A DNA stretch of 64,000 nucleotides from Rossellomorea vietnamensis (GTDB taxonomy: Bacteria > Bacillota > Bacilli > Bacillales > Bacillaceae_B), in contig NZ_CP104558.1 of the NCBI RefSeq assembly GCF_025398035.1, positions 310,001 through 374,000 on the forward strand, written 5' to 3'. The number at the start of each line of letters is the position of its first letter. Position 1 is the stretch's first letter. Positions 1-64,000 of this stretch are shown piece after piece. Both the position numbers and the translations under genes were made by a program. A model generated the notes under the pieces. That model saw only the letters and a program-made list of their open reading frames with translations, ran no database searches and had not been told where the DNA came from.

Positions 1-37
1 AGGCCTGAAGCGGATGCTTCAGGCCTGTCTTTTTCTT
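1..37 (+). terminator. Intrinsic terminator of an upstream gene
   Basis: A perfect 11-bp stem (AGGCCTGAAGC / GCTTCAGGCCT) with a 4-nt GGAT loop is followed by GTCTTTTTCTT. It ends a gene lying before the window. Confidence 0.85.
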
Positions 38-102
38 GCATTTCATATCATCATGTCGTAAATTGTTAAAGGATGTTTATTTACGGGGAGGGATAATAGG
101 AA

Positions 103-378
103 GTGAATCATAAGGATGATAGACGGTTTCGGATCGCCAACCACGAAGCATTAATTGGTGTTGCACTCGTTCTTATAAATTTTTTGTGGTGGTATGGATT
201 TGCATTTGGACTCGGCGGGCAGCCTGTATCAGATTACGATTGGATCTTGGGGATGCCGGCATGGTTCTTCTACAGCTGTATCGTGGGATTTCTTCTTATG
301 GTATTTTTAGTGATTATAGTGGTGAAATACCTTTTGACAGATATTCCGTTTGGCGAAGAGGAGGATGGTCATGAATAG
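103..378 (+). CDS. yhdT: YhdT family small membrane protein
   Basis: 91-residue integral membrane protein with two hydrophobic segments (about residues 16-35 and 52-76) and an acidic C-terminus. It resembles the YhdT (DUF997) family, which is commonly encoded directly before panF. Its biochemical role is unknown; an accessory role in pantothenate uptake is inferred from context only. The GTG start is chosen because a purine-rich GGGAGGGATAATAGG lies just upstream. The stop codon overlaps panF by 8 nt, so the two are translationally coupled. Confidence 0.85.
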   Translation: MNHKDDRRFRIANHEALIGVALVLINFLWWYGFAFGLGGQPVSDYDWILGMPAWFFYSCIVGFLLMVFLVIIVVKYLLTDIPFGEEEDGHE

Positions 379-1813
379 TATGGCAATGATTCCCTTGTTT
401 GCCTTTTTGATTTTGATTTTCATAGTGGGGATTTATACCGCTAAAACCGTAAGCAAATCAGATTCGTTTGTACAGGAATATTTCCTCGGCAGCCGACAAC
501 TCGGAGGATTTATCCTCGCCATGACGATGATTGCTACATACGGCAGTGCCAGCAGCTTCATCGGTGGTCCGGGTGCTGCATATACATATGGGCTATCATG
601 GGTGCTCCTTGCCATGAGCCAGGTTGTGACAGGATATTTTGTTCTTCTTATACTCGGTAAGAAGTTTGCCATTATGTCAAGGAAGTATAAAGCCGTTACA
701 TTGATCGATTATTTACAGGGGAGATATGGAAGCAATAAGATAACGGTCCTTTCGGCCATCAGTATCATCTTGTTCTTATTCTCTGCCATGATAGCCCAGT
801 GGGTAGGAGGGGCACGTTTAATCGAATCATTAACGGGATTGAGCTATGAAACCGCTCTATTCCTGTTTGCTATCTCCGTCCTCGTGTATGTTACGATCGG
901 CGGTTTCCGCGCCGTAGCCATCACAGATGCGATCCAGGGAGTTGTCATGCTTGGAGGGACATTGATCCTGTTGATTGCTACGATCATGGCAGGTGGCGGC
1001 ATGGAAAAGATCATGATGGAATTGCAAGCTGAAAATCCCAATTTACTAAGTCCCCATGGGCCGAACGGTGAGCTGAGCGCAAAGTATATCTCGTCTTTCT
1101 GGATCTTAGTGGGAGTGGGGGTCGTTGGACTTCCCCAAGTAGCCGTAAGGGCCATGAGCTATAAAAATTCCCGTTCTCTGCACAGGGCCCTGATTATCGG
1201 CACAATCGTCGTGGGTTCGATCATGCTTGGCATGCATCTCATCGGAGTTCTGGCAAGAGTGGTCCTCCCGGGAATCGAAGTGGCGGACAAAGTCATGCCG
1301 CTCCTTGCGCTTGAGGTGCTTCCTCCGTGGCTTGCGGGAATTGTTCTGGCAGCTCCCATGGCAGCCATCATGTCGACGGTGGATTCGTTGCTGTTGATCG
1401 TATCATCAGCCATTGTGAAAGATGTTTATATGAACTTCATCAATAAAGATGCAAAAGAGAAACAGATCAAGACAATCAGCTTCTGGGTGACGAGTCTGAC
1501 AGGTATACTGGTTTTTCTCATGGCATTAAGCCCGCCTGAATTGATTATCTGGCTTAATTTATTTTCTTTCGGAGGTCTTGAAGCAGTCTTTATCTGGCCA
1601 ATTGTACTCGGGCTATACTGGAAAAAGGGAAATAGTGCTGGTGCGCTTGCTTCCATGGTTTCAGGATTGGTGGCGTATATTTTATTTCATAGTTTTGCAC
1701 CAAACTATTTAGATATGAATACGGTCATCTTTCCCATTATCATCTCCTTTTTTATGTATGTCCTTGCTTCTCTGGCTACTCAATCGAAACACCGGATGGA
1801 TGGGTTTAAGTAA
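371..1813 (+). CDS. panF: Sodium/pantothenate symporter PanF
   Basis: 480-residue sodium:solute symporter family (SSS) protein that imports pantothenate, the coenzyme A precursor, with Na+ across the plasma membrane. The sequence shows about a dozen hydrophobic helices and an early GSASSFIGGPGAAY stretch typical of this transporter group. An in-frame start 21 nt upstream (350) is possible. I chose the ATG at 371 because GAGGAGG lies just before it and the protein then begins like other PanF proteins. It overlaps yhdT by 8 nt, and the pair ends at a terminator that includes the panF stop codon. The substrate is assigned from family resemblance and the yhdT neighbour. Confidence 0.9.
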   Translation: MNSMAMIPLFAFLILIFIVGIYTAKTVSKSDSFVQEYFLGSRQLGGFILAMTMIATYGSASSFIGGPGAAYTYGLSWVLLAMSQVVTGYFVLLILGKKFAIMSRKYKAVTLIDYLQGRYGSNKITVLSAISIILFLFSAMIAQWVGGARLIESLTGLSYETALFLFAISVLVYVTIGGFRAVAITDAIQGVVMLGGTLILLIATIMAGGGMEKIMMELQAENPNLLSPHGPNGELSAKYISSFWILVGVGVVGLPQVAVRAMSYKNSRSLHRALIIGTIVVGSIMLGMHLIGVLARVVLPGIEVADKVMPLLALEVLPPWLAGIVLAAPMAAIMSTVDSLLLIVSSAIVKDVYMNFINKDAKEKQIKTISFWVTSLTGILVFLMALSPPELIIWLNLFSFGGLEAVFIWPIVLGLYWKKGNSAGALASMVSGLVAYILFHSFAPNYLDMNTVIFPIIISFFMYVLASLATQSKHRMDGFK

Positions 1814-1829
1814 CCCATCCATTTTTGTC
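1796..1829 (+). terminator. Terminator of yhdT-panF
   Basis: Perfect 11-bp stem ATGGATGGGTT / AACCCATCCAT with loop TAAGT, followed by TTTTTGTCTTTT. The stem overlaps the last codons and the stop of panF. Confidence 0.9.
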
Positions 1830-1887
1830 TTTTCTAGTGCAAAAGAGTACATTGAATAGTAATAAAAGACGGATTGGGTGAAGGAAT

Positions 1888-3384
1888 ATGGAACATTCTG
1901 TAGTCGTGGTCGGAGGAGGTATCGGAGGGCTTACTGCTGCTGCCCTCCTTGGAAGTGCCGGTTATCATGTACATGTCCTTGAAGCTTCAAGGGAATGGGG
2001 TGGCTGTGCCGGGAAGTTCCAACGGGGAGAAGCGTTATTTCCAGTCGGAGCGACTCTTGGGATGGGTTTCGAACCTGGGGGGATTCATCAGCGCATCTTT
2101 CAGTACCTCGGCATCGAATTGCCGTCGAATCAACTCCTTGAGCGGGTAATGGACATACATCTTCCGGAGGTTAGCTTAACCTTCCAACGGAATCGGGAAT
2201 CGCATGTTAAAGGGTTGATGAAAGCGTTTCCTGATAGTGCAGATAAAATTGCCTGTTACTTCAGGGATTTGTACAGGATGGCTAAGGAAATACGGGTACT
2301 CGTGGATTCCCTGCCCATCCTTCCGCCGAGGACGGTAAGAGAGTGGAAGGAGCTCATTATGAGCCTGAATCTGGGTTCACTGACCCTTCTGCCAGGCTTT
2401 CAAAAGACCATGCTCGATCTGCTGAAAAAACACGACCTGCATGTCCACACATCCTTCAAACACTTTATTGATGGACAGCTGATAGACAGTATGCAGGTGG
2501 AGAGCGACCAATGTTCTTTATTGCTCGGCTGCCTGGCACTTGATATGTATCATGAGGGGGCCTTCTACCTTGAAGGTGGCTTATATCGCATAGCCGAATG
2601 TCTGGTCGATGCATCGATATCACTTGGGGTTAAAGCGACCCTGGGGAGGAAAGTGGTAAGCATTACACGTGATGAGCATCTTCAGGAGTGGATCGTCTCT
2701 GATCATAGAGGGAATGAATATCATGCCGATCATGTCATATGCAACGTTCCTGTCCAGTCACTCAAGAATCTATTCCCTGACGAATATGCACCAAGTATTA
2801 AAACCTATTTGAAAGGAAAAGAAAGAGAGGCTGTGTGGGGGACCATGACCCTTTATATGTTATTGAAAGAAGAATCACTGCCGGAAACTCTCCCCCTGTT
2901 TACGCAAATTTGCACAAGCAATGATGGTAATATGACGGAAGGAGATCATCTTTTCTTATCATTATCTCATCACGATGACCGGCAGCGCGCGCCGGAAGGA
3001 TTCCGTACTATGACGGTATCAACCCATACAAAATTAGAGAATTGGGACTCAAAAGAAAAATATGATTGGTACAAGAGGAACCTTAAAAAGAAGATGCTGG
3101 ATTCAATAGAGACGGTCATACCCACCTTTAGAAGTAGTCTGATAGAATGCTACCCGGGTGCGCCCAAGGCGTGGGAACGATATACGGGGCGGCCCGGCGG
3201 GATTGTAGGGGGATTTCCCCAAACCAATGATCATGCGCTCTTCAATAGTCTATCGCACAGGACTCCACTTGAGAATGTCTGGGTATGTGGAGATTCTGTC
3301 TTCCCAGGTGCGGGGACCATCGGGGTGTCTGTCAGTGGGTACCATGTCTTTCACTCTATCACAGGGAAAAAGCTTCCCACATAA
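1888..3384 (+). CDS. CrtI/phytoene-desaturase-like FAD-dependent oxidoreductase
   Basis: 498-residue flavoprotein. The N-terminus has a Rossmann dinucleotide motif VVGGGIGGLTAA (about residues 7-18), followed by an acidic residue that would bind the FAD ribose (LEAS). The C-terminus has the matching FAD-domain motif WVCGDSVFPGAGTIGVSVSGY, typical of the carotenoid desaturase/isomerase (CrtI, CrtISO) superfamily. The length is normal for that family. No phytoene or diapophytoene synthase gene is nearby, so the substrate may be a carotenoid or another polyene/lipid and is not known. Start ATG follows GGGTGAAGGAAT. Separated by 48 nt from the next gene. Confidence 0.75.
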   Translation: MEHSVVVVGGGIGGLTAAALLGSAGYHVHVLEASREWGGCAGKFQRGEALFPVGATLGMGFEPGGIHQRIFQYLGIELPSNQLLERVMDIHLPEVSLTFQRNRESHVKGLMKAFPDSADKIACYFRDLYRMAKEIRVLVDSLPILPPRTVREWKELIMSLNLGSLTLLPGFQKTMLDLLKKHDLHVHTSFKHFIDGQLIDSMQVESDQCSLLLGCLALDMYHEGAFYLEGGLYRIAECLVDASISLGVKATLGRKVVSITRDEHLQEWIVSDHRGNEYHADHVICNVPVQSLKNLFPDEYAPSIKTYLKGKEREAVWGTMTLYMLLKEESLPETLPLFTQICTSNDGNMTEGDHLFLSLSHHDDRQRAPEGFRTMTVSTHTKLENWDSKEKYDWYKRNLKKKMLDSIETVIPTFRSSLIECYPGAPKAWERYTGRPGGIVGGFPQTNDHALFNSLSHRTPLENVWVCGDSVFPGAGTIGVSVSGYHVFHSITGKKLPT

Positions 3385-3432
3385 AGCAGGAATCAGGATC
3401 CCATATGTAGAATGTTGTGATGGGGTGATAAT

Positions 3433-4290
3433 ATGTATAAGCTTACACAGTATGAAGACCCAATAGCCTTCCATGATAAGGTTTATTCTCTCCTTATGGA
3501 GGATGAGGCAGCGAATAATCTGCCTTTGGGACTATTGAATACCATGAAAACGAGTGACAAATATATAGATCCACTTCTGCTGTTAGTGGAAAATGAGGAT
3601 GACAAGGCAGTGGGATCATTCATCATGACTCCTCCTCATTACCTTGTCGTTACCCTGAATGTAGGGAAGGATGATATCCAGGCCATAGCCGAACAGCTCC
3701 ATACGTTTTGTGAGGATTCCGGGATGACGATCCCCGGTTTTGTTGCTGAGAAAGAAACCGCACTTCAACTGACCCATGCATGGTGTCACGTTACGGGGAA
3801 GGGTTTCACCATCCGTATGAACCAACGTGTGTATCAATTGAGTGAAGTGAATGATATCCAGTTGAGTGAAGGGAAAATGGTTCCGGTTCGTTCAGGTCAA
3901 GAGGGGCTCCTGGCCAAATGGATCAGTGAGTTTGTCGCAGATACAGAAGTCATAACCTTGTCGGGTGATGAAGCGCTCAAAAGGGCGAAAGATATGATTG
4001 ATAATGAACGCTATGTGTTCTTTTGGGAAGTGGCCGGACAGCCTGTTTCCATGGCAAGGGGGGCAAGAAGAACGGAAAACGGGATTACCGTAAATTTTGT
4101 TTACACCCCATCCGAATTCAGGAAGAAGGGATACGCCTCTTCTGTAGTAGCGGAACTGAGCCGTCTGCTACTGCATGAACACACCTTCTGTTCCCTCTAT
4201 ACGGACCTGGATAATCCCACATCGAACAAAATCTATATGGAGATCGGTTATAAACCAGTCTGTGATTCCATGATGATCACCATTGTTTGA
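3433..4290 (+). CDS. GNAT family N-acetyltransferase (long form)
   Basis: 285-residue protein whose C-terminal half has the GNAT acetyl-CoA fold: a beta-strand VNFVYTPSEFRKKGYASSVVAELS corresponds to motif A (V..V/Y-x-P-x-x-R-x-x-G-Y-A), and DLDNPTSNKIYMEIGYKP to motif B. The N-terminal half lacks a recognisable motif and probably is a degenerate GNAT-like or substrate-binding domain. The acceptor substrate is unknown. The ATG follows GGGGTGATAAT. It may be co-transcribed with the flavoprotein 48 nt upstream, as no terminator lies between them. Confidence 0.8.
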   Translation: MYKLTQYEDPIAFHDKVYSLLMEDEAANNLPLGLLNTMKTSDKYIDPLLLLVENEDDKAVGSFIMTPPHYLVVTLNVGKDDIQAIAEQLHTFCEDSGMTIPGFVAEKETALQLTHAWCHVTGKGFTIRMNQRVYQLSEVNDIQLSEGKMVPVRSGQEGLLAKWISEFVADTEVITLSGDEALKRAKDMIDNERYVFFWEVAGQPVSMARGARRTENGITVNFVYTPSEFRKKGYASSVVAELSRLLLHEHTFCSLYTDLDNPTSNKIYMEIGYKPVCDSMMITIV

Positions 4291-4330
4291 ACCAATCAGC
4301 ATAAGATGGAATAGAATATGAATTAAATGG

Positions 4331-4362
4331 TTGACATCGTGAGAAAAAGCGATTAGTATAAT
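4331..4362 (+). promoter_or_regulatory. Sigma-A promoter of the trp operon
   Basis: TTGACA at 4331-4336 and TATAAT at 4357-4362 (20-bp spacer), or TAGTAT at 4354-4359 with a 17-bp spacer. Either places transcription start near 4366-4370, just before the first T-box stem I. Confidence 0.6.
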
Positions 4363-4369
4363 AAACAAT

Positions 4370-4657
4370 CAATTAAATGAGCGAATGGCTTTGACGAAGA
4401 GGAGTACCTATAATCGACACTTCAGAGAGCTGGTGGTTGGTGTGAACCAGTGTGAGCGGTACTAGGGAATGGACTTCCGAGCTTCCAAACCGAAACCTTA
4501 GGGAAGTAGGCTTTGGCGAATGTCTTATCGTTACAAAAGACGCGTATTAGAGCATTCTGCTCCGATACGATTGAGTGGACTGTAAAAGCAGTCAACAAAG
4601 GTGGCACCACGGGTATCCCGTCCTTTCTTTTAATAAGATAAGGATTGGGATGCCTTT
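4370..4657 (+). promoter_or_regulatory. T-box leader 1 (tRNA-Trp specifier UGG) of trp operon
   Basis: All T-box landmarks are present. The AGAGGAGTAC (AGUA motif) of stem I is at about 4397-4406. The specifier GGAA-TGG-AC has UGG at 4470-4472. The conserved T-box sequence AAAGGTGGCACCACGG is near 4598-4612, and a terminator GGTATCCCGTCCTT / AAGGATTGGGATGCC with seven T ends at about 4657. The T-box bulge reads UGGC, which would pair with a GCCA tRNA end; G is the usual discriminator of bacterial tRNA-Trp. Uncharged tRNA-Trp would stabilise the antiterminator and allow transcription into leader 2. Confidence 0.92.
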
Positions 4658-4682
4658 TTTTATTCCTTTATATTGATAAATC

Positions 4683-4951
4683 GTTGAATAAGAGGAGTAC
4701 ATTCAAGTGATGCATAACAGGGAGTTAAGGACAGTGAGACCTTAGCATGATAGCTTGTCTGGAATGGACTTATGAGAGATGATCTGAATGAAGTAGGGTC
4801 GTACGGATTTCCACCGTTAAAAGGATAGAGTATCGGGTGATTAACCCTGTACTTGAACCAAGAGGGGATATAAGTATATCCCAATAGAGGTGGCACCGCG
4901 GTCAGCATCGTCCTCTATGAACAGGATTCCTGTTCATAGGGGACTTTTTTT
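4683..4951 (+). promoter_or_regulatory. T-box leader 2 (tRNA-Trp specifier UGG) of trp operon
   Basis: This is a second complete T-box, directly in series. AAGAGGAGTAC is at about 4689-4699. The specifier region GGAATGGACT has UGG at 4765-4767. The T-box AGAGGTGGCACCGCGG is at 4886-4901. The terminator stem GTCCTCTATGAACAGG (4910-4925) / CCTGTTCATAGGGGAC (4929-4944) is followed by TTTTTTT. The bulge is again UGGC. I see no good promoter between the leaders, so transcription must pass both terminators to reach trpE. Confidence 0.92.
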
Positions 4952-4991
4952 ATGGACTTTTTAAAAGGTGAAAGCGAATGGGAGGATATCA

Positions 4992-6389
4992 ATGATGAAG
5001 CACCAGGATTTGAACTATGTCGTGAAAGAATTGAATGGTGATATGTACACACCAATATCACTCTTTCAATCCCTAAAGGGGAAGAAGAAATTTTTATTGG
5101 AGAGTTCGCTGAAACACGAACAATCCGGTCGCTATTCTTTTGTGGGTAGCGATCCGTTCATGGAATGTAGGGCATATGGGGATACCGTACAAATAATAAA
5201 AACGTCTACTGATCGAGTAGAGGAACGAACAGGGGACCCCGTCGAGATAATTCAAACTCTTATTCCCCACGTTCCTTTAGAAGATGCACCCTTTCCTTTC
5301 ACAGGTGGAGGGGTTGGATATTTAGGATATGATGTGATCAGACATTACGAGGAAATCGGTATCACCCCCGATGACGAATTGGAGATGCCGGACATTCATC
5401 TCATGTTCTATGAAAAAGTCATTGTCTTTGATCACCTTGAGCATAAAGTATACATCATTGTCATGAATGAATGGACAGAAGAAATGGACGTCGATCTTGA
5501 GGGAAAAGTGAAGGAAACCGAAAACGAGCTGACAAATGTGTATTTGGACACAAACAAGGAAAAACTGGATCGTCTATCCTTTCATGCTCAAACGTCAAAA
5601 GATGAATATATGGAGAGAGTGGAAAGAGCGAAGCAGTCGATTCAGGAAGGAGAAATCTTTCAAGTGGTGCTTTCCCAAAGACTTCAGGCATCCTTTACCG
5701 GTGATCCTTTTACATTCTATAGAGGCTTAAGGCAATCCAATCCGTCACCATATATGTTCTTCATCGACTTTGAAGAGTACGTCGTATTGGGGGCATCCCC
5801 AGAAAGCATGTTGAAAGTACAGGGCAGTCAGATCACAACGAATCCCATTGCAGGTACAAGGCGCAGAGGGAATACCGTTGAAGAAGATGGAAAGCTTGAG
5901 AGGGAGCTGCTATCGGATGAAAAGGAAATGGCTGAGCATCGAATGCTTGTGGACTTAGGAAGGAATGATCTGGGAAGGATTTGTGAAATCGGATCCATCC
6001 GATTAACCAAGTACTTAACCATTGAGAGGTACAAATATGTGATGCACATCGTTTCAGAGGTGAAGGGTAAATTGAAGGAAGAAGTAACCCCCCTTGAAGC
6101 ATTAACAGGCTGTTTGCCTGCAGGAACAGTGAGCGGGGCACCGAAGATCAGGGCCATGCAGATCATCAATGGTCTTGAAACGACAAAACGCGGAGTATAC
6201 TCAGGCGCTGTTGGATATATCGGGGTCAACGGCAATCTGGACTTTGCCCTGGCGATCCGCACAATGGTCGTGAAAGATGGTGTGGCCAATGTTCAAGCAG
6301 GGGCAGGAATCGTGTATGATTCAGATCCGGAATCTGAGTATGAAGAAACGCTGAATAAAGCACAATCATTATTGGAGGTGACGGGATGA
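4992..6389 (+). CDS. trpE: Anthranilate synthase component I TrpE
   Basis: 465-residue large subunit that converts chorismate, with ammonia supplied by TrpG, to anthranilate, the first committed step of tryptophan synthesis. The N-terminal tryptophan-feedback motif LLESS is near residues 37-41. The C-terminal chorismate-binding domain carries NPIAGTRRRG, LVDLGRNDLGR, GCLPAGTVSGAPKIRAM and AGAGIVYDSDPE. A GTG at 4968 would add eight residues, but the ATG at 4992 has GGAGG six bases before it and was chosen. First gene of a seven-gene operon; its stop overlaps trpG by ATGA. Control is by the two T-boxes upstream, and very likely also by feedback inhibition through the LLESS site. Confidence 0.96.
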   Translation: MMKHQDLNYVVKELNGDMYTPISLFQSLKGKKKFLLESSLKHEQSGRYSFVGSDPFMECRAYGDTVQIIKTSTDRVEERTGDPVEIIQTLIPHVPLEDAPFPFTGGGVGYLGYDVIRHYEEIGITPDDELEMPDIHLMFYEKVIVFDHLEHKVYIIVMNEWTEEMDVDLEGKVKETENELTNVYLDTNKEKLDRLSFHAQTSKDEYMERVERAKQSIQEGEIFQVVLSQRLQASFTGDPFTFYRGLRQSNPSPYMFFIDFEEYVVLGASPESMLKVQGSQITTNPIAGTRRRGNTVEEDGKLERELLSDEKEMAEHRMLVDLGRNDLGRICEIGSIRLTKYLTIERYKYVMHIVSEVKGKLKEEVTPLEALTGCLPAGTVSGAPKIRAMQIINGLETTKRGVYSGAVGYIGVNGNLDFALAIRTMVVKDGVANVQAGAGIVYDSDPESEYEETLNKAQSLLEVTG

Positions 6390-6997
6390 TTCTACTCATT
6401 GATAACTATGATTCGTTTACGTATAACCTGTATCAATATATTGAAGAACTTGGTGAAAGGGTAGTGGTCAGACGGAATGATGCGATTTCATTGGAAGAAA
6501 TAAAAAAACTGGATCCTTCAGGGATCATCCTTTCCCCTGGACCAGGTAAGCCTGAAAATGCGGGTATTTGCACCTCGATTATACAGAATCTTCACGCTAG
6601 TGTGCCGATTCTCGGCGTTTGTCTGGGTCATCAGGCAATCGGGGCAGCCTTTGGGGCAACCATTGAAATAGCTGAAAAGGTCATGCATGGAAAGAGCTCA
6701 CTTATCAAACATAGTGGTGAAGGGATATTTGAATATTTGCCACAACCGTTGGAAGTGATGAGGTACCATTCACTGGTCATCAAAAAAGGGACTCTGCCAG
6801 AACCGCTGGAGACAGTTGCCCTTTCTATGGATGACGGGGAAATCATGGCCATCAAGCATATGGGATCTCCTTTGTTTGGGGTTCAATTCCATCCAGAGTC
6901 CATCGGGACGAAAACAGGGAAGAAAATCATTCAAAACTTTTTAGACGAAATGAGAAAGGGGAATAACCGTGAAAAGATATCTACAAAAGCTGTCTGA
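6386..6997 (+). CDS. trpG: Anthranilate synthase component II (glutamine amidotransferase) TrpG
   Basis: 203-residue class I glutamine amidotransferase that delivers ammonia to TrpE. The nucleophile is Cys79 in GVCLGHQAIG, with the oxyanion PGPGKPE before it and the catalytic His/Glu in GVQFHPESIGT. It starts with the ATGA overlap of trpE and runs 29 nt into trpD. B. subtilis lacks trpG in its trp operon and shares PabA from the folate operon. Here a dedicated subunit sits inside the operon, though it could also serve para-aminobenzoate synthesis, because PabA and TrpG are not separable by sequence alone. Confidence 0.93.
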   Translation: MILLIDNYDSFTYNLYQYIEELGERVVVRRNDAISLEEIKKLDPSGIILSPGPGKPENAGICTSIIQNLHASVPILGVCLGHQAIGAAFGATIEIAEKVMHGKSSLIKHSGEGIFEYLPQPLEVMRYHSLVIKKGTLPEPLETVALSMDDGEIMAIKHMGSPLFGVQFHPESIGTKTGKKIIQNFLDEMRKGNNREKISTKAV

Positions 6998-7994
6998 TGG
7001 TCATTCATTAGAAAGAGATGAGATGAGGGGAGCCGTTCAGGAATTATTCAAGGAAGATACGACCGAGAGTCAGATCGCCTGTTTCTTGACCCTGTTAAAA
7101 ACGAAGGGGGAAACGGTGGGGGAAATGACAGCCCTGGTTGAAGTGCTCCGAGAGAAGGCATTGCCCGTAACCAGCACTTTAAAGGATGTATTGGATAATT
7201 GCGGGACAGGTGGAGATGGATCCCAGAGCTTTAATATCAGTACAACAAGCGCATTCGTTTTGGCAGGGGCAGGCATCAAAGTCGCAAAGCACGGAAATCG
7301 GAGCATATCAAGCAGGACCGGCAGTGCAGATGTGTTGGAACATCTGGGCATCTCATTGGACTTTCAGGCCCATGAAGTGGAAAATCTCCTGAATGAAACC
7401 AATATCGCCTTCCTCTATACACCCCATATCCATTCGGGGCTGAAAAAAATCATGAAGGTACGGAAAGAATTGAAAATTCCGACCATCTTTAATCTGATTG
7501 GTCCACTAACGAATCCCGTTCAATTGGAAACCCAGCTGATCGGGGTGTACAGAAGAGATAAGCTGGAAACCATGGCACATGTCCTACGTGAATTGGGAAG
7601 AAAGCGGGCAATCGTCTTGAATGGGGCGGACTACATGGACGAAGCGTCACTTGCAGGTGAGAATCATCTTGTCCTTCTGGAGGATGGTGAAGTCAGCTCA
7701 TTTACATTATCAGGGGACGAGGTCGGGCTCCCATCTTATACCCTTGAAGAGATCAAAGGAGGAGATGCAGGAGTCAATGCCCGTATCTTACAGGACGTCT
7801 TACAAGGGAAAGAAGGAGCCTATACGGATACGGTCTTATTCAACGCAGGAATCGCCTTAGTTGCTCATGGTAAAGCTTCGACATTCGCAGAAGGTGTGAA
7901 ACTGGCAAGGGAAAGTATAGAAAGCGGACGGGCAAATGAGGCGCTCTCATCCCTTGTACACTATAGCCGACAACGACGAAAGCAGGTGATTTGA
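6969..7994 (+). CDS. trpD: Anthranilate phosphoribosyltransferase TrpD
   Basis: 341-residue enzyme that joins anthranilate to PRPP to form N-(5'-phosphoribosyl)anthranilate. The PRPP-binding GTGGDG loop is at residues 79-84. It is followed by KHGNRSISSRTGSAD (from 107), the anthranilate/Mg-binding region of the family, and FNLIGPLTNP later. The GTG start at 6969 has AAAGGGGAATAACC before it and overlaps the end of trpG by 29 nt. The length is normal for Bacillus TrpD. The stop codon abuts the trpC start. Confidence 0.95.
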   Translation: MKRYLQKLSDGHSLERDEMRGAVQELFKEDTTESQIACFLTLLKTKGETVGEMTALVEVLREKALPVTSTLKDVLDNCGTGGDGSQSFNISTTSAFVLAGAGIKVAKHGNRSISSRTGSADVLEHLGISLDFQAHEVENLLNETNIAFLYTPHIHSGLKKIMKVRKELKIPTIFNLIGPLTNPVQLETQLIGVYRRDKLETMAHVLRELGRKRAIVLNGADYMDEASLAGENHLVLLEDGEVSSFTLSGDEVGLPSYTLEEIKGGDAGVNARILQDVLQGKEGAYTDTVLFNAGIALVAHGKASTFAEGVKLARESIESGRANEALSSLVHYSRQRRKQVI

Positions 7995-8783
7995 TTGGCA
8001 ACCATTTTAGATACCATCATTGAAAAGAAGAAAGAAGAAGTGAACAATTTAAAACAATCCGGATATCAATCCTTTCATAATCATAGCACTTCGACTAAAT
8101 CATTATACGAAACGCTTAAATCTGCTCCCTTCTTACAAGTAATAGCTGAAATCAAGCGGGCATCACCATCAAAAGGCGATATCCGGACAGAGGTGGATCC
8201 GGAATTACAAGCTGCTATCTATGCAGAAGCTGGAGCGTGCGCCATTTCTGTTCTGACGGATACACCATTTTTCAAAGGGAGGATGGAGGATCTTGCAAAT
8301 GTTCGAAGAGCCGTCTCGATCCCGATTCTGTGTAAGGACTTTATCATCGATGAAATCCAGATCGATCGTGCCAGGGATGCAGGGGCGAATGTGATCCTGC
8401 TAATTGTTGCCGCACTGGATTTCACCAGACTGAAAGAATTATATTCTTATGCCTCACATCTTGGACTAGAGGTTCTTGTAGAAGTTCATAATGAGGAAGA
8501 AATGATGGATGCCTTAGAACTCGGTGCTACTATAATCGGGGTGAATAATCGGAACCTGAAAACCTTTGAAGTGGATCTATTAATCACTGAATCCCTGGCA
8601 TCGATGGTGAAAGGCAGGGAAGTAGTACTCATAAGTGAAAGTGGAATCAAGGATGAGTCAGATTCAAGGAGAGTGAAAGATGCAGGGGCACAAGGGATCC
8701 TCGTCGGGGAAACGTTAATGAGAAGTGAAGATCCCGCAGCTATCCTCTCCGCTCTCCAAGTTGAAATAGGTGAGATGAAATGA
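7995..8783 (+). CDS. trpC: Indole-3-glycerol phosphate synthase TrpC
   Basis: 262-residue (beta/alpha)8 barrel enzyme that closes the indole ring of carboxyphenylamino-deoxyribulose phosphate with loss of CO2. Catalytic signature EIKRASPSKGDI lies near residues 51-62. CKDFIID, EVHNEEEM, GVNNRNLKTFEVD and LISESGI follow in the usual order, with the phosphate-binding GILVGETLM near the end. The TTG start lies immediately after the trpD stop and is preceded by AGCAGGTGAT. It overlaps trpF by ATGA. It is not fused to trpF, unlike in enterobacteria. Confidence 0.95.
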   Translation: MATILDTIIEKKKEEVNNLKQSGYQSFHNHSTSTKSLYETLKSAPFLQVIAEIKRASPSKGDIRTEVDPELQAAIYAEAGACAISVLTDTPFFKGRMEDLANVRRAVSIPILCKDFIIDEIQIDRARDAGANVILLIVAALDFTRLKELYSYASHLGLEVLVEVHNEEEMMDALELGATIIGVNNRNLKTFEVDLLITESLASMVKGREVVLISESGIKDESDSRRVKDAGAQGILVGETLMRSEDPAAILSALQVEIGEMK

Positions 8784-9391
8784 CGAAAGTCAAAGTGTGC
8801 GGCATCAGAAGACAGGTAGAAGCCGAGTGGGCATTAAATGCGGGAGCTGATGCCATAGGGTTCGTGTTTGCCGAGAGTAAAAGGAAAGTCGATGTTGAGA
8901 AAGCCGCACAGATCAGCAAATCCGTTTCTACAGATTTATTAAAGATCGGTGTGTTTGTGAATGAATCAAAAGAAAGACTGGAAGAAATCTTTCATCTCGT
9001 GCAGCTCGATTATGTTCAGCTGCATGGGGATGAATCAGTGGAATTCTGTGAATCTCTCAATCTCCCTTTTATCAAGGCGATTTCGGTGAGGGAAAGAAAG
9101 GATCTGAAAGGGATCGAGGAATTTCCGGGAGAGATGGTTTTGTTGGATAGCGGAAAGGGACCCCATCGTGGTGGCAATGGCACCACATTCAATTGGGAGT
9201 ATGCACATTCAATCAACATTCCTCAGCAGCTGATTCTTGCAGGAGGGTTAAATCCGGACAATGTCAGGGAAGCCATCACACAGGTCCGTCCCTATATGGT
9301 GGATGTCTCGAGCGGGGTTGAGACGGATGGGGAGAAAGACCGAGTAAAGATGGAAGCATTCATAAGGGAAGCAAAATCGGTGTTTGAATAA
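8780..9391 (+). CDS. trpF: Phosphoribosylanthranilate isomerase TrpF
   Basis: 203-residue TIM-barrel enzyme for the Amadori rearrangement of phosphoribosylanthranilate. The N-terminal KVCGIRR contains the catalytic Cys. Also present are GFVFAESKR, VQLHGDE, LLDSGKGPHRGGNGTTFNW (with the catalytic Asp), LAGGLNPDNV and VDVSSGVETDGEKD. It starts by ATGA overlap with trpC, consistent with tight translational coupling. Its length is usual for the family. Confidence 0.95.
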   Translation: MTKVKVCGIRRQVEAEWALNAGADAIGFVFAESKRKVDVEKAAQISKSVSTDLLKIGVFVNESKERLEEIFHLVQLDYVQLHGDESVEFCESLNLPFIKAISVRERKDLKGIEEFPGEMVLLDSGKGPHRGGNGTTFNWEYAHSINIPQQLILAGGLNPDNVREAITQVRPYMVDVSSGVETDGEKDRVKMEAFIREAKSVFE

Positions 9392-9418
9392 ATGAAAACA
9401 GTGAATGGAGGAAGAAGA

Positions 9419-10621
9419 ATGTTATATGCACAACCAGATCATAAAGGACTGTTTGGTCAATTTGGTGGAAGGTTCGTTCCTGAATCATTAATGAAAGCCG
9501 TTCAGGAACTCGAGTCCGCTTACGATGAAGCAATCAATGATGTACGTTTTCAAGAGAGGCTGCAAAGCTACTTAAAGGATTATGTAGGAAGGGAAAATCC
9601 TCTCTACTTTGCAGAAAACCTCAGCAGGCAGATAGGGGGAGCCAAAATCTATTTGAAGCGGGAAGATCTGAATCACACAGGTGCCCATAAAATCAACAAC
9701 ACGATCGGTCAGGCCCTCCTTGCTGAACGGATGGGGAAAAGAAAAGTCGTAGCAGAAACGGGAGCAGGTCAACATGGGGTCGCAACCGCCACCGTATGTG
9801 CCCTATTAAACCTTGATTGTGTCATTTTCATGGGTGCGGAAGATATCCGCAGGCAGAAACTGAATGTATTCAGGATGGAGTTGCTAGGTGCAAAGGTCAT
9901 CAGCGTCACCCAGGGAAGTGCCACATTGAAGGATGCCGTGAATGAAGCGCTGCGTTACTGGGTAGCCAATGTTGAAGACACTCATTATATTATGGGGTCC
10001 GTTTTAGGTCCGCACCCATTTCCGAAGATGGTCCGGGACTTCCAAAGTATCATTGGAAAAGAAACGAAGAAACAATTCTATGAAAAAGAAAAATGTCTTC
10101 CAGATGCCATCGTGGCATGTGTCGGGGGAGGAAGCAATGCCATAGGGATGTTCCACCCGTTTATTGAAGACAAAGAAGTGGACTTATACGGTGTCGAGGC
10201 AGCCGGAAGCGGCATTGAAACAGAGAAGCATGCAGCCACATTGACGAAAGGGTCTGTCGGAATCCTTCATGGAAGCATGATGTATCTCCTTCAGAATGAA
10301 GAAGGGCAGGTACAGGAAGCCCATTCCATTTCAGCAGGACTTGACTACCCGGGTGTGGGGCCTGAGCACAGCTATTTAAAAGAGATTGACAGAGTCCGTT
10401 ATGCATCCATTTCTGACGGTGAAGCACTGGACGCATTCAAACAGTTATCACAGACGGAAGGTATCATTCCTGCACTTGAAAGCTCCCATGCCGTTGCCTA
10501 CGCGGTGAAGCTGGCTGAAGGCATGACAAAGGATCAATCACTCGTCATATGTCTATCCGGGAGAGGAGATAAAGATGTTGAACAAGTAAAAGAGTTATTG
10601 GGAGGTAGTCAGCATGGGTAA
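9419..10621 (+). CDS. trpB: Tryptophan synthase beta subunit TrpB
   Basis: 400-residue PLP enzyme that condenses indole with L-serine. The PLP-binding lysine is Lys91 in [10 protein letters not shown]. The phosphate loop [12 protein letters not shown] and the [13 protein letters not shown] segment are intact. An in-frame ATG at 9392 abuts the trpF stop, but the ATG at 9419 has GGAGG seven bases upstream and gives the usual 400 residues, so it is preferred. The C-terminus overlaps trpA by 8 nt, which favours formation of the alpha2beta2 complex. Confidence 0.96.
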
Positions 10622-11405
10622 AAAATTTCTGGAAAGCAGCCTTGAAGAGGAATTAAAGCGGGGGAATAAGTTGTTCATTCCCTATGTAATGGCGGGGGAC
10701 GGTGGCATAGACACATTGATCACAACTTTAAAGAAACTTGAAGAAGGTGGAGCGACGGCCATTGAAGTCGGTATTCCGTTCTCTGATCCCGTTGCCGACG
10801 GACCGACGATTCAAGAAGCGGGTAAAAGAGCATTGGAGAAGGGAACCACACTTCGAAAAGTGTTCGACAAATTGATTGAAGGAAGGAAAGAAATTGGAAT
10901 TCCCCTGATATTTATGACCTATATCAATCCGATTTACAAGTATGGTGTAGAACGCTTCTTCGATGATTGTAATAAAGCTGGTGTAGATGGGGTGATCATT
11001 CCCGATCTGCCACTGGAGCATTACGATTTGGTTAAGCAGCCTTCGAAGGAAAAAGAAATAGCCATTATCCAATTGGCAACCCTCACAAGTCCTTTGGAAA
11101 GAGTGAAGGAGTTGGCCTCTGTGACAGAAGGGTTCCTCTATGCCGTCACGATTAATGGAATTACCGGAACAAGAGAGGGGTTTGCCGAGAATATATCCCG
11201 TCATTTAATCAAGCTTAAGAGCAACAGTCCAGTTCCGGTTCTGGCTGGATTTGGGATATCGAGCCCCGATCATGTACGGAGCATGAGCGAAAGCTGTGAT
11301 GGGGTAGTGGTCGGAAGTAAGATTATAGACCTTATTCAAAAAGACTCATTTGATGAAATCAGGGAGTTAATCGGAGCGTCAAAGACAGGAGCTTTTCATT
11401 CGTGA
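10614..11405 (+). CDS. trpA: Tryptophan synthase alpha subunit TrpA
   Basis: 263-residue TIM barrel that cleaves indole-3-glycerol phosphate to indole and glyceraldehyde-3-phosphate and channels indole to TrpB. Catalytic acids Glu51 and Asp62 lie in [14 protein letters not shown]. The family motifs [34 protein letters not shown] and VLAGFGIS follow. GGGAGG is upstream of the ATG and within the end of trpB. Last gene of the operon; the stop lies inside a terminator-like hairpin. Confidence 0.95.
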
Positions 11406-11422
11406 ATTCCGCCTGTTTTGTT
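11385..11422 (+). terminator. Probable trp operon terminator
   Basis: An imperfect hairpin ACAGG / CCTGT encloses an inner TTCA-TTCG-TGAA tetraloop stem with an internal loop between them, followed by TTTTGTT. It includes the trpA stop codon. The stem is interrupted, so confidence is moderate. Confidence 0.55.
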
Positions 11423-11551
11423 AAAAAATGTAGAAGTTCATGAACTGAATCTAAACGATTGTTAAATAAAGGTAAATAGCCTTCTCATACTCTGAAAAAT
11501 CAGTATGATAAAGATGTAGTTGAACAAAGCATCATACTAGGAGGCTATAAA

Positions 11552-11707
11552 ATGAAAAGTATGAAAAAGTGGTTGTTAATGTTCATGACAGCACTATCAG
11601 TAGTAACTTTTGCAGCCGGATGCAGCAGCGACTCAGAAGATGACACAGGAACAGAAGAGAACATGGATGAAGAAAGTAATACAGACGAGAGCAACACAGA
11701 GGAGTAA
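11552..11707 (+). CDS. Small acidic lipoprotein (51 aa), unknown function
   Basis: 51-residue protein with a lipoprotein signal: basic start MKSMKKW, a hydrophobic core, and lipobox FAAGC with Cys24 as the predicted lipidated residue. The mature part is only about 28 residues and is almost wholly Asp, Glu, Ser, Thr and Asn. ACTAGGAGG stands before the ATG. It is a single gene between trpA and a terminator at 11715. No function is recognisable; a very short acidic lipid-anchored peptide is odd but appears complete. Confidence 0.7.
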   Translation: MKSMKKWLLMFMTALSVVTFAAGCSSDSEDDTGTEENMDEESNTDESNTEE

Positions 11708-11714
11708 AAGATCT

Positions 11715-11746
11715 ACAGCCGATCCTTATGGGGTCGGCTGTTTCCT
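11715..11746 (+). terminator. Terminator after small lipoprotein
   Basis: Stem ACAGCCGATCC / GGGTCGGCTGT with a short TTATG loop, then TTTCCTT. It may also serve the convergent methyltransferase gene. Confidence 0.75.
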
Positions 11747-11758
11747 TGACATGATGAA

Positions 11759-12355
11759 TTATTTTACACCTTTTATGGAGACAGTCAGTGCAGGAGTTAC
11801 ATCTTTATAGGATAGAGAAATATTTTTAAAGCCGGTTTCCTTTAGAGCCTGTGAAATTTCTTCACCATAGCGTCTAGCTTTGCTGTCCCGTTCTTCATCT
11901 CCACGGGGCTGAACGGTAATGAGGAGGGTGCCACCGGTTTTAAGCATCTTGTATAAATGGCTGAGTGCCTGCTTCTGATCATTCCATAATGGGTAATTAT
12001 TAACGGAAAAGATCCGATCGTACTGAGCATCGTATAACTCGAATTGACTGATGTCCTGAACAAACAGGCGAACCCTGCCTTTCTCTATCGCTTTCTGATT
12101 CTTGTTTTCAGCCGCATCTTTCATTGTTTCAGAAAGATCGACCCCGTCCACAAAGGTATCAGGGAATCGAGTGGAAATGCGCTTAATACAATATCCCGGC
12201 CCATATCCCACTTCAAGAACGCGATCGCCATTTTCGATGGACAGTTGTTTGATGGACCAGTTGTTGATCTTCCGATTATCAAACTCCATCACTTTGCCCA
12301 CAACCCAGCCAAGGATTCCTTTCGGGCGCTTAAATTGTTTCTGTAGCGTAAACAA
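11759..12355 (-). CDS. Class I SAM-dependent methyltransferase
   Basis: 198-residue methyltransferase. SAM-binding motif I reads VLEVGYGPGYCIKRI (near residues 47-61), with the acidic VDGVDLSE loop (motif II) downstream and LKTGGTLLIT as post-motif III. An N-terminal FKRPKGILGWVVGK segment resembles ubiquinone/phospholipid-type methyltransferases of Bacillus, but the substrate is not known. The TTG start is preceded by GAGGTGATG at good spacing. It is transcribed convergently to the small lipoprotein gene. Confidence 0.8.
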   Translation of the reverse strand: MFTLQKQFKRPKGILGWVVGKVMEFDNRKINNWSIKQLSIENGDRVLEVGYGPGYCIKRISTRFPDTFVDGVDLSETMKDAAENKNQKAIEKGRVRLFVQDISQFELYDAQYDRIFSVNNYPLWNDQKQALSHLYKMLKTGGTLLITVQPRGDEERDSKARRYGEEISQALKETGFKNISLSYKDVTPALTVSIKGVK

Positions 12356-12446
12356 CAGGGCATCACCTCATTTCCTGTATTTTATAATGAATGTTCTATC
12401 TTTCAATTTTCCACGAATCCTGTGAATTAAAACCTTGACTGGAATG

Positions 12447-12479
12447 TTGCAATTTTTTGAAAAAGTGGCATAATATAAT
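12447..12479 (+). promoter_or_regulatory. Probable promoter of the metG T-box
   Basis: TTGCAA at 12447-12452 and CATAAT at 12469-12474 (16-bp spacer); an overlapping TATAAT is at 12474-12479. This places transcription start just upstream of the T-box stem I. Confidence 0.4.
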
Positions 12480-12489
12480 CAAATCTAAT

Positions 12490-12785
12490 TTGCGTTGATG
12501 AGAAGAGTACATAGTGAAATCACCTTATCAGAGAGCTTCGGAAGCTGAAAAGAAGCAGGGAGATTCTCTATGGAAAATGGTCTCGGAGCATTCTACCCGA
12601 ACCGATGGGGTGTAGGGTAGAACGGGGATGGGCGTCCGTTATCACTGTCACGGTATAAGGGCTTATCTTGCTCCGTACTTGTTGAGGTAGTCTTGCGTGA
12701 GCGAGCTATAAACTAAGGTGGTACCACGAGCTTAACCCCTCGTCCTTGGATGTCTTTCGATATCTATTAGGACGAGGGGTTTTAT
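12490..12785 (+). promoter_or_regulatory. T-box leader (tRNA-Met specifier AUG) of metG
   Basis: Stem I motif GAAGAGTAC is near 12502-12510. The specifier loop GGAAAATGGTC has AUG at 12577-12579. The T-box AAGGTGGTACCACGAG is at 12715-12730. The terminator is a perfect stem CCCCTCGTCCT (12736-12746) / AGGACGAGGGG (12769-12779) followed by TTTTATTTATT. The bulge UGGU would pair with ACCA, matching the usual A discriminator of tRNA-Met. Low charging of tRNA-Met would switch on the synthetase gene. Confidence 0.93.
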
Positions 12786-12807
12786 TTATTTCGAGGAGGA
12801 AACCACT

Positions 12808-14451
12808 ATGACTGTTTTTATAGGAGGGGCTTGGCCATACGCCAATGGCTCCCTGCATTTGGGACACATCGCTGCATTGCTGCCGGGTGATATCATTGCC
12901 CGTTATTACCGCTTGAAAGGGGAAAGGGTTCTGTATGTTTCAGGGAGCGACTGCAATGGCACCCCGATCGGGATTCGGGCGGCGCAAGTTGGGATAAAGG
13001 TAGAAGAAGTGGCAGATCGCTACCATGAGGAGTTTGTCCGCTCCTTTCAATCACTGGGATTCAGCTATGATGAGTACACAAGGACGGATCACCCGTATCA
13101 TCATCGGGAGGTACAAAGGATCTTTACCACCCTTTATGAACAGGGGTGGTTGTATGAAAAAGAAGTCGAGCAAGTATACTGTTTGAACGATCAGCGTTTC
13201 CTGCCTGACCGGTTCGTAGAAGGAACCTGTCCGGTCTGCGGTTCGAAGGCGAGGGGAGATCAATGTGATCATTGCTCCACTGTGCTGGATTCAACGGACT
13301 TATTAGATAAAAGCTGTAAGCTATGCGGACATGAACCGGTTCTTAAAACGACCACACATTTATACTTTGCCCTTTCCAAATTCCAGCAACCATTAGAGAG
13401 GCTGATGAAGGAACAGAAAGGAAAGTGGAGGGAAAATGCAGTCCAGCTTACTAGCCGCTATCTTGAAGAGGGACTGAAGGACCGGCCGGTAACAAGAGAT
13501 TTGGAAAATGGGGTGGAGGTTCCGATTGAGGGATTCCGGGACAAGAAGATTTATGTGTGGATTGAAGCGGTGTGTGGATATTTGAGTGCATCAAAGAAAT
13601 GGGCCGGGGAGGGGAAAGGTAGCCTGAACGAATTTTGGGCTAAAGATACGCTCTCTTATTATGTACATGGAAAAGATAATATTCCATTTCATACGATTAT
13701 TTGGCCAGCCGTCCTTCTGGGCATGAATGAAGAAACCCATTTACCGGGTCACATTGTCTCAAATGAGTATCTGACATTGGAGAAAAGTAAAATATCGACG
13801 AGCCAGAATTGGGCTGTCTGGGTAAAGGATCTTCTTAGTGATTACCATCCTGATACGATTCGCTATTTTCTGACGATCAATGCACCTGAAAAGAGAGACG
13901 CAGACTTTTCATGGAGAGAATTTATTTATAGCCATAACAGTGAACTTCTCGGTGCTTTCGGAAACCTTGTACAACGTACCGTGAAATTCTACAAGAAAGA
14001 ATTCGGTGAGAACCTGATCATAACCAAAGTAGATGAGAGGGCCCAACAGAAAGTGGATGAGGTATTCTCATCTGTCGGTCACTGGATTGAATCTGGAAGT
14101 ACGAGACAGGGACTTGAAGAAGTATTTGAATTCATCAGGTGGTGTAATAAACGTTTTGATGAACAGAAGCCATGGGTAATAGTGAAAGAAAACAGGGAAG
14201 AGGGGAAAAGGATACTTGAAGAATTCATTTATTTCATCAGTAATCTTAGAAGTATTCTCGAACCTTTTATACCTTTTACAGCTTCAAAGGTCGGGGAGCA
14301 GTTGGGGATGACCCATCAACCGCTTTGGGAAAGGGTATCCCTCCCCTTAAAGCTGACAATAGAAAATGCTCTACCATTGTTCAACCGGATTGATTTGGAA
14401 TGGATCGATTTAGAAAGGGAAAAGCTGATTGGAAAATCCAAAGGAGAATGA
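12808..14451 (+). CDS. metG: Methionyl-tRNA synthetase, type-1-like (double zinc knuckle)
   Basis: 547-residue class I aminoacyl-tRNA synthetase that charges tRNA-Met. HIGH motif is HLGH at 17-20 and the KMSKS equivalent is KISTS at 328-332. Cysteines at 141, 144, 153, 156, 170 and 173 form a two-knuckle zinc insertion, unlike the single or absent knuckle of the main B. subtilis MetRS. The protein lacks the C-terminal tRNA-binding domain of the usual 650-660-residue Bacillus enzyme. Similar second MetRS genes are known in the B. cereus group. It is therefore likely a paralogue in addition to a housekeeping metS elsewhere, which cannot be confirmed here. GAGGAGG precedes the ATG; control is by the Met T-box. 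Confidence 0.9.
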   Translation: MTVFIGGAWPYANGSLHLGHIAALLPGDIIARYYRLKGERVLYVSGSDCNGTPIGIRAAQVGIKVEEVADRYHEEFVRSFQSLGFSYDEYTRTDHPYHHREVQRIFTTLYEQGWLYEKEVEQVYCLNDQRFLPDRFVEGTCPVCGSKARGDQCDHCSTVLDSTDLLDKSCKLCGHEPVLKTTTHLYFALSKFQQPLERLMKEQKGKWRENAVQLTSRYLEEGLKDRPVTRDLENGVEVPIEGFRDKKIYVWIEAVCGYLSASKKWAGEGKGSLNEFWAKDTLSYYVHGKDNIPFHTIIWPAVLLGMNEETHLPGHIVSNEYLTLEKSKISTSQNWAVWVKDLLSDYHPDTIRYFLTINAPEKRDADFSWREFIYSHNSELLGAFGNLVQRTVKFYKKEFGENLIITKVDERAQQKVDEVFSSVGHWIESGSTRQGLEEVFEFIRWCNKRFDEQKPWVIVKENREEGKRILEEFIYFISNLRSILEPFIPFTASKVGEQLGMTHQPLWERVSLPLKLTIENALPLFNRIDLEWIDLEREKLIGKSKGE

Positions 14452-14452
14452 A

Positions 14453-14941
14453 ATGAAAATCGTCATTGTCTCTGACACTCATATGCCGAGAAAAGGAAGG
14501 GGACTCCCTCCCATCCTTCAGAAAGATCTTATGGAGAGTGATCTCATCATTCATGGGGGAGATTTCGGGACCCATGATGTATATATGGAATTCAGGGGGT
14601 ACGGGGAATTGATTGCCGTTGCTGGAAATGTCGATGACCTTGAACTTCAATCCCTTCTGCCGAAAAGAAGGATCATAGAAAGAAAGGGCATGAAAATCGG
14701 TATAACACATGGAGACGGGAAGGGGAAAACCACTGAAAAAAGGGCTCTGGAGGCCTTTGACGATGTGGATGTGGATGTGATCATCTTCGGTCACTCCCAC
14801 ATCCCCTATTCCCGCTTTATGAAAGGAGTCCTCTTATTCAACCCAGGCTCTCCAACCGATAAACGAAAGCTTCCATACTATTCCCACGGTGTATTGACAA
14901 TCGGAGACACCTGGAAGATCGAGCACATATTTTATAAATAA
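14453..14941 (+). CDS. Metallophosphoesterase (YfcE/MJ0936-like phosphodiesterase)
   Basis: 162-residue calcineurin-like phosphoesterase with the dinuclear-metal ligands in the expected order: SDTHMP (D, H), HGGDFGT, AVAGNVDD (GNxD), THGDGKG, and FGHSHIPYS (GHSH). It is a small stand-alone phosphodiesterase; the natural substrate is unknown. The ATG at 14453 follows AAGGAG by six bases, so the longer in-frame start at 14429 inside metG is rejected. It begins directly after the metG stop and so shares the Met T-box transcript. Confidence 0.85.
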   Translation: MKIVIVSDTHMPRKGRGLPPILQKDLMESDLIIHGGDFGTHDVYMEFRGYGELIAVAGNVDDLELQSLLPKRRIIERKGMKIGITHGDGKGKTTEKRALEAFDDVDVDVIIFGHSHIPYSRFMKGVLLFNPGSPTDKRKLPYYSHGVLTIGDTWKIEHIFYK

Positions 14942-14945
14942 AAAG

Positions 14946-14976
14946 AAAAAGCACAGTGGCTGAACTGTGCTTTTTT
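14946..14976 (+). terminator. Bidirectional terminator
   Basis: AAAAAGCACAGT / ACTGTGCTTTTTT with loop GGCTGA. T-runs on both strands serve the converging phosphoesterase and acetyltransferase genes. Confidence 0.9.
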
Positions 14977-14978
14977 CA

Positions 14979-15806
14979 TTATTTAATGGGATATCGATAA
15001 TACTCTTGACTATAAAAGGTTTGAAAACCACTTGATTCATAAAGATTCAGTGCCTTGCTGTTCGCGGCAGCCACATCAAGGTATATATCATCGGTCCATT
15101 TGGATTCCTGCATCACGACCTGTGACAATGCATTTCTTCCAATTCCCTTTCCCTGAAAAGATGGGAAGACCGCAAACCCGTAAATGAAACTTTTTTTGTC
15201 CGCACGTTGAACCCTTATTTTTCCAACCACTTTCTCATCATAGATGATCATAAGATTTCCTTCCCTGGACTCTTCAAATAGCCTCTTGGTATAGGATTCA
15301 GCATCACTTCTGACAACCCCGAAACAGGTTTCATCAAGGTCGATGATGGTTTCGATATCCTGTTTATCCGCTGTTTTGATTCCGACAGAATCAGAATCTA
15401 TGATCAACTCTTTTTTATTCCATTTCATTTCATATTCCGTGAAATCATAGACAGCGTCCATATGTGATATAAATCCTTTTCCAGATGTCGAAGATCCCGG
15501 AATATTAAGTAAGAGCGTGTTGACCGTACGGGAATTTAAAGAGTGAAGTGCTTCTTGAAACAGTTCTTGGAACAGGTGCTGACGACGGAATTGAGGATGG
15601 ATCATCCCACATATTTCGTAGGAATCACCAAATCCGTATATTCCTAAAAATCCGACCAGACGGCCATCCTTATAAAGAAGGAAATCATCTTGATCGTTCT
15701 TTCTCTTCTTTAGCATTTCCCAGTTCAATTTTAAGTTTATCCCTTCAAAATCCTCGCAGACATCCTGAAGATCCCTTATATCTTGAAGTTGTGTAGAAGT
15801 AAGCAT
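14979..15806 (-). CDS. Tandem-domain GNAT N-acetyltransferase
   Basis: 275-residue protein with two GNAT-like halves. The C-terminal half has a full acetyl-CoA motif GFAVFPSFQGKGIGRNALS (Q/R-x-x-G-x-G) and LDVAAANSKALNLYESSGF. The N-terminal half has a weaker version around GMIHPQFRRQHLFQELF. The acceptor is unknown. Start ATG follows AAAGGGGGATAACGA. A lone gene between a bidirectional terminator and an AT-rich 120-bp spacer. Confidence 0.8.
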   Translation of the reverse strand: MLTSTQLQDIRDLQDVCEDFEGINLKLNWEMLKKRKNDQDDFLLYKDGRLVGFLGIYGFGDSYEICGMIHPQFRRQHLFQELFQEALHSLNSRTVNTLLLNIPGSSTSGKGFISHMDAVYDFTEYEMKWNKKELIIDSDSVGIKTADKQDIETIIDLDETCFGVVRSDAESYTKRLFEESREGNLMIIYDEKVVGKIRVQRADKKSFIYGFAVFPSFQGKGIGRNALSQVVMQESKWTDDIYLDVAAANSKALNLYESSGFQTFYSQEYYRYPIK

Positions 15807-15895
15807 TCGTTATCCCCCTTTTCCCGAAAGAGAAAGAATTTTCTTACTTGATTTTATTTTATGAGCATTATTTATACAAGAGAATTTTGTTTTTT

Positions 15896-15923
15896 CATAG
15901 AAAAACCATGTTGTGAAACATGG
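15896..15923 (-). terminator. Terminator of DUF3900-like gene
   Basis: On the minus strand CCATGTT-TCAC-AACATGG is followed by TTTTT. It lies 8 bp downstream of the stop codon at 15931. Confidence 0.7.
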
Positions 15924-15930
15924 CTCCATC

Positions 15931-16992
15931 TCATTCCTTATCCTGTATCCGTTGAATCACTTCATGGAGTTCATCCGGCTTTAAAAATTCCAATGGGGAG
16001 AATCCTTTTTCAAACATGACGGACTCGCTTTCAATCATAAGGACGTATCGACCGTTCACTTTCGCCAAGTGGATGCTGTCTCCGAAATCTGAGAGAAGGG
16101 CTTTTACTGAAACATGGTCAAGCTTCACTTTCAGTTCCACTTCAGGGGACTGCTCGACGATTTGGGAAGTCGCTTCCACGACTTGTTCCGTCGTGAATCG
16201 TTCCTGCAGCTCACGCTTTGGACTGATGGCCCATTCTTCCACTGCTTCTTCAAATTCGACCCGTTCATCACTTTCTTCAGCATAGGTTTCAGATATATGT
16301 TCCTTTACCATGCCGTATACTTGTGATTTGACGATTTCGGGCATGGATTTTTCATACTCCACCCATTTCAGGAAATCTTCAAAGTATCTGGCGTGTGAAG
16401 CTTGATGGATTTTGATTTCGGCTGAATCCATCATGCCTTCTTCAGGCATATACGGATATTGAATGGATTTCATATTTTTCGTCGTGATCGCCATTTCTAC
16501 ATTATGTATCAGGGTTGCTTCATCTGTAATGGTGGCAACCTTTGGTTCGAAATCACATTTCATGAGGAATAAAAAGGGATCATCAAAAAATTTGGTGAGC
16601 TTTGCGGTGGCTACCAAAAACGCGCCGCCCCGAATAGCGCTGGTTTCTATGTACATTTGGACAATCTGATCACATGCTTCACGAAAATCTTCTTTACTTT
16701 CAGCATAACGGGTTCGATGAAGTAAATTGTAGTTTGGATTTGATGTAAGCTCATGACCTGGTTCCACAACAAAGCGGCCAATTTTAGTGGGGGCGGAATC
16801 TGACTTGGAGTGCCTGTCCACCTTGCGTTTGACGATCTTCGTCAGTTCACCGTCCAGGAAGCTTTTGAGGGGGCTTTCCTCATATTCATTACCTGTTAAT
16901 GTTTGAAAGTGCTTATGTCGTTTATCTGCTTCTTCGCCTTTTCCTTCTACCTGAATTAAATAAAAGGAAAGATGCTGTATCGTAAAATCCAT
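15931..16992 (-). CDS. DUF3900-like conserved Bacillus protein
   Basis: 353-residue soluble, highly charged protein with no signal peptide or membrane segment. Overall features (start MDFTIQHLSFYLIQVEG, long acidic middle, length near 350) match my memory of the DUF3900 family found in Bacillaceae, whose function is unknown. Some segments recall nucleoid-associated proteins of the NdpA type, for example RGGAFLVATAKLTKFFDD, but this is not conclusive. CAGGAGAACAAATC precedes the ATG. Single gene with its own terminator. Confidence 0.65.
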   Translation of the reverse strand: MDFTIQHLSFYLIQVEGKGEEADKRHKHFQTLTGNEYEESPLKSFLDGELTKIVKRKVDRHSKSDSAPTKIGRFVVEPGHELTSNPNYNLLHRTRYAESKEDFREACDQIVQMYIETSAIRGGAFLVATAKLTKFFDDPFLFLMKCDFEPKVATITDEATLIHNVEMAITTKNMKSIQYPYMPEEGMMDSAEIKIHQASHARYFEDFLKWVEYEKSMPEIVKSQVYGMVKEHISETYAEESDERVEFEEAVEEWAISPKRELQERFTTEQVVEATSQIVEQSPEVELKVKLDHVSVKALLSDFGDSIHLAKVNGRYVLMIESESVMFEKGFSPLEFLKPDELHEVIQRIQDKE

Positions 16993-17149
16993 GATTTGTT
17001 CTCCTGACCTGATTAGATTCGACTTCTTATGATTTTACATCCATTGTTACAGTATAGAAAAGCATAAAAGGTTCGTCAATTGACTTATGAATGGGGAGGA
17101 TTGAGAGATACTATCTAGTAGCTTGATAAAACGTAAGGTGGTGAGCTTG

Positions 17150-18133
17150 GTGAGTAATGAATCATTTTTCACATTACTGAAAAAAGGAAATAGATCTTCG
17201 TTCTTTGCCATGGTGGGAAATGGAATCCTCGCAATCGCAAAGGGGGCGGCATTCTTTATTAGTGGAAGTGGGGCTATGTTTGCCTCTGCCATGCACTCGT
17301 TAGCCGATGCTGTCAATCAGGGGTTTGTGTTTATCGGCAGTGTTCTTTCAGAGAAGAAGCCGACAGAAAAGTTCCCGACAGGTTTTGGAAGAGTGATCAA
17401 TTTATTTTGTATGATTGCGGTCATCGTGGTTTCGGTCATGGCATATGAAACGATTCGTGAGGGATTTCATCTGCTCAAACATCCCGCTGAAGTAAAAGGG
17501 ATATGGATAAATGTATCCGTGTTACTCTTGAACATCCTGATTGATGGAACGATCCTTTTTAAAGTGATGAAGGAAATCAGTCAGGAAGCCCGCGTGGAAA
17601 GCAGGGGAGCCGGGATTGTGACAGGTGCGTTCAAGCATGTAAAGCGGGCAGCGCCACCAACAAGACTTGTGTTTTATGAGGACTTAGTGGCTGTATCAGG
17701 TGCCGTTCTTGCTTTGATAGCGGTCCTTGTTTCTTATTTCTCCCCTTTTCAACTATTGGATGGGATTGTGACCATCATGATCGGATTCCTGATGGTGGGA
17801 GTTGCCTTCAGGGTCGGGTACGACAATATGGTTGGCTTGATAGGGGTTGCTGCACCTAAGGAAGTGGAGGACAGGATTGCTTCTGTCATCTTTGAACATG
17901 AAGCGGTCATCGATATCTTTAAGATGAGGATCACACAGGAAGGCCGCTATTACCATGTTGAATCATATCTTGAATTGAAAAAGGGGTTACCCCTGTCGGA
18001 AGCGGATGACATTAAGTTTGCCATACAGGATCAACTAATAGCAGATCCCGATATAGCTGATGTTACATTAGGAATCATAGAGGACAATGGTATTCAGGAG
18101 TGGAAAGGAACTGATACACCCGAAATGCCTTAA
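17150..18133 (+). CDS. Cation diffusion facilitator (CDF) family transporter
   Basis: 327-residue membrane transporter of the CDF family, which exports divalent metals such as Zn2+, Fe2+ or Mn2+ in exchange for protons. The signature ASAMHSLADAVNQ, with the metal-binding S-x-x-D-x-x-x-Q spacing, lies in the second helix. A second site is near YEDLVAVSGAV, and the C-terminal cytoplasmic domain (about residues 230-320) has the usual alpha-beta fold. The GTG at 17150 has AAGGTGGTGA five bases upstream; TTG starts at 17123 and 17147 are less likely. The metal specificity cannot be read from the sequence. Confidence 0.85.
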   Translation: MSNESFFTLLKKGNRSSFFAMVGNGILAIAKGAAFFISGSGAMFASAMHSLADAVNQGFVFIGSVLSEKKPTEKFPTGFGRVINLFCMIAVIVVSVMAYETIREGFHLLKHPAEVKGIWINVSVLLLNILIDGTILFKVMKEISQEARVESRGAGIVTGAFKHVKRAAPPTRLVFYEDLVAVSGAVLALIAVLVSYFSPFQLLDGIVTIMIGFLMVGVAFRVGYDNMVGLIGVAAPKEVEDRIASVIFEHEAVIDIFKMRITQEGRYYHVESYLELKKGLPLSEADDIKFAIQDQLIADPDIADVTLGIIEDNGIQEWKGTDTPEMP

Positions 18134-18136
18134 TAT

Positions 18137-18163
18137 CATCCGGCTGATGATTTCAGCCGGATG
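18137..18163. terminator. Hairpin between convergent genes
   Basis: CATCCGGCTGA-TGATT-TCAGCCGGATG, a perfect 11-bp stem, but with no T-run on either strand. It probably acts as a weak terminator or 3'-end stabiliser for the CDF and yvbH genes. Confidence 0.5.
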
Positions 18164-18170
18164 ATGCACA

Positions 18171-18785
18171 TCAATTTTGAATGAATTTTTCAAATACAAA
18201 CCCAAAATCTTTAAGAGTTAATTCTTTCTTCTTGTCCGACAGCCAATTGAAGGCATATTGATTGACTTCTTTAAACTGTTCAACAACATTTACTCCATCT
18301 GTCTTTACTTGTCCCAATGTGGAGGATGCGAGTTGAAGACTTTCATTGGCAAATCCGGAATAAATGCTATTGTCAGTAGTGATTTCACCAATTTTAATAA
18401 GGGACTTATAGAGATCTTTCACTTCTGTTAAATGTTTTTTATGAACATCGATGGAGTAGATTTCTGAACCGATCTTAAACTTGATTTCGACATCCAGATC
18501 TACTGTTCCCGCCGTTTCAAGGAGGACATTCGAAAGGTGATACTTGTAATAATCCAAGCGGCGGAGCACCCGTTTCTTGCTTGCTGCACTGGTCCCATCA
18601 AGGTGGATGAGAGCTTTGTTTGTAAAGCAGTATTCATCGGACTTGGATTTGATCAGGAAGTAAATCTTCTCTCCATCTTCATGCATAATGTAATCATCTG
18701 AATCGGCTTTGTCGTAATCCTGCGGCTTTATGACTGTGCCGATATCACTTAAACCTAATACGTCTGAAGCAACTTTTCCAAACAT
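18171..18785 (-). CDS. yvbH: YvbH family PH-domain protein
   Basis: 204-residue cytosolic protein with an N-terminal bacterial pleckstrin-homology domain (about residues 10-125; alternating strands such as IYFLIKSKSDEYCFTNKALIHLDG) and a helical C-terminal YvbH-type extension. The length equals that of B. subtilis YvbH as I recall it. The function is unknown. Proposed phosphoinositide-like binding is not established for this family. AAAGGATTTGAAAGC precedes the ATG. Single gene. Confidence 0.75.
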   Translation of the reverse strand: MFGKVASDVLGLSDIGTVIKPQDYDKADSDDYIMHEDGEKIYFLIKSKSDEYCFTNKALIHLDGTSAASKKRVLRRLDYYKYHLSNVLLETAGTVDLDVEIKFKIGSEIYSIDVHKKHLTEVKDLYKSLIKIGEITTDNSIYSGFANESLQLASSTLGQVKTDGVNVVEQFKEVNQYAFNWLSDKKKELTLKDFGFVFEKFIQN

Positions 18786-18981
18786 GCTTTCAAATCCTTT
18801 CGATTTTGATTGTTTTCTTTCTTACCATAACATAAGACTTCATCAGTATATCATAGATTCATAGAGGGTAAGGGAATTACTGGAAGAGTATGATTGGAAC
18901 GCTTATGGTTTGGGTGTTATGTTCCGTTCATACTATAATAAAGAAAATCATAGAATAGATTATCGTAAAGGGGGGAATAGA

Positions 18982-19599
18982 ATGGACGTGAACGATCTGC
19001 TTATGCGTTTCAAAGGTAGAACACCTAAAGTGTTAGGAAGTGAATCATTTTCTGAGTATGCTATTCTACTTCCTTTGATCGAAGTGAAAGGTGAGATTCA
19101 TGTTCTCTTTGAAGTCCGTTCTTTGAATATGCGGAGACAACCGGGGGAAATCTGCTTTCCGGGTGGAAGAATCGACCAGAGTGACTCTGATGAGAGGGCA
19201 GCTGCTTTAAGGGAGACGTCAGAGGAATTGGGAATACAAGAACATGTCATCTCGGACATATATCCTCTCGATTATATCGTATCCCCATTTGGGACAATCA
19301 TCTATCCTTTTGTAGGGAAGCTGAATATATCATTGGAAGAGTTGCGCCCGAATGCTGCCGAGGTGGAAGAGATATTCACAACCCCGCTCTCTTACATGCG
19401 TGAAAAAGAACCGGAATTGTATAATATCAAATTTAAAATGGAACCGGAAGAGAGTTTCCCATACAAACAAATTCCAGGTGGGGAAAACTACGACTGGCAG
19501 GCAAGGAACATGAAAGAACATTTCTACTACTACCAAGACAAAGTCATCTGGGGACTCACCGCCCGCGTACTCCAACACTTTATAAAACTTACATCATAG
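18982..19599 (+). CDS. Nudix hydrolase, CoA pyrophosphatase type
   Basis: 205-residue Nudix hydrolase. The Nudix box spans residues 61-85 with the catalytic RE (77-78) and EE (81-82). It is preceded by RRQPGEICFPGG, the UPF0035-type signature of enzymes that split coenzyme A to 4'-phosphopantetheine and 3',5'-ADP. The expected role is removal of oxidised or surplus CoA. AAAGGGGGGAATAG before the ATG at 18982 fixes the start; upstream in-frame codons lack a ribosome site. Confidence 0.88.
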   Translation: MDVNDLLMRFKGRTPKVLGSESFSEYAILLPLIEVKGEIHVLFEVRSLNMRRQPGEICFPGGRIDQSDSDERAAALRETSEELGIQEHVISDIYPLDYIVSPFGTIIYPFVGKLNISLEELRPNAAEVEEIFTTPLSYMREKEPELYNIKFKMEPEESFPYKQIPGGENYDWQARNMKEHFYYYQDKVIWGLTARVLQHFIKLTS

Positions 19600-20276
19600 T
19601 CCTTTATAGTCGTTTTAAACAAAAAAAATCAAAAGAAATTCTACATTTACCTGTACGGATTGACATGCGTTTCATTTTCATACTTTTTTCGATAGAACAA
19701 TCTGTCGGAGAAAGTATTTTTGTATGTCAATATGTAGCAAATTGAATGGTTTGTAAATGGTTTGGAGGAGGTAAAGAGAAGTAACAGAAAGACTTGGAAA
19801 AAGGAGAGGGGAATCATTATGATCATTCGTGCTAAATGTTGGAGGATGTTAAGCGTACAGGAAAAATTATTCATCCTGAAAGCAGTATGTAATAAGCATC
19901 TCAAAAAATAGTCCCCGGATAGTATAGCCGATTTGTGCATGCCACAGCTTTTTGTCTTTGGTCCGCTTACACTGGTGGTACGATCAAATCAGGAATATAA
20001 GGTTTGCAAACTGAAGTGCGACATAAAGCAATCCAACCCCATGTAATGTAGAAATTACATGGAGGCCGTTGATCCAGCCACCTTCTTATTCTTTTCTGAT
20101 CATGTTCCTTTAACGGTAAACATGAAATCCCCAAATAATCCAACCAACCCGCGTCATTCTATCCAATCGATAATCCCGTTTTCAAATCCTTACCAAAAAA
20201 CAATAAAATGTTTCTGGTGTATTTTATTGGTCTTTTGGTAAGATATAAGTGCACATACATATAAGGGGGACAACTA
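19600..20276. other. Long intergenic region
   Basis: This 677-bp gap holds one small ORF (19819-19911) with a good ribosome site. It also holds an unpaired-looking SD GGAGGAGG near 19763 with no ORF, and an inverted repeat CATGTAAT (20040-20047) / ATTACATG (20054-20061). No convincing tRNA, riboswitch or terminator was found. It is AT-rich before 19800 and could be decayed coding DNA. Confidence 0.5.
19819..19911 (+). CDS. Possible 30-aa microprotein
   Basis: ORF of 30 residues, MIIRAKCWRMLSVQEKLF at the start and a basic KHLKK end, with two Cys. AAGGAGAGGGG lies eight bases before the ATG, which is a strong ribosome site for this genome and the only reason to call it. No homology is recognised. 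It may be a remnant or a chance ORF in the long spacer between the Nudix gene and the lipoprotein gene. Confidence 0.35.
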   Translation: MIIRAKCWRMLSVQEKLFILKAVCNKHLKK

Positions 20277-20726
20277 GTGAAAGCGTCACAAACAGTCATG
20301 ATAACTGGTCTATTTATTACTATTCTGTTAAGCGGATGCAATCGAAATGCAGCGGACATGGTCGTTGATGGAAGTGTAACGGTAAATGAAGAAGCTGAAA
20401 CACTTACATTTTCCGGAGTGTTGACGGATGAAGCTTTAGAACCGGATACGCCTTTTCGAGCCCGTTTTTTCCTGCAGGGCAAAACAATCAAAAATGCGCT
20501 GGGCACCGACTTGATCTATACGGATGAAGAACTGAAGAGCCGTAAAGAGGGGGAGGATCCTAATGAGTATAAAGTAGAAAAAACAGTAGAAATCAAAAAG
20601 ATTGAAGAGATCGATAAGGTCATAAGCGAGATTAAAGACGAAGATAAAGAATCTGTCACCATCGAAATCGTAAATGATAATGGCCGCATTGATGACAAGG
20701 TTCTTCATGACATAGAAAAGGAGTAG
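20277..20726 (+). CDS. Lipoprotein, unknown function (149 aa)
   Basis: 149-residue lipoprotein. The signal ends with lipobox LLSGC (Cys21), so it is anchored on the outer face of the membrane. The mature part begins with a beta-rich segment (SVTVNEEAETLTFSGVL) and ends in a very acidic/lysine-rich stretch with repeated KIEEIDK and EIKDED patterns. No domain is recognised. GTG start, with AAGGGGGACAACTA upstream. A terminator overlaps the stop. Confidence 0.75.
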   Translation: MKASQTVMITGLFITILLSGCNRNAADMVVDGSVTVNEEAETLTFSGVLTDEALEPDTPFRARFFLQGKTIKNALGTDLIYTDEELKSRKEGEDPNEYKVEKTVEIKKIEEIDKVISEIKDEDKESVTIEIVNDNGRIDDKVLHDIEKE

Positions 20727-20750
20727 GGAGATTCAGCCCTCTCCTTTTTT
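20716..20750. terminator. Bidirectional terminator
   Basis: AGGAG-T-AGGG / CCCT-CTCCT stem with loop around AGATTCAG, followed by TTTTTT on the plus strand. The complement also ends in TTTC for the convergent DUF2164 gene. Confidence 0.75.
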
Positions 20751-20761
20751 ATCTAAGTGGC

Positions 20762-21013
20762 TTATTTGGGATTCACCGGCCTTTTTAATGCATAAAGATC
20801 ATCTTCAAGTAGAAGCATTTTATCCATCAGTACGTCTTTGGAATCCATCACTCCCTTATTATATAGGAAGGGACCGATTTCTTTCATAAAGAAGTCAAAC
20901 CAATTTTCAGCTCCTAAATCCCCGATTTCATCCCCTGTTTGTTCATAGTAAAAGCTCTGGATCCTCCCAATCATCTCATCCTTCTGCTCTTTAGGTATCT
21001 TTGTAAACATCAT
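20762..21013 (-). CDS. DUF2164 family protein
   Basis: 83-residue protein matching the small DUF2164 family by its KEQKDEMIGRIQSFYYEQTGDEIGDL start and the ENWFDFFMKEIGPFLYNKGVMDS core. The family is conserved in Firmicutes and proteobacteria without a known function. Start ATG(ATG) follows GGAGGGGTACTC. It lies alone between convergent and divergent neighbours. Confidence 0.75.
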   Translation of the reverse strand: MMFTKIPKEQKDEMIGRIQSFYYEQTGDEIGDLGAENWFDFFMKEIGPFLYNKGVMDSKDVLMDKMLLLEDDLYALKRPVNPK

Positions 21014-21179
21014 GAGTACCCCTCCAGTTTTGTTTCTTCCATCGTAACATAAGAGATCCTATCAGAGAGAGGTGTAAAGAAATTCATCGTCCAAAGAGGT
21101 GTGGAATTTTCTCGGAAAATAAAGGGGATTTCCAAACAGTAGCCAATATAGTAAGAGAAGACTGTAAGGGGGACTTTAA

Positions 21180-21734
21180 ATGGAAATGAACTCAATCTAC
21201 TTAATCAAAGAAAAAAACGGAATGAAAAAGGACTATTCGCTCCTTCTTTCCATGATGGACTACGCAAGATTGACCACCATTCAGGAAGTGGAAAATTTGC
21301 CGGTTGAAATGCTTGATTATCGTTGTCACGATGAAGCGAATTCCATTGGGATGTTGCTTGCTCATTTTGATGCAGTAGAAAAGATTTATCAGGCATTGAC
21401 ATTCGAACAACTGACGGATGATGAAATCGAAGCATATGCGACGGATTTGGAACCAGCACTAAGTTTAGGCAGCAAGGCAGCCGAAAGGATTAAAGGGAAT
21501 TCTGTGGAGTACTACCTGGAAAACCTACAACGCACAAGAAAGGCCACAATCGAGCAATTTAAGAAACTGGACGAAGCATGGCTTTATGAAGAGACAGATT
21601 GGTGGTACGGGGAAAAAGGGAATAACTTCTTTAAATGGTTTCACGTTTTTGAAGACGAAATCAATCATAGAGGTCAAATAAGAATGATCAAGAAGTTATA
21701 TGTAAAAGAAAATCAACCTACGACAGTAGAGTAG
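21180..21734 (+). CDS. DinB/DUF664 family protein
   Basis: 184-residue four-helix-bundle protein of the DinB superfamily. Candidate metal ligands are His62 in LLAHFDAVEKIY and the later HVFEDEINHRGQI motif. Relatives include thiol S-transferases for bacillithiol or mycothiol, and DNA-damage-induced B. subtilis DinB, but the role here is not known. AAGGGGGACTTTAA precedes the ATG. A later in-frame ATG (MKKDYS) is possible but has a poorer ribosome site. Confidence 0.75.
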   Translation: MEMNSIYLIKEKNGMKKDYSLLLSMMDYARLTTIQEVENLPVEMLDYRCHDEANSIGMLLAHFDAVEKIYQALTFEQLTDDEIEAYATDLEPALSLGSKAAERIKGNSVEYYLENLQRTRKATIEQFKKLDEAWLYEETDWWYGEKGNNFFKWFHVFEDEINHRGQIRMIKKLYVKENQPTTVE

Positions 21735-21772
21735 GTTAGACTATATTTTTTACAATAAGACCCATTCCCGCC

Positions 21773-21801
21773 TTGAGTTTTGGAGGGGAATCTGTTATAG
21801 T
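21773..21801 (+). promoter_or_regulatory. Sigma-A promoter of csp
   Basis: TTGAGT (21773-21778) and TATAGT (21796-21801) with a 17-bp spacer. Transcription from about 21808 would give a 5' UTR of about 110 nt, as is typical for cold-shock genes. Confidence 0.65.
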
Positions 21802-21919
21802 AAAGATAATTATTTTTGTTCGATTAATATACATGATTGAAAAACATTCGTCTTGAATTTTAATCAGAGCAGGAATATAAATATTTTTACGTGCAACTGC
21901 ACTAGGAGGTACATGTTTT

Positions 21920-22117
21920 ATGTTACAAGGTAAAGTTAAATGGTTTAACGCTGAAAAAGGTTTCGGTTTCATCGAAGTTGAAGGTCAAGACGATGTTTTT
22001 GTTCACTTCTCCGCTATCCAAGGTGAAGGATACAAATCATTAGAAGAAGGTCAAGACGTTACATTTGAAATCGTTGAAGGCGCTCGTGGACCACAAGCGG
22101 CAAACGTTCAAAAGTAA
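21920..22117 (+). CDS. csp: Cold-shock protein (CspA/CspB family)
   Basis: 65-residue single cold-shock domain that binds single-stranded RNA/DNA and acts as an RNA chaperone. RNP1 is KGFGFI (13-18) and RNP2 is DVFVHF (25-30); the aromatic residues are intact. AGGAGGTACATGTTTT leads to the ATG. A long leader of about 110 nt probably gives temperature-dependent translation. A strong terminator follows the stop by 17 bp. Confidence 0.96.
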
Positions 22118-22134
22118 TTCAACCGTATAATTTC

Positions 22135-22171
22135 AAGCAGGGTACGTCAGCTGACGTGCCCTGCTTTTTTG
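22135..22171 (+). terminator. Terminator of csp
   Basis: AAGCAGGG-TACGTCAG / CTGACGT-GCCCTGCTT, nearly perfect, followed by TTTTTTG. Confidence 0.92.
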
Positions 22172-22255
22172 CTCTAGAGAGAAGTCGATGTGGACAATCA
22201 GGTAGAAAGTTCTATAATGAAATAGACTGTATTACATTGTTTATGGAGGATGATC

Positions 22256-23779
22256 GTGTTGGTGGCAAAAGAAAGTAATATGAAACTGGCACTTGCCGGC
22301 TTATTGTTGGGTATACTTATGTCAGCCATGGATAACACCATTGTAGCAACGGCATTGGGATCCATCGTGTCAGATCTGGGTGGGCTGGACAAGTTTGTAT
22401 GGGTCACAAGCGCCTACATGGTAGCGGTCATGGCGGGGATGCCGATTTTCGGTAAGCTGTCTGACATGTATGGCAGAAAGAGATTTTACATATTCGGTCT
22501 TTCCATATTTTTGATTGGTTCCGCCCTGTGTGGGATTGCGCAGGATATCGTCCAATTAAGTATATTCCGGGCCATTCAAGGAATTGGCGGTGGAGCTTTG
22601 CTGCCAATCGCCTTTACCATTGTGTTTGATTTATTCCCACCTGAAAAACGTGGGAAGATGACAGGACTCCTTGGTGCAGTATTCGGATCCGCCTCAGTAT
22701 TCGGTCCGCTGATTGGGGCGTTTTTAACGGATCATTTAAGTTGGCATTGGATCTTCTACGTCAATGTACCAATCGGTCTCCTATCACTCTTCTTTATTAC
22801 AACGACGTATAAAGAATCCCCGCAACGATCAGATCAACGAATTGATTGGGGAGGAGCGATAACCCTGGTGATAGCGGTTGTCAGTCTCATGTTTGCACTG
22901 GAATTCGGCGGAAAGGAATTCCCTTGGGAGTCGTGGCAAATCATTGGATTGTTTGCATCCTTCTTCCTTTTCTTTATGGGTTTCTTATGGATCGAACGAA
23001 AAGCTTCCGAGCCGATTATTTCATTTTGGATGTTTAAAAGTCCACTGTTTGCTTCTGCACAAGCCCTCGCTTTTCTTTATGGGGCTGCGTTCATTATCTT
23101 GACCATACTGATTCCGATCTTTGTTCAGGCAGTGTATGGTGGATCTGCGACAAACGCCGGATTGATTTTGACTCCATTGATGCTCGGCTCAGTAGCTGGC
23201 AGTGCCGTTGCAGGCATCCGGATGACGAAAACAAGTTATCGCAATATTATGTGGGTTTCCATCATTTCCTTTATCGCAGGCATGATATTACTTGCGACGA
23301 TGGGGCCCGATACGAGCAGATGGTTGTTGACGCTCTATATGGTCATAAGTGGATTTGGTGTAGGTTTTTCATTTTCGTTACTGCCTAACGCCACGATCCA
23401 TAAACTTGATCCGAGGTATAGAGGGTCTGCAAACTCGACAAACGCCTTTTTCCGTTCACTGGGGATGACCATCGGAATAACGGTCTATGGGACGCTGCAA
23501 ACAAAACTCTTTGCCTCTAATCTTGAAGATGCCTTCAAGGGGCAAGAAGCTGGAGGGGGCTTCCAAGGTGATCCAAGAAGTATTTTCGAACCTGAAATGC
23601 GTGAAAAGATCCCGGATTTTGTTCTTACTAAAATCACGGACGCCATGTCGGATTCCATTACAACCACTTTTGCCTATGCATTGATCCCCCTTGGGATTGC
23701 ATTGGTGTTTGTATTCCTCATGGGGAAATCGAGACTTGAAGTTACAACCGGCTCTTCCTCTGAAAAAATGAAAGAATAG
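22256..23779 (+). CDS. MFS multidrug transporter, DHA2 (14-helix) family
   Basis: 507-residue drug:H+ antiporter of the EmrB/QacA group with about 14 hydrophobic helices. Motif D1 is near the first helix (LGILMSAMDNTIVATALG), motif A is GKLSDMYGRKRFY, and antiporter motif C is around GLLGAVFGSASVFGPLIGAF. The GTG at 22256 has GGAGG six bases upstream; ATG at 22250 and later GTG/TTG codons are alternatives. No regulator gene is adjacent. The substrate range is unknown. Confidence 0.87.
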   Translation: MLVAKESNMKLALAGLLLGILMSAMDNTIVATALGSIVSDLGGLDKFVWVTSAYMVAVMAGMPIFGKLSDMYGRKRFYIFGLSIFLIGSALCGIAQDIVQLSIFRAIQGIGGGALLPIAFTIVFDLFPPEKRGKMTGLLGAVFGSASVFGPLIGAFLTDHLSWHWIFYVNVPIGLLSLFFITTTYKESPQRSDQRIDWGGAITLVIAVVSLMFALEFGGKEFPWESWQIIGLFASFFLFFMGFLWIERKASEPIISFWMFKSPLFASAQALAFLYGAAFIILTILIPIFVQAVYGGSATNAGLILTPLMLGSVAGSAVAGIRMTKTSYRNIMWVSIISFIAGMILLATMGPDTSRWLLTLYMVISGFGVGFSFSLLPNATIHKLDPRYRGSANSTNAFFRSLGMTIGITVYGTLQTKLFASNLEDAFKGQEAGGGFQGDPRSIFEPEMREKIPDFVLTKITDAMSDSITTTFAYALIPLGIALVFVFLMGKSRLEVTTGSSSEKMKE

Positions 23780-23864
23780 AAGAAATACCCATTTATCCCT
23801 GGTCATTGTTCAGCAAATCATGTACAACATCAGGGATTGATATATTGCATTGGAGTGTTTGATT

Positions 23865-24086
23865 TTGTGGAAAAATGCTAAGAAATTTTTTATTTTTATA
23901 GGGGTATTCCTCGGGATAAGTCTCTTATTGAGTATCATAACCGGTCTGATCATCACCTATATGTACGATGGTACCGGTTATAAGGGGTCTCCCGTGATTG
24001 GGACGATGATAAATGGTGCTTCAGCTGTCATTGCCGTATTGGTCGCCTATAAACCGTTCAAAAAAAGCGGGACACATAAAAGATAG
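23865..24086 (+). CDS. Small membrane protein (73 aa), unknown
   Basis: 73 residues with two hydrophobic helices (KFFIFIGVFLGISLLLSIITG and VIGTMINGASAVIAVLVAY) joined by a short outside loop, and a basic C-terminus. The TTG at 23865 follows GGAG by nine bases; an upstream TTG at 23850 would add five residues. No family is recognised. It lies 85 nt after the MFS pump with no terminator between, so it could be co-transcribed. Confidence 0.55.
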   Translation: MWKNAKKFFIFIGVFLGISLLLSIITGLIITYMYDGTGYKGSPVIGTMINGASAVIAVLVAYKPFKKSGTHKR

Positions 24087-24110
24087 CAAACGTTTTTAGA
24101 ACGAATGATA

Positions 24111-24139
24111 AACCTTCCCATATTGGGGAGGTTTTTTAT
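24111..24139 (+). terminator. Terminator of MFS/small membrane gene unit
   Basis: AACCTTCCC-ATATT-GGGGAGGTT followed by TTTTT. Confidence 0.88.
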
Positions 24140-24164
24140 GTTTACTCTATTTCAGTATTGATAC

Positions 24165-24197
24165 ATAAGGAAAGAGACCAGTCATGTGACTGATCTC
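24165..24197 (-). terminator. Terminator of gamma-SASP-like gene
   Basis: On the minus strand GAGATCAGTCA / TGACTGGTCTC is followed by TTTCCTT. It lies about 35 bp after the stop of the 24232-24354 gene. Confidence 0.7.
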
Positions 24198-24231
24198 CCT
24201 TTAAGTATCGGATTTTTGATCCTATGTTAGA

Positions 24232-24354
24232 TTATTTATTTTGTTGGTTTTGTTGTTTAGCAGCTTTTTTAGCTCTTTCAGAAGCGTTTTGCTCTTGAGC
24301 AAATTCTGCTTCATTTTTTTGTTGTTGCGGCTTTTTGTTATTGTTGTTCGTCAT
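24232..24354 (-). CDS. Gamma-type SASP-like short peptide (40 aa)
   Basis: 40-residue peptide made mainly of Asn, Gln, Lys, Ala and Glu. It has the pattern N-terminal NNNNKKPQQQ, centre EAEFAQEQNASERAKKAAKQQNQQ, and no hydrophobic region. The EFA..QN...KKA..QNQQ order is like one repeat of the gamma-type small acid-soluble spore protein SspE, an amino-acid store in spores. A full SspE has two repeats and is longer, so this is either a short relative or a different Gln/Asn-rich spore peptide. AAGGAGGTGATTACG stands before the ATG, a near-perfect ribosome site. Confidence 0.65.
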   Translation of the reverse strand: MTNNNNKKPQQQKNEAEFAQEQNASERAKKAAKQQNQQNK

Positions 24355-24552
24355 CGTAATCACCTCCTTCTACATTAATTTGCCCGGTTTTGAAAAAAAG
24401 ATACTCGAAATATCATTTTTTACAATTCTCTTCAGACTCCGTTTCCAGTTACTTACTAGTTTAGCTCTTTTTAAAAGAGGGTAACACTAAGTTCATGCCT
24501 TTATTATTATTTACATAAGTATGAGACACAATGGATCTGAGGGGGAAGCAAG

Positions 24553-26055
24553 TTGAAAAATTTTACACCAATGTTTTGGATCGCAATTTCGATCGGAGTG
24601 ATCTTTGTTTTATGGGGAGTCCTTTTTCCTCAAATGCTGATCGATGTCATGACAAATACTCAAGGGGTTCTCCTTGATAAATTCGGCTGGTTTTATCAAT
24701 TTTCAGCCACATTCTTTTTTATCATCGCCATCTTCTTTGCCCTGAGTAAGTATGGAAAGATTCGCTTGGGGAAAGACACGGATAGACCTGAATACTCTAC
24801 ATTGACCTGGTTTGCCATGTTGTTCAGTGCAGGAATGGGAATCGGCCAGCTTTTTTACGGGGTGTCTGAACCTGTATCACATTATGCCACTCCTCCTTTT
24901 GGAAAAGGAGGGACCATTGAATCAGCCAAGGTCGGGTTACGGTATACATATCTTCATTGGGGATTCCATGCCTGGGCCATATATGCCGTGGTGGCACTGG
25001 CACTGGCCTATTATAAGTTCAGGAAGGGAATGCCTGGACTTATGAGCGCCACGCTTTATCCGGTCATCGGCGATAGAGCGAAAGGTCCAATCGGTTACAT
25101 CGTGGATATTATCGCTGTATTTGCCACCATTTTCGGAGTTGCCATTTCACTTGGAATAGGAGCCCAACAAATCAATAGTGGACTCCACTATCTCATGGAT
25201 GTTCCGATTAATTTCAGCATTCAGCTGATCATCATGGGGATTGCTACGGTCCTTTACATTACATCTGCTTCTACAGGCTTATCCAAAGGAATAAAATATT
25301 TGAGTAATGCCAATATGGTTCTTGCGGTCTTGTTATTCATTTTATTCCTTATCGTAGGACCTTCACAATTTGTTCTGGAATTATTTTTGACAACGTTTGG
25401 AAGCTATGTTCAGAACCTGCCGAGTATGGGGTTGCGTTTTTCACCATTTAATGTAGAAAATAACCAGTGGGTGAAGGACTGGACGATTTTTTATTGGGCA
25501 TGGTGGATATCATGGACACCTTTTGTGGGAACATTCATTGCCAGGGTGTCAAAAGGCAGGACTGTCCGTGAATTCATTATTGCCGTCATCATTGTTCCTA
25601 CCATTGTTTGCTCGCTATGGTTTGGGGTATTCGGGGGAACGGGATTGTACTATGACCTTGTCCAGGGAGTGGATGTAGCCGGACAAAGTTTGGAAACGGC
25701 ATTATTTTATGTATTCGATCAGATGCCTTTGAGTGGGGTTTTATCGATCATTTCCCTATTCCTGATCATTACATTCTTTGTTACTTCTGCCGATTCTGCC
25801 ACTTTCGTATTGGGCATGCAAACATCCAATGGCAGTCTGAATCCTCCATTCTTTGTGAAATTCAGCTGGGGGATCATCTTGGCGGCTATCGCTGCCATTA
25901 TAATGGGTACCGGAGGCATCAGTGGGCTTCAGGCAGCCACCATCATTACCGCGCTGCCCCTCGGGATCATCCTGCTAGTCATGACATATGGCTTGCTCAT
26001 TTCATTTCAGAAAGAGATCAGGGTGAAGAATAAAAAGGAAACAGATAGGCATTAA
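24553..26055 (+). CDS. BCCT family betaine/choline/carnitine transporter (OpuD-like)
   Basis: 500-residue sodium-coupled transporter for trimethylammonium osmolytes. About 12 helices are visible. The family core is seen in FSAGMGIGQLFYGVSEP (glycine-rich GMGIG) and in FYWAWWISWTPFVGTFIARVSKGRT, the tryptophan-rich helix and the amphipathic helix that follow in BetP/OpuD. Likely substrate is glycine betaine, an osmoprotectant. TTG start, preceded by GAGGGGGAAGCAAG. Single gene; salt induction is likely from the family but no operator is visible. Confidence 0.9.
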   Translation: MKNFTPMFWIAISIGVIFVLWGVLFPQMLIDVMTNTQGVLLDKFGWFYQFSATFFFIIAIFFALSKYGKIRLGKDTDRPEYSTLTWFAMLFSAGMGIGQLFYGVSEPVSHYATPPFGKGGTIESAKVGLRYTYLHWGFHAWAIYAVVALALAYYKFRKGMPGLMSATLYPVIGDRAKGPIGYIVDIIAVFATIFGVAISLGIGAQQINSGLHYLMDVPINFSIQLIIMGIATVLYITSASTGLSKGIKYLSNANMVLAVLLFILFLIVGPSQFVLELFLTTFGSYVQNLPSMGLRFSPFNVENNQWVKDWTIFYWAWWISWTPFVGTFIARVSKGRTVREFIIAVIIVPTIVCSLWFGVFGGTGLYYDLVQGVDVAGQSLETALFYVFDQMPLSGVLSIISLFLIITFFVTSADSATFVLGMQTSNGSLNPPFFVKFSWGIILAAIAAIIMGTGGISGLQAATIITALPLGIILLVMTYGLLISFQKEIRVKNKKETDRH

Positions 26056-26068
26056 ATAATTAGGTACT

Positions 26069-26097
26069 CACCCCCCTGTCATCTTGATAGGGGGGTG
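26069..26097 (+). terminator. GC-rich hairpin after the BCCT gene
   Basis: CACCCCCCT-GTCATCTTGAT-AGGGGGGTG, a strong 9-bp stem 14 bp after the BCCT stop. There is no T-run, so it may be a Rho-type or 3'-protective structure rather than an intrinsic terminator. Confidence 0.45.
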
Positions 26098-26191
26098 AAT
26101 GTGTATGGGATGTAAATATTTCCATTCGGGTCTCCGAAAGCATCATTCATTTGGTAAAATAGAGATACCAAATCGAGAGTGGGGATTGTTC

Positions 26192-26896
26192 ATGAAACAA
26201 ATCATTGCAATGGGTGGCGGAGGTTTCTCAATGGAACCTGGTAACCTGTTATTGGATCAATACATCATAAATCAGTCGAAGGTATCCAGACCTAAGGTGT
26301 GTTTCCTTCCTACAGCAAGCGGAGATGCAGAAGGGTATATTGAACGCTTTTATAAATCTTTTACATCCCTGTCAAGTGAACCTTCACATCTATCTTTATT
26401 CAAGCCCTCCACCAGGGACTTAGAAGGTTTCCTGCTTGAAAAAGATATTATTTATGTTGGAGGGGGAAATACGAAGAATATGCTTGCCTTATGGAAGGAG
26501 TGGGGAATTGACGTGATACTTAGGAAGGCGTGGGAGTCAGGAACGATTTTAACTGGATTAAGTGCAGGGTCGATTTGCTGGTTCGAAGAAGGAACCACCG
26601 ATTCATACGGAGATGGACTAGAGACCATCAAGGGATTGGGCTTGATAGCAGGCAGTCACTCCCCTCATTATGACGGAGAAGAAAACCGTCGTCCCCTCTA
26701 TCATTCTTTTATTGAGAGAGGAGAATTGAAACCGGGCTATGCAGCTGATGATGGTGCAGCTTTGCATTTCATTGATGAAGGACTGTCGAGAGCGGTGAGT
26801 TCAAGACCACATGCATCGGCTTACCGGGTAGAGAAAATAGATGGAGTGATTACAGAGTACAAAATCGGGACCAACTATTTGGGAAATCCGGAGTGA
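26192..26896 (+). CDS. Peptidase E-like protein (S51 family)
   Basis: 234-residue protein with a class-I-glutaminase-like fold. It resembles peptidase E (Asp-X dipeptidase) and cyanophycinase-like proteins and is similar to B. subtilis YgaJ. The nucleophile serine lies in ILTGLSAGSICWFE, and the likely histidine in GSHSPHYDGEENRR. VGGGNTKNMLALW precedes the nucleophile, as in the family. The start is ATG 26192, with GAGTGGGGATTGTTC before it; an upstream GTG at 26099 would add 31 residues of non-family sequence and is rejected. Confidence 0.82.
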   Translation: MKQIIAMGGGGFSMEPGNLLLDQYIINQSKVSRPKVCFLPTASGDAEGYIERFYKSFTSLSSEPSHLSLFKPSTRDLEGFLLEKDIIYVGGGNTKNMLALWKEWGIDVILRKAWESGTILTGLSAGSICWFEEGTTDSYGDGLETIKGLGLIAGSHSPHYDGEENRRPLYHSFIERGELKPGYAADDGAALHFIDEGLSRAVSSRPHASAYRVEKIDGVITEYKIGTNYLGNPE

Positions 26897-26975
26897 TTGT
26901 ATAAGAAGATCGCATAATTTGGTGTCCATTATCATAGGGATAGTGATGAGTCTTTTTCCAGGGAGGAGAATCATC

Positions 26976-27245
26976 ATGAATGAGGAAAAGCGCAACATGA
27001 CCGGGGATTTGGTAAAGAAGACATCGAAGCAGGCAAGTGAACTCCTGAACAAAACAGCCGATACAGCAAACGGTATTATCAAGAGTGTGAGCGGTGAAGG
27101 TGGATTGGTAGGGAAAGTGTCTGATACTTCGGCAGACTTTGTGAAAAACGTAAGCAACACCGGAAATAAAATGGTCGGCAAAACCGTTGATACAACAAGT
27201 AAAGCCGTAAAAGGGGCATCCAATAAACTATTTAAAAAGAAATAA
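26976..27245 (+). CDS. Helical repeat-rich protein (89 aa), unknown
   Basis: 89-residue soluble protein built of degenerate repeats around K-[TV]-x-D-T-[ATS]-x-x-[IVF]-[IVK]-[KN] (KTADTANGIIKS, KVSDTSADFVKNV, KTVDTTSKAVKGA). It forms amphipathic helices like LEA, phasin or stress-associated proteins. No family is assigned with confidence. AGGGAGGAGAATCATC precedes ATG 26976, so the longer ORF from 26919 is not used. A clear terminator follows. Confidence 0.65.
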   Translation: MNEEKRNMTGDLVKKTSKQASELLNKTADTANGIIKSVSGEGGLVGKVSDTSADFVKNVSNTGNKMVGKTVDTTSKAVKGASNKLFKKK

Positions 27246-27257
27246 GACTTTGAAAGG

Positions 27258-27287
27258 AGCAATCTTCTGTGTGGAGATTGCTTTTTT
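27258..27287 (+). terminator. Terminator of the repeat-protein gene
   Basis: AGCAATCT-TCTGTGTGG-AGATTGCT followed by TTTTTT. Confidence 0.88.
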
Positions 27288-27361
27288 ATATGTTTCAGAA
27301 TCCAGATTGAATGCTATGATAAAATGAATCATGGAGGTAAATAAAGAAGGGGAGTGAAACA

Positions 27362-27799
27362 ATGATTCAGTTTCGAAAGATTTCAGCTGCAGATACATAT
27401 TCGATTAGACAACAAATTTTACGGCCGACACAAACAATGGAGGAATGCAAGTATGAAGGAGACATGGATGAATCCACCTTCCACGTCGGAGCGCTTGATG
27501 GAGAAAAACTGATTTGTATTGGCTCCTTCTATCAGGAAGCACAGGAAGGATTGGAAGGCAGGCTGCCATTTCGTTTAAGGGGTATGGCGACCCTTCCCGA
27601 TTTCAGATCGAAAGGTATCGGTAAAGAGCTCATAGAGTACAGCGAAAGTATCCTTTCTAACGCAGGCTGCGATCTGTGGTGGTGTAATGCCAGGACTTCA
27701 GCTGCTCCTTACTATACAAAACTGGGACTGATACAGTCAGGTGGTATCTTTGAAATTGATCCTATAGGTCCTCATGTGATTATGTTCAAAAAGATGTAA
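27362..27799 (+). CDS. GNAT family N-acetyltransferase
   Basis: 145-residue single-domain acetyltransferase. Motif A reads LRGMATLPDFRSKGIGKELIEYSE with the R-x-x-G-I-G pyrophosphate loop. WWCNARTSAAPYYTKLGL is the motif B region, like small GNATs of the YitI type. The substrate is unknown. GGGGAGTGAAACA precedes the ATG. Single gene. Confidence 0.85.
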   Translation: MIQFRKISAADTYSIRQQILRPTQTMEECKYEGDMDESTFHVGALDGEKLICIGSFYQEAQEGLEGRLPFRLRGMATLPDFRSKGIGKELIEYSESILSNAGCDLWWCNARTSAAPYYTKLGLIQSGGIFEIDPIGPHVIMFKKM

Positions 27800-27815
27800 G
27801 AATGGTACATCCTCC

Positions 27816-27848
27816 TGAAAAAAAACAACCGGGCCAAGGCCCGGTTGT
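27816..27848 (-). terminator. Terminator of the AI-2E permease gene
   Basis: On the minus strand ACAACCGGGCC-TTG-GCCCGGTTGT is followed by TTTTTTTT. It starts 10 bp after the stop at 27858. Confidence 0.92.
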
Positions 27849-27857
27849 CTCCAGTGT

Positions 27858-28949
27858 TCACTCCTGTATGGAAGATCTTCTCAGTTTAATAAACTTCACT
27901 AAATTCAATACAATCGTTTTTGATACTGCGTAGGTGGGTACGGCTAAAATCATGCCGAGTATTCCCGCTAAATTACCCGCAACGAGCAATAAGATGATGA
28001 TCGTGGCAGGGTGGGTATCCAATCGTTTGCCCAGTATAAGGGGTGAAAGAAGATTCCCTTCAATTTGCTGAGCAATCGTGACCACCACTACGACAAGGAT
28101 CGCCTTTGTCGGTGAATCAAACAACGCCACGATGATGGCTGGTGCTGCACCGATGAACGGTCCGATAAACGGTATGATGTTTGTGACGGCCCCGATCAGT
28201 GCCATCACGAGTGCATAAGGCAACCCGATGATCAAGTAACCGATAAAGGTAAGCGTCCCGACGAATGAAGCGACTGTCAATTGTCCCTGTATGTATGCGG
28301 CAAGTGTTTCACTCGTATCCTTTAATGTGTTGATTCCTTCCTCACGGTATGCAGGCGGCAAAAATTTCGAAATGGCCTTGGGGAATTTGTGACCGTCCTT
28401 GAACATGAAGAACAGAAGGAAAGGTACGGTAACAATTAGAATGGTGATGCTTGTCAATACACTGAGTAATCCCTTCAAGGCAGTGGTGATATTATCAGGC
28501 AGTGTATTGGCGAAATCCACCAGCTGATTCTCTATATCCTTCAGTGACACATAATCCTGATTCATCATCCATTTAAACTGATCTGTTTCTGACAAATATT
28601 CAATGAAGTTCCTCGTTTGCTTTGCATACTCAGGCAGGGCATTGAATAACGCAGTCACCTGACGTGTAATGACAGGTGCGATATTTCCTATGATCAACAC
28701 CAATGCCCCGATGATTGCACCATAAAGGACGATGATCGCGATGGTCCTCGGCAGCTTTGCTTTCACCAGAAGATTGACTAATGGATTCAGTAAAAAGTAA
28801 AGAAAACCTGAAATGATGATGGGAAAAAATAAGGTAGATGCAAATACGACGATGGGCTCAAAAAGAAAAGAAATCTTAGTTGAAACATAAATGATGGTAA
28901 GAATGATAAGAATTTGTAAGCTCCACGAATAAACTTTTTTCCTGGTCAA
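27858..28949 (-). CDS. AI-2E family (PerM/YueF-type) membrane permease
   Basis: 363-residue membrane protein of the AI-2E exporter/PerM superfamily with about eight hydrophobic helices. The conserved tail ALIGAVTNIIPFIGPFIGAAPA and the segment QQIEGNLLSPLILGKRLDTHP are diagnostic. Members are linked to autoinducer-2 export or Na+(Li+)/H+ exchange; the substrate here is unknown. TTG 28949 has GAGGTGA six bases ahead. The GTG at 28958 overlaps that ribosome site and is the alternative (366 residues). Confidence 0.85.
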   Translation of the reverse strand: MTRKKVYSWSLQILIILTIIYVSTKISFLFEPIVVFASTLFFPIIISGFLYFLLNPLVNLLVKAKLPRTIAIIVLYGAIIGALVLIIGNIAPVITRQVTALFNALPEYAKQTRNFIEYLSETDQFKWMMNQDYVSLKDIENQLVDFANTLPDNITTALKGLLSVLTSITILIVTVPFLLFFMFKDGHKFPKAISKFLPPAYREEGINTLKDTSETLAAYIQGQLTVASFVGTLTFIGYLIIGLPYALVMALIGAVTNIIPFIGPFIGAAPAIIVALFDSPTKAILVVVVVTIAQQIEGNLLSPLILGKRLDTHPATIIILLLVAGNLAGILGMILAVPTYAVSKTIVLNLVKFIKLRRSSIQE

Positions 28950-29158
28950 CCTGTTCACCTCTGCTATGACTAGTTTATCTGATTAAGTATATCAAAAATA
29001 GGAGGGGAACCCCTACTAATATCTGGGCTAATTGAAAATTATTTTTTAGTAGGAGCATTTTAATCACATGAAATCATCCTGACACTGCAAGTGAAAATGC
29101 ATAATGATACCATCTTTGGGGACCATAGTAAAAAATGATTCTGACTGAAGGTGCAAAT

Positions 29159-30682
29159 ATGAGTTCCTTTTACAAAAAGAATAGAAGAATACCGAAGCAG
29201 CTCCTTTCAGAAAAAGAAGAAGTGATCATAGAAACCCTCACCTTGGACGAGAAGGTGTCCTTTTTTCAAGAAGGTCTTTTTCACACGGATGATTTGAAAA
29301 TAAGGAACTTAACTTTTAATGAAAAAAGGATCGCCATCCTTTTTTTAGATTCTGTCATTGATAATAGAAGTTTACAGACATATATCATCCAGCCCCTCAT
29401 ACAGAAAGAGGTCGGAACAATTCATGATTCAGTAAGCAGTAATAGTGTGAAAGAAACTCTTCAGTTAGAAGAGGCACTGAGTGTGATGGTCGATGGACAC
29501 TGTATCATCTTACAGGAAGATAGTGAATGGATTACTTTTATAAGCATGCCAAAGATTCCTTCCAACCGGAATGAGCCGATTAATGAAAAGGTGATCAGGG
29601 GATCTCATCAGGGGTTCAGTGAAAACATTTCGGAAAATATCCATCTGATCCGTGAAAGAATTTCCAGCCCGAAGCTGACCGTTAAATACTCGAGTGTAGG
29701 GGAGACGACTAGAACGAAGTATTCTCTTGTTTATTTATCCGATCTGACAGATATGGAAATAGTGAAGACCATAGAGGACCGGATCAGCTATATTGACAGC
29801 GATTCGATACAATCGCCCGGGTATTTTGAAGAATTTCTGGAAGATAATTCGTTTTCCCCATTCCCACAGTTTTTGAATACGGAACGCCCGGACCGTGTTG
29901 CGGGGAATCTGATGGAGGGGAGAGTGGCCATGGTGATGGAGGGGAGCCCGACTGTGCTCATTTTTCCCGTGAACTTTTTCAGCTTTTTTCAAACGACGGA
30001 GGATTATAACAATCGCGCATTTATTGGGTCCTTCATTCGTTTCATCAGGTTGATCAGCTTTATAGCCACCCTTTGTTTACCGGCTTTTTATATCGCCGTC
30101 ATTTCCTATAATTATGAAATCATCCCTGTGGAAATCATCTTTTCGATTAAAAGCTCACTTGAATATGTGCCCTTCCCGCCTTTGATTGAGGCGGCGATCA
30201 TGCAGCTTACACTTGAATTGCTGCGTGAAGCAGCGATACGGCTTCCCAATCCGATTGCCCAAACCATCGGGGTTGTAGGAGGTCTCGTCATTGGGACAGC
30301 TGTTGTAGATGCCAATCTCGTTTCCAATACGATGGTTATTGTCGTAGCGATCACAGCCATTTCTTCTTTTGTCATTCCTTCCAATGAGCTGAGTACTTCT
30401 GTGAGGGTATTGGGGTTCCCGCTTATGGTTGCTGCAGCTCTATTCGGTGTCCTAGGAATTGTCATCGGACTGATGCTGCTCTTAATCCACATGTCCAATC
30501 TGAAGTCGATGGGTCATCATTATTTGTACCCGGTAGCCCCTCTTGATGTTAAGGGACTGAAAGATACGTTCATTCGGCTTCCTGTATGGCTGATGAAAAA
30601 GCGGCCAAAGGATTTACGAACAGTATACAGATGGAAAACGTCGGATTCCCGGGGATGGAAAAAAAATGAAGATGCAGACTAG
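29159..30682 (+). CDS. gerA: Spore germination receptor subunit A (GerA family)
   Basis: 507-residue A subunit of a germinant receptor in the spore inner membrane. The N-terminal soluble region (about 1-270) precedes PDRVAGNLMEGRVAMVMEGSP, the classic GerAA signature, and then about five helices including EAAIRLPNPIAQTIGVVGGL. ATG 29159 is preferred because GAAGGTG lies seven bases ahead; an upstream ATG at 29135 lacks a ribosome site. It overlaps the B subunit by 17 nt. The germinant is unknown. 'gerA' is used here as a family label, not as an orthologue claim. Confidence 0.92.
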   Translation: MSSFYKKNRRIPKQLLSEKEEVIIETLTLDEKVSFFQEGLFHTDDLKIRNLTFNEKRIAILFLDSVIDNRSLQTYIIQPLIQKEVGTIHDSVSSNSVKETLQLEEALSVMVDGHCIILQEDSEWITFISMPKIPSNRNEPINEKVIRGSHQGFSENISENIHLIRERISSPKLTVKYSSVGETTRTKYSLVYLSDLTDMEIVKTIEDRISYIDSDSIQSPGYFEEFLEDNSFSPFPQFLNTERPDRVAGNLMEGRVAMVMEGSPTVLIFPVNFFSFFQTTEDYNNRAFIGSFIRFIRLISFIATLCLPAFYIAVISYNYEIIPVEIIFSIKSSLEYVPFPPLIEAAIMQLTLELLREAAIRLPNPIAQTIGVVGGLVIGTAVVDANLVSNTMVIVVAITAISSFVIPSNELSTSVRVLGFPLMVAAALFGVLGIVIGLMLLLIHMSNLKSMGHHYLYPVAPLDVKGLKDTFIRLPVWLMKKRPKDLRTVYRWKTSDSRGWKKNEDAD

Positions 30683-31775
30683 CCTTACTTCCATTCAGCT
30701 AATTTTCTTTATCATTCAAACCCAGATCGGGGTAGGGGTTCTCGGGCTTCCATTCAGTGTGTTTTCGGTTTCGAAAAATGATGCATGGTTATCTGTTTTA
30801 CTTGCCGGCTTCATTGTTCAGATCCTTATCGTTCTCTTCTGGATTTTGGGGAGGAGATTTCCAAAGAAATCTCTTTTTCAGTATTCCCGTCAACTTTTGG
30901 GTAAACTGGCGGGATCTATGGTCAACATTTCTTTTATACTATACGGGGTTCTGGTCACGGCCTTGATATTGATGTACTCGACCGCCATCATAAAGACGTG
31001 GGTGCTTCCCCTTACGCCAAAATGGATTGTCATGTTTCTATTGATTTTCACTGCAATCTACTTGGGGAAGGAAAAGGTTGCTGCGATCAGCGACGTATAT
31101 GTAGTGGTATCGAGTCTGATCTTTTTTCTTCTCCTGATTTCTGTAGTGGTGCTGGTCACTTATCCCATAGAATGGAGATATTTACTGCCAATCGGGCAAT
31201 CAGGTGGTGTACAGATTTTGAAGGGAGCCAAAGAAGCATACTTCTCAATGTTAGGATTTGAATTGCTGCTTTTTCTTTTCCCTTATTTTCAACACAATGG
31301 TGAACGTTCTGTCCTCTATTCAGCATCGATTGCAAACCTGTTTGTGACTCTGACCTATACTTTTCTCACCGTCGTCAGCCTTATTACGTTCAGTCCAGAA
31401 GAAATCGTCATCGTTCCCCAACCGGTCCTTTACTTTGTGAAATCCCTTTATTTACAGATTGTTGAGAGGATTGATTTGGTTTTTATGTCATTATGGGTCG
31501 TCAATGTCATTACATCCCTGACAAGCTATCTCTTTTTATCAACAGAAGGGAGTATACATACGTTCAGGTGGTTTAAACGGAAACGGTACATTTATACTGT
31601 GTTAATTGGAATGATGGCATTTGTCATAGCATTAATTCCAGGTAAAGAAGGAGAAATGGAAATCTATAATAAAATGGTGATCAATCTTTCGTATCTCTAT
31701 ATTTTGGTGATCCCTGCTATATTATTAAGCATTTCATATCTTTTCAAGAAAGCAGAAAGAGGGGGAGGCGCATGA
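30666..31775 (+). CDS. gerB: Spore germination receptor subunit B (GerAB family permease)
   Basis: 369-residue integral membrane protein with about ten helices, of the endospore germination permease family related to amino-acid transporters (APC). It starts SLTSIQLIFFIIQTQIGVGVLGLP, with the helix-1 GVG motif that lines the ligand pocket in this family. It recognises the germinant together with the A subunit. Overlaps of 17 nt upstream and 4 nt (ATGA) downstream show one translational unit. Confidence 0.92.
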   Translation: MKMQTSLTSIQLIFFIIQTQIGVGVLGLPFSVFSVSKNDAWLSVLLAGFIVQILIVLFWILGRRFPKKSLFQYSRQLLGKLAGSMVNISFILYGVLVTALILMYSTAIIKTWVLPLTPKWIVMFLLIFTAIYLGKEKVAAISDVYVVVSSLIFFLLLISVVVLVTYPIEWRYLLPIGQSGGVQILKGAKEAYFSMLGFELLLFLFPYFQHNGERSVLYSASIANLFVTLTYTFLTVVSLITFSPEEIVIVPQPVLYFVKSLYLQIVERIDLVFMSLWVVNVITSLTSYLFLSTEGSIHTFRWFKRKRYIYTVLIGMMAFVIALIPGKEGEMEIYNKMVINLSYLYILVIPAILLSISYLFKKAERGGGA

Positions 31776-32878
31776 AAAAACGATTGCTCATCATCAGCAT
31801 ACTTCTTGTTATTCTCCCTTTCTTAACTGGTTGTTGGGATCAGCGGCTGCTTAAAAATGGAAGGCTTGTTTTTTCATCTTCTTTCGATCTCCTGGATGAT
31901 GAAACCATTCGATCCACTGCCATCATCCGGGATTTCAAGAATGGAACCCCTACCAATACAATGGTCCAAGGCGAAGGCAAGACCATTCGTGAAACACGGA
32001 TGGTAATGGACAGAAAGATTTCCGGAGCATTTGAGCCGTCGAAAAACCGCATCTTTTTATTAGGGGAAGAACTGGCCAAAAAGGATATTTATAAGTTTTT
32101 GGATATTTTTTATCGTGATCCAAACAGTTCGATTTCTTCAAAACTTGCAGTGGTAGAGGGAAGCGGAGAAGAAATTCTTTCTAAATTGAGTGAAAAGAAC
32201 GTGCTGATATCAGAGTTTATGATTGAATTACTCACGAGTGCTGAGTCCGCCACGGGTGTTCCGAAACAGAATCTACAAACGGTCTGCACCCTTATGTTCG
32301 ATGAAGGGAAGGACTTTGCCCTGCCTCTCATAAAGTTGAAGGATGGCGAGGTCATATTATCCGGTACGGGTATTTTCCATAAGCATTCATTATCTGGTAC
32401 TTTAACGTTCAAGGAATCCTCATTATTCCTGATCATGAACAACCAAAAGGCAAAGATTGCCCGTTTTGTATCCAAAATAGAAAAGGATAAACCTTTGAAT
32501 GTGGATAATTATATTACGTATAATGTGTCAGAATCGAAGTCAAAGCTTAAAATCATTTCAGATGCCCCGGATAACATCCAGGTGGGAATAGACGTAGATA
32601 TGGAAGTATCAATCGTCGAGTTTCCCCAGGATAAATTAACAGATAAGAAAAAATTAAAAAAACTCAATGAAGAGATTTCAAAAAAACTGACAGAAGATGC
32701 AGAAGGGATGATTGAGAAGATTCAACTGGCAAACTCGGATTTATTCGGGATCGGCAGGGAGCTGATGGCGTTCCACCCCCAAATCTGGGAAAAAGTAAAT
32801 TGGGATGAAGCTTACCCTGAGATCACGATCGTACCGTCAATAAAAGTCGATATAATAGGGCACGGGATTATAAACTAA
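31772..32878 (+). CDS. gerC: Spore germination receptor subunit C lipoprotein (Ger(x)C family)
   Basis: 368-residue lipoprotein with signal and lipobox FLTGCWDQR (Cys21), the typical GerAC start. It is anchored to the outer leaflet of the spore inner membrane, needs diacylglyceryl transfer by Lgt, and completes the receptor. The three-domain Ger(x)C fold is indicated by length and by motifs such as LLTSAESATGVPKQNLQ. The ATG overlaps gerB by ATGA. No fourth (D) subunit gene is present. A hairpin follows the stop. Confidence 0.92.
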   Translation: MKKRLLIISILLVILPFLTGCWDQRLLKNGRLVFSSSFDLLDDETIRSTAIIRDFKNGTPTNTMVQGEGKTIRETRMVMDRKISGAFEPSKNRIFLLGEELAKKDIYKFLDIFYRDPNSSISSKLAVVEGSGEEILSKLSEKNVLISEFMIELLTSAESATGVPKQNLQTVCTLMFDEGKDFALPLIKLKDGEVILSGTGIFHKHSLSGTLTFKESSLFLIMNNQKAKIARFVSKIEKDKPLNVDNYITYNVSESKSKLKIISDAPDNIQVGIDVDMEVSIVEFPQDKLTDKKKLKKLNEEISKKLTEDAEGMIEKIQLANSDLFGIGRELMAFHPQIWEKVNWDEAYPEITIVPSIKVDIIGHGIIN

Positions 32879-32908
32879 TGGTCCAGTACATATAAAGTAC
32901 TGGACCAT
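32878..32908 (+). terminator. Hairpin after the ger operon
   Basis: ATGGTCCAGTAC / GTACTGGACCAT, a perfect 12-bp stem with loop ATATAAA, but no clear T-run on either strand. It lies between convergent genes and probably serves as transcript end for both. Confidence 0.55.
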
Positions 32909-32917
32909 GTATTATGA

Positions 32918-33232
32918 TCAAGAGACCATCTTTAAGCCGATGATGCTTCCAACAATACAGCAGATAAAAAACAGCCTTTTCATATCCCTGGTTTCATTGA
33001 AAAACATCATCCCCATAAGCACAGCACCTGCAGAGCCGATGCCGGTCCAGATCCCATAGCCTGTGCTTACGGGAATGTCCAACAGGGATAGAGACAGCAG
33101 GTAAAAACTCATGGCTCCCGCTGTGAAACTGATCAAGGAGGGGACGAATCTTTTATATCCTTCTGAAAGCTTCATGAACGTCACCATGATCACTTCAGAG
33201 AATCCTGCAAAGATGAGAAACACCCAGGCCAT
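32918..33232 (-). CDS. ykkD: SMR family efflux subunit (YkkD-like)
   Basis: 104-residue small multidrug resistance protein with four helices. The conserved membrane Glu of helix 1 lies in LIFAGFSEVIMV. GYGIWTGIGSAGAVLMG is the dimer-helix motif. It forms a hetero-pair with the following YkkC-like subunit. ATG 33232 overlaps the partner's TGA; a TTG at 33235 is possible. Relatives export guanidinium or quaternary cations; the substrate here is unproven. Confidence 0.88.
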   Translation of the reverse strand: MAWVFLIFAGFSEVIMVTFMKLSEGYKRFVPSLISFTAGAMSFYLLSLSLLDIPVSTGYGIWTGIGSAGAVLMGMMFFNETRDMKRLFFICCIVGSIIGLKMVS

Positions 33233-33576
33233 CAATAGCCACCCCCAGTATCTGTTTCTTCCTTATCACTCATCTTTAGTCCAATGACTCCAAAAATGAG
33301 TAAAGAGATGAATGCAATCTTCAATATGCTTATCCCATCATTCAAGAACAACATACCAACCACAGCTGTGCCGGCTGCGCCAATACCAGTGAAAACGGCA
33401 TATGCTGTCCCGATTGGGAGGAGTCTCATTGACTGAGAAAAAAAGTAAAAACTCACTAAAATGAGGAATGCCGTAATGATGCTGGGTACCGGTTTTGTAA
33501 ACCCTTTTGAAAGGGATAACCCCGTTGCCCAGCCAATTTCCAGGATTCCCCCGATAATCACATATAGCCAGCCCAT
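33232..33576 (-). CDS. ykkC: SMR family efflux subunit (YkkC-like)
   Basis: 114-residue SMR protein with four helices. The key Glu is in IIGGILEIGWATGLSLSKGF, and AYAVFTGIGAAGTAVVGMLFL is the conserved helix. ATG 33576 has AAAGGAGAG seven bases upstream, inside the end of the TetR gene; the longer ORF to 33693 only covers TetR-coding DNA in another frame. It overlaps the YkkD start as TGATG. In B. subtilis a guanidine riboswitch controls ykkCD. Here a TetR gene heads the operon. Confidence 0.88.
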   Translation of the reverse strand: MGWLYVIIGGILEIGWATGLSLSKGFTKPVPSIITAFLILVSFYFFSQSMRLLPIGTAYAVFTGIGAAGTAVVGMLFLNDGISILKIAFISLLIFGVIGLKMSDKEETDTGGGY

Positions 33577-33580
33577 GTTG

Positions 33581-34174
33581 CTACTCTCCTTTACGGCTTG
33601 ATAATCCAAGTGCATAAACTTTCCAAGCCGATTCGATTCGTTGTTGAAATATTTCTTCTGTGTAATAGTGATGCTCGAGAAAGACACCGTCAACCAGACA
33701 TAAGAAAGACGCTACAAATTCATCTTCAGTGACCTCTTGAAACATTTTCTGGTTAATGCCTTCCTTATAGACCGAAATTAAGATGGAGGTGGCAACCTTT
33801 TCTAAATGAATAAAATGTTCTTGTATTAAATCCTTAAACTGTACAGGAGGAAAGAATGTCACCCTTTTCCACAATAAAGCTTCTTTCGTTGTCATTAAAC
33901 GTTGACAGAACAAATCAAAAAGCACCCTCACATTCTTGAGTGGTTCTTGATGATTCATGGTGACCTCCGTTTTTCTGTACGCGGCCACCTCTGATACGAT
34001 CAAGTCCTCTAATACCTCGATAAAGAGATCCTCTTTACTGCGGAAATGATTATATATAGAAGGTTTTTTAATTCCAACCTCCTTTGCGATTTCTGCCAAA
34101 GGTGTATCTTCATAGCCCTTTTGTCCAAATAGCTCCAGAGCCACATTTTTTATCAGCTGCTTATTATCATTCAC
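33581..34174 (-). CDS. TetR family transcriptional regulator of the SMR operon
   Basis: 197-residue repressor. The N-terminal helix-turn-helix domain carries ALELFGQKGYEDTPLAEIAKEVGIKKPSIYNHFRSKEDLF (split over residues 13-52), and the C-terminal ligand domain is of TetR_C type. GTG start. The gene leads the operon tetR-ykkC-ykkD and a perfect-arm palindrome lies between its -10 and start codon, so it most likely represses its own operon and responds to pump substrates. Confidence 0.9.
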   Translation of the reverse strand: MNDNKQLIKNVALELFGQKGYEDTPLAEIAKEVGIKKPSIYNHFRSKEDLFIEVLEDLIVSEVAAYRKTEVTMNHQEPLKNVRVLFDLFCQRLMTTKEALLWKRVTFFPPVQFKDLIQEHFIHLEKVATSILISVYKEGINQKMFQEVTEDEFVASFLCLVDGVFLEHHYYTEEIFQQRIESAWKVYALGLSSRKGE

Positions 34175-34196
34175 GATGATCCCTCTCCCTGAAACT

Positions 34197-34214
34197 AACT
34201 AACGGTCGTTAGTT
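34197..34214. promoter_or_regulatory. TetR operator and promoter of the SMR operon
   Basis: Palindrome AACTAACG-GT-CGTTAGTT, with perfect 8-bp arms, lies 23 bp before the tetR start. On the minus strand the -10 TATAAT is at 34222-34217, directly upstream of the palindrome. A repressor bound here would block transcription start. Confidence 0.75.
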
Positions 34215-34344
34215 TGATTATAATACCCTTTACAGCAAAATGCAAGAATTGAAAATGATCACTCTTAATGAATGCATGCGAATGATCAGCCCATCCCATA
34301 CATATAATCTTCTGTTGATTTTAATCGGGGGAAAGGGGAATCGT

Positions 34345-34674
34345 ATGAAAGTCTTATGGTGGAAAGCGACCATTCTTAGTTTATTGGTTATAATGCTGGT
34401 ATGTTTACTGTTTTTGAAAATAGTGGTTGGTACAAAGGATGACTGGGTAGTAATCGAAGAGAAGTACTTTCCCTTAAAGGATGGACACGATCCGTTAGGA
34501 ATCAAGTCGGGGGAAAAACTGGATCCTTCTCAACGTGTTACCACATGTGCCATGAAATTTGATGATGGTCATACGTATTCAGTGGACTGCGATGAATACC
34601 TTGATTACAACATCGGGGAGAAGGTCAGAATAGTCCCGATTGAAAAAAATCAAGTAAAACTAAGAAGGAAGTAA
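34345..34674 (+). CDS. Membrane-anchored protein, unknown (109 aa)
   Basis: 109 residues with one N-terminal hydrophobic anchor (ATILSLLVIMLVCLLFLKIVVG) and a soluble C-terminal part with short beta-strands (VTTCAMKFDDGHTYSVDCDEYL). The ATG at 34345 has AAAGGGGAATCGT ahead of it. The two Cys at TTCAM and VDCDE could pair outside the cell. No family is recognised. Divergent from the TetR operon. Confidence 0.6.
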   Translation: MKVLWWKATILSLLVIMLVCLLFLKIVVGTKDDWVVIEEKYFPLKDGHDPLGIKSGEKLDPSQRVTTCAMKFDDGHTYSVDCDEYLDYNIGEKVRIVPIEKNQVKLRRK

Positions 34675-34725
34675 GTGTGGTAGGATAATACCATAGTATT
34701 GAATTCTTTTATGATAGGAATGATC

Positions 34726-35097
34726 ATGCAAATGACGAAAAAGAACCTTGTTCAATATTTTATCGTTAACAGAGATTTATCGATGTCGAAAGGGAAGACC
34801 GCTGCACAAGTGGCACATGCCGCCACATTGAGTACTTTGACGATGATGTCAAAGGATTCTCCTTTCCAAGACAGGCAGGAGGAATTTATAGAGTGGGTGC
34901 AGACGGGCATGAAGAAAGTGGTATTAAAGGGGAAAACGGCAGAGCTGGAGAAATTAGAGAAGAAGGGGTATTTCAGCATACATGACAGCGGGTTAACTGA
35001 AATCAAAGAAGGTTCCTTGACTGTGACCGCACTACCCCCGATGGAAAAAGATGCAGCTAAGGAAATTGTCGGTCATTTGTCTTTATTAAAAGATTAA
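34726..35097 (+). CDS. PTH2 family peptidyl-tRNA hydrolase-like protein
   Basis: 123-residue protein with the Pth2 pattern: VQYFIVNRDLSMSKGKTAAQVAHAATLS, where the K-G-K-x-x-x-Q-x-x-H-A motif builds the active site, and TGMKKVVLKGK, which follows the catalytic region. Archaeal and eukaryotic Pth2 recycle peptidyl-tRNA; bacterial homologues are uncommon and uncharacterised. ATG 34726 follows AGGA by six bases. Single gene, 5 nt before the next ORF's possible upstream start. Confidence 0.75.
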   Translation: MQMTKKNLVQYFIVNRDLSMSKGKTAAQVAHAATLSTLTMMSKDSPFQDRQEEFIEWVQTGMKKVVLKGKTAELEKLEKKGYFSIHDSGLTEIKEGSLTVTALPPMEKDAAKEIVGHLSLLKD

Positions 35098-35120
35098 ATG
35101 GAGTGAAGGAGGAATTTGCA

Positions 35121-35465
35121 TTGTTTTCGAAAATAGACACGGTACATATTCAAGTTAAGAATTTAAAGAAAGCTCAACATTGGTATGAAGAGGTATTGGA
35201 GTTGGAACAGCTCTTTGATTCAGGAAAATATTTGGTATTTAAAATAGGGGTAGGGGAATCGACTCTGACGATTCAGGAAGGAGAGGTCCGTCCCTCATCG
35301 GTCAAGCCCATCTTGTTTTCCGATGCGCTGGAAGAAACGAGGTTGAAGCTTTTGGAGAAGAATGTGAAGGCAGGGGAAATTGAAGTGGATGAAGATGTGA
35401 CCTATTTTGAATTTCATGACTTGGATGGCAATGGATTTGAAGTGTGTCAATACATACCGTTATAG
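35121..35465 (+). CDS. VOC superfamily (glyoxalase-like) protein
   Basis: 114-residue vicinal-oxygen-chelate fold protein. VHIQVKNLKKAQHWYEEVLELE begins with the usual metal-ligand His, and YFEFHDLDGNGFEVCQY contains the C-terminal Glu ligand. Typical roles are glyoxalase, dioxygenase or antibiotic binding; the specific role is unknown. The TTG at 35121 has AAGGAGG eight bases upstream, preferred over the GTG at 35103. Probably co-transcribed with the PTH2 gene; a terminator follows. Confidence 0.8.
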   Translation: MFSKIDTVHIQVKNLKKAQHWYEEVLELEQLFDSGKYLVFKIGVGESTLTIQEGEVRPSSVKPILFSDALEETRLKLLEKNVKAGEIEVDEDVTYFEFHDLDGNGFEVCQYIPL

Positions 35466-35483
35466 ACCAAAGCCAATATCGCA

Positions 35484-35521
35484 AAAAAGCTGATCAGATG
35501 AGGTTCTGATCAGCTTTTCTA
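35484..35521. terminator. Bidirectional terminator
   Basis: AAAAGCTGATCAGA / TCTGATCAGCTTTT with a 6-nt loop. U-runs exist on both strands, serving the VOC gene and the convergent 63-aa gene. Confidence 0.9.
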
Positions 35522-35534
35522 TAGAGATAAGCGT

Positions 35535-35726
35535 TTATTCTAATGTATCTAGATACGCATAATATGCGGCTAGTTTTTCATTGTTGTTTGCAGCTTTACC
35601 GTTTCCTTTTAATGATTTACCTATTGCAAAGTATTCTTTATGAACAGGTAAGACATGAACCGTAACAGCTGGTCGCCCTCTATGCCTGAAATCCTTAGGT
35701 ACGTGAAGCATGGAAAATCGTTTCAT
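35535..35726 (-). CDS. Small protein, unknown (63 aa)
   Basis: 63-residue basic protein (start MKRFSMLHVPKDFRHRGRP, end AAYYAYLDTLE), no membrane segment or known motif. AAAGGAGGCATACTG gives a strong ribosome site before the ATG, and a terminator lies just downstream. These support a real gene in spite of the lack of a recognised family. Confidence 0.6.
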   Translation of the reverse strand: MKRFSMLHVPKDFRHRGRPAVTVHVLPVHKEYFAIGKSLKGNGKAANNNEKLAAYYAYLDTLE

Positions 35727-35975
35727 CAGTATGCCTCCTTTAAGGAGAGAGCCATTCTACCCATCTATTACTATTTAAGTAGAATCTATGGTTGTCTAAC
35801 GATAACATACATGATGACTTTACTCAACTTTCTGATTATTATACACAATTACCAAGATAAAATCTTTGAAAAGTACCCCCAAGAATGAAGGAATGGATTC
35901 GTATATTATAGTGAAGATGATGGATCATCTTTCAGCACATTCTGATATTAACAACTTTGGGAGGTATTTATAAGT

Positions 35976-36089
35976 ATGAATATAGACGAAGTACTAGAAG
36001 ATACCGTAGAACTTGGACAAGAAGATATCAATCGCCCCATCTATCGCGTAGACATCGATAAACTATTAGAATTAACAAGTGATCTATAA
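35976..36089 (+). CDS. Acidic microprotein (37 aa), unknown
   Basis: 37 residues, strongly acidic, starting MNIDEVLEDTVELGQEDIN and ending DIDKLLELTSDL. TTTGGGAGG stands nine bases before the ATG and a strong terminator follows at 36122. It has neither signal nor membrane segment. The compact unit SD-ORF-terminator suggests a real gene of unknown function. Confidence 0.5.
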   Translation: MNIDEVLEDTVELGQEDINRPIYRVDIDKLLELTSDL

Positions 36090-36121
36090 GTGGAGTTCCA
36101 TATAGAGAATGAAAAAGCATG

Positions 36122-36158
36122 AAAAAGGCAGGCCCTAAAGTAAAGGGTCTGCCTTTTT
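36122..36158. terminator. Bidirectional terminator
   Basis: AAAAAGGCAGGCCCT / AGGGTCTGCCTTTTT with a 7-nt loop; U-runs on both strands serve the 37-aa and 65-aa genes. Confidence 0.9.
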
Positions 36159-36186
36159 CATGCTTCACACTGATTATGCCCGCTGT

Positions 36187-36384
36187 TTAATCGTGTCTTT
36201 TATGTTTATTAAGTAATTCCTTCATCATATTGATGATGGTTGCTCTCTCAGTCTTATCGAATGTGCGGGTCCAACCGGATAGAAGGGTTTCCTCTTCGGT
36301 TGACAGGTCACGTTGCAATCCATCTACGAAAATTTCCTTGATTTCGTCTGTACCATATTTAGGGTTTATCGTTTCATGTCTCAT
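36187..36384 (-). CDS. Small protein, unknown (65 aa)
   Basis: 65-residue soluble charged protein beginning MRHETINPKYGTDEIKEI and ending LLNKHKRHD. AAGGAGGTAG lies four to five bases before ATG 36384, so the longer ORF to 36441 is not favoured. Predicted mostly helical; no family is recognised. It converges on the acidic microprotein. Confidence 0.6.
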   Translation of the reverse strand: MRHETINPKYGTDEIKEIFVDGLQRDLSTEEETLLSGWTRTFDKTERATIINMMKELLNKHKRHD

Positions 36385-36513
36385 CCATCTACCTCCTTGC
36401 TTCTTCTTCCTTATTTTCCCCAAGTCAAATAATTCAAACATCTAAGTATTTACTAAGTGTTATGTGATGAAGGGTTTAAGGGAAGAATGAAGAAAAAAGT
36501 ATAGGTGATCCTT

Positions 36514-36999
36514 ATGTCGCTCCCATTCTTTATTACCGTGTTGATCATGTTGATATACATTGCTCTCTTTATGAAGAAGAAACTGTCATTTACTGCTAAC
36601 TCCATTCAATTTATGGTGTTATCCATTATTTCCACAAATTATATTACCATTATGACGAAAAACCTGGAATGGATGAAGGCATCCGAGGATGTCACCCAAT
36701 TTATCAGTCTTCTCATAAACCGGGAATGTATTTTACCTTTGGTAGGTGTAATCTTGGTGAATGGATACATGAATTATAAGAAGAGAAGCGACAAAATGCT
36801 TTGTTATCTAAGTCTTTTGTTTTTTATCAGTATATTGGACATGCTGCACGTGTATTTTCATTCTCTTTCCTATCCGGATTGGAGTCTTTTTAATACAGTC
36901 ATCGTCAATGGGGTGTATTTAGTATTCTGTATTTGGTTGGGGAAAGGACTATACTATTTTCAGAAGAAGGAGGAAGGAAGGCGTGGACAGGATTTATGA
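36514..36999 (+). CDS. Membrane protein, unknown (161 aa)
   Basis: 161-residue protein with about five hydrophobic helices and a basic/acidic tail (KKEEGRRGQDL). AGGTGATCCTT precedes ATG 36514; a GTG at 36505 would add three residues. It overlaps the next gene by 17 nt. The pairing with a second small polytopic protein suggests the two act together, perhaps as CBO0543-type sporulation-associated membrane proteins; this is a weak inference. Confidence 0.65.
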   Translation: MSLPFFITVLIMLIYIALFMKKKLSFTANSIQFMVLSIISTNYITIMTKNLEWMKASEDVTQFISLLINRECILPLVGVILVNGYMNYKKRSDKMLCYLSLLFFISILDMLHVYFHSLSYPDWSLFNTVIVNGVYLVFCIWLGKGLYYFQKKEEGRRGQDL

Positions 37000-37474
37000 G
37001 AGATCCTTTGATTTAAATGAATGGTTCATCATCATTAGTCTGATCGGTCTTCTATTGCTGCTATGGGTTACTCCGAAGATCTTCTCCTTCCTTGAAGGGA
37101 TGAGTTATTTCGTTTATGGAATTTCGGTGGGTATGTTCTATGATCATACCATCAGCATCCCGCCATGGGACTTTTATGATGTGAACGATAGTTCCGCCTA
37201 TCAGGGAATTGATTTTATCAGTTATATTATGTATGGGCCCTATAGTTATTTTTTTATTTATATCTATCGTAAATTGAGAATCAACGGAATCATGAACCTG
37301 GCGTACATATTGATCTGGACCGCTTTCTCCCTCTTAATGGAGTGGTTTACAGTAAAAATCGGAATCTTCCACTTCGACAAGGGATATAAGATGTATTGGT
37401 CCATCCCTATCTACATGGCAGTTCAAAGTATTCAACTTATAGTACATCACCAGATAAGAAAAGACTGTCGATAG
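36983..37474 (+). CDS. CBO0543-like membrane protein (163 aa)
   Basis: 163-residue protein with about four hydrophobic helices. The C-terminal pattern LMEWFTVKIGIFHFDKGYKMYWSIPIY resembles the CBO0543 family of small Firmicute membrane proteins, function unknown. GTG start, with AGGAAGGAAGGC upstream inside the preceding gene. Translationally coupled to the 161-aa protein by a 17-nt overlap. A terminator follows. Confidence 0.65.
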   Translation: MDRIYERSFDLNEWFIIISLIGLLLLLWVTPKIFSFLEGMSYFVYGISVGMFYDHTISIPPWDFYDVNDSSAYQGIDFISYIMYGPYSYFFIYIYRKLRINGIMNLAYILIWTAFSLLMEWFTVKIGIFHFDKGYKMYWSIPIYMAVQSIQLIVHHQIRKDCR

Positions 37475-37485
37475 CTTTTAAATAG

Positions 37486-37525
37486 AAAACCGGAAACCCT
37501 GCTGGCAGGATTTCCGGTTTTTTTA
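37486..37525. terminator. Bidirectional terminator
   Basis: AAAACCGGAAA / TTTCCGGTTTTTTT enclosing CCTGC..GCAGG. It ends the membrane-protein pair and touches the end of the rsbR-like gene on the other strand. Confidence 0.88.
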
Positions 37526-38377
37526 GACAGAGAGAACCGCTTCGTATTGAGTGAAGCCGATATCTTCCAGGGCTTTTTTCAGGCTTGAGCTTGTTTTCAG
37601 ATTCTCAAAGGTAATACCGAGGTTCCCCAATGTATGAGCCACTTCAGGCCGGATACCGGTTAAGACGGATTGAACACCCATCATTTTAAGAGCATTGATG
37701 ATCTGATAAATATTATGGGATACCATCGTGTCCATGATGGCAACACCGGAAATATCTATAAATAGATAGTCTAATTGCAGATCAGAGCTTTTTTTCAACG
37801 CCGTTTCCATGATGGCACTTGCTCTGTGGGTATCAATTTCCCCGATAAGGGGCAGGATCGCAATCTTCTCGGCAATGGGTACAACCGGGGCAGATAGTTC
37901 ATCCATGGCAGTGTGGATGAGGGCAATCTGATCCTTTTCTTGGGTGCGGAATACTTCGTATAGCTGGTACGCAATTTCATCAAGAATGGGATTGATTTCT
38001 TTATTGACTTGAAGCATAAGGGAGGCTGAGATTTGCTCATCATTCAACTGTTCCATGAATATATCCCAAATGGCAGTACGGAACCCTGATAGGGTTTTTA
38101 GGGATTCATTGAGAGCCATTCCATTTTCAATAGCCACTTCCCCGACTTTCCCAGTCCATTCCTTTACTTTACGGGATGATTCTACTTTGTCTTCGTACAA
38201 AGATTGTCCGAGCATTTCAATTAATTGCATGCGCCATTCGGTGACTTGTTCCATCTTCAGTCCCGATAACGTAAGCTGATCAGAAAATTTCTGTTCCTGG
38301 TAGCGAATGACACCCTGAGCGATTTCGGATTTATGGGAAACAATTTGTTTACCCAGATATAATAATTCGTCTCTCAT
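37523..38377 (-). CDS. RsbR-family stressosome protein (STAS domain)
   Basis: 284-residue protein with a non-haem-globin-like N-terminal sensor domain (about 1-150) and a C-terminal STAS domain (about 165-275). Both threonines used for RsbT phosphorylation are recognisable: GEIDTHRA (near residue 181) and GVAIMDTMVS (near 214). RsbR proteins form the stressosome with RsbS and RsbT and release RsbT to activate sigma-B. No rsbS/T genes are adjacent, so this is a scattered paralogue of RsbRB-RD type. An AAGGAG lies 13 bases before the ATG, farther than ideal. Confidence 0.88.
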   Translation of the reverse strand: MRDELLYLGKQIVSHKSEIAQGVIRYQEQKFSDQLTLSGLKMEQVTEWRMQLIEMLGQSLYEDKVESSRKVKEWTGKVGEVAIENGMALNESLKTLSGFRTAIWDIFMEQLNDEQISASLMLQVNKEINPILDEIAYQLYEVFRTQEKDQIALIHTAMDELSAPVVPIAEKIAILPLIGEIDTHRASAIMETALKKSSDLQLDYLFIDISGVAIMDTMVSHNIYQIINALKMMGVQSVLTGIRPEVAHTLGNLGITFENLKTSSSLKKALEDIGFTQYEAVLSV

Positions 38378-38574
38378 TTTCTTCAGCCAACTCCTTATAC
38401 TGCATGTTTATTTATTTTATTTCTCAATAATCTCTATTAATGGTAATATAGTATACCACAGAATCTAGTAAAATTATACTTCTCTTTAAGGAGGCGCAAC
38501 CTGTTCGCGCCTTTAGTTTGAGTGTATGATAGTATAAGGGAATGGAAATTTGATTAAGACGAAGGGTGATTTAC

Positions 38575-38964
38575 TTGCGTATCATTTTGTTCGACGGCAT
38601 ATGCAATTTTTGCAATAAAAGTGTCCAGTTTATCATTAAGCGTGATGCAAAAGGGGAATTTCGCTTTGCCTCCCTACAAAGTGAGACGGGACAGAAGTTG
38701 TTAGAGAAGCACAACATACCTAAAACGACAGACAGCTTCGTATTGGTTGATGGGGATCAGGCTTCGGTTGAATCAACAGCTGCCTTGAAAGTATCTTCTA
38801 AACTCAAGTGGCCTTGGAAGATTTTTGCTCTGTTTCTCTTCATTCCGAAGCCTTTAAGAGACATCATATACAGGATTATTGCAAGGAATAGATATAAATG
38901 GTTCGGGAAACAGGAATCATGCATGATTCCTTCAAAGGAGATCAGGGAACGATTCATAGAATAA
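38575..38964 (+). CDS. yuxK: DCC-type thiol-disulfide oxidoreductase-like protein YuxK
   Basis: 129-residue DUF393 protein. The start MRIILFDGICNFCNKSV has the D-x-x-C-x-x-C signature with Cys at about 10 and 13, followed by FIIKRD and FASLQSETG, all typical. A thioredoxin-like redox function is presumed but unproven. The TTG at 38575 follows AAGGGTGATTTAC; a GTG at 38566 would add three residues. Single gene. Confidence 0.85.
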   Translation: MRIILFDGICNFCNKSVQFIIKRDAKGEFRFASLQSETGQKLLEKHNIPKTTDSFVLVDGDQASVESTAALKVSSKLKWPWKIFALFLFIPKPLRDIIYRIIARNRYKWFGKQESCMIPSKEIRERFIE

Positions 38965-39010
38965 GCGAAATTGTGTTGGAGAATGTGATGAGGAAAAGAA
39001 TCAAACCATT

Positions 39011-39040
39011 AAAAAAGACCCTGGACGAGTGCCCGGGTCT
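39011..39040 (-). terminator. Terminator of the YjbQ-family gene
   Basis: Minus-strand AGACCC-G-GG / CC-A-GGGTCT hairpin followed by TTTTTT. Confidence 0.75.
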
Positions 39041-39054
39041 ATTTACCAATCATC

Positions 39055-39462
39055 TTACTCACTTTGAATCGTTTTAACGGAAACTTTTCTTCCTGAACGG
39101 GGACCATCAAATTCACATAGGTATATACCTTGCCATGTCCCCAATAGTAGTTCACCATCTGACACGATGACCGTCTGACAATGTCCGACGGTACTGGTTT
39201 TCAAATGAGCAGCTGTATTTCCTTCTCCATGCAGATCAGACGAGTGGTGCCATGGGTAAAGTTCGTCTAATCGGCGAATGAAGTCGGTTTTCACATCGGG
39301 ATCGGCATTCTCGTTTACCGTGATACCCGCTGTTGTGTGTAAAGACTGCACCACCACAAGACCTTCTGTCATCCCCGACCGATTAATGATATCTTGTACG
39401 TAACGAGTAATGTCGATCATTTCATCACGCTTCTTTGTATCAATGGTTAATGTTTTGATCAT
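39055..39462 (-). CDS. yjbQ: YjbQ/UPF0047 family protein
   Basis: 135-residue trimeric beta-fold protein of the UPF0047 family (B. subtilis YugU, E. coli YjbQ). Conserved residues are seen in [35 protein letters not shown] and [16 protein letters not shown]; the His/Glu cluster binds metal. E. coli YjbQ has weak thiamine-phosphate synthase activity, but its real role is unknown. AAGGGATTAATT precedes the ATG. Confidence 0.9.
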
Positions 39463-39517
39463 AATTAATCCCTTCCCTTATTAGACCTATTCGTTTACAT
39501 TCCACAAAGCGTCTAAT

Positions 39518-40039
39518 TTAAAACCTGTTATCCTTAAGGGGGACACGGCCGATGACGTTGGACACCTCGCCTTCACCTATTTCTTCTAACGTAATTTCCT
39601 TTACAACCGTATGATAGGATTCCCTCCAATCCTTACACTTTTCAAGGGCACTGCTATATTCTTCGCTGTTTCCAGGCCGTCCAAGTGTGATGTGTGCAGA
39701 GTATGTAAAATGGGGGTTTCGATAAGGCGCAAGAATTCCTTCATACAACTGATCATGTAATTGTATAAGGAAGTCGTTGCCTTCCTTAACATTCAAGAAT
39801 AAAAATTCTCCGCCGGAACCTGTCACATCCTTTAAGGTCATGGGGAATGGAGAAATATGCTCCGCTACCGACTTAATATGAACCAGGATATCAACTGAGG
39901 GGATGGAAGATTCAAAAGGGAAAACGAGGGTAATATGGGGAGGTATTTTATCCGACAGAGGGTCATACATATGTCTGATCTCCTGGATTTTTTCAACTGA
40001 ATGAAATGAAGGGAAGATATGGATCGCTCTTTTCATCAT
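39518..40039 (-). CDS. 2'-5' RNA ligase / 2H phosphoesterase family protein
   Basis: 173-residue 2H phosphoesterase fold with both catalytic H-x-T-L motifs: PPHITLVFPF (His35) and YSAHITLGRP (His116). Family members hydrolyse 2',3'-cyclic phosphates or ligate 2'-5' RNA; the true substrate is unknown. Starts ATG-ATG: the second (40036) is seven bases from GGAG and may be the one used. Adjacent to the next gene by 9 nt, so an operon is likely. Confidence 0.82.
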   Translation of the reverse strand: MMKRAIHIFPSFHSVEKIQEIRHMYDPLSDKIPPHITLVFPFESSIPSVDILVHIKSVAEHISPFPMTLKDVTGSGGEFLFLNVKEGNDFLIQLHDQLYEGILAPYRNPHFTYSAHITLGRPGNSEEYSSALEKCKDWRESYHTVVKEITLEEIGEGEVSNVIGRVPLKDNRF

Positions 40040-40048
40040 GATGCTCCT

Positions 40049-40342
40049 TTACTGACAAGGTGATTCCTGATTTTCAATGAGTGTATACGTTGTTCGTTCG
40101 AATGATGCCCTGAAACACGTTCCCTCTTCTGTTTTATAGAGTGCCCGATAGATTTTGTCATGGCTCTTTGTGGTATGGGTCTGAATGATCCCCACAACGG
40201 TCGAACCCGGTGCCAACGTGCGAATGGAGGATTGAATACTGTTGTGCAAAATGCTCCGCTTGTATACGTATACCACAATGACAAAAGCGATAAGGAAGAT
40301 GAACATCCACCTTAACCCGTTTAATAGAAATGTTTTATTCAC
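40049..40342 (-). CDS. Membrane-anchored protein, unknown (97 aa)
   Basis: 97 residues with one N-terminal hydrophobic anchor (WMFIFLIAFVIVVYVY) and an outside soluble domain ending in ENQESPCQ. The pattern resembles the 109-aa protein at 34345 (anchor plus small beta domain with two Cys), but no homology can be claimed. GTG start with a distant GGGAGATGGGG. Lies 9 nt before the 2H phosphoesterase gene. Confidence 0.55.
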   Translation of the reverse strand: MNKTFLLNGLRWMFIFLIAFVIVVYVYKRSILHNSIQSSIRTLAPGSTVVGIIQTHTTKSHDKIYRALYKTEEGTCFRASFERTTYTLIENQESPCQ

Positions 40343-40389
40343 GGTTCAGCCCCATCTCCCTTATAGCTTATTCTTTCAACAATACTTCC

Positions 40390-41115
40390 CTAACGTAACT
40401 TTTCTGATAGACGCTTGGCCAGGGATAGTGCCGCTTCATTATCTCCATGGAGACAAATCGTGTCTGCCTGGATGGATACGGTCTTCCCATCAATAGATAC
40501 CACTTCCTGTTTTTCTACCATTCGAAGCACCTGTCTTTCCACTTCGTCCCCGTCATGAAGGACAGCATGAGGAAGAGAGCGAGGAGTTAATGTACCATCG
40601 GATTGATAGGCGCGATCGGCAAATACTTCATGAGCTACGCGCAATCCTGCTTTTTCACCAGCCCTTGTAAGTTCACTTTGTGACAGGCCGAATAGAGTGA
40701 GGGCGGGGTCAAGGTCGTAAACGGCTTCAGCAATCGCTTGAGCCAGTTTGGAATCCTTTGCAGCCATATTGTACAGTGCCCCATGTGGCTTAACATGTGA
40801 TAGTTTCCCGCCTTGGGCTTTGATAAAAGCGTATAAAGCCCCTATCTGGTATTGAATGAGGGCATAGGTCTCCTCGGGGGAGATCTGCATCATTCTTCTT
40901 CCAAATCCCTGGATGTCCGGCAGCCCGGGATGCGCTCCCATTTTCACTCCATGTTTCATTGCGTTTGAAACAGTTTGTTTCATCACAAGGGGATCTCCCG
41001 CATGAAAACCGCAAGCGATATTGACGGATGTGACATAGTTCATCATTTCTTCATCTTTTCCTATCGTATATGCACCAAAACTTTCCCCTAAATCACAATT
41101 TAAATCAATTTTCAT
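40390..41115 (-). CDS. pxpA: 5-oxoprolinase subunit A / LamB-YcsF family (PxpA)
   Basis: 241-residue LamB/YcsF protein. The start [16 protein letters not shown] is diagnostic, and [28 protein letters not shown] and VKPHGALYN carry the conserved His/Asp residues. With PxpB and PxpC it opens 5-oxoproline to glutamate using ATP. No pxpB/pxpC genes (kipI/kipA) flank it here, unlike most genomes. It is about ten residues shorter than usual at the C-terminus but otherwise intact. AAAGGATGAAAA precedes the ATG. Confidence 0.9.
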
Positions 41116-41261
41116 TTTTTCATCCTTTCGAGCATGAGAATGTATTGTAACATTCTGAATTCTTCTTCATCATATCATAAAAGTATGTCCGTTTGTTTGC
41201 TCTTTAAATAGACTGTTAATAAACAAATGCATTTTCTCATCAAATTTTAATCTTGTTTTAA

Positions 41262-41289
41262 TTGAGTTCACTTTTTCGGGCGTTACAAT
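41262..41289 (+). promoter_or_regulatory. Candidate promoter of a noncoding transcript
   Basis: TTGAGT (41262-41267), 16-bp spacer, TACAAT (41284-41289). It fires toward a long hairpin and an intrinsic terminator with no ORF between. Confidence 0.45.
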
Positions 41290-41295
41290 GAATCT

Positions 41296-41442
41296 TGCTT
41301 ATGAATAAGGATTTATCACTCCCTAAACAGATTGAAAGTGGGGTAGCTTTCTAATCTGTTTAAATCTTTATTATGTAAGACCCATTCTAATTTCTTTCCT
41401 TTGAAGACAAAAGCCTTGCTGAAGCTTTTGTCTTCTTTTTTT
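41296..41442 (+). ncRNA. Candidate structured small RNA (about 147 nt)
   Basis: Between the promoter at 41262 and a terminator at 41403-41442 lies one long imperfect hairpin. The 5' arm (41298-41338) contains ATAAGGATTT and TAAACAGATT-GAAAG. The 3' arm (41347-41379) contains CTTTC-T-AATCTGTTTA-AATC and TTATTATGTAAG. An 8-9-nt bulge (atcactccc) sits on the 5' arm, and TGGGGTAG forms the loop. There is no ORF with a ribosome site. It does not match a riboswitch, 6S or SRP RNA that I can recognise. It may be an sRNA or a relic; expression is unproven. Confidence 0.4.
41403..41442 (+). terminator. Strong terminator with no upstream plus-strand gene
   Basis: GAAGACAAAAGC-CTTGCTGAA-GCTTTTGTCTTC, a perfect 12-bp stem, then TTTTTTT. 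The nearest annotated gene upstream is on the other strand. Confidence 0.9.
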
Positions 41443-41496
41443 ATTTCATTATACTCTTTTAGCAAAAAATCTTGATTATACCCAAAGCAAGTAGTG

Positions 41497-41557
41497 GTTG
41501 ATTTCCGCTGCAGGTGCTCGCTTTCCGCGGGGCGTGAGTTGAGCCTCCTCGGGCGCT
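41497..41557 (+). repeat. Left half of palindromic dispersed repeat, interrupted by IS
   Basis: GTTGATTTCCGCTGCAGGTG and CTCGCTTTCCGCGGGGCG, then GAGTTGAG and GGGCGCT. This matches a long GC-rich palindromic repeat common between genes in Bacillus relatives. Its other arm resumes at 43006. Confidence 0.75.
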
Positions 41558-41583
41558 TGAGTTGCACCCCTATTGTTGGACAC
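41558..41583 (+). repeat. IS left inverted repeat (IRL)
   Basis: 26 bp starting TGAGTTGCACC and ending TGTTGGACAC, matching the right end in inverse orientation at 19 of 26 positions; the inner 10 bp are identical. Confidence 0.8.
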
Positions 41584-41613
41584 CCCAACCAACAATAGGA
41601 GGTGCCAGCACGT

Positions 41614-42132
41614 ATGGCCAAGTTTACTCAAGAATCTAAATTGAAAGCTGCTAAACGTTATCTTAATGAACTCGTTAGTTATCGAGATCTTGCCAATCAA
41701 GTGGGGGTTGATCAATCTGTTCTGCGCTATTGGGTGATGTTAGTTCGTCACCACGGGGACCAAGCCTTTACCTTTCCCTATACAAACTATCCTTCCGCCT
41801 TTAAACTGAGGGTAATTCAATTTATTACGGAGAAGAATTGCTCCATTCGAGAGGCATCAGCCATTTTTCATATCCCAGACCCCTGTATGGTTCGTAGGTG
41901 GGTCAAAAAGTGGGAAAGAGCTGGAGAAGATGCCTTCGGATCATTAGAAATGAGGCCTTCTACAATGACATCTAATCATAAAGATAAGAAGATCAAAGAT
42001 AACTCTTCTAACCAAACGATGGAAGATATGAAAAAAGAACTGGAATACCTTCGTATGGAAAATGCGTATTTAAAAAAGCTAAAAGCCTTAGTTCAGGAAG
42101 AACCATCACCAACGAAATCAAAGCGAAAGTAG
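41614..42132 (+). CDS. IS3-family transposase OrfA
   Basis: 172-residue DNA-binding part of the transposase. Two helix-turn-helix segments are visible: KRYLNELVSYRDLANQVGVDQSVLRYWV and FITEKNCSIREASAIFHIPDPCMVRRWV (each quoted over separate halves in residues about 14-42 and 70-97). A leucine-rich coiled coil follows near the end. AGGAGGTG precedes ATG 41614. The frameshift motif A-AAA-AAG at 42072-42078 allows a -1 shift into orfB to make the OrfAB transposase. Confidence 0.9.
   Translation: MAKFTQESKLKAAKRYLNELVSYRDLANQVGVDQSVLRYWVMLVRHHGDQAFTFPYTNYPSAFKLRVIQFITEKNCSIREASAIFHIPDPCMVRRWVKKWERAGEDAFGSLEMRPSTMTSNHKDKKIKDNSSNQTMEDMKKELEYLRMENAYLKKLKALVQEEPSPTKSKRK
42072..42078 (+). promoter_or_regulatory. 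Programmed -1 frameshift site
   Basis: A-AAA-AAG heptamer in the orfA frame (TTA AAA AAG). After a -1 slip the reading frame stays open through 42159 into orfB. This is the standard IS3-family slippery sequence. Confidence 0.8.
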
Positions 42133-42158
42133 TATTTGAACTAAGGAACGAATTCCCG

Positions 42159-42971
42159 GTGACTAAAATGATAAAAGTAGCTAAGCTGCCTAAAAGTACT
42201 TACTATCACATCACAAAAAAATTAGACCAACCAGATCCTGATCGCAAATGGAAAAGAAGGATCAATTTCATCTACCATAAACACTTAGGACGCCTTGGGT
42301 ACCGTCGCATTACGGACGTTCTTCAAGCAAAAGGACACGATATAAATAAAAAGAAAGTCCTTCGAATCATGAGAGAATTGGGCCTTAAATGCATTGTGCG
42401 AATGAAAAAATATAAATCCTACAAAGGGAAAGTTGGAAAAGTAGCTCCCAACATCCTAAATCGTAATTTTAGAGCCGATAAACCTAATCAAAAATGGGTG
42501 ACAGACGTAACGGAGTTCAAACTGTTCGGTCAAAAGCTCTATCTGTCCCCCATTCTAGACCTATTTAACGGAGAGATCATTACCTATACGCTCCAATCAA
42601 GGCCGACATTTGACTTGGTCGAGAAGATGTTAGAAAAAGGATTAAAACATGTAAATGAAGGCGATGAGCTCTTAATCCATTCAGATCAAGGGTGGCATTA
42701 TCAAATGGCTCAGTACCGAAGGACACTGAAAAAACATAACATCACCCAAAGTATGTCTCGTAAAGGAAACTGTTACGACAACTCGGTCATGGAGAACTTT
42801 TTTGGGATAATGAAGTCTGAGTTCCTTTACTTAAAGGAATTTGATAGTATCGAGCACTTTAAAGAAGAACTGAAAGAATACATGTATTACTACAATCACC
42901 TGAGAATCAAATCAAGGTTAAAACGAAAAAGTCCGGTAGCTTATCGAGTAAGTACTGAATTAGCTGCTTAG
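42159..42971 (+). CDS. IS3-family transposase OrfB (DDE integrase domain)
   Basis: 270-residue catalytic part. The DD(35)E triad is intact: Asp116 (WVTDVTEF), Asp176 (LLIHSDQGWHYQ) and Glu212 (YDNSVMENFFGIMKSE). HTH_21 (HKHLGRLGYRRITDVLQ) precedes it. Mainly expressed as the OrfAB fusion by frameshifting, although a GTG start at 42159 exists. The stop lies 34 bp before the right end. Resembles the IS150 subgroup. Confidence 0.92.
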   Translation: MTKMIKVAKLPKSTYYHITKKLDQPDPDRKWKRRINFIYHKHLGRLGYRRITDVLQAKGHDINKKKVLRIMRELGLKCIVRMKKYKSYKGKVGKVAPNILNRNFRADKPNQKWVTDVTEFKLFGQKLYLSPILDLFNGEIITYTLQSRPTFDLVEKMLEKGLKHVNEGDELLIHSDQGWHYQMAQYRRTLKKHNITQSMSRKGNCYDNSVMENFFGIMKSEFLYLKEFDSIEHFKEELKEYMYYYNHLRIKSRLKRKSPVAYRVSTELAA

Positions 42972-42979
42972 AAATTTAA

Positions 42980-43005
42980 GTGTCCAACATTATGGGGCCA
43001 GTGCA
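42980..43005 (+). repeat. IS right inverted repeat (IRR)
   Basis: GTGTCCAACATTATGGGGCC-AGTGCA, inverse of the left end with 7 mismatches. Confidence 0.8.
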
Positions 43006-43075
43006 GCGCTGCCCTGTGGGGTCTCAACTTTCCCGCTATTCCCGTCGGAGTCGAGCACCTTCCGCTCCAATCAAC
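43006..43075 (+). repeat. Right half of palindromic dispersed repeat
   Basis: GCGCTGCCCTGTGGGGTCTC, CAACTTTCCCGCTATTCCCG and GAGCACCTTCCGCTCCAATC-AAC are the inverted counterparts of the left half. Joining 41497-41557 to 43011-43075 (counting the GCGCT duplication once) restores a continuous repeat. Confidence 0.75.
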
Positions 43076-43167
43076 TGAATTTTGAAAGTTTTAACACATA
43101 AAGATTAACAGAGAAAGAAAATCATAGTCTTTGTTGGAATCACGACAAAAGTCATTCTTTTAGATAT

Positions 43168-43201
43168 AAAAAAAAGACAGGGAAGATGTTCTTCACCTGT
43201 C
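43168..43201 (-). terminator. Terminator of the 61-aa membrane protein gene
   Basis: Minus-strand GACAGG-T-GAAGA / TCTTC-C-CCTGTC followed by TTTTTTTT, overlapping the stop codon. Confidence 0.85.
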
Positions 43202-43385
43202 AGTGGTTTTGTTGCCCGTTATGGGGTTTTAGTTTGATTTTATAGAACCATTCTTTCAATTTTCCTGCATTTCTTTTTCTCTTAGGCTGGTTCTCCATGA
43301 CCCTGGTCCTTAAAAAGTGGTAAACCAATTCCTCCGCCAGGATGATGAGGATAAAGAAAGAAACAATCACCACGATCCAAGTCAT
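43200..43385 (-). CDS. Small single-span membrane protein (61 aa)
   Basis: 61 residues: one N-terminal helix (WIVVIVSFFILIILAEELVYHFL) followed by a very basic cytoplasmic tail (NQPKRKRNAGKLKEWF). AAAGGGGGAAATTGT precedes the ATG and a terminator lies at the stop. No family is recognised; it is of the type that often modifies a larger membrane partner. Confidence 0.6.
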   Translation of the reverse strand: MTWIVVIVSFFILIILAEELVYHFLRTRVMENQPKRKRNAGKLKEWFYKIKLKPHNGQQNH

Positions 43386-43604
43386 ACAATTTCCCCCTTT
43401 TGCTTCTCAACTATGTTTATGGATATATCTACCACATTATGAAGAGAATGAAACATGATCAGGATCAACAAACCGAATAATGCAGATGATTATAATATGA
43501 TTATGTAAATTGATTCATCTCTTAATGAAAACTCACCTTTTTCTCATTTTATTTTAATGATGGAGGAGCAGAATGAAAGTAGTGATAAAAGGGAGGTTAG
43601 AACC

Positions 43605-43730
43605 ATGTGGATTCGAATTATTCCTATTTTATTTTTCAGCTTTACAGCGTTAACATTAATGACGTATCAAGGCATTGAAATATTCCATGCCTTAAACGAT
43701 TTTATTTTCAACAAAAGTAAATTAAAATAA
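43605..43730 (+). CDS. Hydrophobic microprotein (41 aa) before the two-component system
   Basis: 41 residues: MWIRIIPILFFSFTALTLM membrane segment, then a short polar part ending FNKSKLK. AAAGGGAGG stands nine bases upstream. Another short ORF (from the ATG at 43573, GGAGGAGCAG ahead) overlaps it out of frame, so which one is translated is open. It lies 31 nt before the response regulator and may be in the same operon. Confidence 0.5.
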   Translation: MWIRIIPILFFSFTALTLMTYQGIEIFHALNDFIFNKSKLK

Positions 43731-43761
43731 AGGGTATTAAAGATTTAGAGCAGGTGATTGT

Positions 43762-44439
43762 GTGAAAAGAATCTTGGTCATTGAAGATGAAAAGAATCTC
43801 TCCCGATTCATCGAATTGGAATTGAAATACGAAGGGTACGAAGTCGGCCTGGCCTATGATGGGAGAGATGGCCTGGATCAAGCCCTTAACGAAGAATGGG
43901 ACATCATCCTCCTGGATCTGATGCTTCCCGGCTTAAATGGATTGGAAGTGTGCAGAAGAGTCAGGCAGGTCAAAGCCATCCCCATCCTGATGATTACGGC
44001 AAGGGATAGCGTGATGGACCGGGTATCGGGGCTTGACAGCGGGGCGGATGATTATATCGTCAAACCCTTTGCCATTGAAGAGTTGTTAGCAAGGCTAAGG
44101 GCTGTGTTCAGGCGCGCCGTAAAAGAGGATGCCGCTCAACAGACCTCGTTTCATTTTCGGGATCTCATCGTATACAAGGAGTCCAGGCAAGTTTTTAAGC
44201 TTGAAGATGAAATTGACGTGACCAAACGGGAGTATGACCTTCTACTTGCTTTTTTAGAGAACAAGAATATTGTGCTGACCCGTGAAGTCCTCCTCAATAA
44301 AGTTTGGGGATACGATACGGAAGTGGAAACGAATGTTGTGGACGTATACGTAAGGTACTTAAGGAATAAAATAGATTCCCCAGGCGAAGAAAGTTATATC
44401 CAGACCGTACGTGGGACCGGATATGTGATGAGGACATGA
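43762..44439 (+). CDS. OmpR-family response regulator (ArlR/YkoG-like)
   Basis: 225-residue regulator with a receiver domain (1-115) and a winged-helix DNA-binding domain (about 128-225). The phosphorylation site is Asp52 in LLDLMLPG, with acidic IEDE at 8-10, Thr in MITARD and Lys in IVKPF. The output domain shows VTKREYDLLLAFLENKN and VWGYDTEVETNVVDVYVRYLRNKI. GTG start after GAGCAGGTGATTGT. It overlaps the kinase gene by ATGA. It resembles ArlR of staphylococci and YkoG of B. subtilis; the target genes are unknown. Confidence 0.9.
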   Translation: MKRILVIEDEKNLSRFIELELKYEGYEVGLAYDGRDGLDQALNEEWDIILLDLMLPGLNGLEVCRRVRQVKAIPILMITARDSVMDRVSGLDSGADDYIVKPFAIEELLARLRAVFRRAVKEDAAQQTSFHFRDLIVYKESRQVFKLEDEIDVTKREYDLLLAFLENKNIVLTREVLLNKVWGYDTEVETNVVDVYVRYLRNKIDSPGEESYIQTVRGTGYVMRT

Positions 44440-45845
44440 ATACATTCATCAATCGACTTAAGCCTTCTTCCCTTAAGGTGAAGTGGGCATTTGCAGCCGG
44501 GTCAGCCATATTCCTTGCCTTTTTTTTGTTCAGTTTTTTTCAATATCACGCCATTAATAAATGGATGCTTGATGAAGAAGAAAGTAACTTTGGCCGGGTA
44601 TTGGATGAAATTACTGTCTTCTTTAAACAGAGAGGGAACGATATAAAGCTTCAGGACATATATGATAGCCGGGACCTAATGAAACAAATAGCCGAAAAAG
44701 ACCAGACGATACGGATATTGGATCGTCAAGGGGAACAGGTATTGGAAATCAGGGGAGAAAATGAGTCTGCCTTCTATGTGCCATTTCAACCTGTGAATGA
44801 TAAATCTGTGGAACTCATAGAATCAGAAGGCAAGAAAATGCTCATTGGGCGTTCACCCATCAAATCGACCCGATTTAATGGTTATGTAGAAATCATACAG
44901 CCATTGAACCGGTATGAAAACATCATGAAGAATCTTTTTTGGATGATGACCATCACGGGCATCCTGGCTCTATTGATCAGTGCTGTTATTGGGTATTCGA
45001 TGGCGAAAAGCTTTGTCCGTCCATTGAATAAACTTTCTGAAACAATGAGATCCATCGAAAGAAAAGGATTTCACGAAAGAGTGGAGATTGTAAAGGCCCA
45101 TGATGAAATCAGTGACTTATCCCAAATTTTCAATAAAATGATGAGTCAGATTGAAAAATCGTTTCAACAGCAGCAGCAATTTGTGGAAGATGCTTCACAT
45201 GAATTGAGAACCCCCATTCAGGTACTTGAAGGGCATCTTGCATTATTGAATCGTTGGGGGAAAAAGGATCCGACCATACTGGAGGAGTCTTTACAAGTAT
45301 CCTTAGATGAACTTGAGAGAGTAAAACGCCTTGTAGGGGAATTGCTGGAGCTTTCCAGAGCGGACAGGGAAAAATTCGATTTGGAAAACGCCAGGGCAAA
45401 TGTACAGAAAGTAGTGGATAAAGTGATGAGGGATTTTAGGTTCCTTCATCAGGAATACACTTTTTCTTGTTTTGATGATTTAAACCACGAAGCGTTGGTA
45501 ACCATTATGCCGAGGCACCTGGAGCAGATCATGATCATCCTGTTGGATAATGCCGTGAAATACTCTGATGAGCATTCCACTATTGAAGTGAAGCTAATGG
45601 ACTCTCAGGAAGACATTATCATAGAAGTTAAGGATGAGGGGATCGGTATTCCTGAGGAAGATCTTCCGAAAATCTTTGACCGCTTTTATCGCGTGGATAA
45701 AGCAAGAAGCCGCGAGAAAGGTGGATATGGACTGGGCTTGGCCATCGCTTCGAAGCTGGTCCAAAACTATGACGGTGAGATTATGGCCATTGGAAACCAT
45801 CCTCATGGGACCATCATTCGACTGGCCCTTAAACAAATCCATTGA
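44436..45845 (+). CDS. Sensor histidine kinase (ArlS/YkoH-like)
   Basis: 469-residue kinase: N-terminal helix (about 17-36), extracellular sensor (about 40-165), second helix (FWMMTITGILALLISAVIGY), HAMP domain (SFVRPLNKLSETM), HisKA with phosphorylated His255 in ASHELRTPIQVLEG, and an ATPase domain with N box LDNAVKYSDEHSTIEV, G1 DEGIGIPEEDLPKIFDRFYR and G2 GGYGLGLAIA. The signal is not known. It is a classical partner of the preceding regulator, coupled by a 4-nt overlap. Confidence 0.92.
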   Translation: MNTFINRLKPSSLKVKWAFAAGSAIFLAFFLFSFFQYHAINKWMLDEEESNFGRVLDEITVFFKQRGNDIKLQDIYDSRDLMKQIAEKDQTIRILDRQGEQVLEIRGENESAFYVPFQPVNDKSVELIESEGKKMLIGRSPIKSTRFNGYVEIIQPLNRYENIMKNLFWMMTITGILALLISAVIGYSMAKSFVRPLNKLSETMRSIERKGFHERVEIVKAHDEISDLSQIFNKMMSQIEKSFQQQQQFVEDASHELRTPIQVLEGHLALLNRWGKKDPTILEESLQVSLDELERVKRLVGELLELSRADREKFDLENARANVQKVVDKVMRDFRFLHQEYTFSCFDDLNHEALVTIMPRHLEQIMIILLDNAVKYSDEHSTIEVKLMDSQEDIIIEVKDEGIGIPEEDLPKIFDRFYRVDKARSREKGGYGLGLAIASKLVQNYDGEIMAIGNHPHGTIIRLALKQIH

Positions 45846-45851
45846 ATTTAC

Positions 45852-45886
45852 AGACGTCTCAATATTTTTCTGAGACGTCTATTTCT
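45852..45886. terminator. Bidirectional hairpin between kinase and Hsp20 genes
   Basis: AGACGTCTCA / TGAGACGTCT with loop ATATTTTTC, then ATTTCTG. The reverse strand ends in TGTAAATTC. Overlaps the hsp20-like stop. Confidence 0.7.
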
Positions 45887-46371
45887 GTGTACTGCATGTC
45901 AATGCTTTTAGGGATTTTCAGTTCCAGGATTCCGTCTTTGTATTGAGCAACAGCGCCTTTTTTCTTTACCAGACAAGGGAGGGTGATCACTTGTCTTTCG
46001 TCGCAGCCGGGTATATTTTCTATGATTGCCTGATTTGACGTGTGAAAAATCTTGAGGTGCTTCATCCATTCCTCATTCGGTACTTGGAAACGGATATAGA
46101 TATCTTCAAAGGTTTCGAACACATTGGTAGGGATCGCTGAATTGGACCTGGGTGCTTCCTCGCGTTGTGTTTGCTGCCCCTGGTTGCCCATCGGATTCAT
46201 AAAGGATTGTGCCCCATTCATCATATCATTCGGATTCATCATGCTGTCCCACCCGCCAGGGAACATCTTCTTCATCATACCTTGAATATAGTTATCCATA
46301 TCTTTGGGGTTCATTTGATTCATTTGATCTTTCATGTTTTTATTGAAAGGGAATAAACTCCATGGGAACAT
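45859..46371 (-). CDS. Hsp20/alpha-crystallin-like protein (possible spore-coat type)
   Basis: 170-residue protein. The N-terminal 75 residues are Met-, Asn- and Gln-rich (MNQMNPKDMDNYIQGMMKKMF), like disordered arms of coat-associated small heat-shock proteins. The C-terminal 90 residues form an alpha-crystallin domain (FETFEDIYIRFQVP, ILELKIPKS). Spore-coat Hsp20 relatives (CotM, CotP, GerT) look similar, so a coat role is possible but inferred. ATG 46371 follows GAGGTGG. Confidence 0.75.
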   Translation of the reverse strand: MFPWSLFPFNKNMKDQMNQMNPKDMDNYIQGMMKKMFPGGWDSMMNPNDMMNGAQSFMNPMGNQGQQTQREEAPRSNSAIPTNVFETFEDIYIRFQVPNEEWMKHLKIFHTSNQAIIENIPGCDERQVITLPCLVKKKGAVAQYKDGILELKIPKSIDMQYTEIDVSEKY

Positions 46372-46922
46372 GTGAACCACCTCACTTTAAACATAATAAA
46401 TAGCCCCTTTGTTTCCTTCTGGTTCTATCCTATGCATTGGATGGGCGATGAGTTCATTTCAGGAATTGCAAGAGGAAGGTTAGAATGAAAAATCTTTATC
46501 TATGACTCTGTTAACATAGACTTAACAAAAAATCGTGGAAAATAACAAAAAATATTTGGTTTTTTTAGGTAACAGTAGTAAGATGGTTTATGAAAAAAGT
46601 ACCCTGTCATAGGGATACAAGAAGGTGAAAGAGAAAGCGCTTAATAAAATATTATTTCAGAATAGTCGTTATACAGAAAGGTTTTCAAGTATTTTATTAT
46701 GGGAATATAAGTAATATCCCCATAAGAAGTACGGAAAACAAAATTTTAAGAAATTTGTTATAAAGACTTTATCTTACTACTGCACAGTGATAAAATGTCC
46801 TTGTAAGCGTTTTTATGTATTAAAAATTACTATTCTTGCATAATGAATACCGTTGATTGAATTGTAAGAATACATGATACCCAAATTATACTAACTGGCA
46901 AAATAGTTGGAGGTTTTTCACA
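46372..46922. other. Upstream region of odhA
   Basis: 550-bp AT-rich spacer without ORFs that carry ribosome sites. It contains a catabolite-response-like element at 46801-46815 and a weaker one at 46631-46645. Promoter elements are not certain. Confidence 0.5.
46801..46815 (+). promoter_or_regulatory. Candidate cre site (CcpA) upstream of odhAB
   Basis: TTGTAAGCGTTTTTA fits WTGNAANCGNWNNCW at all but one position. It lies 107 bp before the odhA start, consistent with glucose repression of the TCA cycle. Confidence 0.5.
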
Positions 46923-49769
46923 ATGAAAAAGCAATCTGCAAAAGGGGAACCGTGGCAATCGTTTTACGGACCAAACCTTGGTTATGTAATGGAGGTTTAT
47001 GAACAATTCCTTGAAGATCCAACGGAAGTGGATCCTGAACTGAAGGAATTATTCGAACAATGGGGGCCTCCCACCGTTGAAGACGTAAAGGTGATCGCGA
47101 GCGCACAGCACGGTGATTCATCGTTTACACTACCTGAACAGCCTACTGCCTTGAGTAAAATGGTGGCTGCGGTTAAATTAGCAGATAATATTCGTACATA
47201 TGGTCACTTAGCTGCGGATATTAATCCCCTGAATGACCGGAATAAGGATACAAGAAGAATTGAACTTTCTGAGTTTAATCTAACAGAAGAAGATTTAAAA
47301 CAGATACCTGTCGATTTCCTATGTCCGAATGCACCTTCTCATATTAAAGACGGTCTTCAGGCGATTCAGCACTTAAGACAGGTTTACACAAATAAGCTGG
47401 CATTCGAATATGCTCATGTTCATGAGCTTGAAGAGAAAAATTGGTTAAGGGAAAAGATCGAGTCTGAATCCTATTTCACCCCGCTTTCTAAAGAGAAGAA
47501 AATGGCGTTATTGAAACGTCTTGCCCAAGTGGACGGATTTGAAAAATATGTTCATCGTACCTTTGTTGGTCAAAAGCGCTTCTCAATTGAAGGTTTGGAC
47601 ACGATGGTTCCATTACTGGACGAGATGGTTCGTTATTCCGTTGAATCAGGTGCTAAGACCGTCAATATCGGAATGGCTCATCGAGGACGCCTGAATGTCC
47701 TGGCACATGTCATCGGTAAACCATACGAAATGATTTTTGCAGAATTCCAACACGCTCCGAGTAAGGACTTGATTCCTTCTGAAGGATCGATCGGCATCAC
47801 ATTTGGATGGACGGGAGACGTTAAGTACCATTTGGGGGCAGACCGTGAGATCTCTCCTCAGCAGTCACCGACAGCCCGTGCACGGGTGACGCTTGCCAAC
47901 AACCCGAGTCACTTGGAAGTTGTCAGCCCGATCGTTGCAGGCTACACACGTGCAGCGCAGGAAGTCCGTGAAGATAAAGGTTACCCTGAGCAGTCCCCTG
48001 AAGCATCATATGCCGTCATGATACATGGAGATGCTGCCTTCCCGGGTCAGGGTGTCGTAGCCGAAACGTTAAATATGAGTCAACTGCGCGGATACAATAC
48101 AGGGGGATCCATTCATCTGATCGCCAACAACATGATAGGATTCACGACTGAAAGCCGTGATTCACGTTCAACTAAGTATGCATCAGATACGGCCAAGGGC
48201 TTTGAAGTGCCGATTGTGCATGTCAATGCGGATGATCCCGAAGCATGTCTTGCTGCAGCAGTCCTTGCCTATGAATATCGTAAAACATTCGGTAAAGACT
48301 TTGTCATTGATTTAATTGGCTACAGACGTTTTGGTCATAATGAAATGGACGAACCGATGGTAACGAATCCATTGATGTACTCAGTCATTCAGAATCATCC
48401 GAATGTTAAGAAGATGTACGCTGACAAGCTCATCTCAGAAGGTATCGTAACATCTGCAGATGTAGAAAAGATGGATTCCGAAATCGAGGAAGAATTAAAA
48501 GCAGCCTATAATAAAGTACCGGCTAAAGACGATGATCCAGATACGGTTCTTGCTCCACCTGAAGACGTGGCGAATGGACTTCCTGAAATCAATACAAGCG
48601 TCGATTTCGATAAGCTGGAAGGGTTAAACAGCGAACTGCTTCAATGGCCAGAAGGCTTCAATGTGTTCAAGAAATTAGATCGCATCCTGAAAAGACGCAG
48701 CCAGGTATTCGAAGGAAAAGGGAAAATTGATTGGGCGCATGCCGAGACATTGGCTTTTGCTTCCATCCTTAAAGATGGAACGCCAATCCGTCTGACCGGA
48801 CAGGACTCTGAAAGGGGAACATTTGCTCAACGTCACCTGGTACTCCATGATGAGAAGTCAGGTGAAGAATATATTCCATTACACAATCTGAAAGAAAGCC
48901 ATGCGTCATTCGTCGTCCATAACAGTCCTCTAACCGAAACAGCCGTAGTTGGTTACGAGTATGGATACAATGTTTTTGCACCTGAAACCCTTGTTCTATG
49001 GGAAGCTCAATTCGGTGATTTCTCGAATATGGCACAAGTGATGTTTGATCAGTTCATCTCAGCAGGTCGCGCGAAATGGGGTCAAAAAACAGGTCTTGTC
49101 ATGCTTCTGCCACATGGTTATGAAGGACAGGGTCCTGAACACTCCAGCGCCCGTCTGGAGCGCTTCTTACAGCTTGGCGGGGAATATAACTGGACAGTCG
49201 CCAACTGTTCAACAGCGGGTCAATACTTCCATATCCTAAGACGTCAAGCCGCTATCTTACAAAAAGAAGAAGTAAGGCCGCTTGTCATCATGACTCCAAA
49301 AAGCCTGCTGAGAAATCAGTTTGCAGCTGTCACGGCAGAAGAATTAGCCAATGGGGAATTTCATTCAGTCCTCGAGCAAAAGGGTCTTGGGGAAAGCCCG
49401 GATGCTGTAGAAAGAGTTGTGTTATGCAGCGGCAAGATTGCGATTGATGTAGAAGAGAAGCTTCAGGATCTCGATGATAAAGACTGGTTGCACGTTCTAA
49501 GGGTGGAAGAAATCTATCCTTTCCCTAAAGGGGATATTACAACCATCTTAGAAAGGTATCCAAACCTTAAAGAATTGGTCTGGATCCAGGAGGAACCTAA
49601 GAATATGGGAGCATGGACATTTGCGGAACCAAGACTCCGTGACATTGCCCCTCAGGGTGTCGATGTGCATTATATCGGGCGTCGCAGACGTTCCAGCCCA
49701 TCCGAAGGCGAACCAACTGTACACAAAAAAGAACAATCAAGGATCATAAACGAAGCGTTAACCCGATAA
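46923..49769 (+). CDS. odhA: 2-oxoglutarate dehydrogenase E1 component OdhA
   Basis: 948-residue thiamine-diphosphate-dependent subunit that decarboxylates 2-oxoglutarate in the TCA cycle and transfers the succinyl group to the lipoyl arm of OdhB. The N-terminal [18 protein letters not shown] is the usual start. ThDP-binding is seen in [28 protein letters not shown], and active-site [11 protein letters not shown] and GHNEMDEP follow. Length is typical of Bacillus OdhA (about 940). TTGGAGG precedes the ATG. First gene of odhAB. Confidence 0.97.
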
Positions 49770-49788
49770 GAAAGAGGAGGACATCACA

Positions 49789-51021
49789 GTGGCAGAAATT
49801 AAAGTTCCAGAATTAGCAGAATCAATAACAGAAGGTACGATTGCACAATGGCTGAAGCAGCCAGGGGATTATGTTGAAAAAGGCGAATATATCGTCGAGC
49901 TTGAAACCGATAAAGTAAACGTGGAAGTCATTTCAGAAGAAGCCGGTACAATCCAGGAGCTTAAAGCTGATGAAGGCGATACGGTTGAAGTTGGACAAGT
50001 GATTGCCATTGTAGGTGCAGGCGGAGAAGCCAATGCCACTCCTGAAGCAAAGGAAGAAGCTCCCAAGAAGGAAGAGAAGACGGAAGAAGCACCTGTTGAA
50101 GAAACACCAGTCAAAGACGAGAAAAAGAATCGTCCGATCGCTTCTCCGGCAGCACGCAAGTTAGCTCGTGAGAAAGGCATCGATCTGTCCGATGTTCCAA
50201 CAGATCCACTTGGACGTGTTCGTAAACAGGACATAGAAGCCTATAGCAATAAACCGGCAGAAGCTCCTTCTAAGCCTTCTGCACAGGAGAAGAAGGCTCC
50301 AGCTAAGAAAGATGATGGAAAGCCAGTGGTACGTGAGAAAATGTCCCGCCGACGTCAAACCATCGCGAAACGATTAGTCGAGGTTCAGCAGACAGCTGCC
50401 ATGCTGACGACATTCAATGAAATTGATATGAGTAAAGTCATGGAGTTACGGAAACGCAAGAAGGACAAATTCTTTGATGACCATGATGTAAGACTTGGTT
50501 TCATGAGTTTCTTTACAAAAGCAGTGGTAGCGGCACTTAAGAAATTCCCTTATGTAAACGCAGAAATCGATGGGGATGAAATCGTCCTTAAGAAGTTCTA
50601 CGATGTCGGCGTAGCCGTATCCACGGATGATGGATTGGTTGTACCTGTCGTACGCGACTGTGAACGAAAGAATTTTGCAGAAATTGAAGGGGAAATCATG
50701 GAACTGGCTACCAAGGCCAGAAACAATAAGTTATCCCTTGGAGACCTGCAAGGTGGGTCATTCACCATTACAAATGGTGGGGTATTCGGCTCATTACTTT
50801 CCACTCCGATCTTAAATGGACCACAGGTTGGAATTCTGGGAATGCATAAAATCCAACTTCGTCCTGTAGCCATTGATAAGGACACAATGGAGAATCGTCC
50901 GATGATGTACATTGCTTTATCATATGATCATAGAATCATTGATGGAAAAGAAGCGGTTGGATTCCTGGCAATGGTTAAAGACTTACTTGAAAACCCTGAA
51001 GATTTACTTCTTGAAGGGTAA
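49789..51021 (+). CDS. odhB: 2-oxoglutarate dehydrogenase E2 (dihydrolipoyl succinyltransferase) OdhB
   Basis: 410-residue core of the complex. Domain order: lipoyl domain (1-78) with modified Lys42 in [11 protein letters not shown]; an Ala/Glu/Lys/Pro-rich linker; a peripheral E3-binding domain (about 112-147: [19 protein letters not shown]); another linker; and a catalytic acyltransferase domain (about 180-410) with [11 protein letters not shown] carrying the His. GTG start, GAGGAGG before it, 19 nt after odhA. E3 (Lpd) must come from elsewhere. A strong terminator follows. Confidence 0.97.
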
Positions 51022-51056
51022 ACCACTCTGATTGAATAGTGATAGATGAATGTTTG

Positions 51057-51102
51057 GCTGATTCATATGACCCCTGGTGGTATATGAATCAGCTTTTTTT
51101 TT
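51057..51102 (+). terminator. Terminator of odhAB
   Basis: GCTGATTCATAT / ATATGAATCAGC, a perfect 12-bp stem, then nine T. Confidence 0.93.
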
Positions 51103-51195
51103 CACATATTTTAACCAAGCGCATAAAATGTGGTTAAATAAAATAAAGTTTCCGTAAGGAAAATTGTGGACAACAACCGGAGAGGGTGGGGGGAA

Positions 51196-51333
51196 ATGAA
51201 CGCTTATCACTCAAAAAAAGTGCTTCAGTATTCTTATTTATTTCATAAGATCGGACTTCTGGATCATGATCAATTTAAGCAAATAGAGGAATACCATGGA
51301 ATAAAAGTCATGAAAAAAGACAGACTCAAATGA
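51196..51333 (+). CDS. Microprotein (45 aa), unknown
   Basis: 45 residues beginning MNAYHSKKVLQYSYLFHKIG with a basic end. GAGGGTGGGGGG runs up to the ATG. It has neither signal nor membrane segment, and it overlaps a terminator of the convergent sda-like gene at its end. Family unknown; it is listed because its ribosome site is strong. Confidence 0.45.
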   Translation: MNAYHSKKVLQYSYLFHKIGLLDHDQFKQIEEYHGIKVMKKDRLK

Positions 51334-51349
51334 ACGTGAGTCTGTCATC
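51316..51349 (-). terminator. Terminator of the sda-like gene
   Basis: Minus strand: GACAGACTCA / TGAGTCTGTC with an 8-nt loop, then TTTTTT. Confidence 0.8.
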
Positions 51350-51402
51350 AATATCTCAGGGGGTGAGATTAATTGTTTTTAATTTTTTGTTTATTTACAA
51401 CG

Positions 51403-51537
51403 TCAAGATTTCCTAAAAGGTTTCAATCCACGGTTACGAATTTCTTTCTTAAGAAGCGATATCCAGTCTTGATCATTCCCTTGTTTCTCAGCATCACGAT
51501 AAGCTGCCACCAACTGTTCATTACTTAAGATTTTCAT
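51403..51537 (-). CDS. sda: Sda-like sporulation histidine kinase inhibitor
   Basis: 44-residue protein MKILSNEQLVAAYRDAEKQG.. with WISLLKKEIRNRGL near the end. It fits the Sda pattern of a helical hairpin (LSxExLxxxYxxA..DFIxLIxxEIxxR). Sda binds the dimerisation domain of KinA and delays sporulation during replication stress. It is at the edge of family similarity, and its location next to odhAB differs from B. subtilis, so it may be a paralogue. GGGAGGTTGGTC precedes the ATG. A terminator follows. Confidence 0.65.
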   Translation of the reverse strand: MKILSNEQLVAAYRDAEKQGNDQDWISLLKKEIRNRGLKPFRKS

Positions 51538-51680
51538 GACCAACCTCCCAGGAAATGTATAAAATATAGAATTTTCTATATTTTCTATTTATTCTACAGA
51601 GAAAACATCCATTTGAAAAGTGTTTTTTCATAAATTCCTTCTAAAGTTGTATTTTTAGTTGTTTTGTTGAATTTGGTTTA

Positions 51681-51695
51681 AAGAAAGCGCTTTTT
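51681..51695 (+). promoter_or_regulatory. Weak cre-like site upstream of the acyl-CoA ligase gene
   Basis: AAGAAAGCGCTTTTT, two mismatches to WTGNAANCGNWNNCW, about 140 bp upstream of the start codon. Fatty-acid degradation genes are often CcpA-controlled. Confidence 0.35.
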
Positions 51696-51832
51696 GTCTT
51701 ATGAGACCAAAGAGGAATTGTTGAATTTTGTCGACAGTGTGATACCGGACTATTTAACCTATATTAGAGGTATGAGGTAATTAGTTTGAAAATTTAAATT
51801 TTTGTGATAATATACACGCATAAGGAACTGAA

Positions 51833-53545
51833 ATGTCACCTCTTGAATCACTTACGGAAGGTTCCTATTTATACAGGGTCATACCAAAGGGGGAATATCA
51901 TTTGTCAGAGATTTTACACACTACAGTAGGGGATCTTCTCGAAGAAAAAGCACGCATTCAGCCGGACATTGAAGCGGTCGTCTATGCTGACAGAGGGTTA
52001 AGATGGTCCTATCATGAATTTAACCAATTATGCAGACAGGCCGCAAAAGGCTTTATGAAACTTGGCATCAATAAAGGGGATCATATCGCCATTTGGGCAT
52101 CAAACACACCTGAATGGTTAGTGAGCCAGTTCTCCACGGGTAAAATGGGTGCCGTACTGGTCACAGTGAACACAAACTATCGAAGTGCTGAATTAGAATA
52201 TTTACTAAGACAATCAGACAGTCAGACGATTATTTTGATGGAAGAATTCAGAGGTGCGTCATATATTGATATGCTCTATGAAATCTGTCCGGAATTGAAA
52301 TCTTCTGAGCCTGGAGAACTAAAAAGTGCCAAACTGCCTTTCTTGAAAAATGTGATTGTTCTAGGGGATAATTCCTATCCGGGTACATATAGCTGGGAGG
52401 ACATTATGGAGAAAGGGAAGGAAGTGGAAGAGAATGATCTTGACGAAAGACTTTCCAGCCTATCCCCTCATGATGTCATCAATATGCAATATACGTCAGG
52501 GACGACAGGGTTTCCGAAAGGGGTCATGCTCACTCATTCCAATATCGTAAATAACGGGTATAATATCGCCGGATGCATGAGACTCGGCAATGAAGATCGT
52601 TTGTGCATTCCAGTTCCATTCTTTCATTGCTTCGGGTGCGTGCTGGGGGTCCTTGCTTGTGTTTCTGTAGGAGCCACAATGGTCCCCTTACAGGAATTCG
52701 ATCCCCGTCTGGTCTTGAAAACGGTCCAGGATGAAAAGTGCACAGGCCTTCATGGAGTTCCTACCATGTTCATTTCCGAGTTGAATCTCCCGGATTTCGA
52801 TCAATATGACCTATCCCATCTTCGCACAGGTATCATGGCAGGCAGTAATTGTCCGATTGAAGTGATGAAAGGTGTCATGGACAAAATGGGAGCAGATGAG
52901 ATTACGATTGCCTATGGGCAGACAGAGTCATCTCCCGTGATCACCCAGACACGTACCCATGATCCGATTGAATTAAAGGTCGAAACCGTTGGGAAATCAC
53001 TGCCTAATGTCGAAGTGAAAATTGTGGAGCCCGGTTCAAATCGGGAAATCCCTTGTGGAGTCCAGGGAGAATTGTGTACCCGTGGATACCATGTCATGAA
53101 AGGGTACTATAAGAATGAAGAAGCGACAAGGCTTGCCATTGACGATGAAGGATGGCTTCATACGGGTGATTTAGCCGTCATGGATGAACATGGTTATTGC
53201 AGGATTACAGGTAGATTAAAAGATATGATCATTCGAGGTGGTGAGAATATTTATCCGAGAGAGATTGAAGAATTTCTTTATTCCCATCCTAAGGTCTTGG
53301 ATGTACAGGTCATTGGGATTCCAGATGAGGTTTATGGTGAAGAGGTCATGGCCTGGATCATATTGAAGGAAGGACAAACTGCGACCTCTGAAGAGATCAG
53401 GGAGTATTGCACCGGAAAGATTTCACGGCATAAAATCCCAAGATATATCGAATTTACTGATGCTTACCCGATGACTGCTTCCGGAAAAATCCAAAAGTTC
53501 CGATTAAGGGAGCAGGCAAAGCAAACCGCCATCCCAAAAAAGTAA
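51833..53545 (+). CDS. Acyl-CoA synthetase (AMP-forming; YngI-like)
   Basis: 570-residue adenylate-forming enzyme that activates a fatty acid with ATP and couples it to CoA. Signature motifs in order: MQYTSGTTGFPKGVMLTHSN (P-loop), YGQTESSPV (motif II), WLHTGDLAVMDEHGY (motif III), GRLKDMIIRGGENIYPREIE (hinge) and catalytic Lys in ASGKIQKF. It most resembles medium/long-chain fatty acyl-CoA ligases such as B. subtilis YngI; chain length is not determined. The ATG follows AAGGAACTGAA. Single gene, ended by a terminator. Confidence 0.9.
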   Translation: MSPLESLTEGSYLYRVIPKGEYHLSEILHTTVGDLLEEKARIQPDIEAVVYADRGLRWSYHEFNQLCRQAAKGFMKLGINKGDHIAIWASNTPEWLVSQFSTGKMGAVLVTVNTNYRSAELEYLLRQSDSQTIILMEEFRGASYIDMLYEICPELKSSEPGELKSAKLPFLKNVIVLGDNSYPGTYSWEDIMEKGKEVEENDLDERLSSLSPHDVINMQYTSGTTGFPKGVMLTHSNIVNNGYNIAGCMRLGNEDRLCIPVPFFHCFGCVLGVLACVSVGATMVPLQEFDPRLVLKTVQDEKCTGLHGVPTMFISELNLPDFDQYDLSHLRTGIMAGSNCPIEVMKGVMDKMGADEITIAYGQTESSPVITQTRTHDPIELKVETVGKSLPNVEVKIVEPGSNREIPCGVQGELCTRGYHVMKGYYKNEEATRLAIDDEGWLHTGDLAVMDEHGYCRITGRLKDMIIRGGENIYPREIEEFLYSHPKVLDVQVIGIPDEVYGEEVMAWIILKEGQTATSEEIREYCTGKISRHKIPRYIEFTDAYPMTASGKIQKFRLREQAKQTAIPKK

Positions 53546-53553
53546 ATGAAAAA

Positions 53554-53568
53554 TTGAAAGCGTTTCCT
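53554..53568 (+). promoter_or_regulatory. cre-like site in the 3' region of the acyl-CoA ligase
   Basis: TTGAAAGCGTTTCCT matches WTGNAANCGNWNNCW fully. It lies 9 bp after the stop codon, before the terminator. It might regulate a following gene or be a roadblock. Confidence 0.45.
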
Positions 53569-53571
53569 CTT

Positions 53572-53612
53572 AAAGGACATCTCTACCGTTATGGTGGAAA
53601 TGTCCTTTTTTA
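53572..53612 (+). terminator. Terminator of the acyl-CoA ligase gene
   Basis: AAAGGACAT..ACC-GTTAT-GGT..ATGTCCTTT followed by TTTTA. Confidence 0.82.
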
Positions 53613-53734
53613 TGATTATTTGTATAATGAAAGCAGAGGATACTGAAATTTCAAAGGTCATTTGATAAAATATAAGAAAGCCAGTTTAGTTGATTAACTG
53701 TAATGAAGTTATGTTAACAAGAGAAAGGGGTAAT

Positions 53735-54613
53735 ATGGTGTACGTTTTTGTCTATGGTACGTTAAGAAGACACGAAAGTAATCACTCCTTATTAAAGGAT
53801 GCTTCATTGGTCAGGGAACAAGCCTGGGTAGAAGGAATACTGTATGAAACGAATAAAGGTTATCCAGCCCTGAAAGAAGGCAATGGAACAGCCTATGGCG
53901 AAATATATAAGATCGACTCCGACATCTTATTGAAGATCGATGAGCTTGAGGATTTTCTGGAAGATCGTGCAGAGAACCTATTTACCCGCAAACTTAAAGA
54001 AGTGGGAACAGACACCGGAACCCGGGAAGCGTTTGTCTATTATTCCGAAGACAAAGCATTATTTCAAGCAGAAATTCCCTCTGGAGATTGGAAGGTGCAT
54101 CAATTTCTTAAGAGAAAACCAGAAAGTACACTTTATTTCGCATACGGATCCTGTATGGATGATGATCGATTTAAGAAAGCACGGGTGGACCACCATTTCA
54201 AGGATTGCCTTGGATCGGGTGTGTTGGAAGGATATACGATGAAGTATCTCTTTCAGGTACATGATGGAGGCCGTGGAGATATCATTGAAGATGGAGGGAC
54301 GATGGAAGGGGTTGTATATGATATTCCCAAAGAGGCTGTAGAGTACCTGTTTACAAGGGAGGGGGTCACTCCGGGTTGGTACAGGGCGGCTTTCATCGAC
54401 ATACTGATAAACGGTAAAACGTATGAGGATGTACTGACCTTTATCGTAAAGGTGAAATACGATGAAACATGTCCTCCCGATCATTACGCCAGGGAAATCC
54501 TCAGGGGAAGCCTTCCACATGTAAGTCGGTCTTATCATGAAAAACTACAAAAACAGTTATTGGAAATAGGTATGACGAAAGATCAAGTGAAGAACCTCCT
54601 GGAGTCGATTTAA
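53735..54613 (+). CDS. ykqA: Double gamma-glutamylcyclotransferase-like protein (YkqA)
   Basis: 292-residue protein made of two GGCT/AIG2-like domains. The first (1-115) has VYVFVYGTLRRHESNH, and the second (about 140-270) has LYFAYGSCMDDDRFKK. The YGS/YGTL loop binds the gamma-glutamyl group in true cyclotransferases. B. subtilis YkqA shares this arrangement; its substrate is unknown. AAAGGGGTAAT precedes ATG 53735, so the upstream in-frame start at 53690 is rejected. Confidence 0.85.
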   Translation: MVYVFVYGTLRRHESNHSLLKDASLVREQAWVEGILYETNKGYPALKEGNGTAYGEIYKIDSDILLKIDELEDFLEDRAENLFTRKLKEVGTDTGTREAFVYYSEDKALFQAEIPSGDWKVHQFLKRKPESTLYFAYGSCMDDDRFKKARVDHHFKDCLGSGVLEGYTMKYLFQVHDGGRGDIIEDGGTMEGVVYDIPKEAVEYLFTREGVTPGWYRAAFIDILINGKTYEDVLTFIVKVKYDETCPPDHYAREILRGSLPHVSRSYHEKLQKQLLEIGMTKDQVKNLLESI

Positions 54614-54730
54614 AGGTCGGGACGCTTCATGAATCAGAAGTGGTTTTCATCTTAAGCTGCTAGGGTATTTAATAAGTACAGCTAGGTCCGTGGGGAAACA
54701 CAGATTGCTTTGTGTGAAAAGAGGTGTGTG

Positions 54731-55357
54731 ATGGACTTTTTACTTCAATTGGTTGATCAATTTGGTTATATTGCCATGTTCCTATTCAGTTGGGTCGTTT
54801 TTGTAGGTTTACCGGTACCAAACGAACTGGCTGCCGCATTAGCCGGGTATCTTTCTGAATGGAGACATTTTAATCCGTACACCTCTTTTTTCTTTATGTA
54901 TAGTGGATTAGTCTCTTATGGAATTTTTGCCTTCATGAATGGACGATATTTTGGCACTAAGCTAACATCCCGGATGAGGAATGGGAACAGATCCAAAAAG
55001 CTCATTGAAAACGGAGAAGCCTGGCTGAACAAATTTGGTCCATTGGCCATTTCATTCAGCTATTTTATACCCGGTATCAGGTTAGTCATGCCATATATTG
55101 CAGGGACAACAAGAGGGATCACCTTCATGAAGTATCTTCTTTATGCCCTTCCATCAGCTTTCGTATGGGGAATCGTCTATTTTCAGATTGGACGGTACTT
55201 CCCTAAGAGCTTTCAGGTGCTGTTAGAGGAAATAAGCCTAAAAGCAGGGATCATTTTTGTCATTCTTTTTGTTACACTGATTATTTACGGACTCTTCCTC
55301 ACTATGAAAAAAAGCAACAGTACAGCAAAGTGGAAAAAAGTAAGGTATCGGAAATAA
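54731..55357 (+). CDS. DedA family membrane protein
   Basis: 208-residue integral membrane protein of the DedA/SNARE-associated (VTT) family with about five helices and amphipathic re-entrant segments. Conserved motifs: PVPNELAAALAGYLS, FGPLAISFSYFIPGIRLVMPYIAG (F-x-R-x-x-P-x-x-R-region equivalent) and G-rich helix ends. Some DedA proteins are undecaprenyl-phosphate or lipid flippases; the role here is unknown. AGAGGTGTGTG precedes the ATG at 54731. Confidence 0.88.
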   Translation: MDFLLQLVDQFGYIAMFLFSWVVFVGLPVPNELAAALAGYLSEWRHFNPYTSFFFMYSGLVSYGIFAFMNGRYFGTKLTSRMRNGNRSKKLIENGEAWLNKFGPLAISFSYFIPGIRLVMPYIAGTTRGITFMKYLLYALPSAFVWGIVYFQIGRYFPKSFQVLLEEISLKAGIIFVILFVTLIIYGLFLTMKKSNSTAKWKKVRYRK

Positions 55358-55387
55358 TAAAAGACTGATGGAGGTATTGTCATCAGC
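55357..55387 (-). terminator. Terminator of the 109-aa gene
   Basis: Minus-strand CTGATG / CATCAG short hairpin followed by TCTTTTATTATTT, at the stop codon. Confidence 0.5.
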
Positions 55388-55712
55388 CCTGTTCATCTAT
55401 CATGATCGTGAAATACTTTCCAAATATCCCTATCGCTTTAACCGTGGTTCTGGAACCGTTCTCATCCTCATAGATTTTGCCGATTGTGTTAAACAGCAAG
55501 TACCCATTCTTAATATTTGATCCCGTTTCAATCAGGGTCGTATAGGAATTCCCCTCCATTTTTTTGGTGCAGGTTATGGAAGCGTGGCATTCGATATCGT
55601 ATTCATTTAATAGCCAAGAGTAAAACTGTTCTTCATTCGGCCGGTGCGTGCTCATATAAAATAGCAGAAGGATGGAGAAAATCATCCCTATTCTGATTAA
55701 TCCTTTTTTCAC
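55383..55712 (-). CDS. Membrane-anchored protein, unknown (109 aa)
   Basis: 109 residues: an N-terminal hydrophobic segment (RIGMIFSILLLFYMS) serving as an anchor or signal, then a soluble domain with two Cys (IECHASITCTKK) that could form an extracellular disulphide, and a beta-rich C-terminus. GTG start. No family recognised. Confidence 0.6.
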   Translation of the reverse strand: MKKGLIRIGMIFSILLLFYMSTHRPNEEQFYSWLLNEYDIECHASITCTKKMEGNSYTTLIETGSNIKNGYLLFNTIGKIYEDENGSRTTVKAIGIFGKYFTIMIDEQG

Positions 55713-55921
55713 GAATATCGAACCTCTCCCAATATGTTATCTCCTATAATATACCATATAAAAATTGTCCGATGTGTCAAAATCCTTAAAAAGTCGACAA
55801 AAAACTTTATAATGAGCGCTTGATATCGGTTCAGCCGAATTCCGGCTTAGATAGTAGTTGAACTAATGAGCCTGTAAGAATATACTAGTAGCATAGTTCC
55901 ATTGAAAAGGAGGTTATCGAC

Positions 55922-56125
55922 ATGATCCATAAAACTTGGACGGAGAATCATTCAAATAAAAAAATAAAGTGTGTACATACGGACGCAAAGAAATACACAG
56001 TTGCGAATGTCCTTACAGTTGGAAAAGAATATGAAGTGAAAAACGAATCAGAAGAATACTACTTCGTCATAGATGAAAGTGGCAAAATGGGAGGATTCTA
56101 CAAAGAATACTTCGAAGAGGTCTAA
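55922..56125 (+). CDS. DUF6501-like small protein
   Basis: 67-residue soluble protein starting MIHKTWTENHSNKKIKCVHT, a beta-barrel-like fold with conserved GKEYEVKNESEEYYFVIDESGKMGGFY (seen in parts). I associate this with the small DUF6501 family of Bacillaceae, function unknown. AAGGAGGTTATCGAC before the ATG is strong. A terminator follows. Confidence 0.7.
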   Translation: MIHKTWTENHSNKKIKCVHTDAKKYTVANVLTVGKEYEVKNESEEYYFVIDESGKMGGFYKEYFEEV

Positions 56126-56135
56126 ACCATCCTCC

Positions 56136-56174
56136 AGCTGATTTTTTCCTGAACGGAAGAAATCAGCTTTTTTC
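56136..56174 (+). terminator. Terminator of the DUF6501-like gene
   Basis: AGCTGATTT-TTTCC-TGAAC-GGAAGA-AATCAGCT followed by TTTTTC. Confidence 0.88.
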
Positions 56175-56229
56175 ATGTAAATTTATCGTTCAACGTGCTT
56201 GAAAATCGGGATGGATGGGGAGACGAGAA

Positions 56230-57135
56230 ATGAAGAAATCTTTTAGTAAACGGGTGGTTACTCTACAGGACATGTCATCACTGAAAGAATTATTTATGAA
56301 CTATGAACTGAAGGCATTTGGAGAAAGGCAAACGAGCGAAGAAGAAATACAAGAGATGGTGGGATCGATTCCGGAAACGGATCGCATAGGTCTTTGGCAT
56401 AATGGGGAATTGGCTGCCCTCTCCATTTTGACTGAAAAAGATCATCGCCTCCCCTCTTTAATTCTTGCTAACCCAAATGAACATATGGATCACTATATAA
56501 AAGAGATGGTAAAAGAATTACTATCATCCGCTAGAACCCGGAAAATGATGAAAGGTGAAAACAAAACGATCATCTTATCCGCAAATCTTGAAGTAGAGAA
56601 AAAGACTCTCGAACAATGTGGGTTTACGGCAACCCGCTTCTGGTTTCAGATGAAAAAGGATCTTGAAGATTTGACGAATACCTCCATTCCTTCTTCTTAT
56701 CAGATAACAAGTTTCAATCCCGATACTGAAGCTCATTGTCTTCATGAACTGTTCGAAGAGGTTTTTTCGGACCATTTTGATTATCACCCGACTGAATTGG
56801 AAGAATTCAAGAAGCGTTTTCTTCGCCCTACTTTCGATCCTACTCTTTGGTACCTATTGAAAGAAGGTGACAATCTCATAGGATTTATACTTTGTACTGT
56901 CAATGAAGAGACCAGGATGGGGGAAGTTTCTCATCTGGGAATTCAGAGAAGCTTGCGTCGCAGGGGACTTGCCCATCATTTACTTCATTACGCATTTCAC
57001 CAGCTGAAAGAACGCGGGATGAAAACAGCAGCCCTATCCGTAGACAGCGACAGCTACACCGATGCCACAATTGTCTATCAAAAAGCCGGTATGTATGTCT
57101 ATAGGGGATTCACCCGATATGATCTGAACATATAA
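56230..57135 (+). CDS. Two-domain GNAT N-acetyltransferase
   Basis: 301-residue protein with two GNAT domains. The C-terminal one has GEVSHLGIQRSLRRRGLAHHLLHYAF (acetyl-CoA loop R-R-x-G-L-A) and SVDSDSYTDATIVYQKAGM, like mycothiol-synthase-type acetyltransferases. The N-terminal one is degenerate. The substrate is unknown. ATG 56230 follows GGGGAGACGAGAA; the longer ORF starts 15 nt earlier. Confidence 0.82.
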   Translation: MKKSFSKRVVTLQDMSSLKELFMNYELKAFGERQTSEEEIQEMVGSIPETDRIGLWHNGELAALSILTEKDHRLPSLILANPNEHMDHYIKEMVKELLSSARTRKMMKGENKTIILSANLEVEKKTLEQCGFTATRFWFQMKKDLEDLTNTSIPSSYQITSFNPDTEAHCLHELFEEVFSDHFDYHPTELEEFKKRFLRPTFDPTLWYLLKEGDNLIGFILCTVNEETRMGEVSHLGIQRSLRRRGLAHHLLHYAFHQLKERGMKTAALSVDSDSYTDATIVYQKAGMYVYRGFTRYDLNI

Positions 57136-57210
57136 AAGTTTACCACACCCGGAAAAGGGTGTTTTTTTCTTGATCTGCAGAAATAATAAATGTGTGCAGA
57201 CCCTTTGCAG

Positions 57211-57224
57211 TGTAAGCGCTATTA
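57211..57224 (+). promoter_or_regulatory. cre-like palindrome before the MoxR/VWA operon
   Basis: TGTAAGCGCTATTA is part of the palindrome TGTAA-GCGCTA-TTACA (57211-57226). It fits the cre consensus with two mismatches and lies 44 bp before the ATPase start. Confidence 0.35.
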
Positions 57225-57267
57225 CATGTAGAATAACTAGTATGTGAATTGGAAAGGATGTCAAAGC

Positions 57268-58149
57268 ATGAATTTAGAAAGACGACTACCGGAATCGGTC
57301 ACTCGTATAATACATGAAAGAAAACAAGCATTTGCTGGTACTGAGAACCACTCATTGATCGGCGAAGGGGGATATACGGCAAGTGAAGATTATATCATCG
57401 AGGACAGCATCATCTCACTTTCCCTGGGGAAAAATCTTCTCCTTAAAGGACCTACGGGGTCTGGGAAAACAAAGCTGTCTGACACATTATCATCGATATT
57501 CTCTCAGCCGATGCACAGTATCAACTGCTCTGTTGATCTCGATGCAGAAGCATTATTAGGATATAAAACGATCAGCGAAAGGGATGGGAAAAATACCATC
57601 GATTTCATTGAAGGGCCTGTGATCCAAGCAATGAAAAATGGTCACCTGCTCTATATCGACGAAATCAATATGGCCAAACCTGAAACATTGCCGATTTTAA
57701 ACGGTGTGTTGGACTATAGAAGAAGTATTACGAATCCATTTACAGGTGAAGTCGTGAAAGCTGCTCCCTCATTTGGTGTTGTAGCCGCTATCAATGAAGG
57801 GTATGTAGGTACGGTTCCGTTAAATGAGGCACTGAAAAATCGCTTTGTTGTCATAGACGTACCTTATATTGAAGGAGAAACGCTGAAGAGTGTCATTGAA
57901 AGTCAGAGTAAGCTTGCGGATGACAAACTCATCTCCCAATTTGTAAATTTGTCTTCGGATTTATTGATCCAGGTGAAAAATGGACAAATTTCAGAAGAAG
58001 CAGCATCGATCCGTGCTCTCCTTGATGCCTGTGACTTAGCTCTGTATCTCCCTGCCAAACGTGCGATACAGAGGGGAATTGTTGATAAGCTTGAAGATGA
58101 ACGTGAGAAAGCGGCTATTATGAATATAGCAGAAACCTTATTTGAATGA
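57268..58149 (+). CDS. yojN: MoxR/NorQ-type AAA ATPase (YojN)
   Basis: 293-residue AAA+ ATPase of the NorQ/MoxR group. Walker A GPTGSGKT is at 61-68, Walker [11 protein letters not shown] has DE at 131-132, and sensor-type [23 protein letters not shown] (arginine finger region) follows. Such ATPases act with a VWA protein to insert metals or remodel a target, for example NorQ/NorD for nitric oxide reductase and CbbQ/CbbO for Rubisco. The target here is unknown. It overlaps the partner's ribosome site, with the next start 10 nt after its stop. Confidence 0.85.
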
Positions 58150-58159
58150 GGGATTTGTA

Positions 58160-60079
58160 ATGCACCGATTTATTCAATTTAATGATGAAAATATTGATTC
58201 ATTTTTAGTGATGGAAATGGCTGATCTTACAAAGACACTGTCTAAGAATGGGGATATGAACCTGAAATATGGTCCATTTTCTTATTTGGACTATAAAGAG
58301 GAAACGGTCTATGTCAGTCATTTCTGGGATCATCGAAAAAGAGATGATGAAGTCCATGGGTTGAAAAGTGATATCTACTTGAGGACTATCGGTAACCTCC
58401 ATGAAACGGTGAAAGAAGATGTCATAAAATACATTGAAAAAGTAAAAAACACTTCTGTCCCACGATTTGCAAAGCAATTATTTGTCATCGGGGAAGAGAT
58501 ACGATTAGAGGAAATTTGTAAATCCAAACGCCCGGGCACCAAGAAATCATTTGACACGAGAAGAACATTATACCGTCAGCACTTTGAAGCCCAGCTTAAA
58601 GTGAATTTGACGAAAAGCGTGTTTACAGATGCTCTGTTCAATTCGGTTTACCTTCTTCTTCACGCTCAATCCCCGTTGGAACAACCGGTGAAGATCAATG
58701 AGGATATCGACCTGGCCATGCCGTTTATCCATGGCCAGATTACCCGGTTTTATGAGACCCGTCAGACGAAGGATGTCGTGAGGGTAGCTTTGGAGATTGT
58801 AGAGGTTGTGGATGAAATTGTTCAGAAAGATATGTTGAATGAATACTTCCATCTGCCTGAGGACGTCTATGAGATAGAAGAAACGTCCGGTGAAACATTT
58901 GAGGATTTAAAAAGGAAAGACCCTCTGGAGAATCAGGATGTACTGGAAGAAGAAAGTACAGGGGAAGAAGAAATCCTGGATGAAGAATTCCGTACATGGC
59001 ACAGGGAAACAAGTGACAAAGGGGAATCATTCCTGCAGTTCGATCTGGATCAAGGTTCGCAATCCGACCTCATGGGAGAAGGTGTACGTGAAGGAGATGA
59101 TGCTGATCAGGCTTTGGCAATGGTTCAAGGGTCTATGCAGGAGACAGAACGGGAGCAGTACCATGATGTGAAAGCCGAGGAGCAGGAGAGGGAAGAGTCA
59201 GGAGGGGGAGAAAGTGAGTATGGAAAGGACAATCGCTTCGCCATACCTCACTTTCTTACCCCGTCTGTTCCCACTTCTGAAGAAAAGCTAAAGTATATTC
59301 AGAACAAAACAATGGTAGCTCCGTTTCAAAAAAAGCTTCAGAAGATGATTGAGAAAACACTGGAACATAAGCGTATACAGCCGCGCAGCGATCTGCATTT
59401 CGGCAGATTGAATAACAAGTTATTACGGTTCATAACAGACGATAATCCAAGACTTTTTTACAAAAAGCAGAATCCTTCCTCAGAGATAGACGCAGTGTTT
59501 TCTCTATTGGTCGATTGTTCAGGCTCCATGTATGACAAAATGGATCAGACGAAGCTTGGTATCACGTTGTTTCATGAATCGTTAAAATCAGTCAGGGTCC
59601 CACATGAAGTCGTCGGATTCTGGGAAGATACGAATCGCGCGTCCAAGACAAGTCAGCCGAATTACTTAAATCCTGTGCTCGATTTCTATACTTCACTGAA
59701 CCCGGGCAGTGGTTCTGAAATCATGCAGCTGCAGCCGGAAGAGGACAATCGGGATGGTTTTGCGATTCGTCTGATGACAGAAAGAATTCTGATGCGGAAT
59801 GAAAAACAAAAATTCCTTCTTGTTTTTTCAGATGGTGAGCCTGCAGCCATGGAGTACGAACAAAATGGTATTGTCGATACACACGAGGCGGTTTTGGATG
59901 CAAGGAAAAAAGGAATCGAAGTCATCAACGTATTTTTATCAAACGGTGAAATCGATGAATCTCAAAGAAAAACCATCCAAAATATTTACGGGAATTACAG
60001 CATCCTTGTTTCAGATGTGGAAGAACTCCCGGAAGTATTATTTCCTTTACTCAGAAAGCTCCTATATAAGAGTATTTAA
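58160..60079 (+). CDS. yojO: VWA-domain partner protein (YojO, NorD/CobT-like)
   Basis: 639-residue protein with a C-terminal von Willebrand A domain. The MIDAS motif DCSGSM begins at Asp452, with later VFSDGEP. The N-terminal 300 residues are helical, and the middle is extremely acidic (EEESTGEEEILDEEFRTW), as in CobT/NorD proteins. It would bind Mg2+ and a protein target and be driven by YojN. Length agrees with B. subtilis YojO. ATG 58160 follows GAGGG. A terminator follows the stop by 5 nt. Confidence 0.85.
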   Translation: MHRFIQFNDENIDSFLVMEMADLTKTLSKNGDMNLKYGPFSYLDYKEETVYVSHFWDHRKRDDEVHGLKSDIYLRTIGNLHETVKEDVIKYIEKVKNTSVPRFAKQLFVIGEEIRLEEICKSKRPGTKKSFDTRRTLYRQHFEAQLKVNLTKSVFTDALFNSVYLLLHAQSPLEQPVKINEDIDLAMPFIHGQITRFYETRQTKDVVRVALEIVEVVDEIVQKDMLNEYFHLPEDVYEIEETSGETFEDLKRKDPLENQDVLEEESTGEEEILDEEFRTWHRETSDKGESFLQFDLDQGSQSDLMGEGVREGDDADQALAMVQGSMQETEREQYHDVKAEEQEREESGGGESEYGKDNRFAIPHFLTPSVPTSEEKLKYIQNKTMVAPFQKKLQKMIEKTLEHKRIQPRSDLHFGRLNNKLLRFITDDNPRLFYKKQNPSSEIDAVFSLLVDCSGSMYDKMDQTKLGITLFHESLKSVRVPHEVVGFWEDTNRASKTSQPNYLNPVLDFYTSLNPGSGSEIMQLQPEEDNRDGFAIRLMTERILMRNEKQKFLLVFSDGEPAAMEYEQNGIVDTHEAVLDARKKGIEVINVFLSNGEIDESQRKTIQNIYGNYSILVSDVEELPEVLFPLLRKLLYKSI

Positions 60080-60084
60080 ATGAT

Positions 60085-60125
60085 AAAATGACGACTACCA
60101 GGTTACGCTGTAGTCGTCATTTTTT
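60085..60125 (+). terminator. Terminator of yojN-yojO
   Basis: AAAATGACGACTAC / GTAGTCGTCATTTT, a perfect 14-bp stem, then TTG. Confidence 0.93.
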
Positions 60126-60310
60126 GCGTTTCCTTGTTATCCTTTTTCAATGTATGGAATGGATTTTAATCTCCAAGGAAATTTCTGTATACTAAAGAAA
60201 GATGAGTGTAGGTTCCTGTTAAGAATTGGTGGGAAGATGAGTGTTGGGTAGGTTAGTAAATAAACAAGATAGGGAAATGATAATAGTGTACAAGGGAGGG
60301 AGGAACTTAT

Positions 60311-61885
60311 ATGGAAGAGCTGGATATGCATCATATTTTCGAACTCGGTCTTATATTAGTTATGATTGCAGCCGGTATAACGGCGATTTCCAAGAAATTC
60401 AAGCAGCCCTATCCGATTGCCCTCGTGATCGTTGGAGCGTTGATCGGGTTATTCAATATACCTGTATTGGAGCCGCTTAAGGCTTTCATTACAGAAGGTG
60501 AAGTCTTTAATTTCGTCATTATCACCCTGTTTTTACCAGCTCTTTTGGGAGAAGCTGCTTTGAAGCTTCCTTATTCCCATCTTAAGGCAAATAAAGAACC
60601 GATCATCGCTTTGGCATTCGGGGGAACGTTGATTTCATTTTTAATCGTCGGTTTTTCAGCGTATTATTTCTTTGATTTCTCTATTCAGGCAGCTTTTGTA
60701 TTCGGAGCCCTGATGAGTGCAACGGATCCTGTCAGTGTATTAAGCATTTTCAAGAGTGTGGGCGTTAAGAAGAGATTGGCCGTTGTGATTGAAGGTGAAA
60801 GCTTATTCAATGATGGTTTAGCTGTTGTTTTATTCAATATTTCCGCCTTTTATCTTGTGTCATACATCGATGCTGGATGGGCGGGCCTTGGGAGCGGATT
60901 GTGGGAGTTCATCAGGGTGGTCTCATTGGGACTGATCATCGGTGGTTCCCTGGGGTATGCCTTTTCGATTTTAACGAAGTACTACGATGATTATCCACTT
61001 GAAATCATTTTTAGTGTCATCCTATTTTACGGTTCCTTCCTACTGGCGGAAAGTGTTCATGCTTCAGGGGTCATCGCCGTGGTGATTGCAGCCCTGATAT
61101 TTGGTAATTTCGGCGGGAAGATCGGAATGAGTCCCACTACCAAGTTGAATATCAACAGTTTTTGGGATGTTGCAGCATTACTTGCGAATTCTTTGGTTTT
61201 CCTAATGGTCGGCCTTGAGATAACAAGGATCGACCTCCTCGAGAAGTGGCCATATATTTTCGCAGCCATACTTATCGTATTAGTGGCAAGGAGTATAGCC
61301 GTTTATACAAGCTTGTCCCTTATCGGGAACTTCCCGCATATGTGGAAGCACATATTGAATTGGGGAGGATTGAAAGGCTCTCTCTCGATTGCTCTCGTAC
61401 TGAGTCTGCCACGGGACTTCCCAGGCAGGGAGGACGTGTTGATCCTTGGCTTTAGTGTTGTCTTATTCAGCCTGGTTGTCCAGGGACTTACCATCAAACC
61501 GTTAATCAATGTATTGGGCATTAAGCCGAAAGAGGAAGGAAATGAGGAATTCGAGAAATTACTTAGTCAGCTTCATCGTTATGAAATGGCGATATCAGAG
61601 ATTCATCGTGTGAAACAAAAGCTCTATATCACCGACCCAATTTCGAAGGAGCTCATTGATACATACGAAAAAAGAATCGATATGCTGAAAGCACAATTGG
61701 ATGACTTATTTGAACGCAACCCGGTATTAAAAGAAAAACAGCTCTCTACACTTAGAAAACACGCCATGTATGCAGAGTATGAGGCGGTTGCAAAGCTAGA
61801 AAAAGAAGAAATCATCAGTAGTGCCATTGCCGAGAATGAATATGACAGTATTACGGACAGCATCGTGCATAACGAGGAGAAATAA
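60311..61885 (+). CDS. CPA1 family Na+(K+)/H+ antiporter
   Basis: 524-residue antiporter with about 12 helices. The CPA1 motifs are visible: ALMSATDPVSVLSIFKSVGV (the conserved Asp of TDP), VVIEGESLFNDGLAVVLF (E-x-x-x-F-N-D), and the cytoplasmic C-terminal coiled tail of about 120 residues rich in Glu/Lys. It exports Na+ or K+ in exchange for H+, aiding pH and salt tolerance. GGGAGGGAGG precedes the ATG. Single gene; the terminator at 61930 follows. Confidence 0.9.
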   Translation: MEELDMHHIFELGLILVMIAAGITAISKKFKQPYPIALVIVGALIGLFNIPVLEPLKAFITEGEVFNFVIITLFLPALLGEAALKLPYSHLKANKEPIIALAFGGTLISFLIVGFSAYYFFDFSIQAAFVFGALMSATDPVSVLSIFKSVGVKKRLAVVIEGESLFNDGLAVVLFNISAFYLVSYIDAGWAGLGSGLWEFIRVVSLGLIIGGSLGYAFSILTKYYDDYPLEIIFSVILFYGSFLLAESVHASGVIAVVIAALIFGNFGGKIGMSPTTKLNINSFWDVAALLANSLVFLMVGLEITRIDLLEKWPYIFAAILIVLVARSIAVYTSLSLIGNFPHMWKHILNWGGLKGSLSIALVLSLPRDFPGREDVLILGFSVVLFSLVVQGLTIKPLINVLGIKPKEEGNEEFEKLLSQLHRYEMAISEIHRVKQKLYITDPISKELIDTYEKRIDMLKAQLDDLFERNPVLKEKQLSTLRKHAMYAEYEAVAKLEKEEIISSAIAENEYDSITDSIVHNEEK

Positions 61886-61929
61886 ATCAAATAACGTGGA
61901 TAAAAGAATTTCCCGGCATAAGTAGTAAT

Positions 61930-61976
61930 GGACCATGGGCTCTCCAAATATGAAGAGCCCATGGTCCCGTTTTTGC
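61930..61976 (+). terminator. Terminator of the antiporter gene
   Basis: GGACCATGGGCTCT / AGAGCCCATGGTCC, a perfect 14-bp stem, then CGTTTTTG. It may also stop the convergent aldehyde dehydrogenase transcript. Confidence 0.85.
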
Positions 61977-62041
61977 TATCGAAAGATTGAATCTCCAGTC
62001 TTACCAAGATGAATCACAATCAGAAAGGTTACATGATCATT

Positions 62042-63337
62042 CTATCGTTTCAAGATGCTCTTGAAATGTGAGAATGTATCGAAACTTGCTTTTCCATGAT
62101 AAGCACCCATTCCGCTGGCGCCAACCCCACCGAAAGGAAGATAGTGAGATGTCATGTGGTTGATTGTATCATTGATCGCGCCGCCTCCAAATGAGATATT
62201 CGCCAATATTTCATCCTGAAGGGATTCATTTTCAGAGAAAAGATAAAGTGCCAACGGCTTCGGACGTTTCACAATTTGATCAATTACTTCAGAAGTGTCT
62301 TCATATTCAATGATCGGAAGGATCGGTCCGAAAATTTCATCCTGCATGATCGGGTCTTCCCATGAAATCGAATCAAGAATTGTCGGTTCAATGACGAGAT
62401 TATCACGGTCTGAATCCCCACCGGTAACAATGCTCCCGTTGTCCAGAAAGCTTTTCAGGCGATCAAAATGCCTTGTACTAACAATGTGGCCAAAGTCTTG
62501 GTTATGAATGATATCGTCCCCGTAACTGGCATGGATGGCTCCTTTCAGTTTTTCCAACAGCTCGTTCTTTACGTCGCGGTGGACGAGAACATAATCCGGT
62601 GCGACACATGTTTGACCCGCATTAGCAAATTTCCCTCTTGCAATTCGTGTCGCGGCTTCATCAATATCCGCATCCGAATGTACAATCGTCGGACTTTTAC
62701 CACCAAGTTCCAGTGTGACGGGTGTTAAATGCTTGGCTGCAGCTTCTGCCACGATTTTCCCGACACCAGTGCTTCCTGTGAAGAAAATGTAATCGAAATT
62801 TTCCTGGAGCAATGCAGTGCTTGTTTCGACTTCTCCTTCGACGACATGGAGATACTCTTCCTGGAAGTGGTCATTGATCATGCCTGCAAGCAGTCTTGAA
62901 GTGTTCGGGGTCAATTCCGATGGTTTCAGGACAGCGGTATTGCCGGCAGCGATTGCTCCAACCAGGGGTGCCACGGCAAGTTGGAATGGATAGTTCCATG
63001 GAGCGATGACAAGGATCGATCCATAAGGCTCTGGATAAATGAAGCTCTTTGCCCCTCGATGTGTATCAGGTGTTTGAACTTCCTCAGCTGATGCCCATCC
63101 AGTAAGATTCTTTAAGGTAAAGTCAATCTCACCAAGGACAAGGCCGATTTCTGCCCGCTTAGCCTCTATTTCGGGTTTATTCAAATCTTTCTTTACAGCA
63201 TTTATGATGTCGTGTTCATGCGTTTGGATAAGATCCTTTAACTTAGTCAAAGCTTCTATCCTGAAGTTGGTATCCTTTGTAATACCAGTACGAAAGAATG
63301 TTTGCTGTTTATTGATAAGTTCTTGGTAGTTTTCCAT
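62042..63337 (-). CDS. Class 3 aldehyde dehydrogenase (YwdH-like)
   Basis: 431-residue NAD(P)-dependent aldehyde dehydrogenase. Catalytic Cys244 is in GQTC and the general base Glu210 in LELGGKSP. The Rossmann FTGSTGVGK and the APWNYPFQL motif are intact. The class 3 type (B. subtilis YwdH, eukaryotic ALDH3) usually has about 455 residues and acts on fatty aldehydes. The C-terminus here (SHFKSILKR) is slightly short. AGAGGAGTTTTTACT precedes the ATG. Confidence 0.9.
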   Translation of the reverse strand: MENYQELINKQQTFFRTGITKDTNFRIEALTKLKDLIQTHEHDIINAVKKDLNKPEIEAKRAEIGLVLGEIDFTLKNLTGWASAEEVQTPDTHRGAKSFIYPEPYGSILVIAPWNYPFQLAVAPLVGAIAAGNTAVLKPSELTPNTSRLLAGMINDHFQEEYLHVVEGEVETSTALLQENFDYIFFTGSTGVGKIVAEAAAKHLTPVTLELGGKSPTIVHSDADIDEAATRIARGKFANAGQTCVAPDYVLVHRDVKNELLEKLKGAIHASYGDDIIHNQDFGHIVSTRHFDRLKSFLDNGSIVTGGDSDRDNLVIEPTILDSISWEDPIMQDEIFGPILPIIEYEDTSEVIDQIVKRPKPLALYLFSENESLQDEILANISFGGGAINDTINHMTSHYLPFGGVGASGMGAYHGKASFDTFSHFKSILKR

Positions 63338-63557
63338 AGTAAAAACTCCTCTTCTCTTTGATGAATAGTAACACTTATGCTTTTCCCGTATTGTACCGCA
63401 GATACACGTGGGAACTATTTCTTGTGTTTCAATAAAATTGTGTGCAATTTATTGAGGTATCAATTATTTGCATGTGGAGAATGATAGTATAATCAAATCG
63501 GATATGCAAGATATATGATTCAGTACTCGAATGAGGGAGTATATTATGCAGGAATAA

Positions 63558-63601
63558 AATGAAAGGCCATTTCCACGAAAGATTCGCAGGAATGGCCAGT
63601 G
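63558..63601 (-). terminator. Probable terminator of the telA-like gene
   Basis: Minus-strand GGCCATTCC / GGAAATGGCC hairpin with a long loop, followed by TTTCATTTTAT. Stem imperfect. Confidence 0.5.
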
Positions 63602-63620
63602 CTTATATATATTATCGTGT

Positions 63621-64000
63621 TTACTTTCTGATTTCGATGAGTTTTTGTTTCAAATCATTTTCCATAGTGACCATTTCCTGTTCAGCCTGTTGTCGCTTTT
63701 GTCTGCCTTCCGCCTGGATGGCCAAGGTTTCTTCAATGGTGGAGATCAGGTTTTCCTGGGTTTTCTTGAGGGTGTCGATATCTATGATTCCCCGTTCGTT
63801 TTCTTTAGCGGTCTCGATGCTGTTTGTTTTGAGCATCTCGGAATTCTTTAATAGCAGCTCGTTAGTCGTGCGTGATACTTGCTTTTGAGCGGCTACAGCC
63901 TTCTGTTGATTCAGAAGGGTCAGGGCGATGGCGATTTGATTCTTCCAAAGAGGAATCGCTGTAAGGACAGAAGCCTGTATCTTTTCTGCCAATGCCTGAT
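63621..64000 (-). CDS. telA: TelA family toxic-anion-resistance protein, C-terminal part (truncated by window end)
   Basis: The last 126 or so codons of a gene running in from beyond 64000. The frame continues upstream of the first TTG at 63992 ([12 protein letters not shown]). The segment [24 protein letters not shown] and the long coiled-coil C-terminus are characteristic of TelA/YaaN/KlaA proteins. These are linked to tellurite resistance and, in Bacillus, to membrane or envelope stress, with unknown mechanism. The start codon is outside the window. Confidence 0.88.

Follow-up and report, generated by a model that had tools for sequence, protein, structure and literature searches.

In the small RNA RsaI, a 5' hairpin is followed by a pyrimidine-rich linker and then by a terminator. 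According to two reports, the LhrC1-5 RNAs of Listeria monocytogenes consist of a stem-loop, a single-stranded stretch, and a terminator and are induced by the two-component system LisRK via a region upstream of -53, and their CU-rich, UCCC-bearing unpaired parts pair with Shine-Dalgarno regions (PMC4132741; PMC5880928). LhrC occurs in five copies, each bearing three UCCC motifs, and both its regulator dependence and its pairing have been proven (PMC4132741; PMC5880928). For ArlRS of Staphylococcus aureus, a further paper names the protein regulators MgrA and Spx as outputs and calls the sensed signal unknown (PMC8450000).

Here we describe a plus-strand locus (~41234-41442) in a 64,000-nucleotide stretch of the Rossellomorea vietnamensis genome (the window). 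The locus holds no protein gene and has the appearance of a genuine small RNA gene conserved in evolution. The RNA is probably switched on by a neighboring ArlRS-type system, as judged from sequence comparisons. We know of no ArlR-activated small RNA; the open-licence literature yielded no related report on a small RNA in Rossellomorea and none joining ArlRS, LisRK, sRNA, two-component system, and Bacillus. We regard it as a new RNA family, though of a kind already known.

Architecture of the predicted small RNA locus

A new small RNA gene, equipped with a promoter and a terminator of its own and free of an ORF, had been proposed in the initial annotation of this region, and the sequence supports this view. 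The extent first assigned to the gene, 41262-41442, covers most of it, but the true start lies upstream, where a response-regulator box begins at 41234 (Table 1). The gene is single-copy: a DNA search of its own genome returned one match to the RNA, and the next covariance-model hit had an E-value of 0.57. No plus-strand ORF of at least 60 aa lies over the element, in agreement with the statement that no plus-strand gene explains the terminator, and a minus-strand ORF of 101 aa (41316-41621) overlaps the element mechanically. The terminator does end in the seven T reported for it; its stem, described as perfect, is nearly so. It was absent from the output of a simple terminator scan.

Table 1. 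Features of the small RNA locus and of the adjacent ArlRS-type genes, in window positions.
Feature	Position	Strand	Remarks
Response-regulator box, four 7-base half-sites, 11-bp period	41234-41273	+	Last two half-sites overlap the -35 region
Half-site TTCTCAT	41234-41240	+	
Half-site TTTTAAT	41245-41251	+	
Half-site TTTTAAT	41256-41262	+	
Half-site TTCACTT	41267-41273	+	
-35-like TTGAGT	41262-41267	+	Spacer of 16 to the -10 element
-10 element TACAAT	41284-41289	+	TANNAT in 27 of 27 loci
Small RNA, ~147 nt	41296-41442	+	5' end deduced from the -10 element, 3' end from the terminator T-run
Long bulged hairpin, 82 nt	41298-41379	+	Folds; compensatory changes
One-sided 10-nt bulge UCACUCCCUA	41316-41325	+	Proposed seed 1, anti-Shine-Dalgarno, UCCC motif; unpaired in the fold
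Apical loop GGGGUA, inside TGGGGTAG	41340-41345	+	Fold
Single-stranded linker ACCCAUUCUAAUUUCUUUCCUUU	41380-41402	+	Proposed seed 2; pyrimidine-rich
Intrinsic terminator, stem	41403-41435	+	One bulged base
Intrinsic terminator, seven T	41436-41442	+	
Second box copy TTCTCATTTTATTTTAAT	43541-43558	+	Before the arlRS genes, 221 nt from arlR
ORF of 41 aa	43605-43730	+	Hydrophobic by eye; lies after the box and before arlR; may open the operon
Putative ArlR-type regulator of the OmpR family	43762-44439	+	Response_reg and Trans_reg_C
ArlS-type histidine kinase	44436-45845	+	ArlS_N (Pfam) at 89.8 bits, E = 2.4e-25; cut-off 27

The predicted transcript folds at -42.9 kcal/mol, compared to -24.1 ± 3.6 kcal/mol for shuffled sequences (z = -5.2; 0 of 200 shuffles as good). 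The imperfect hairpin, first put at 80 nt, and its apical loop were recovered; the one-sided bulge is present and comprises 10 nt rather than 8-9 nt. Among 9 other homologues folded, the hairpin and terminator appeared in 7, with z between -3.9 and -5.6; the 5' part of L024 refolds differently, and L027 cut to 147 nt gave z = -1.5, with 13 of 200 shuffles as good.

That the locus encodes a very short peptide (MNKDLSLPKQ...), either as a plain mRNA or as an RNA of dual function, is a far-fetched reading. An ATG does open a 17-codon frame in the window, and by reading MNKDLSLPKQ recurs in 13 of 25 loci, but the ATGAAT frame varies from 4 to 47 codons over 23 loci, shifted by small indels, and is absent in L024-L025; moreover, no Shine-Dalgarno sequence precedes it, and its ATG sits in the basal stem (both by reading). 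A conserved short peptide was rejected because the frame inside the RNA is not kept among loci. With its own promoter and terminator, a conserved fold, and no conserved ORF, the predicted gene has, by sequence, what is expected of a trans-acting base-pairing small RNA.

Conservation of the RNA within the genus

Loss in close relatives had been named as a point against the gene; the RNA is carried by 27 of the 36 Rossellomorea genomes, with 25 full-length copies and 2 diverged ones (L027 and L028, partial match). The DNA search of 199 genomes (nearest relatives plus the genome itself) gave matches in 39, of which 27 are within the genus and the remaining 12 are short matches outside it, to the box or the 3' end; 9 of the 36 genus genomes had no match. 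For 23 of the 24 relatives with a full-length copy, the matched DNA stops at 41439-41446, near the T-run, and in L002 the match continues past. The covariance model detected 25 of the 36 genus genomes at E ≤ 1e-6, with G019 marginal (0.09) and G002 missed, and the box followed by TTGCT at nearly fixed spacing was found in 27 of 36 (0 of 36 for the reversed control). Across the order (397 genomes), model R1 with stricter filters recovered 15 of 16 genus members and 0 of 381 others. The core-pattern scan of named genomes returned 17 contigs: 11 Rossellomorea, 5 Bacillus sp., and 1 Bacillus haikouensis. A diverged copy in one genome of another family (L026/L184) lies between two boxes before arlR and has an R1 E-value of 0.012, the linker ACCCATTCTAA, and a terminator-like end. 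In the diverged copies L027 and L028 (L100, 14991-15173), the terminator loop seemingly holds 40-odd extra bases (46 for L028 in the model alignment).

RNAalifold applied to all 25 full-length loci left the fast-evolving apical half unpaired, with 2 compensatory pairs, and pairs were therefore counted over the 18 loci (16 distinct) of the same hairpin type, omitting L019-L025, L027, and L028. For the 45 pairs considered, 97.6% of cells pair. The compensatory base changes proposed as a check were found: two-sided changes occur in 7 pairs (14 cells), compared to 2.8 ± 1.0 after shuffling (0 of 500 as high) and 1-3 in slid versions. Covariation reached 0.092, versus 0.065 ± 0.005 shuffled and no more than 0.046 in slid versions. 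The number of further pair types was ordinary, being equalled or exceeded in 88 of 500 shuffles.

Conservation among the unpaired parts is highest in pyrimidine-rich stretches, whose complements resemble Shine-Dalgarno sequences. Of the 25 full-length loci, 23 have CACTCC in the bulge, 22 have TCACTCC, and 18 have UCCC; the motif is missing from L024 and L025. The linker carries CATTCTAAWTTY in 25 of 25 loci and ACCCATTC in 21 of 25. The hint at a 6S-like or protein-binding RNA found no support, and a reading in which the RNA is real and ArlR-controlled but acts via protein binding (6S-like, CsrA-like, or another sponge), with the hairpin as its active part, is improbable in our view. The long, well-kept rod and the apical GGGG (loop GGGGTAG in 18 of 25 loci, L001-L018) would suit such a function, but the apical half is variable both in its sequence and in its length, and L019-L025 lack the loop, while all 25 loci keep the linker core CATTCTAA, as does the diverged copy of the other family. 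In L020, L022, and L023, different sequences stand in for the apical half and still close a hairpin; L019 and L021 are identical to L020.

The proposed comparison with Rfam gave no significant family match: six matches were obtained for 41200-41520 at E ≤ 10, none passing the gathering cut-off, the best with E = 0.54. Neither 6S RNA, judged a poor fit from the outset and also at odds with the one-sided bulge, nor LhrC, whose family has an Rfam model, was among the six. RsaOG (RF01775), a tempting candidate by layout, scored 16.2 bits (E = 4.1), below its cut-off of 50, and was rejected; a search of the whole genome with this model found nothing over the cut-off, and its best place lay elsewhere than the RNA (E = 2.1).

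Elsewhere in the window we noted three T-box leaders (4382-4628, 4675-4918, and 12486-12750; two in tandem) and a match to the cspA thermoregulator (21831-22167; 83.9 bits against an Rfam cut-off of 78) in this Gram-positive genome.

Promoter and response-regulator box

The promoter had been read as a plausible sigma-A promoter. Its -10 element is conserved, but at the -35 position a TTG start occurs in only 11 of 27 loci and the hexamer is not conserved. Promoter-like sites are no more frequent than by chance in 40500-42200 (2, versus 3.5 ± 1.9 in shuffles). The conserved upstream block reads TTCTCAT-N4-TTTTAAT-N4-TTTTAAT-N4-TTCACTT and lies at a nearly fixed distance from the RNA start across loci; all 27 aligned loci share TTCTCAT as the first half-site, and the second is TTTTAAT in 22 and TTCTAAT in 5. 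With four half-sites extending into the -35 region, where no hexamer is conserved, the promoter looks activator-dependent rather than plain sigma-A. Half-sites overlapping the -35 region in this way are expected for an OmpR-family activator.

The pattern TTCTCATNNNATTNTAATC has one exact match in the genome, at the small RNA, and the site upstream of arlRS is among three with one mismatch. The looser form TTYTCAYNNNNWTYTAAT occurs at two places only in the 64 kb, at the small RNA and before arlR. In relatives, the box precedes arlR by ~203-224 nt in 27 of 28 cases by regular expression (25 measured directly; L125 and L126 from the coordinates of box and arlR), and the 28th, L117, is one base off. 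The ArlR motif of S. aureus is reportedly TTTTCTCAT-N4-TTTTAATAA, with which the window box agrees except for the last two bases.

That the box of a real small RNA belongs to another OmpR-family regulator, the sharing with the arlRS promoter being coincidence or cross-regulation, seems unlikely to us. OmpR-family boxes look alike, and across the order the box gave 71 matches in 64 of 397 genomes (11 for the reversed control). Of the 55 matches outside the genus 46 were examined, and 41 of these precede a plus-strand ORF (at least 99 aa or cut by the end of the stretch, starting 28-140 nt downstream), with a PepSY domain in 3 of 3 tested; the linker motif accompanies 1 of the 46 (L184). These sites (L159-L204) may mark an ArlR/YkoG-type regulon across the order. 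The DNA-binding part of the neighboring regulator likewise scores higher with CovR (3rjp, 117 bits) than with ArlR (6is4, 93 bits), and six full-length regulators outscore ArlR in total. Against another regulator stand the confinement of the looser box to the small RNA and arlRS in the window and the tracking of arlR by the RNA across the genus, described below.

Association with the ArlRS-type system

The neighboring two-component system is ArlRS-type by its ArlS_N sensor domain, which scores above the cut-off, and for the receiver of its regulator the best-scoring receiver-only PDB chain was S. aureus ArlR (6is1, 162 bits), the highest such chain other than ArlR reaching 124. The 41-aa ORF preceding arlR had no Pfam match; this reading is also visible in L120. 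An IS3-family element (41480-43090; ORFs 41602-42132 and 42159-42971) lies between the small RNA and arlRS, with ends TGTTGGACA/TGTCCAACA by eye, apparently inside GC-rich repeat-like sequence; neither ORF was matched within 1.5 kb past the RNA in L002-L025.

With a limit of E ≤ 1e-80, which was our choice, arlR was matched in 29 of 36 genus genomes, including all 27 that bear the RNA, and 0 of the 7 genomes without an arlR match carry it (one-sided Fisher test 4.3e-6, uncorrected for ancestry; the seven negatives may be one lineage). One of these seven is 84% complete (G009), and two are 7-10% contaminated (G011 and G035). In G018 and G025 arlR is present and the RNA was not found.

The RNA and arlR are on different contigs in G001, G016, G021, G024, and G029. 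In the first four of these they are not neighbors and the RNA retains its box; for G001, G021, and G024 the distance is genuine, as arlR sits hundreds of kb within its contig. The retention of the box despite this separation fits control in trans. It also bears on a cis-acting role for the RNA, as leader or attenuator for a neighboring gene or as antisense to pxpA, to which we give very little credence. The RNA is divergent from pxpA in L001-L021 and lies upstream of the arlRS genes in many genus genomes, but a strong terminator ends it, and L022-L025, with arlR on another contig and no pxpA within ~1.5 kb (nor in the 5-8 kb of L058 and L060), still keep both RNA and box.

Proposed mechanism and candidate targets

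The explanation that we favor, with reasonable confidence, is an ArlR-activated trans-acting RNA whose unpaired, pyrimidine-rich bulge and linker would pair with ribosome-binding sites. Phosphorylated ArlR would bind the four tandem half-sites upstream of the -10 element and recruit RNA polymerase to a promoter without a conserved -35 element; we infer both this binding and the resulting transcription. The ~147-nt transcript would fold into the long 5' hairpin, the pyrimidine-rich linker, and the terminator, leaving UCACUCCCUA and ACCCAUUCUAAUUUCUUUCCUUU free to pair with Shine-Dalgarno and start regions. Because these conserved unpaired stretches are complementary to such regions, the RNA, when ArlRS is active, would most likely repress translation of unlinked mRNAs. 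The analogy with LhrC, whose CU-rich parts pair with Shine-Dalgarno sequences and whose expression needs LisR, leads to the same expectation.

In three genomes, the bulge complement followed by a start codon, GGGAGTGA-N0-10-ATG, was found 48, 38, and 42 times, compared to 15, 7, and 11 for the reversed control, that is, 3 to 5 times more often, as for a Shine-Dalgarno type in use. The complement of the linker is AAAGGAAAGAAAUUAGAAUGGGU, which by reading resembles a ribosome site made up of a Shine-Dalgarno, a spacer, and AUG, and sites resembling this complement were little above the reversed control (61 versus 42 in G000; 36 versus 43 in G024). A search for it in 6 genomes gave nothing firm among the matches listed, which cover 4 of the 6 (not G000 and G017); the exact matches among them lie in the RNA gene itself. 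For the bulge complement, 90 stretches (30 loci and 60 further ones) of the 128 matches in the three genomes were read, giving 50 readings of at least 40 aa. Among these stretches, ornithine carbamoyltransferase (argF) appeared in 3 of 3 genomes, as the one candidate that kept the complement in all three, and S-ribosylhomocysteine lyase (luxS) in 2 of 3. Conservation of Shine-Dalgarno sequences is expected in any case. Both leads are too weak to claim, and argF and luxS as targets are a guess only.

Comparison with known systems

A tentative further proposal, which we put forward with considerable doubt, is that the strongest ArlRS output in the genus is no protein but a small RNA, driven by the one exact copy of the box in the genome and carrying two different seeds, bulge and linker, that mimic ribosome sites. 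If true, activation of a small RNA would give ArlRS, known chiefly as a driver of protein regulators, an RNA arm as well, and other ArlRS bacteria may have a counterpart of this arm, as the diverged copy before arlR in L026 hints. Many small RNAs found by computer lack a known input, whereas this new family has a likely one in ArlRS. A single-copy, strongly boxed RNA output in an environmental genus could also serve as a simple reporter for the ArlRS signal.

Among the described RNAs, 6S RNA shares the rod-like hairpin with the Rossellomorea RNA, which differs in having a one-sided bulge, its own terminator after the linker, and no Rfam match. RsaOG/RsaI of S. aureus has a similar layout. LhrC differs in that its regulator dependence and pairing are proven, the Rossellomorea RNA being known by sequence, and in copy number and motifs: the latter RNA has one copy, a single UCCC in the bulge, and ACCC and UUUCC in the linker. 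The two resemble each other in the hairpin, single-stranded linker, terminator, pyrimidine-rich unpaired parts, and, by prediction for Rossellomorea, two-component control, which suggests a recurrent coupling of ArlRS/LisRK-like systems to pyrimidine-rich small RNAs in Bacillota. With S. aureus ArlRS, the neighboring system shares the ArlS_N sensor domain and an ArlR-like receiver; the outputs named for S. aureus are protein regulators, whereas in Rossellomorea the candidate output is a small RNA.
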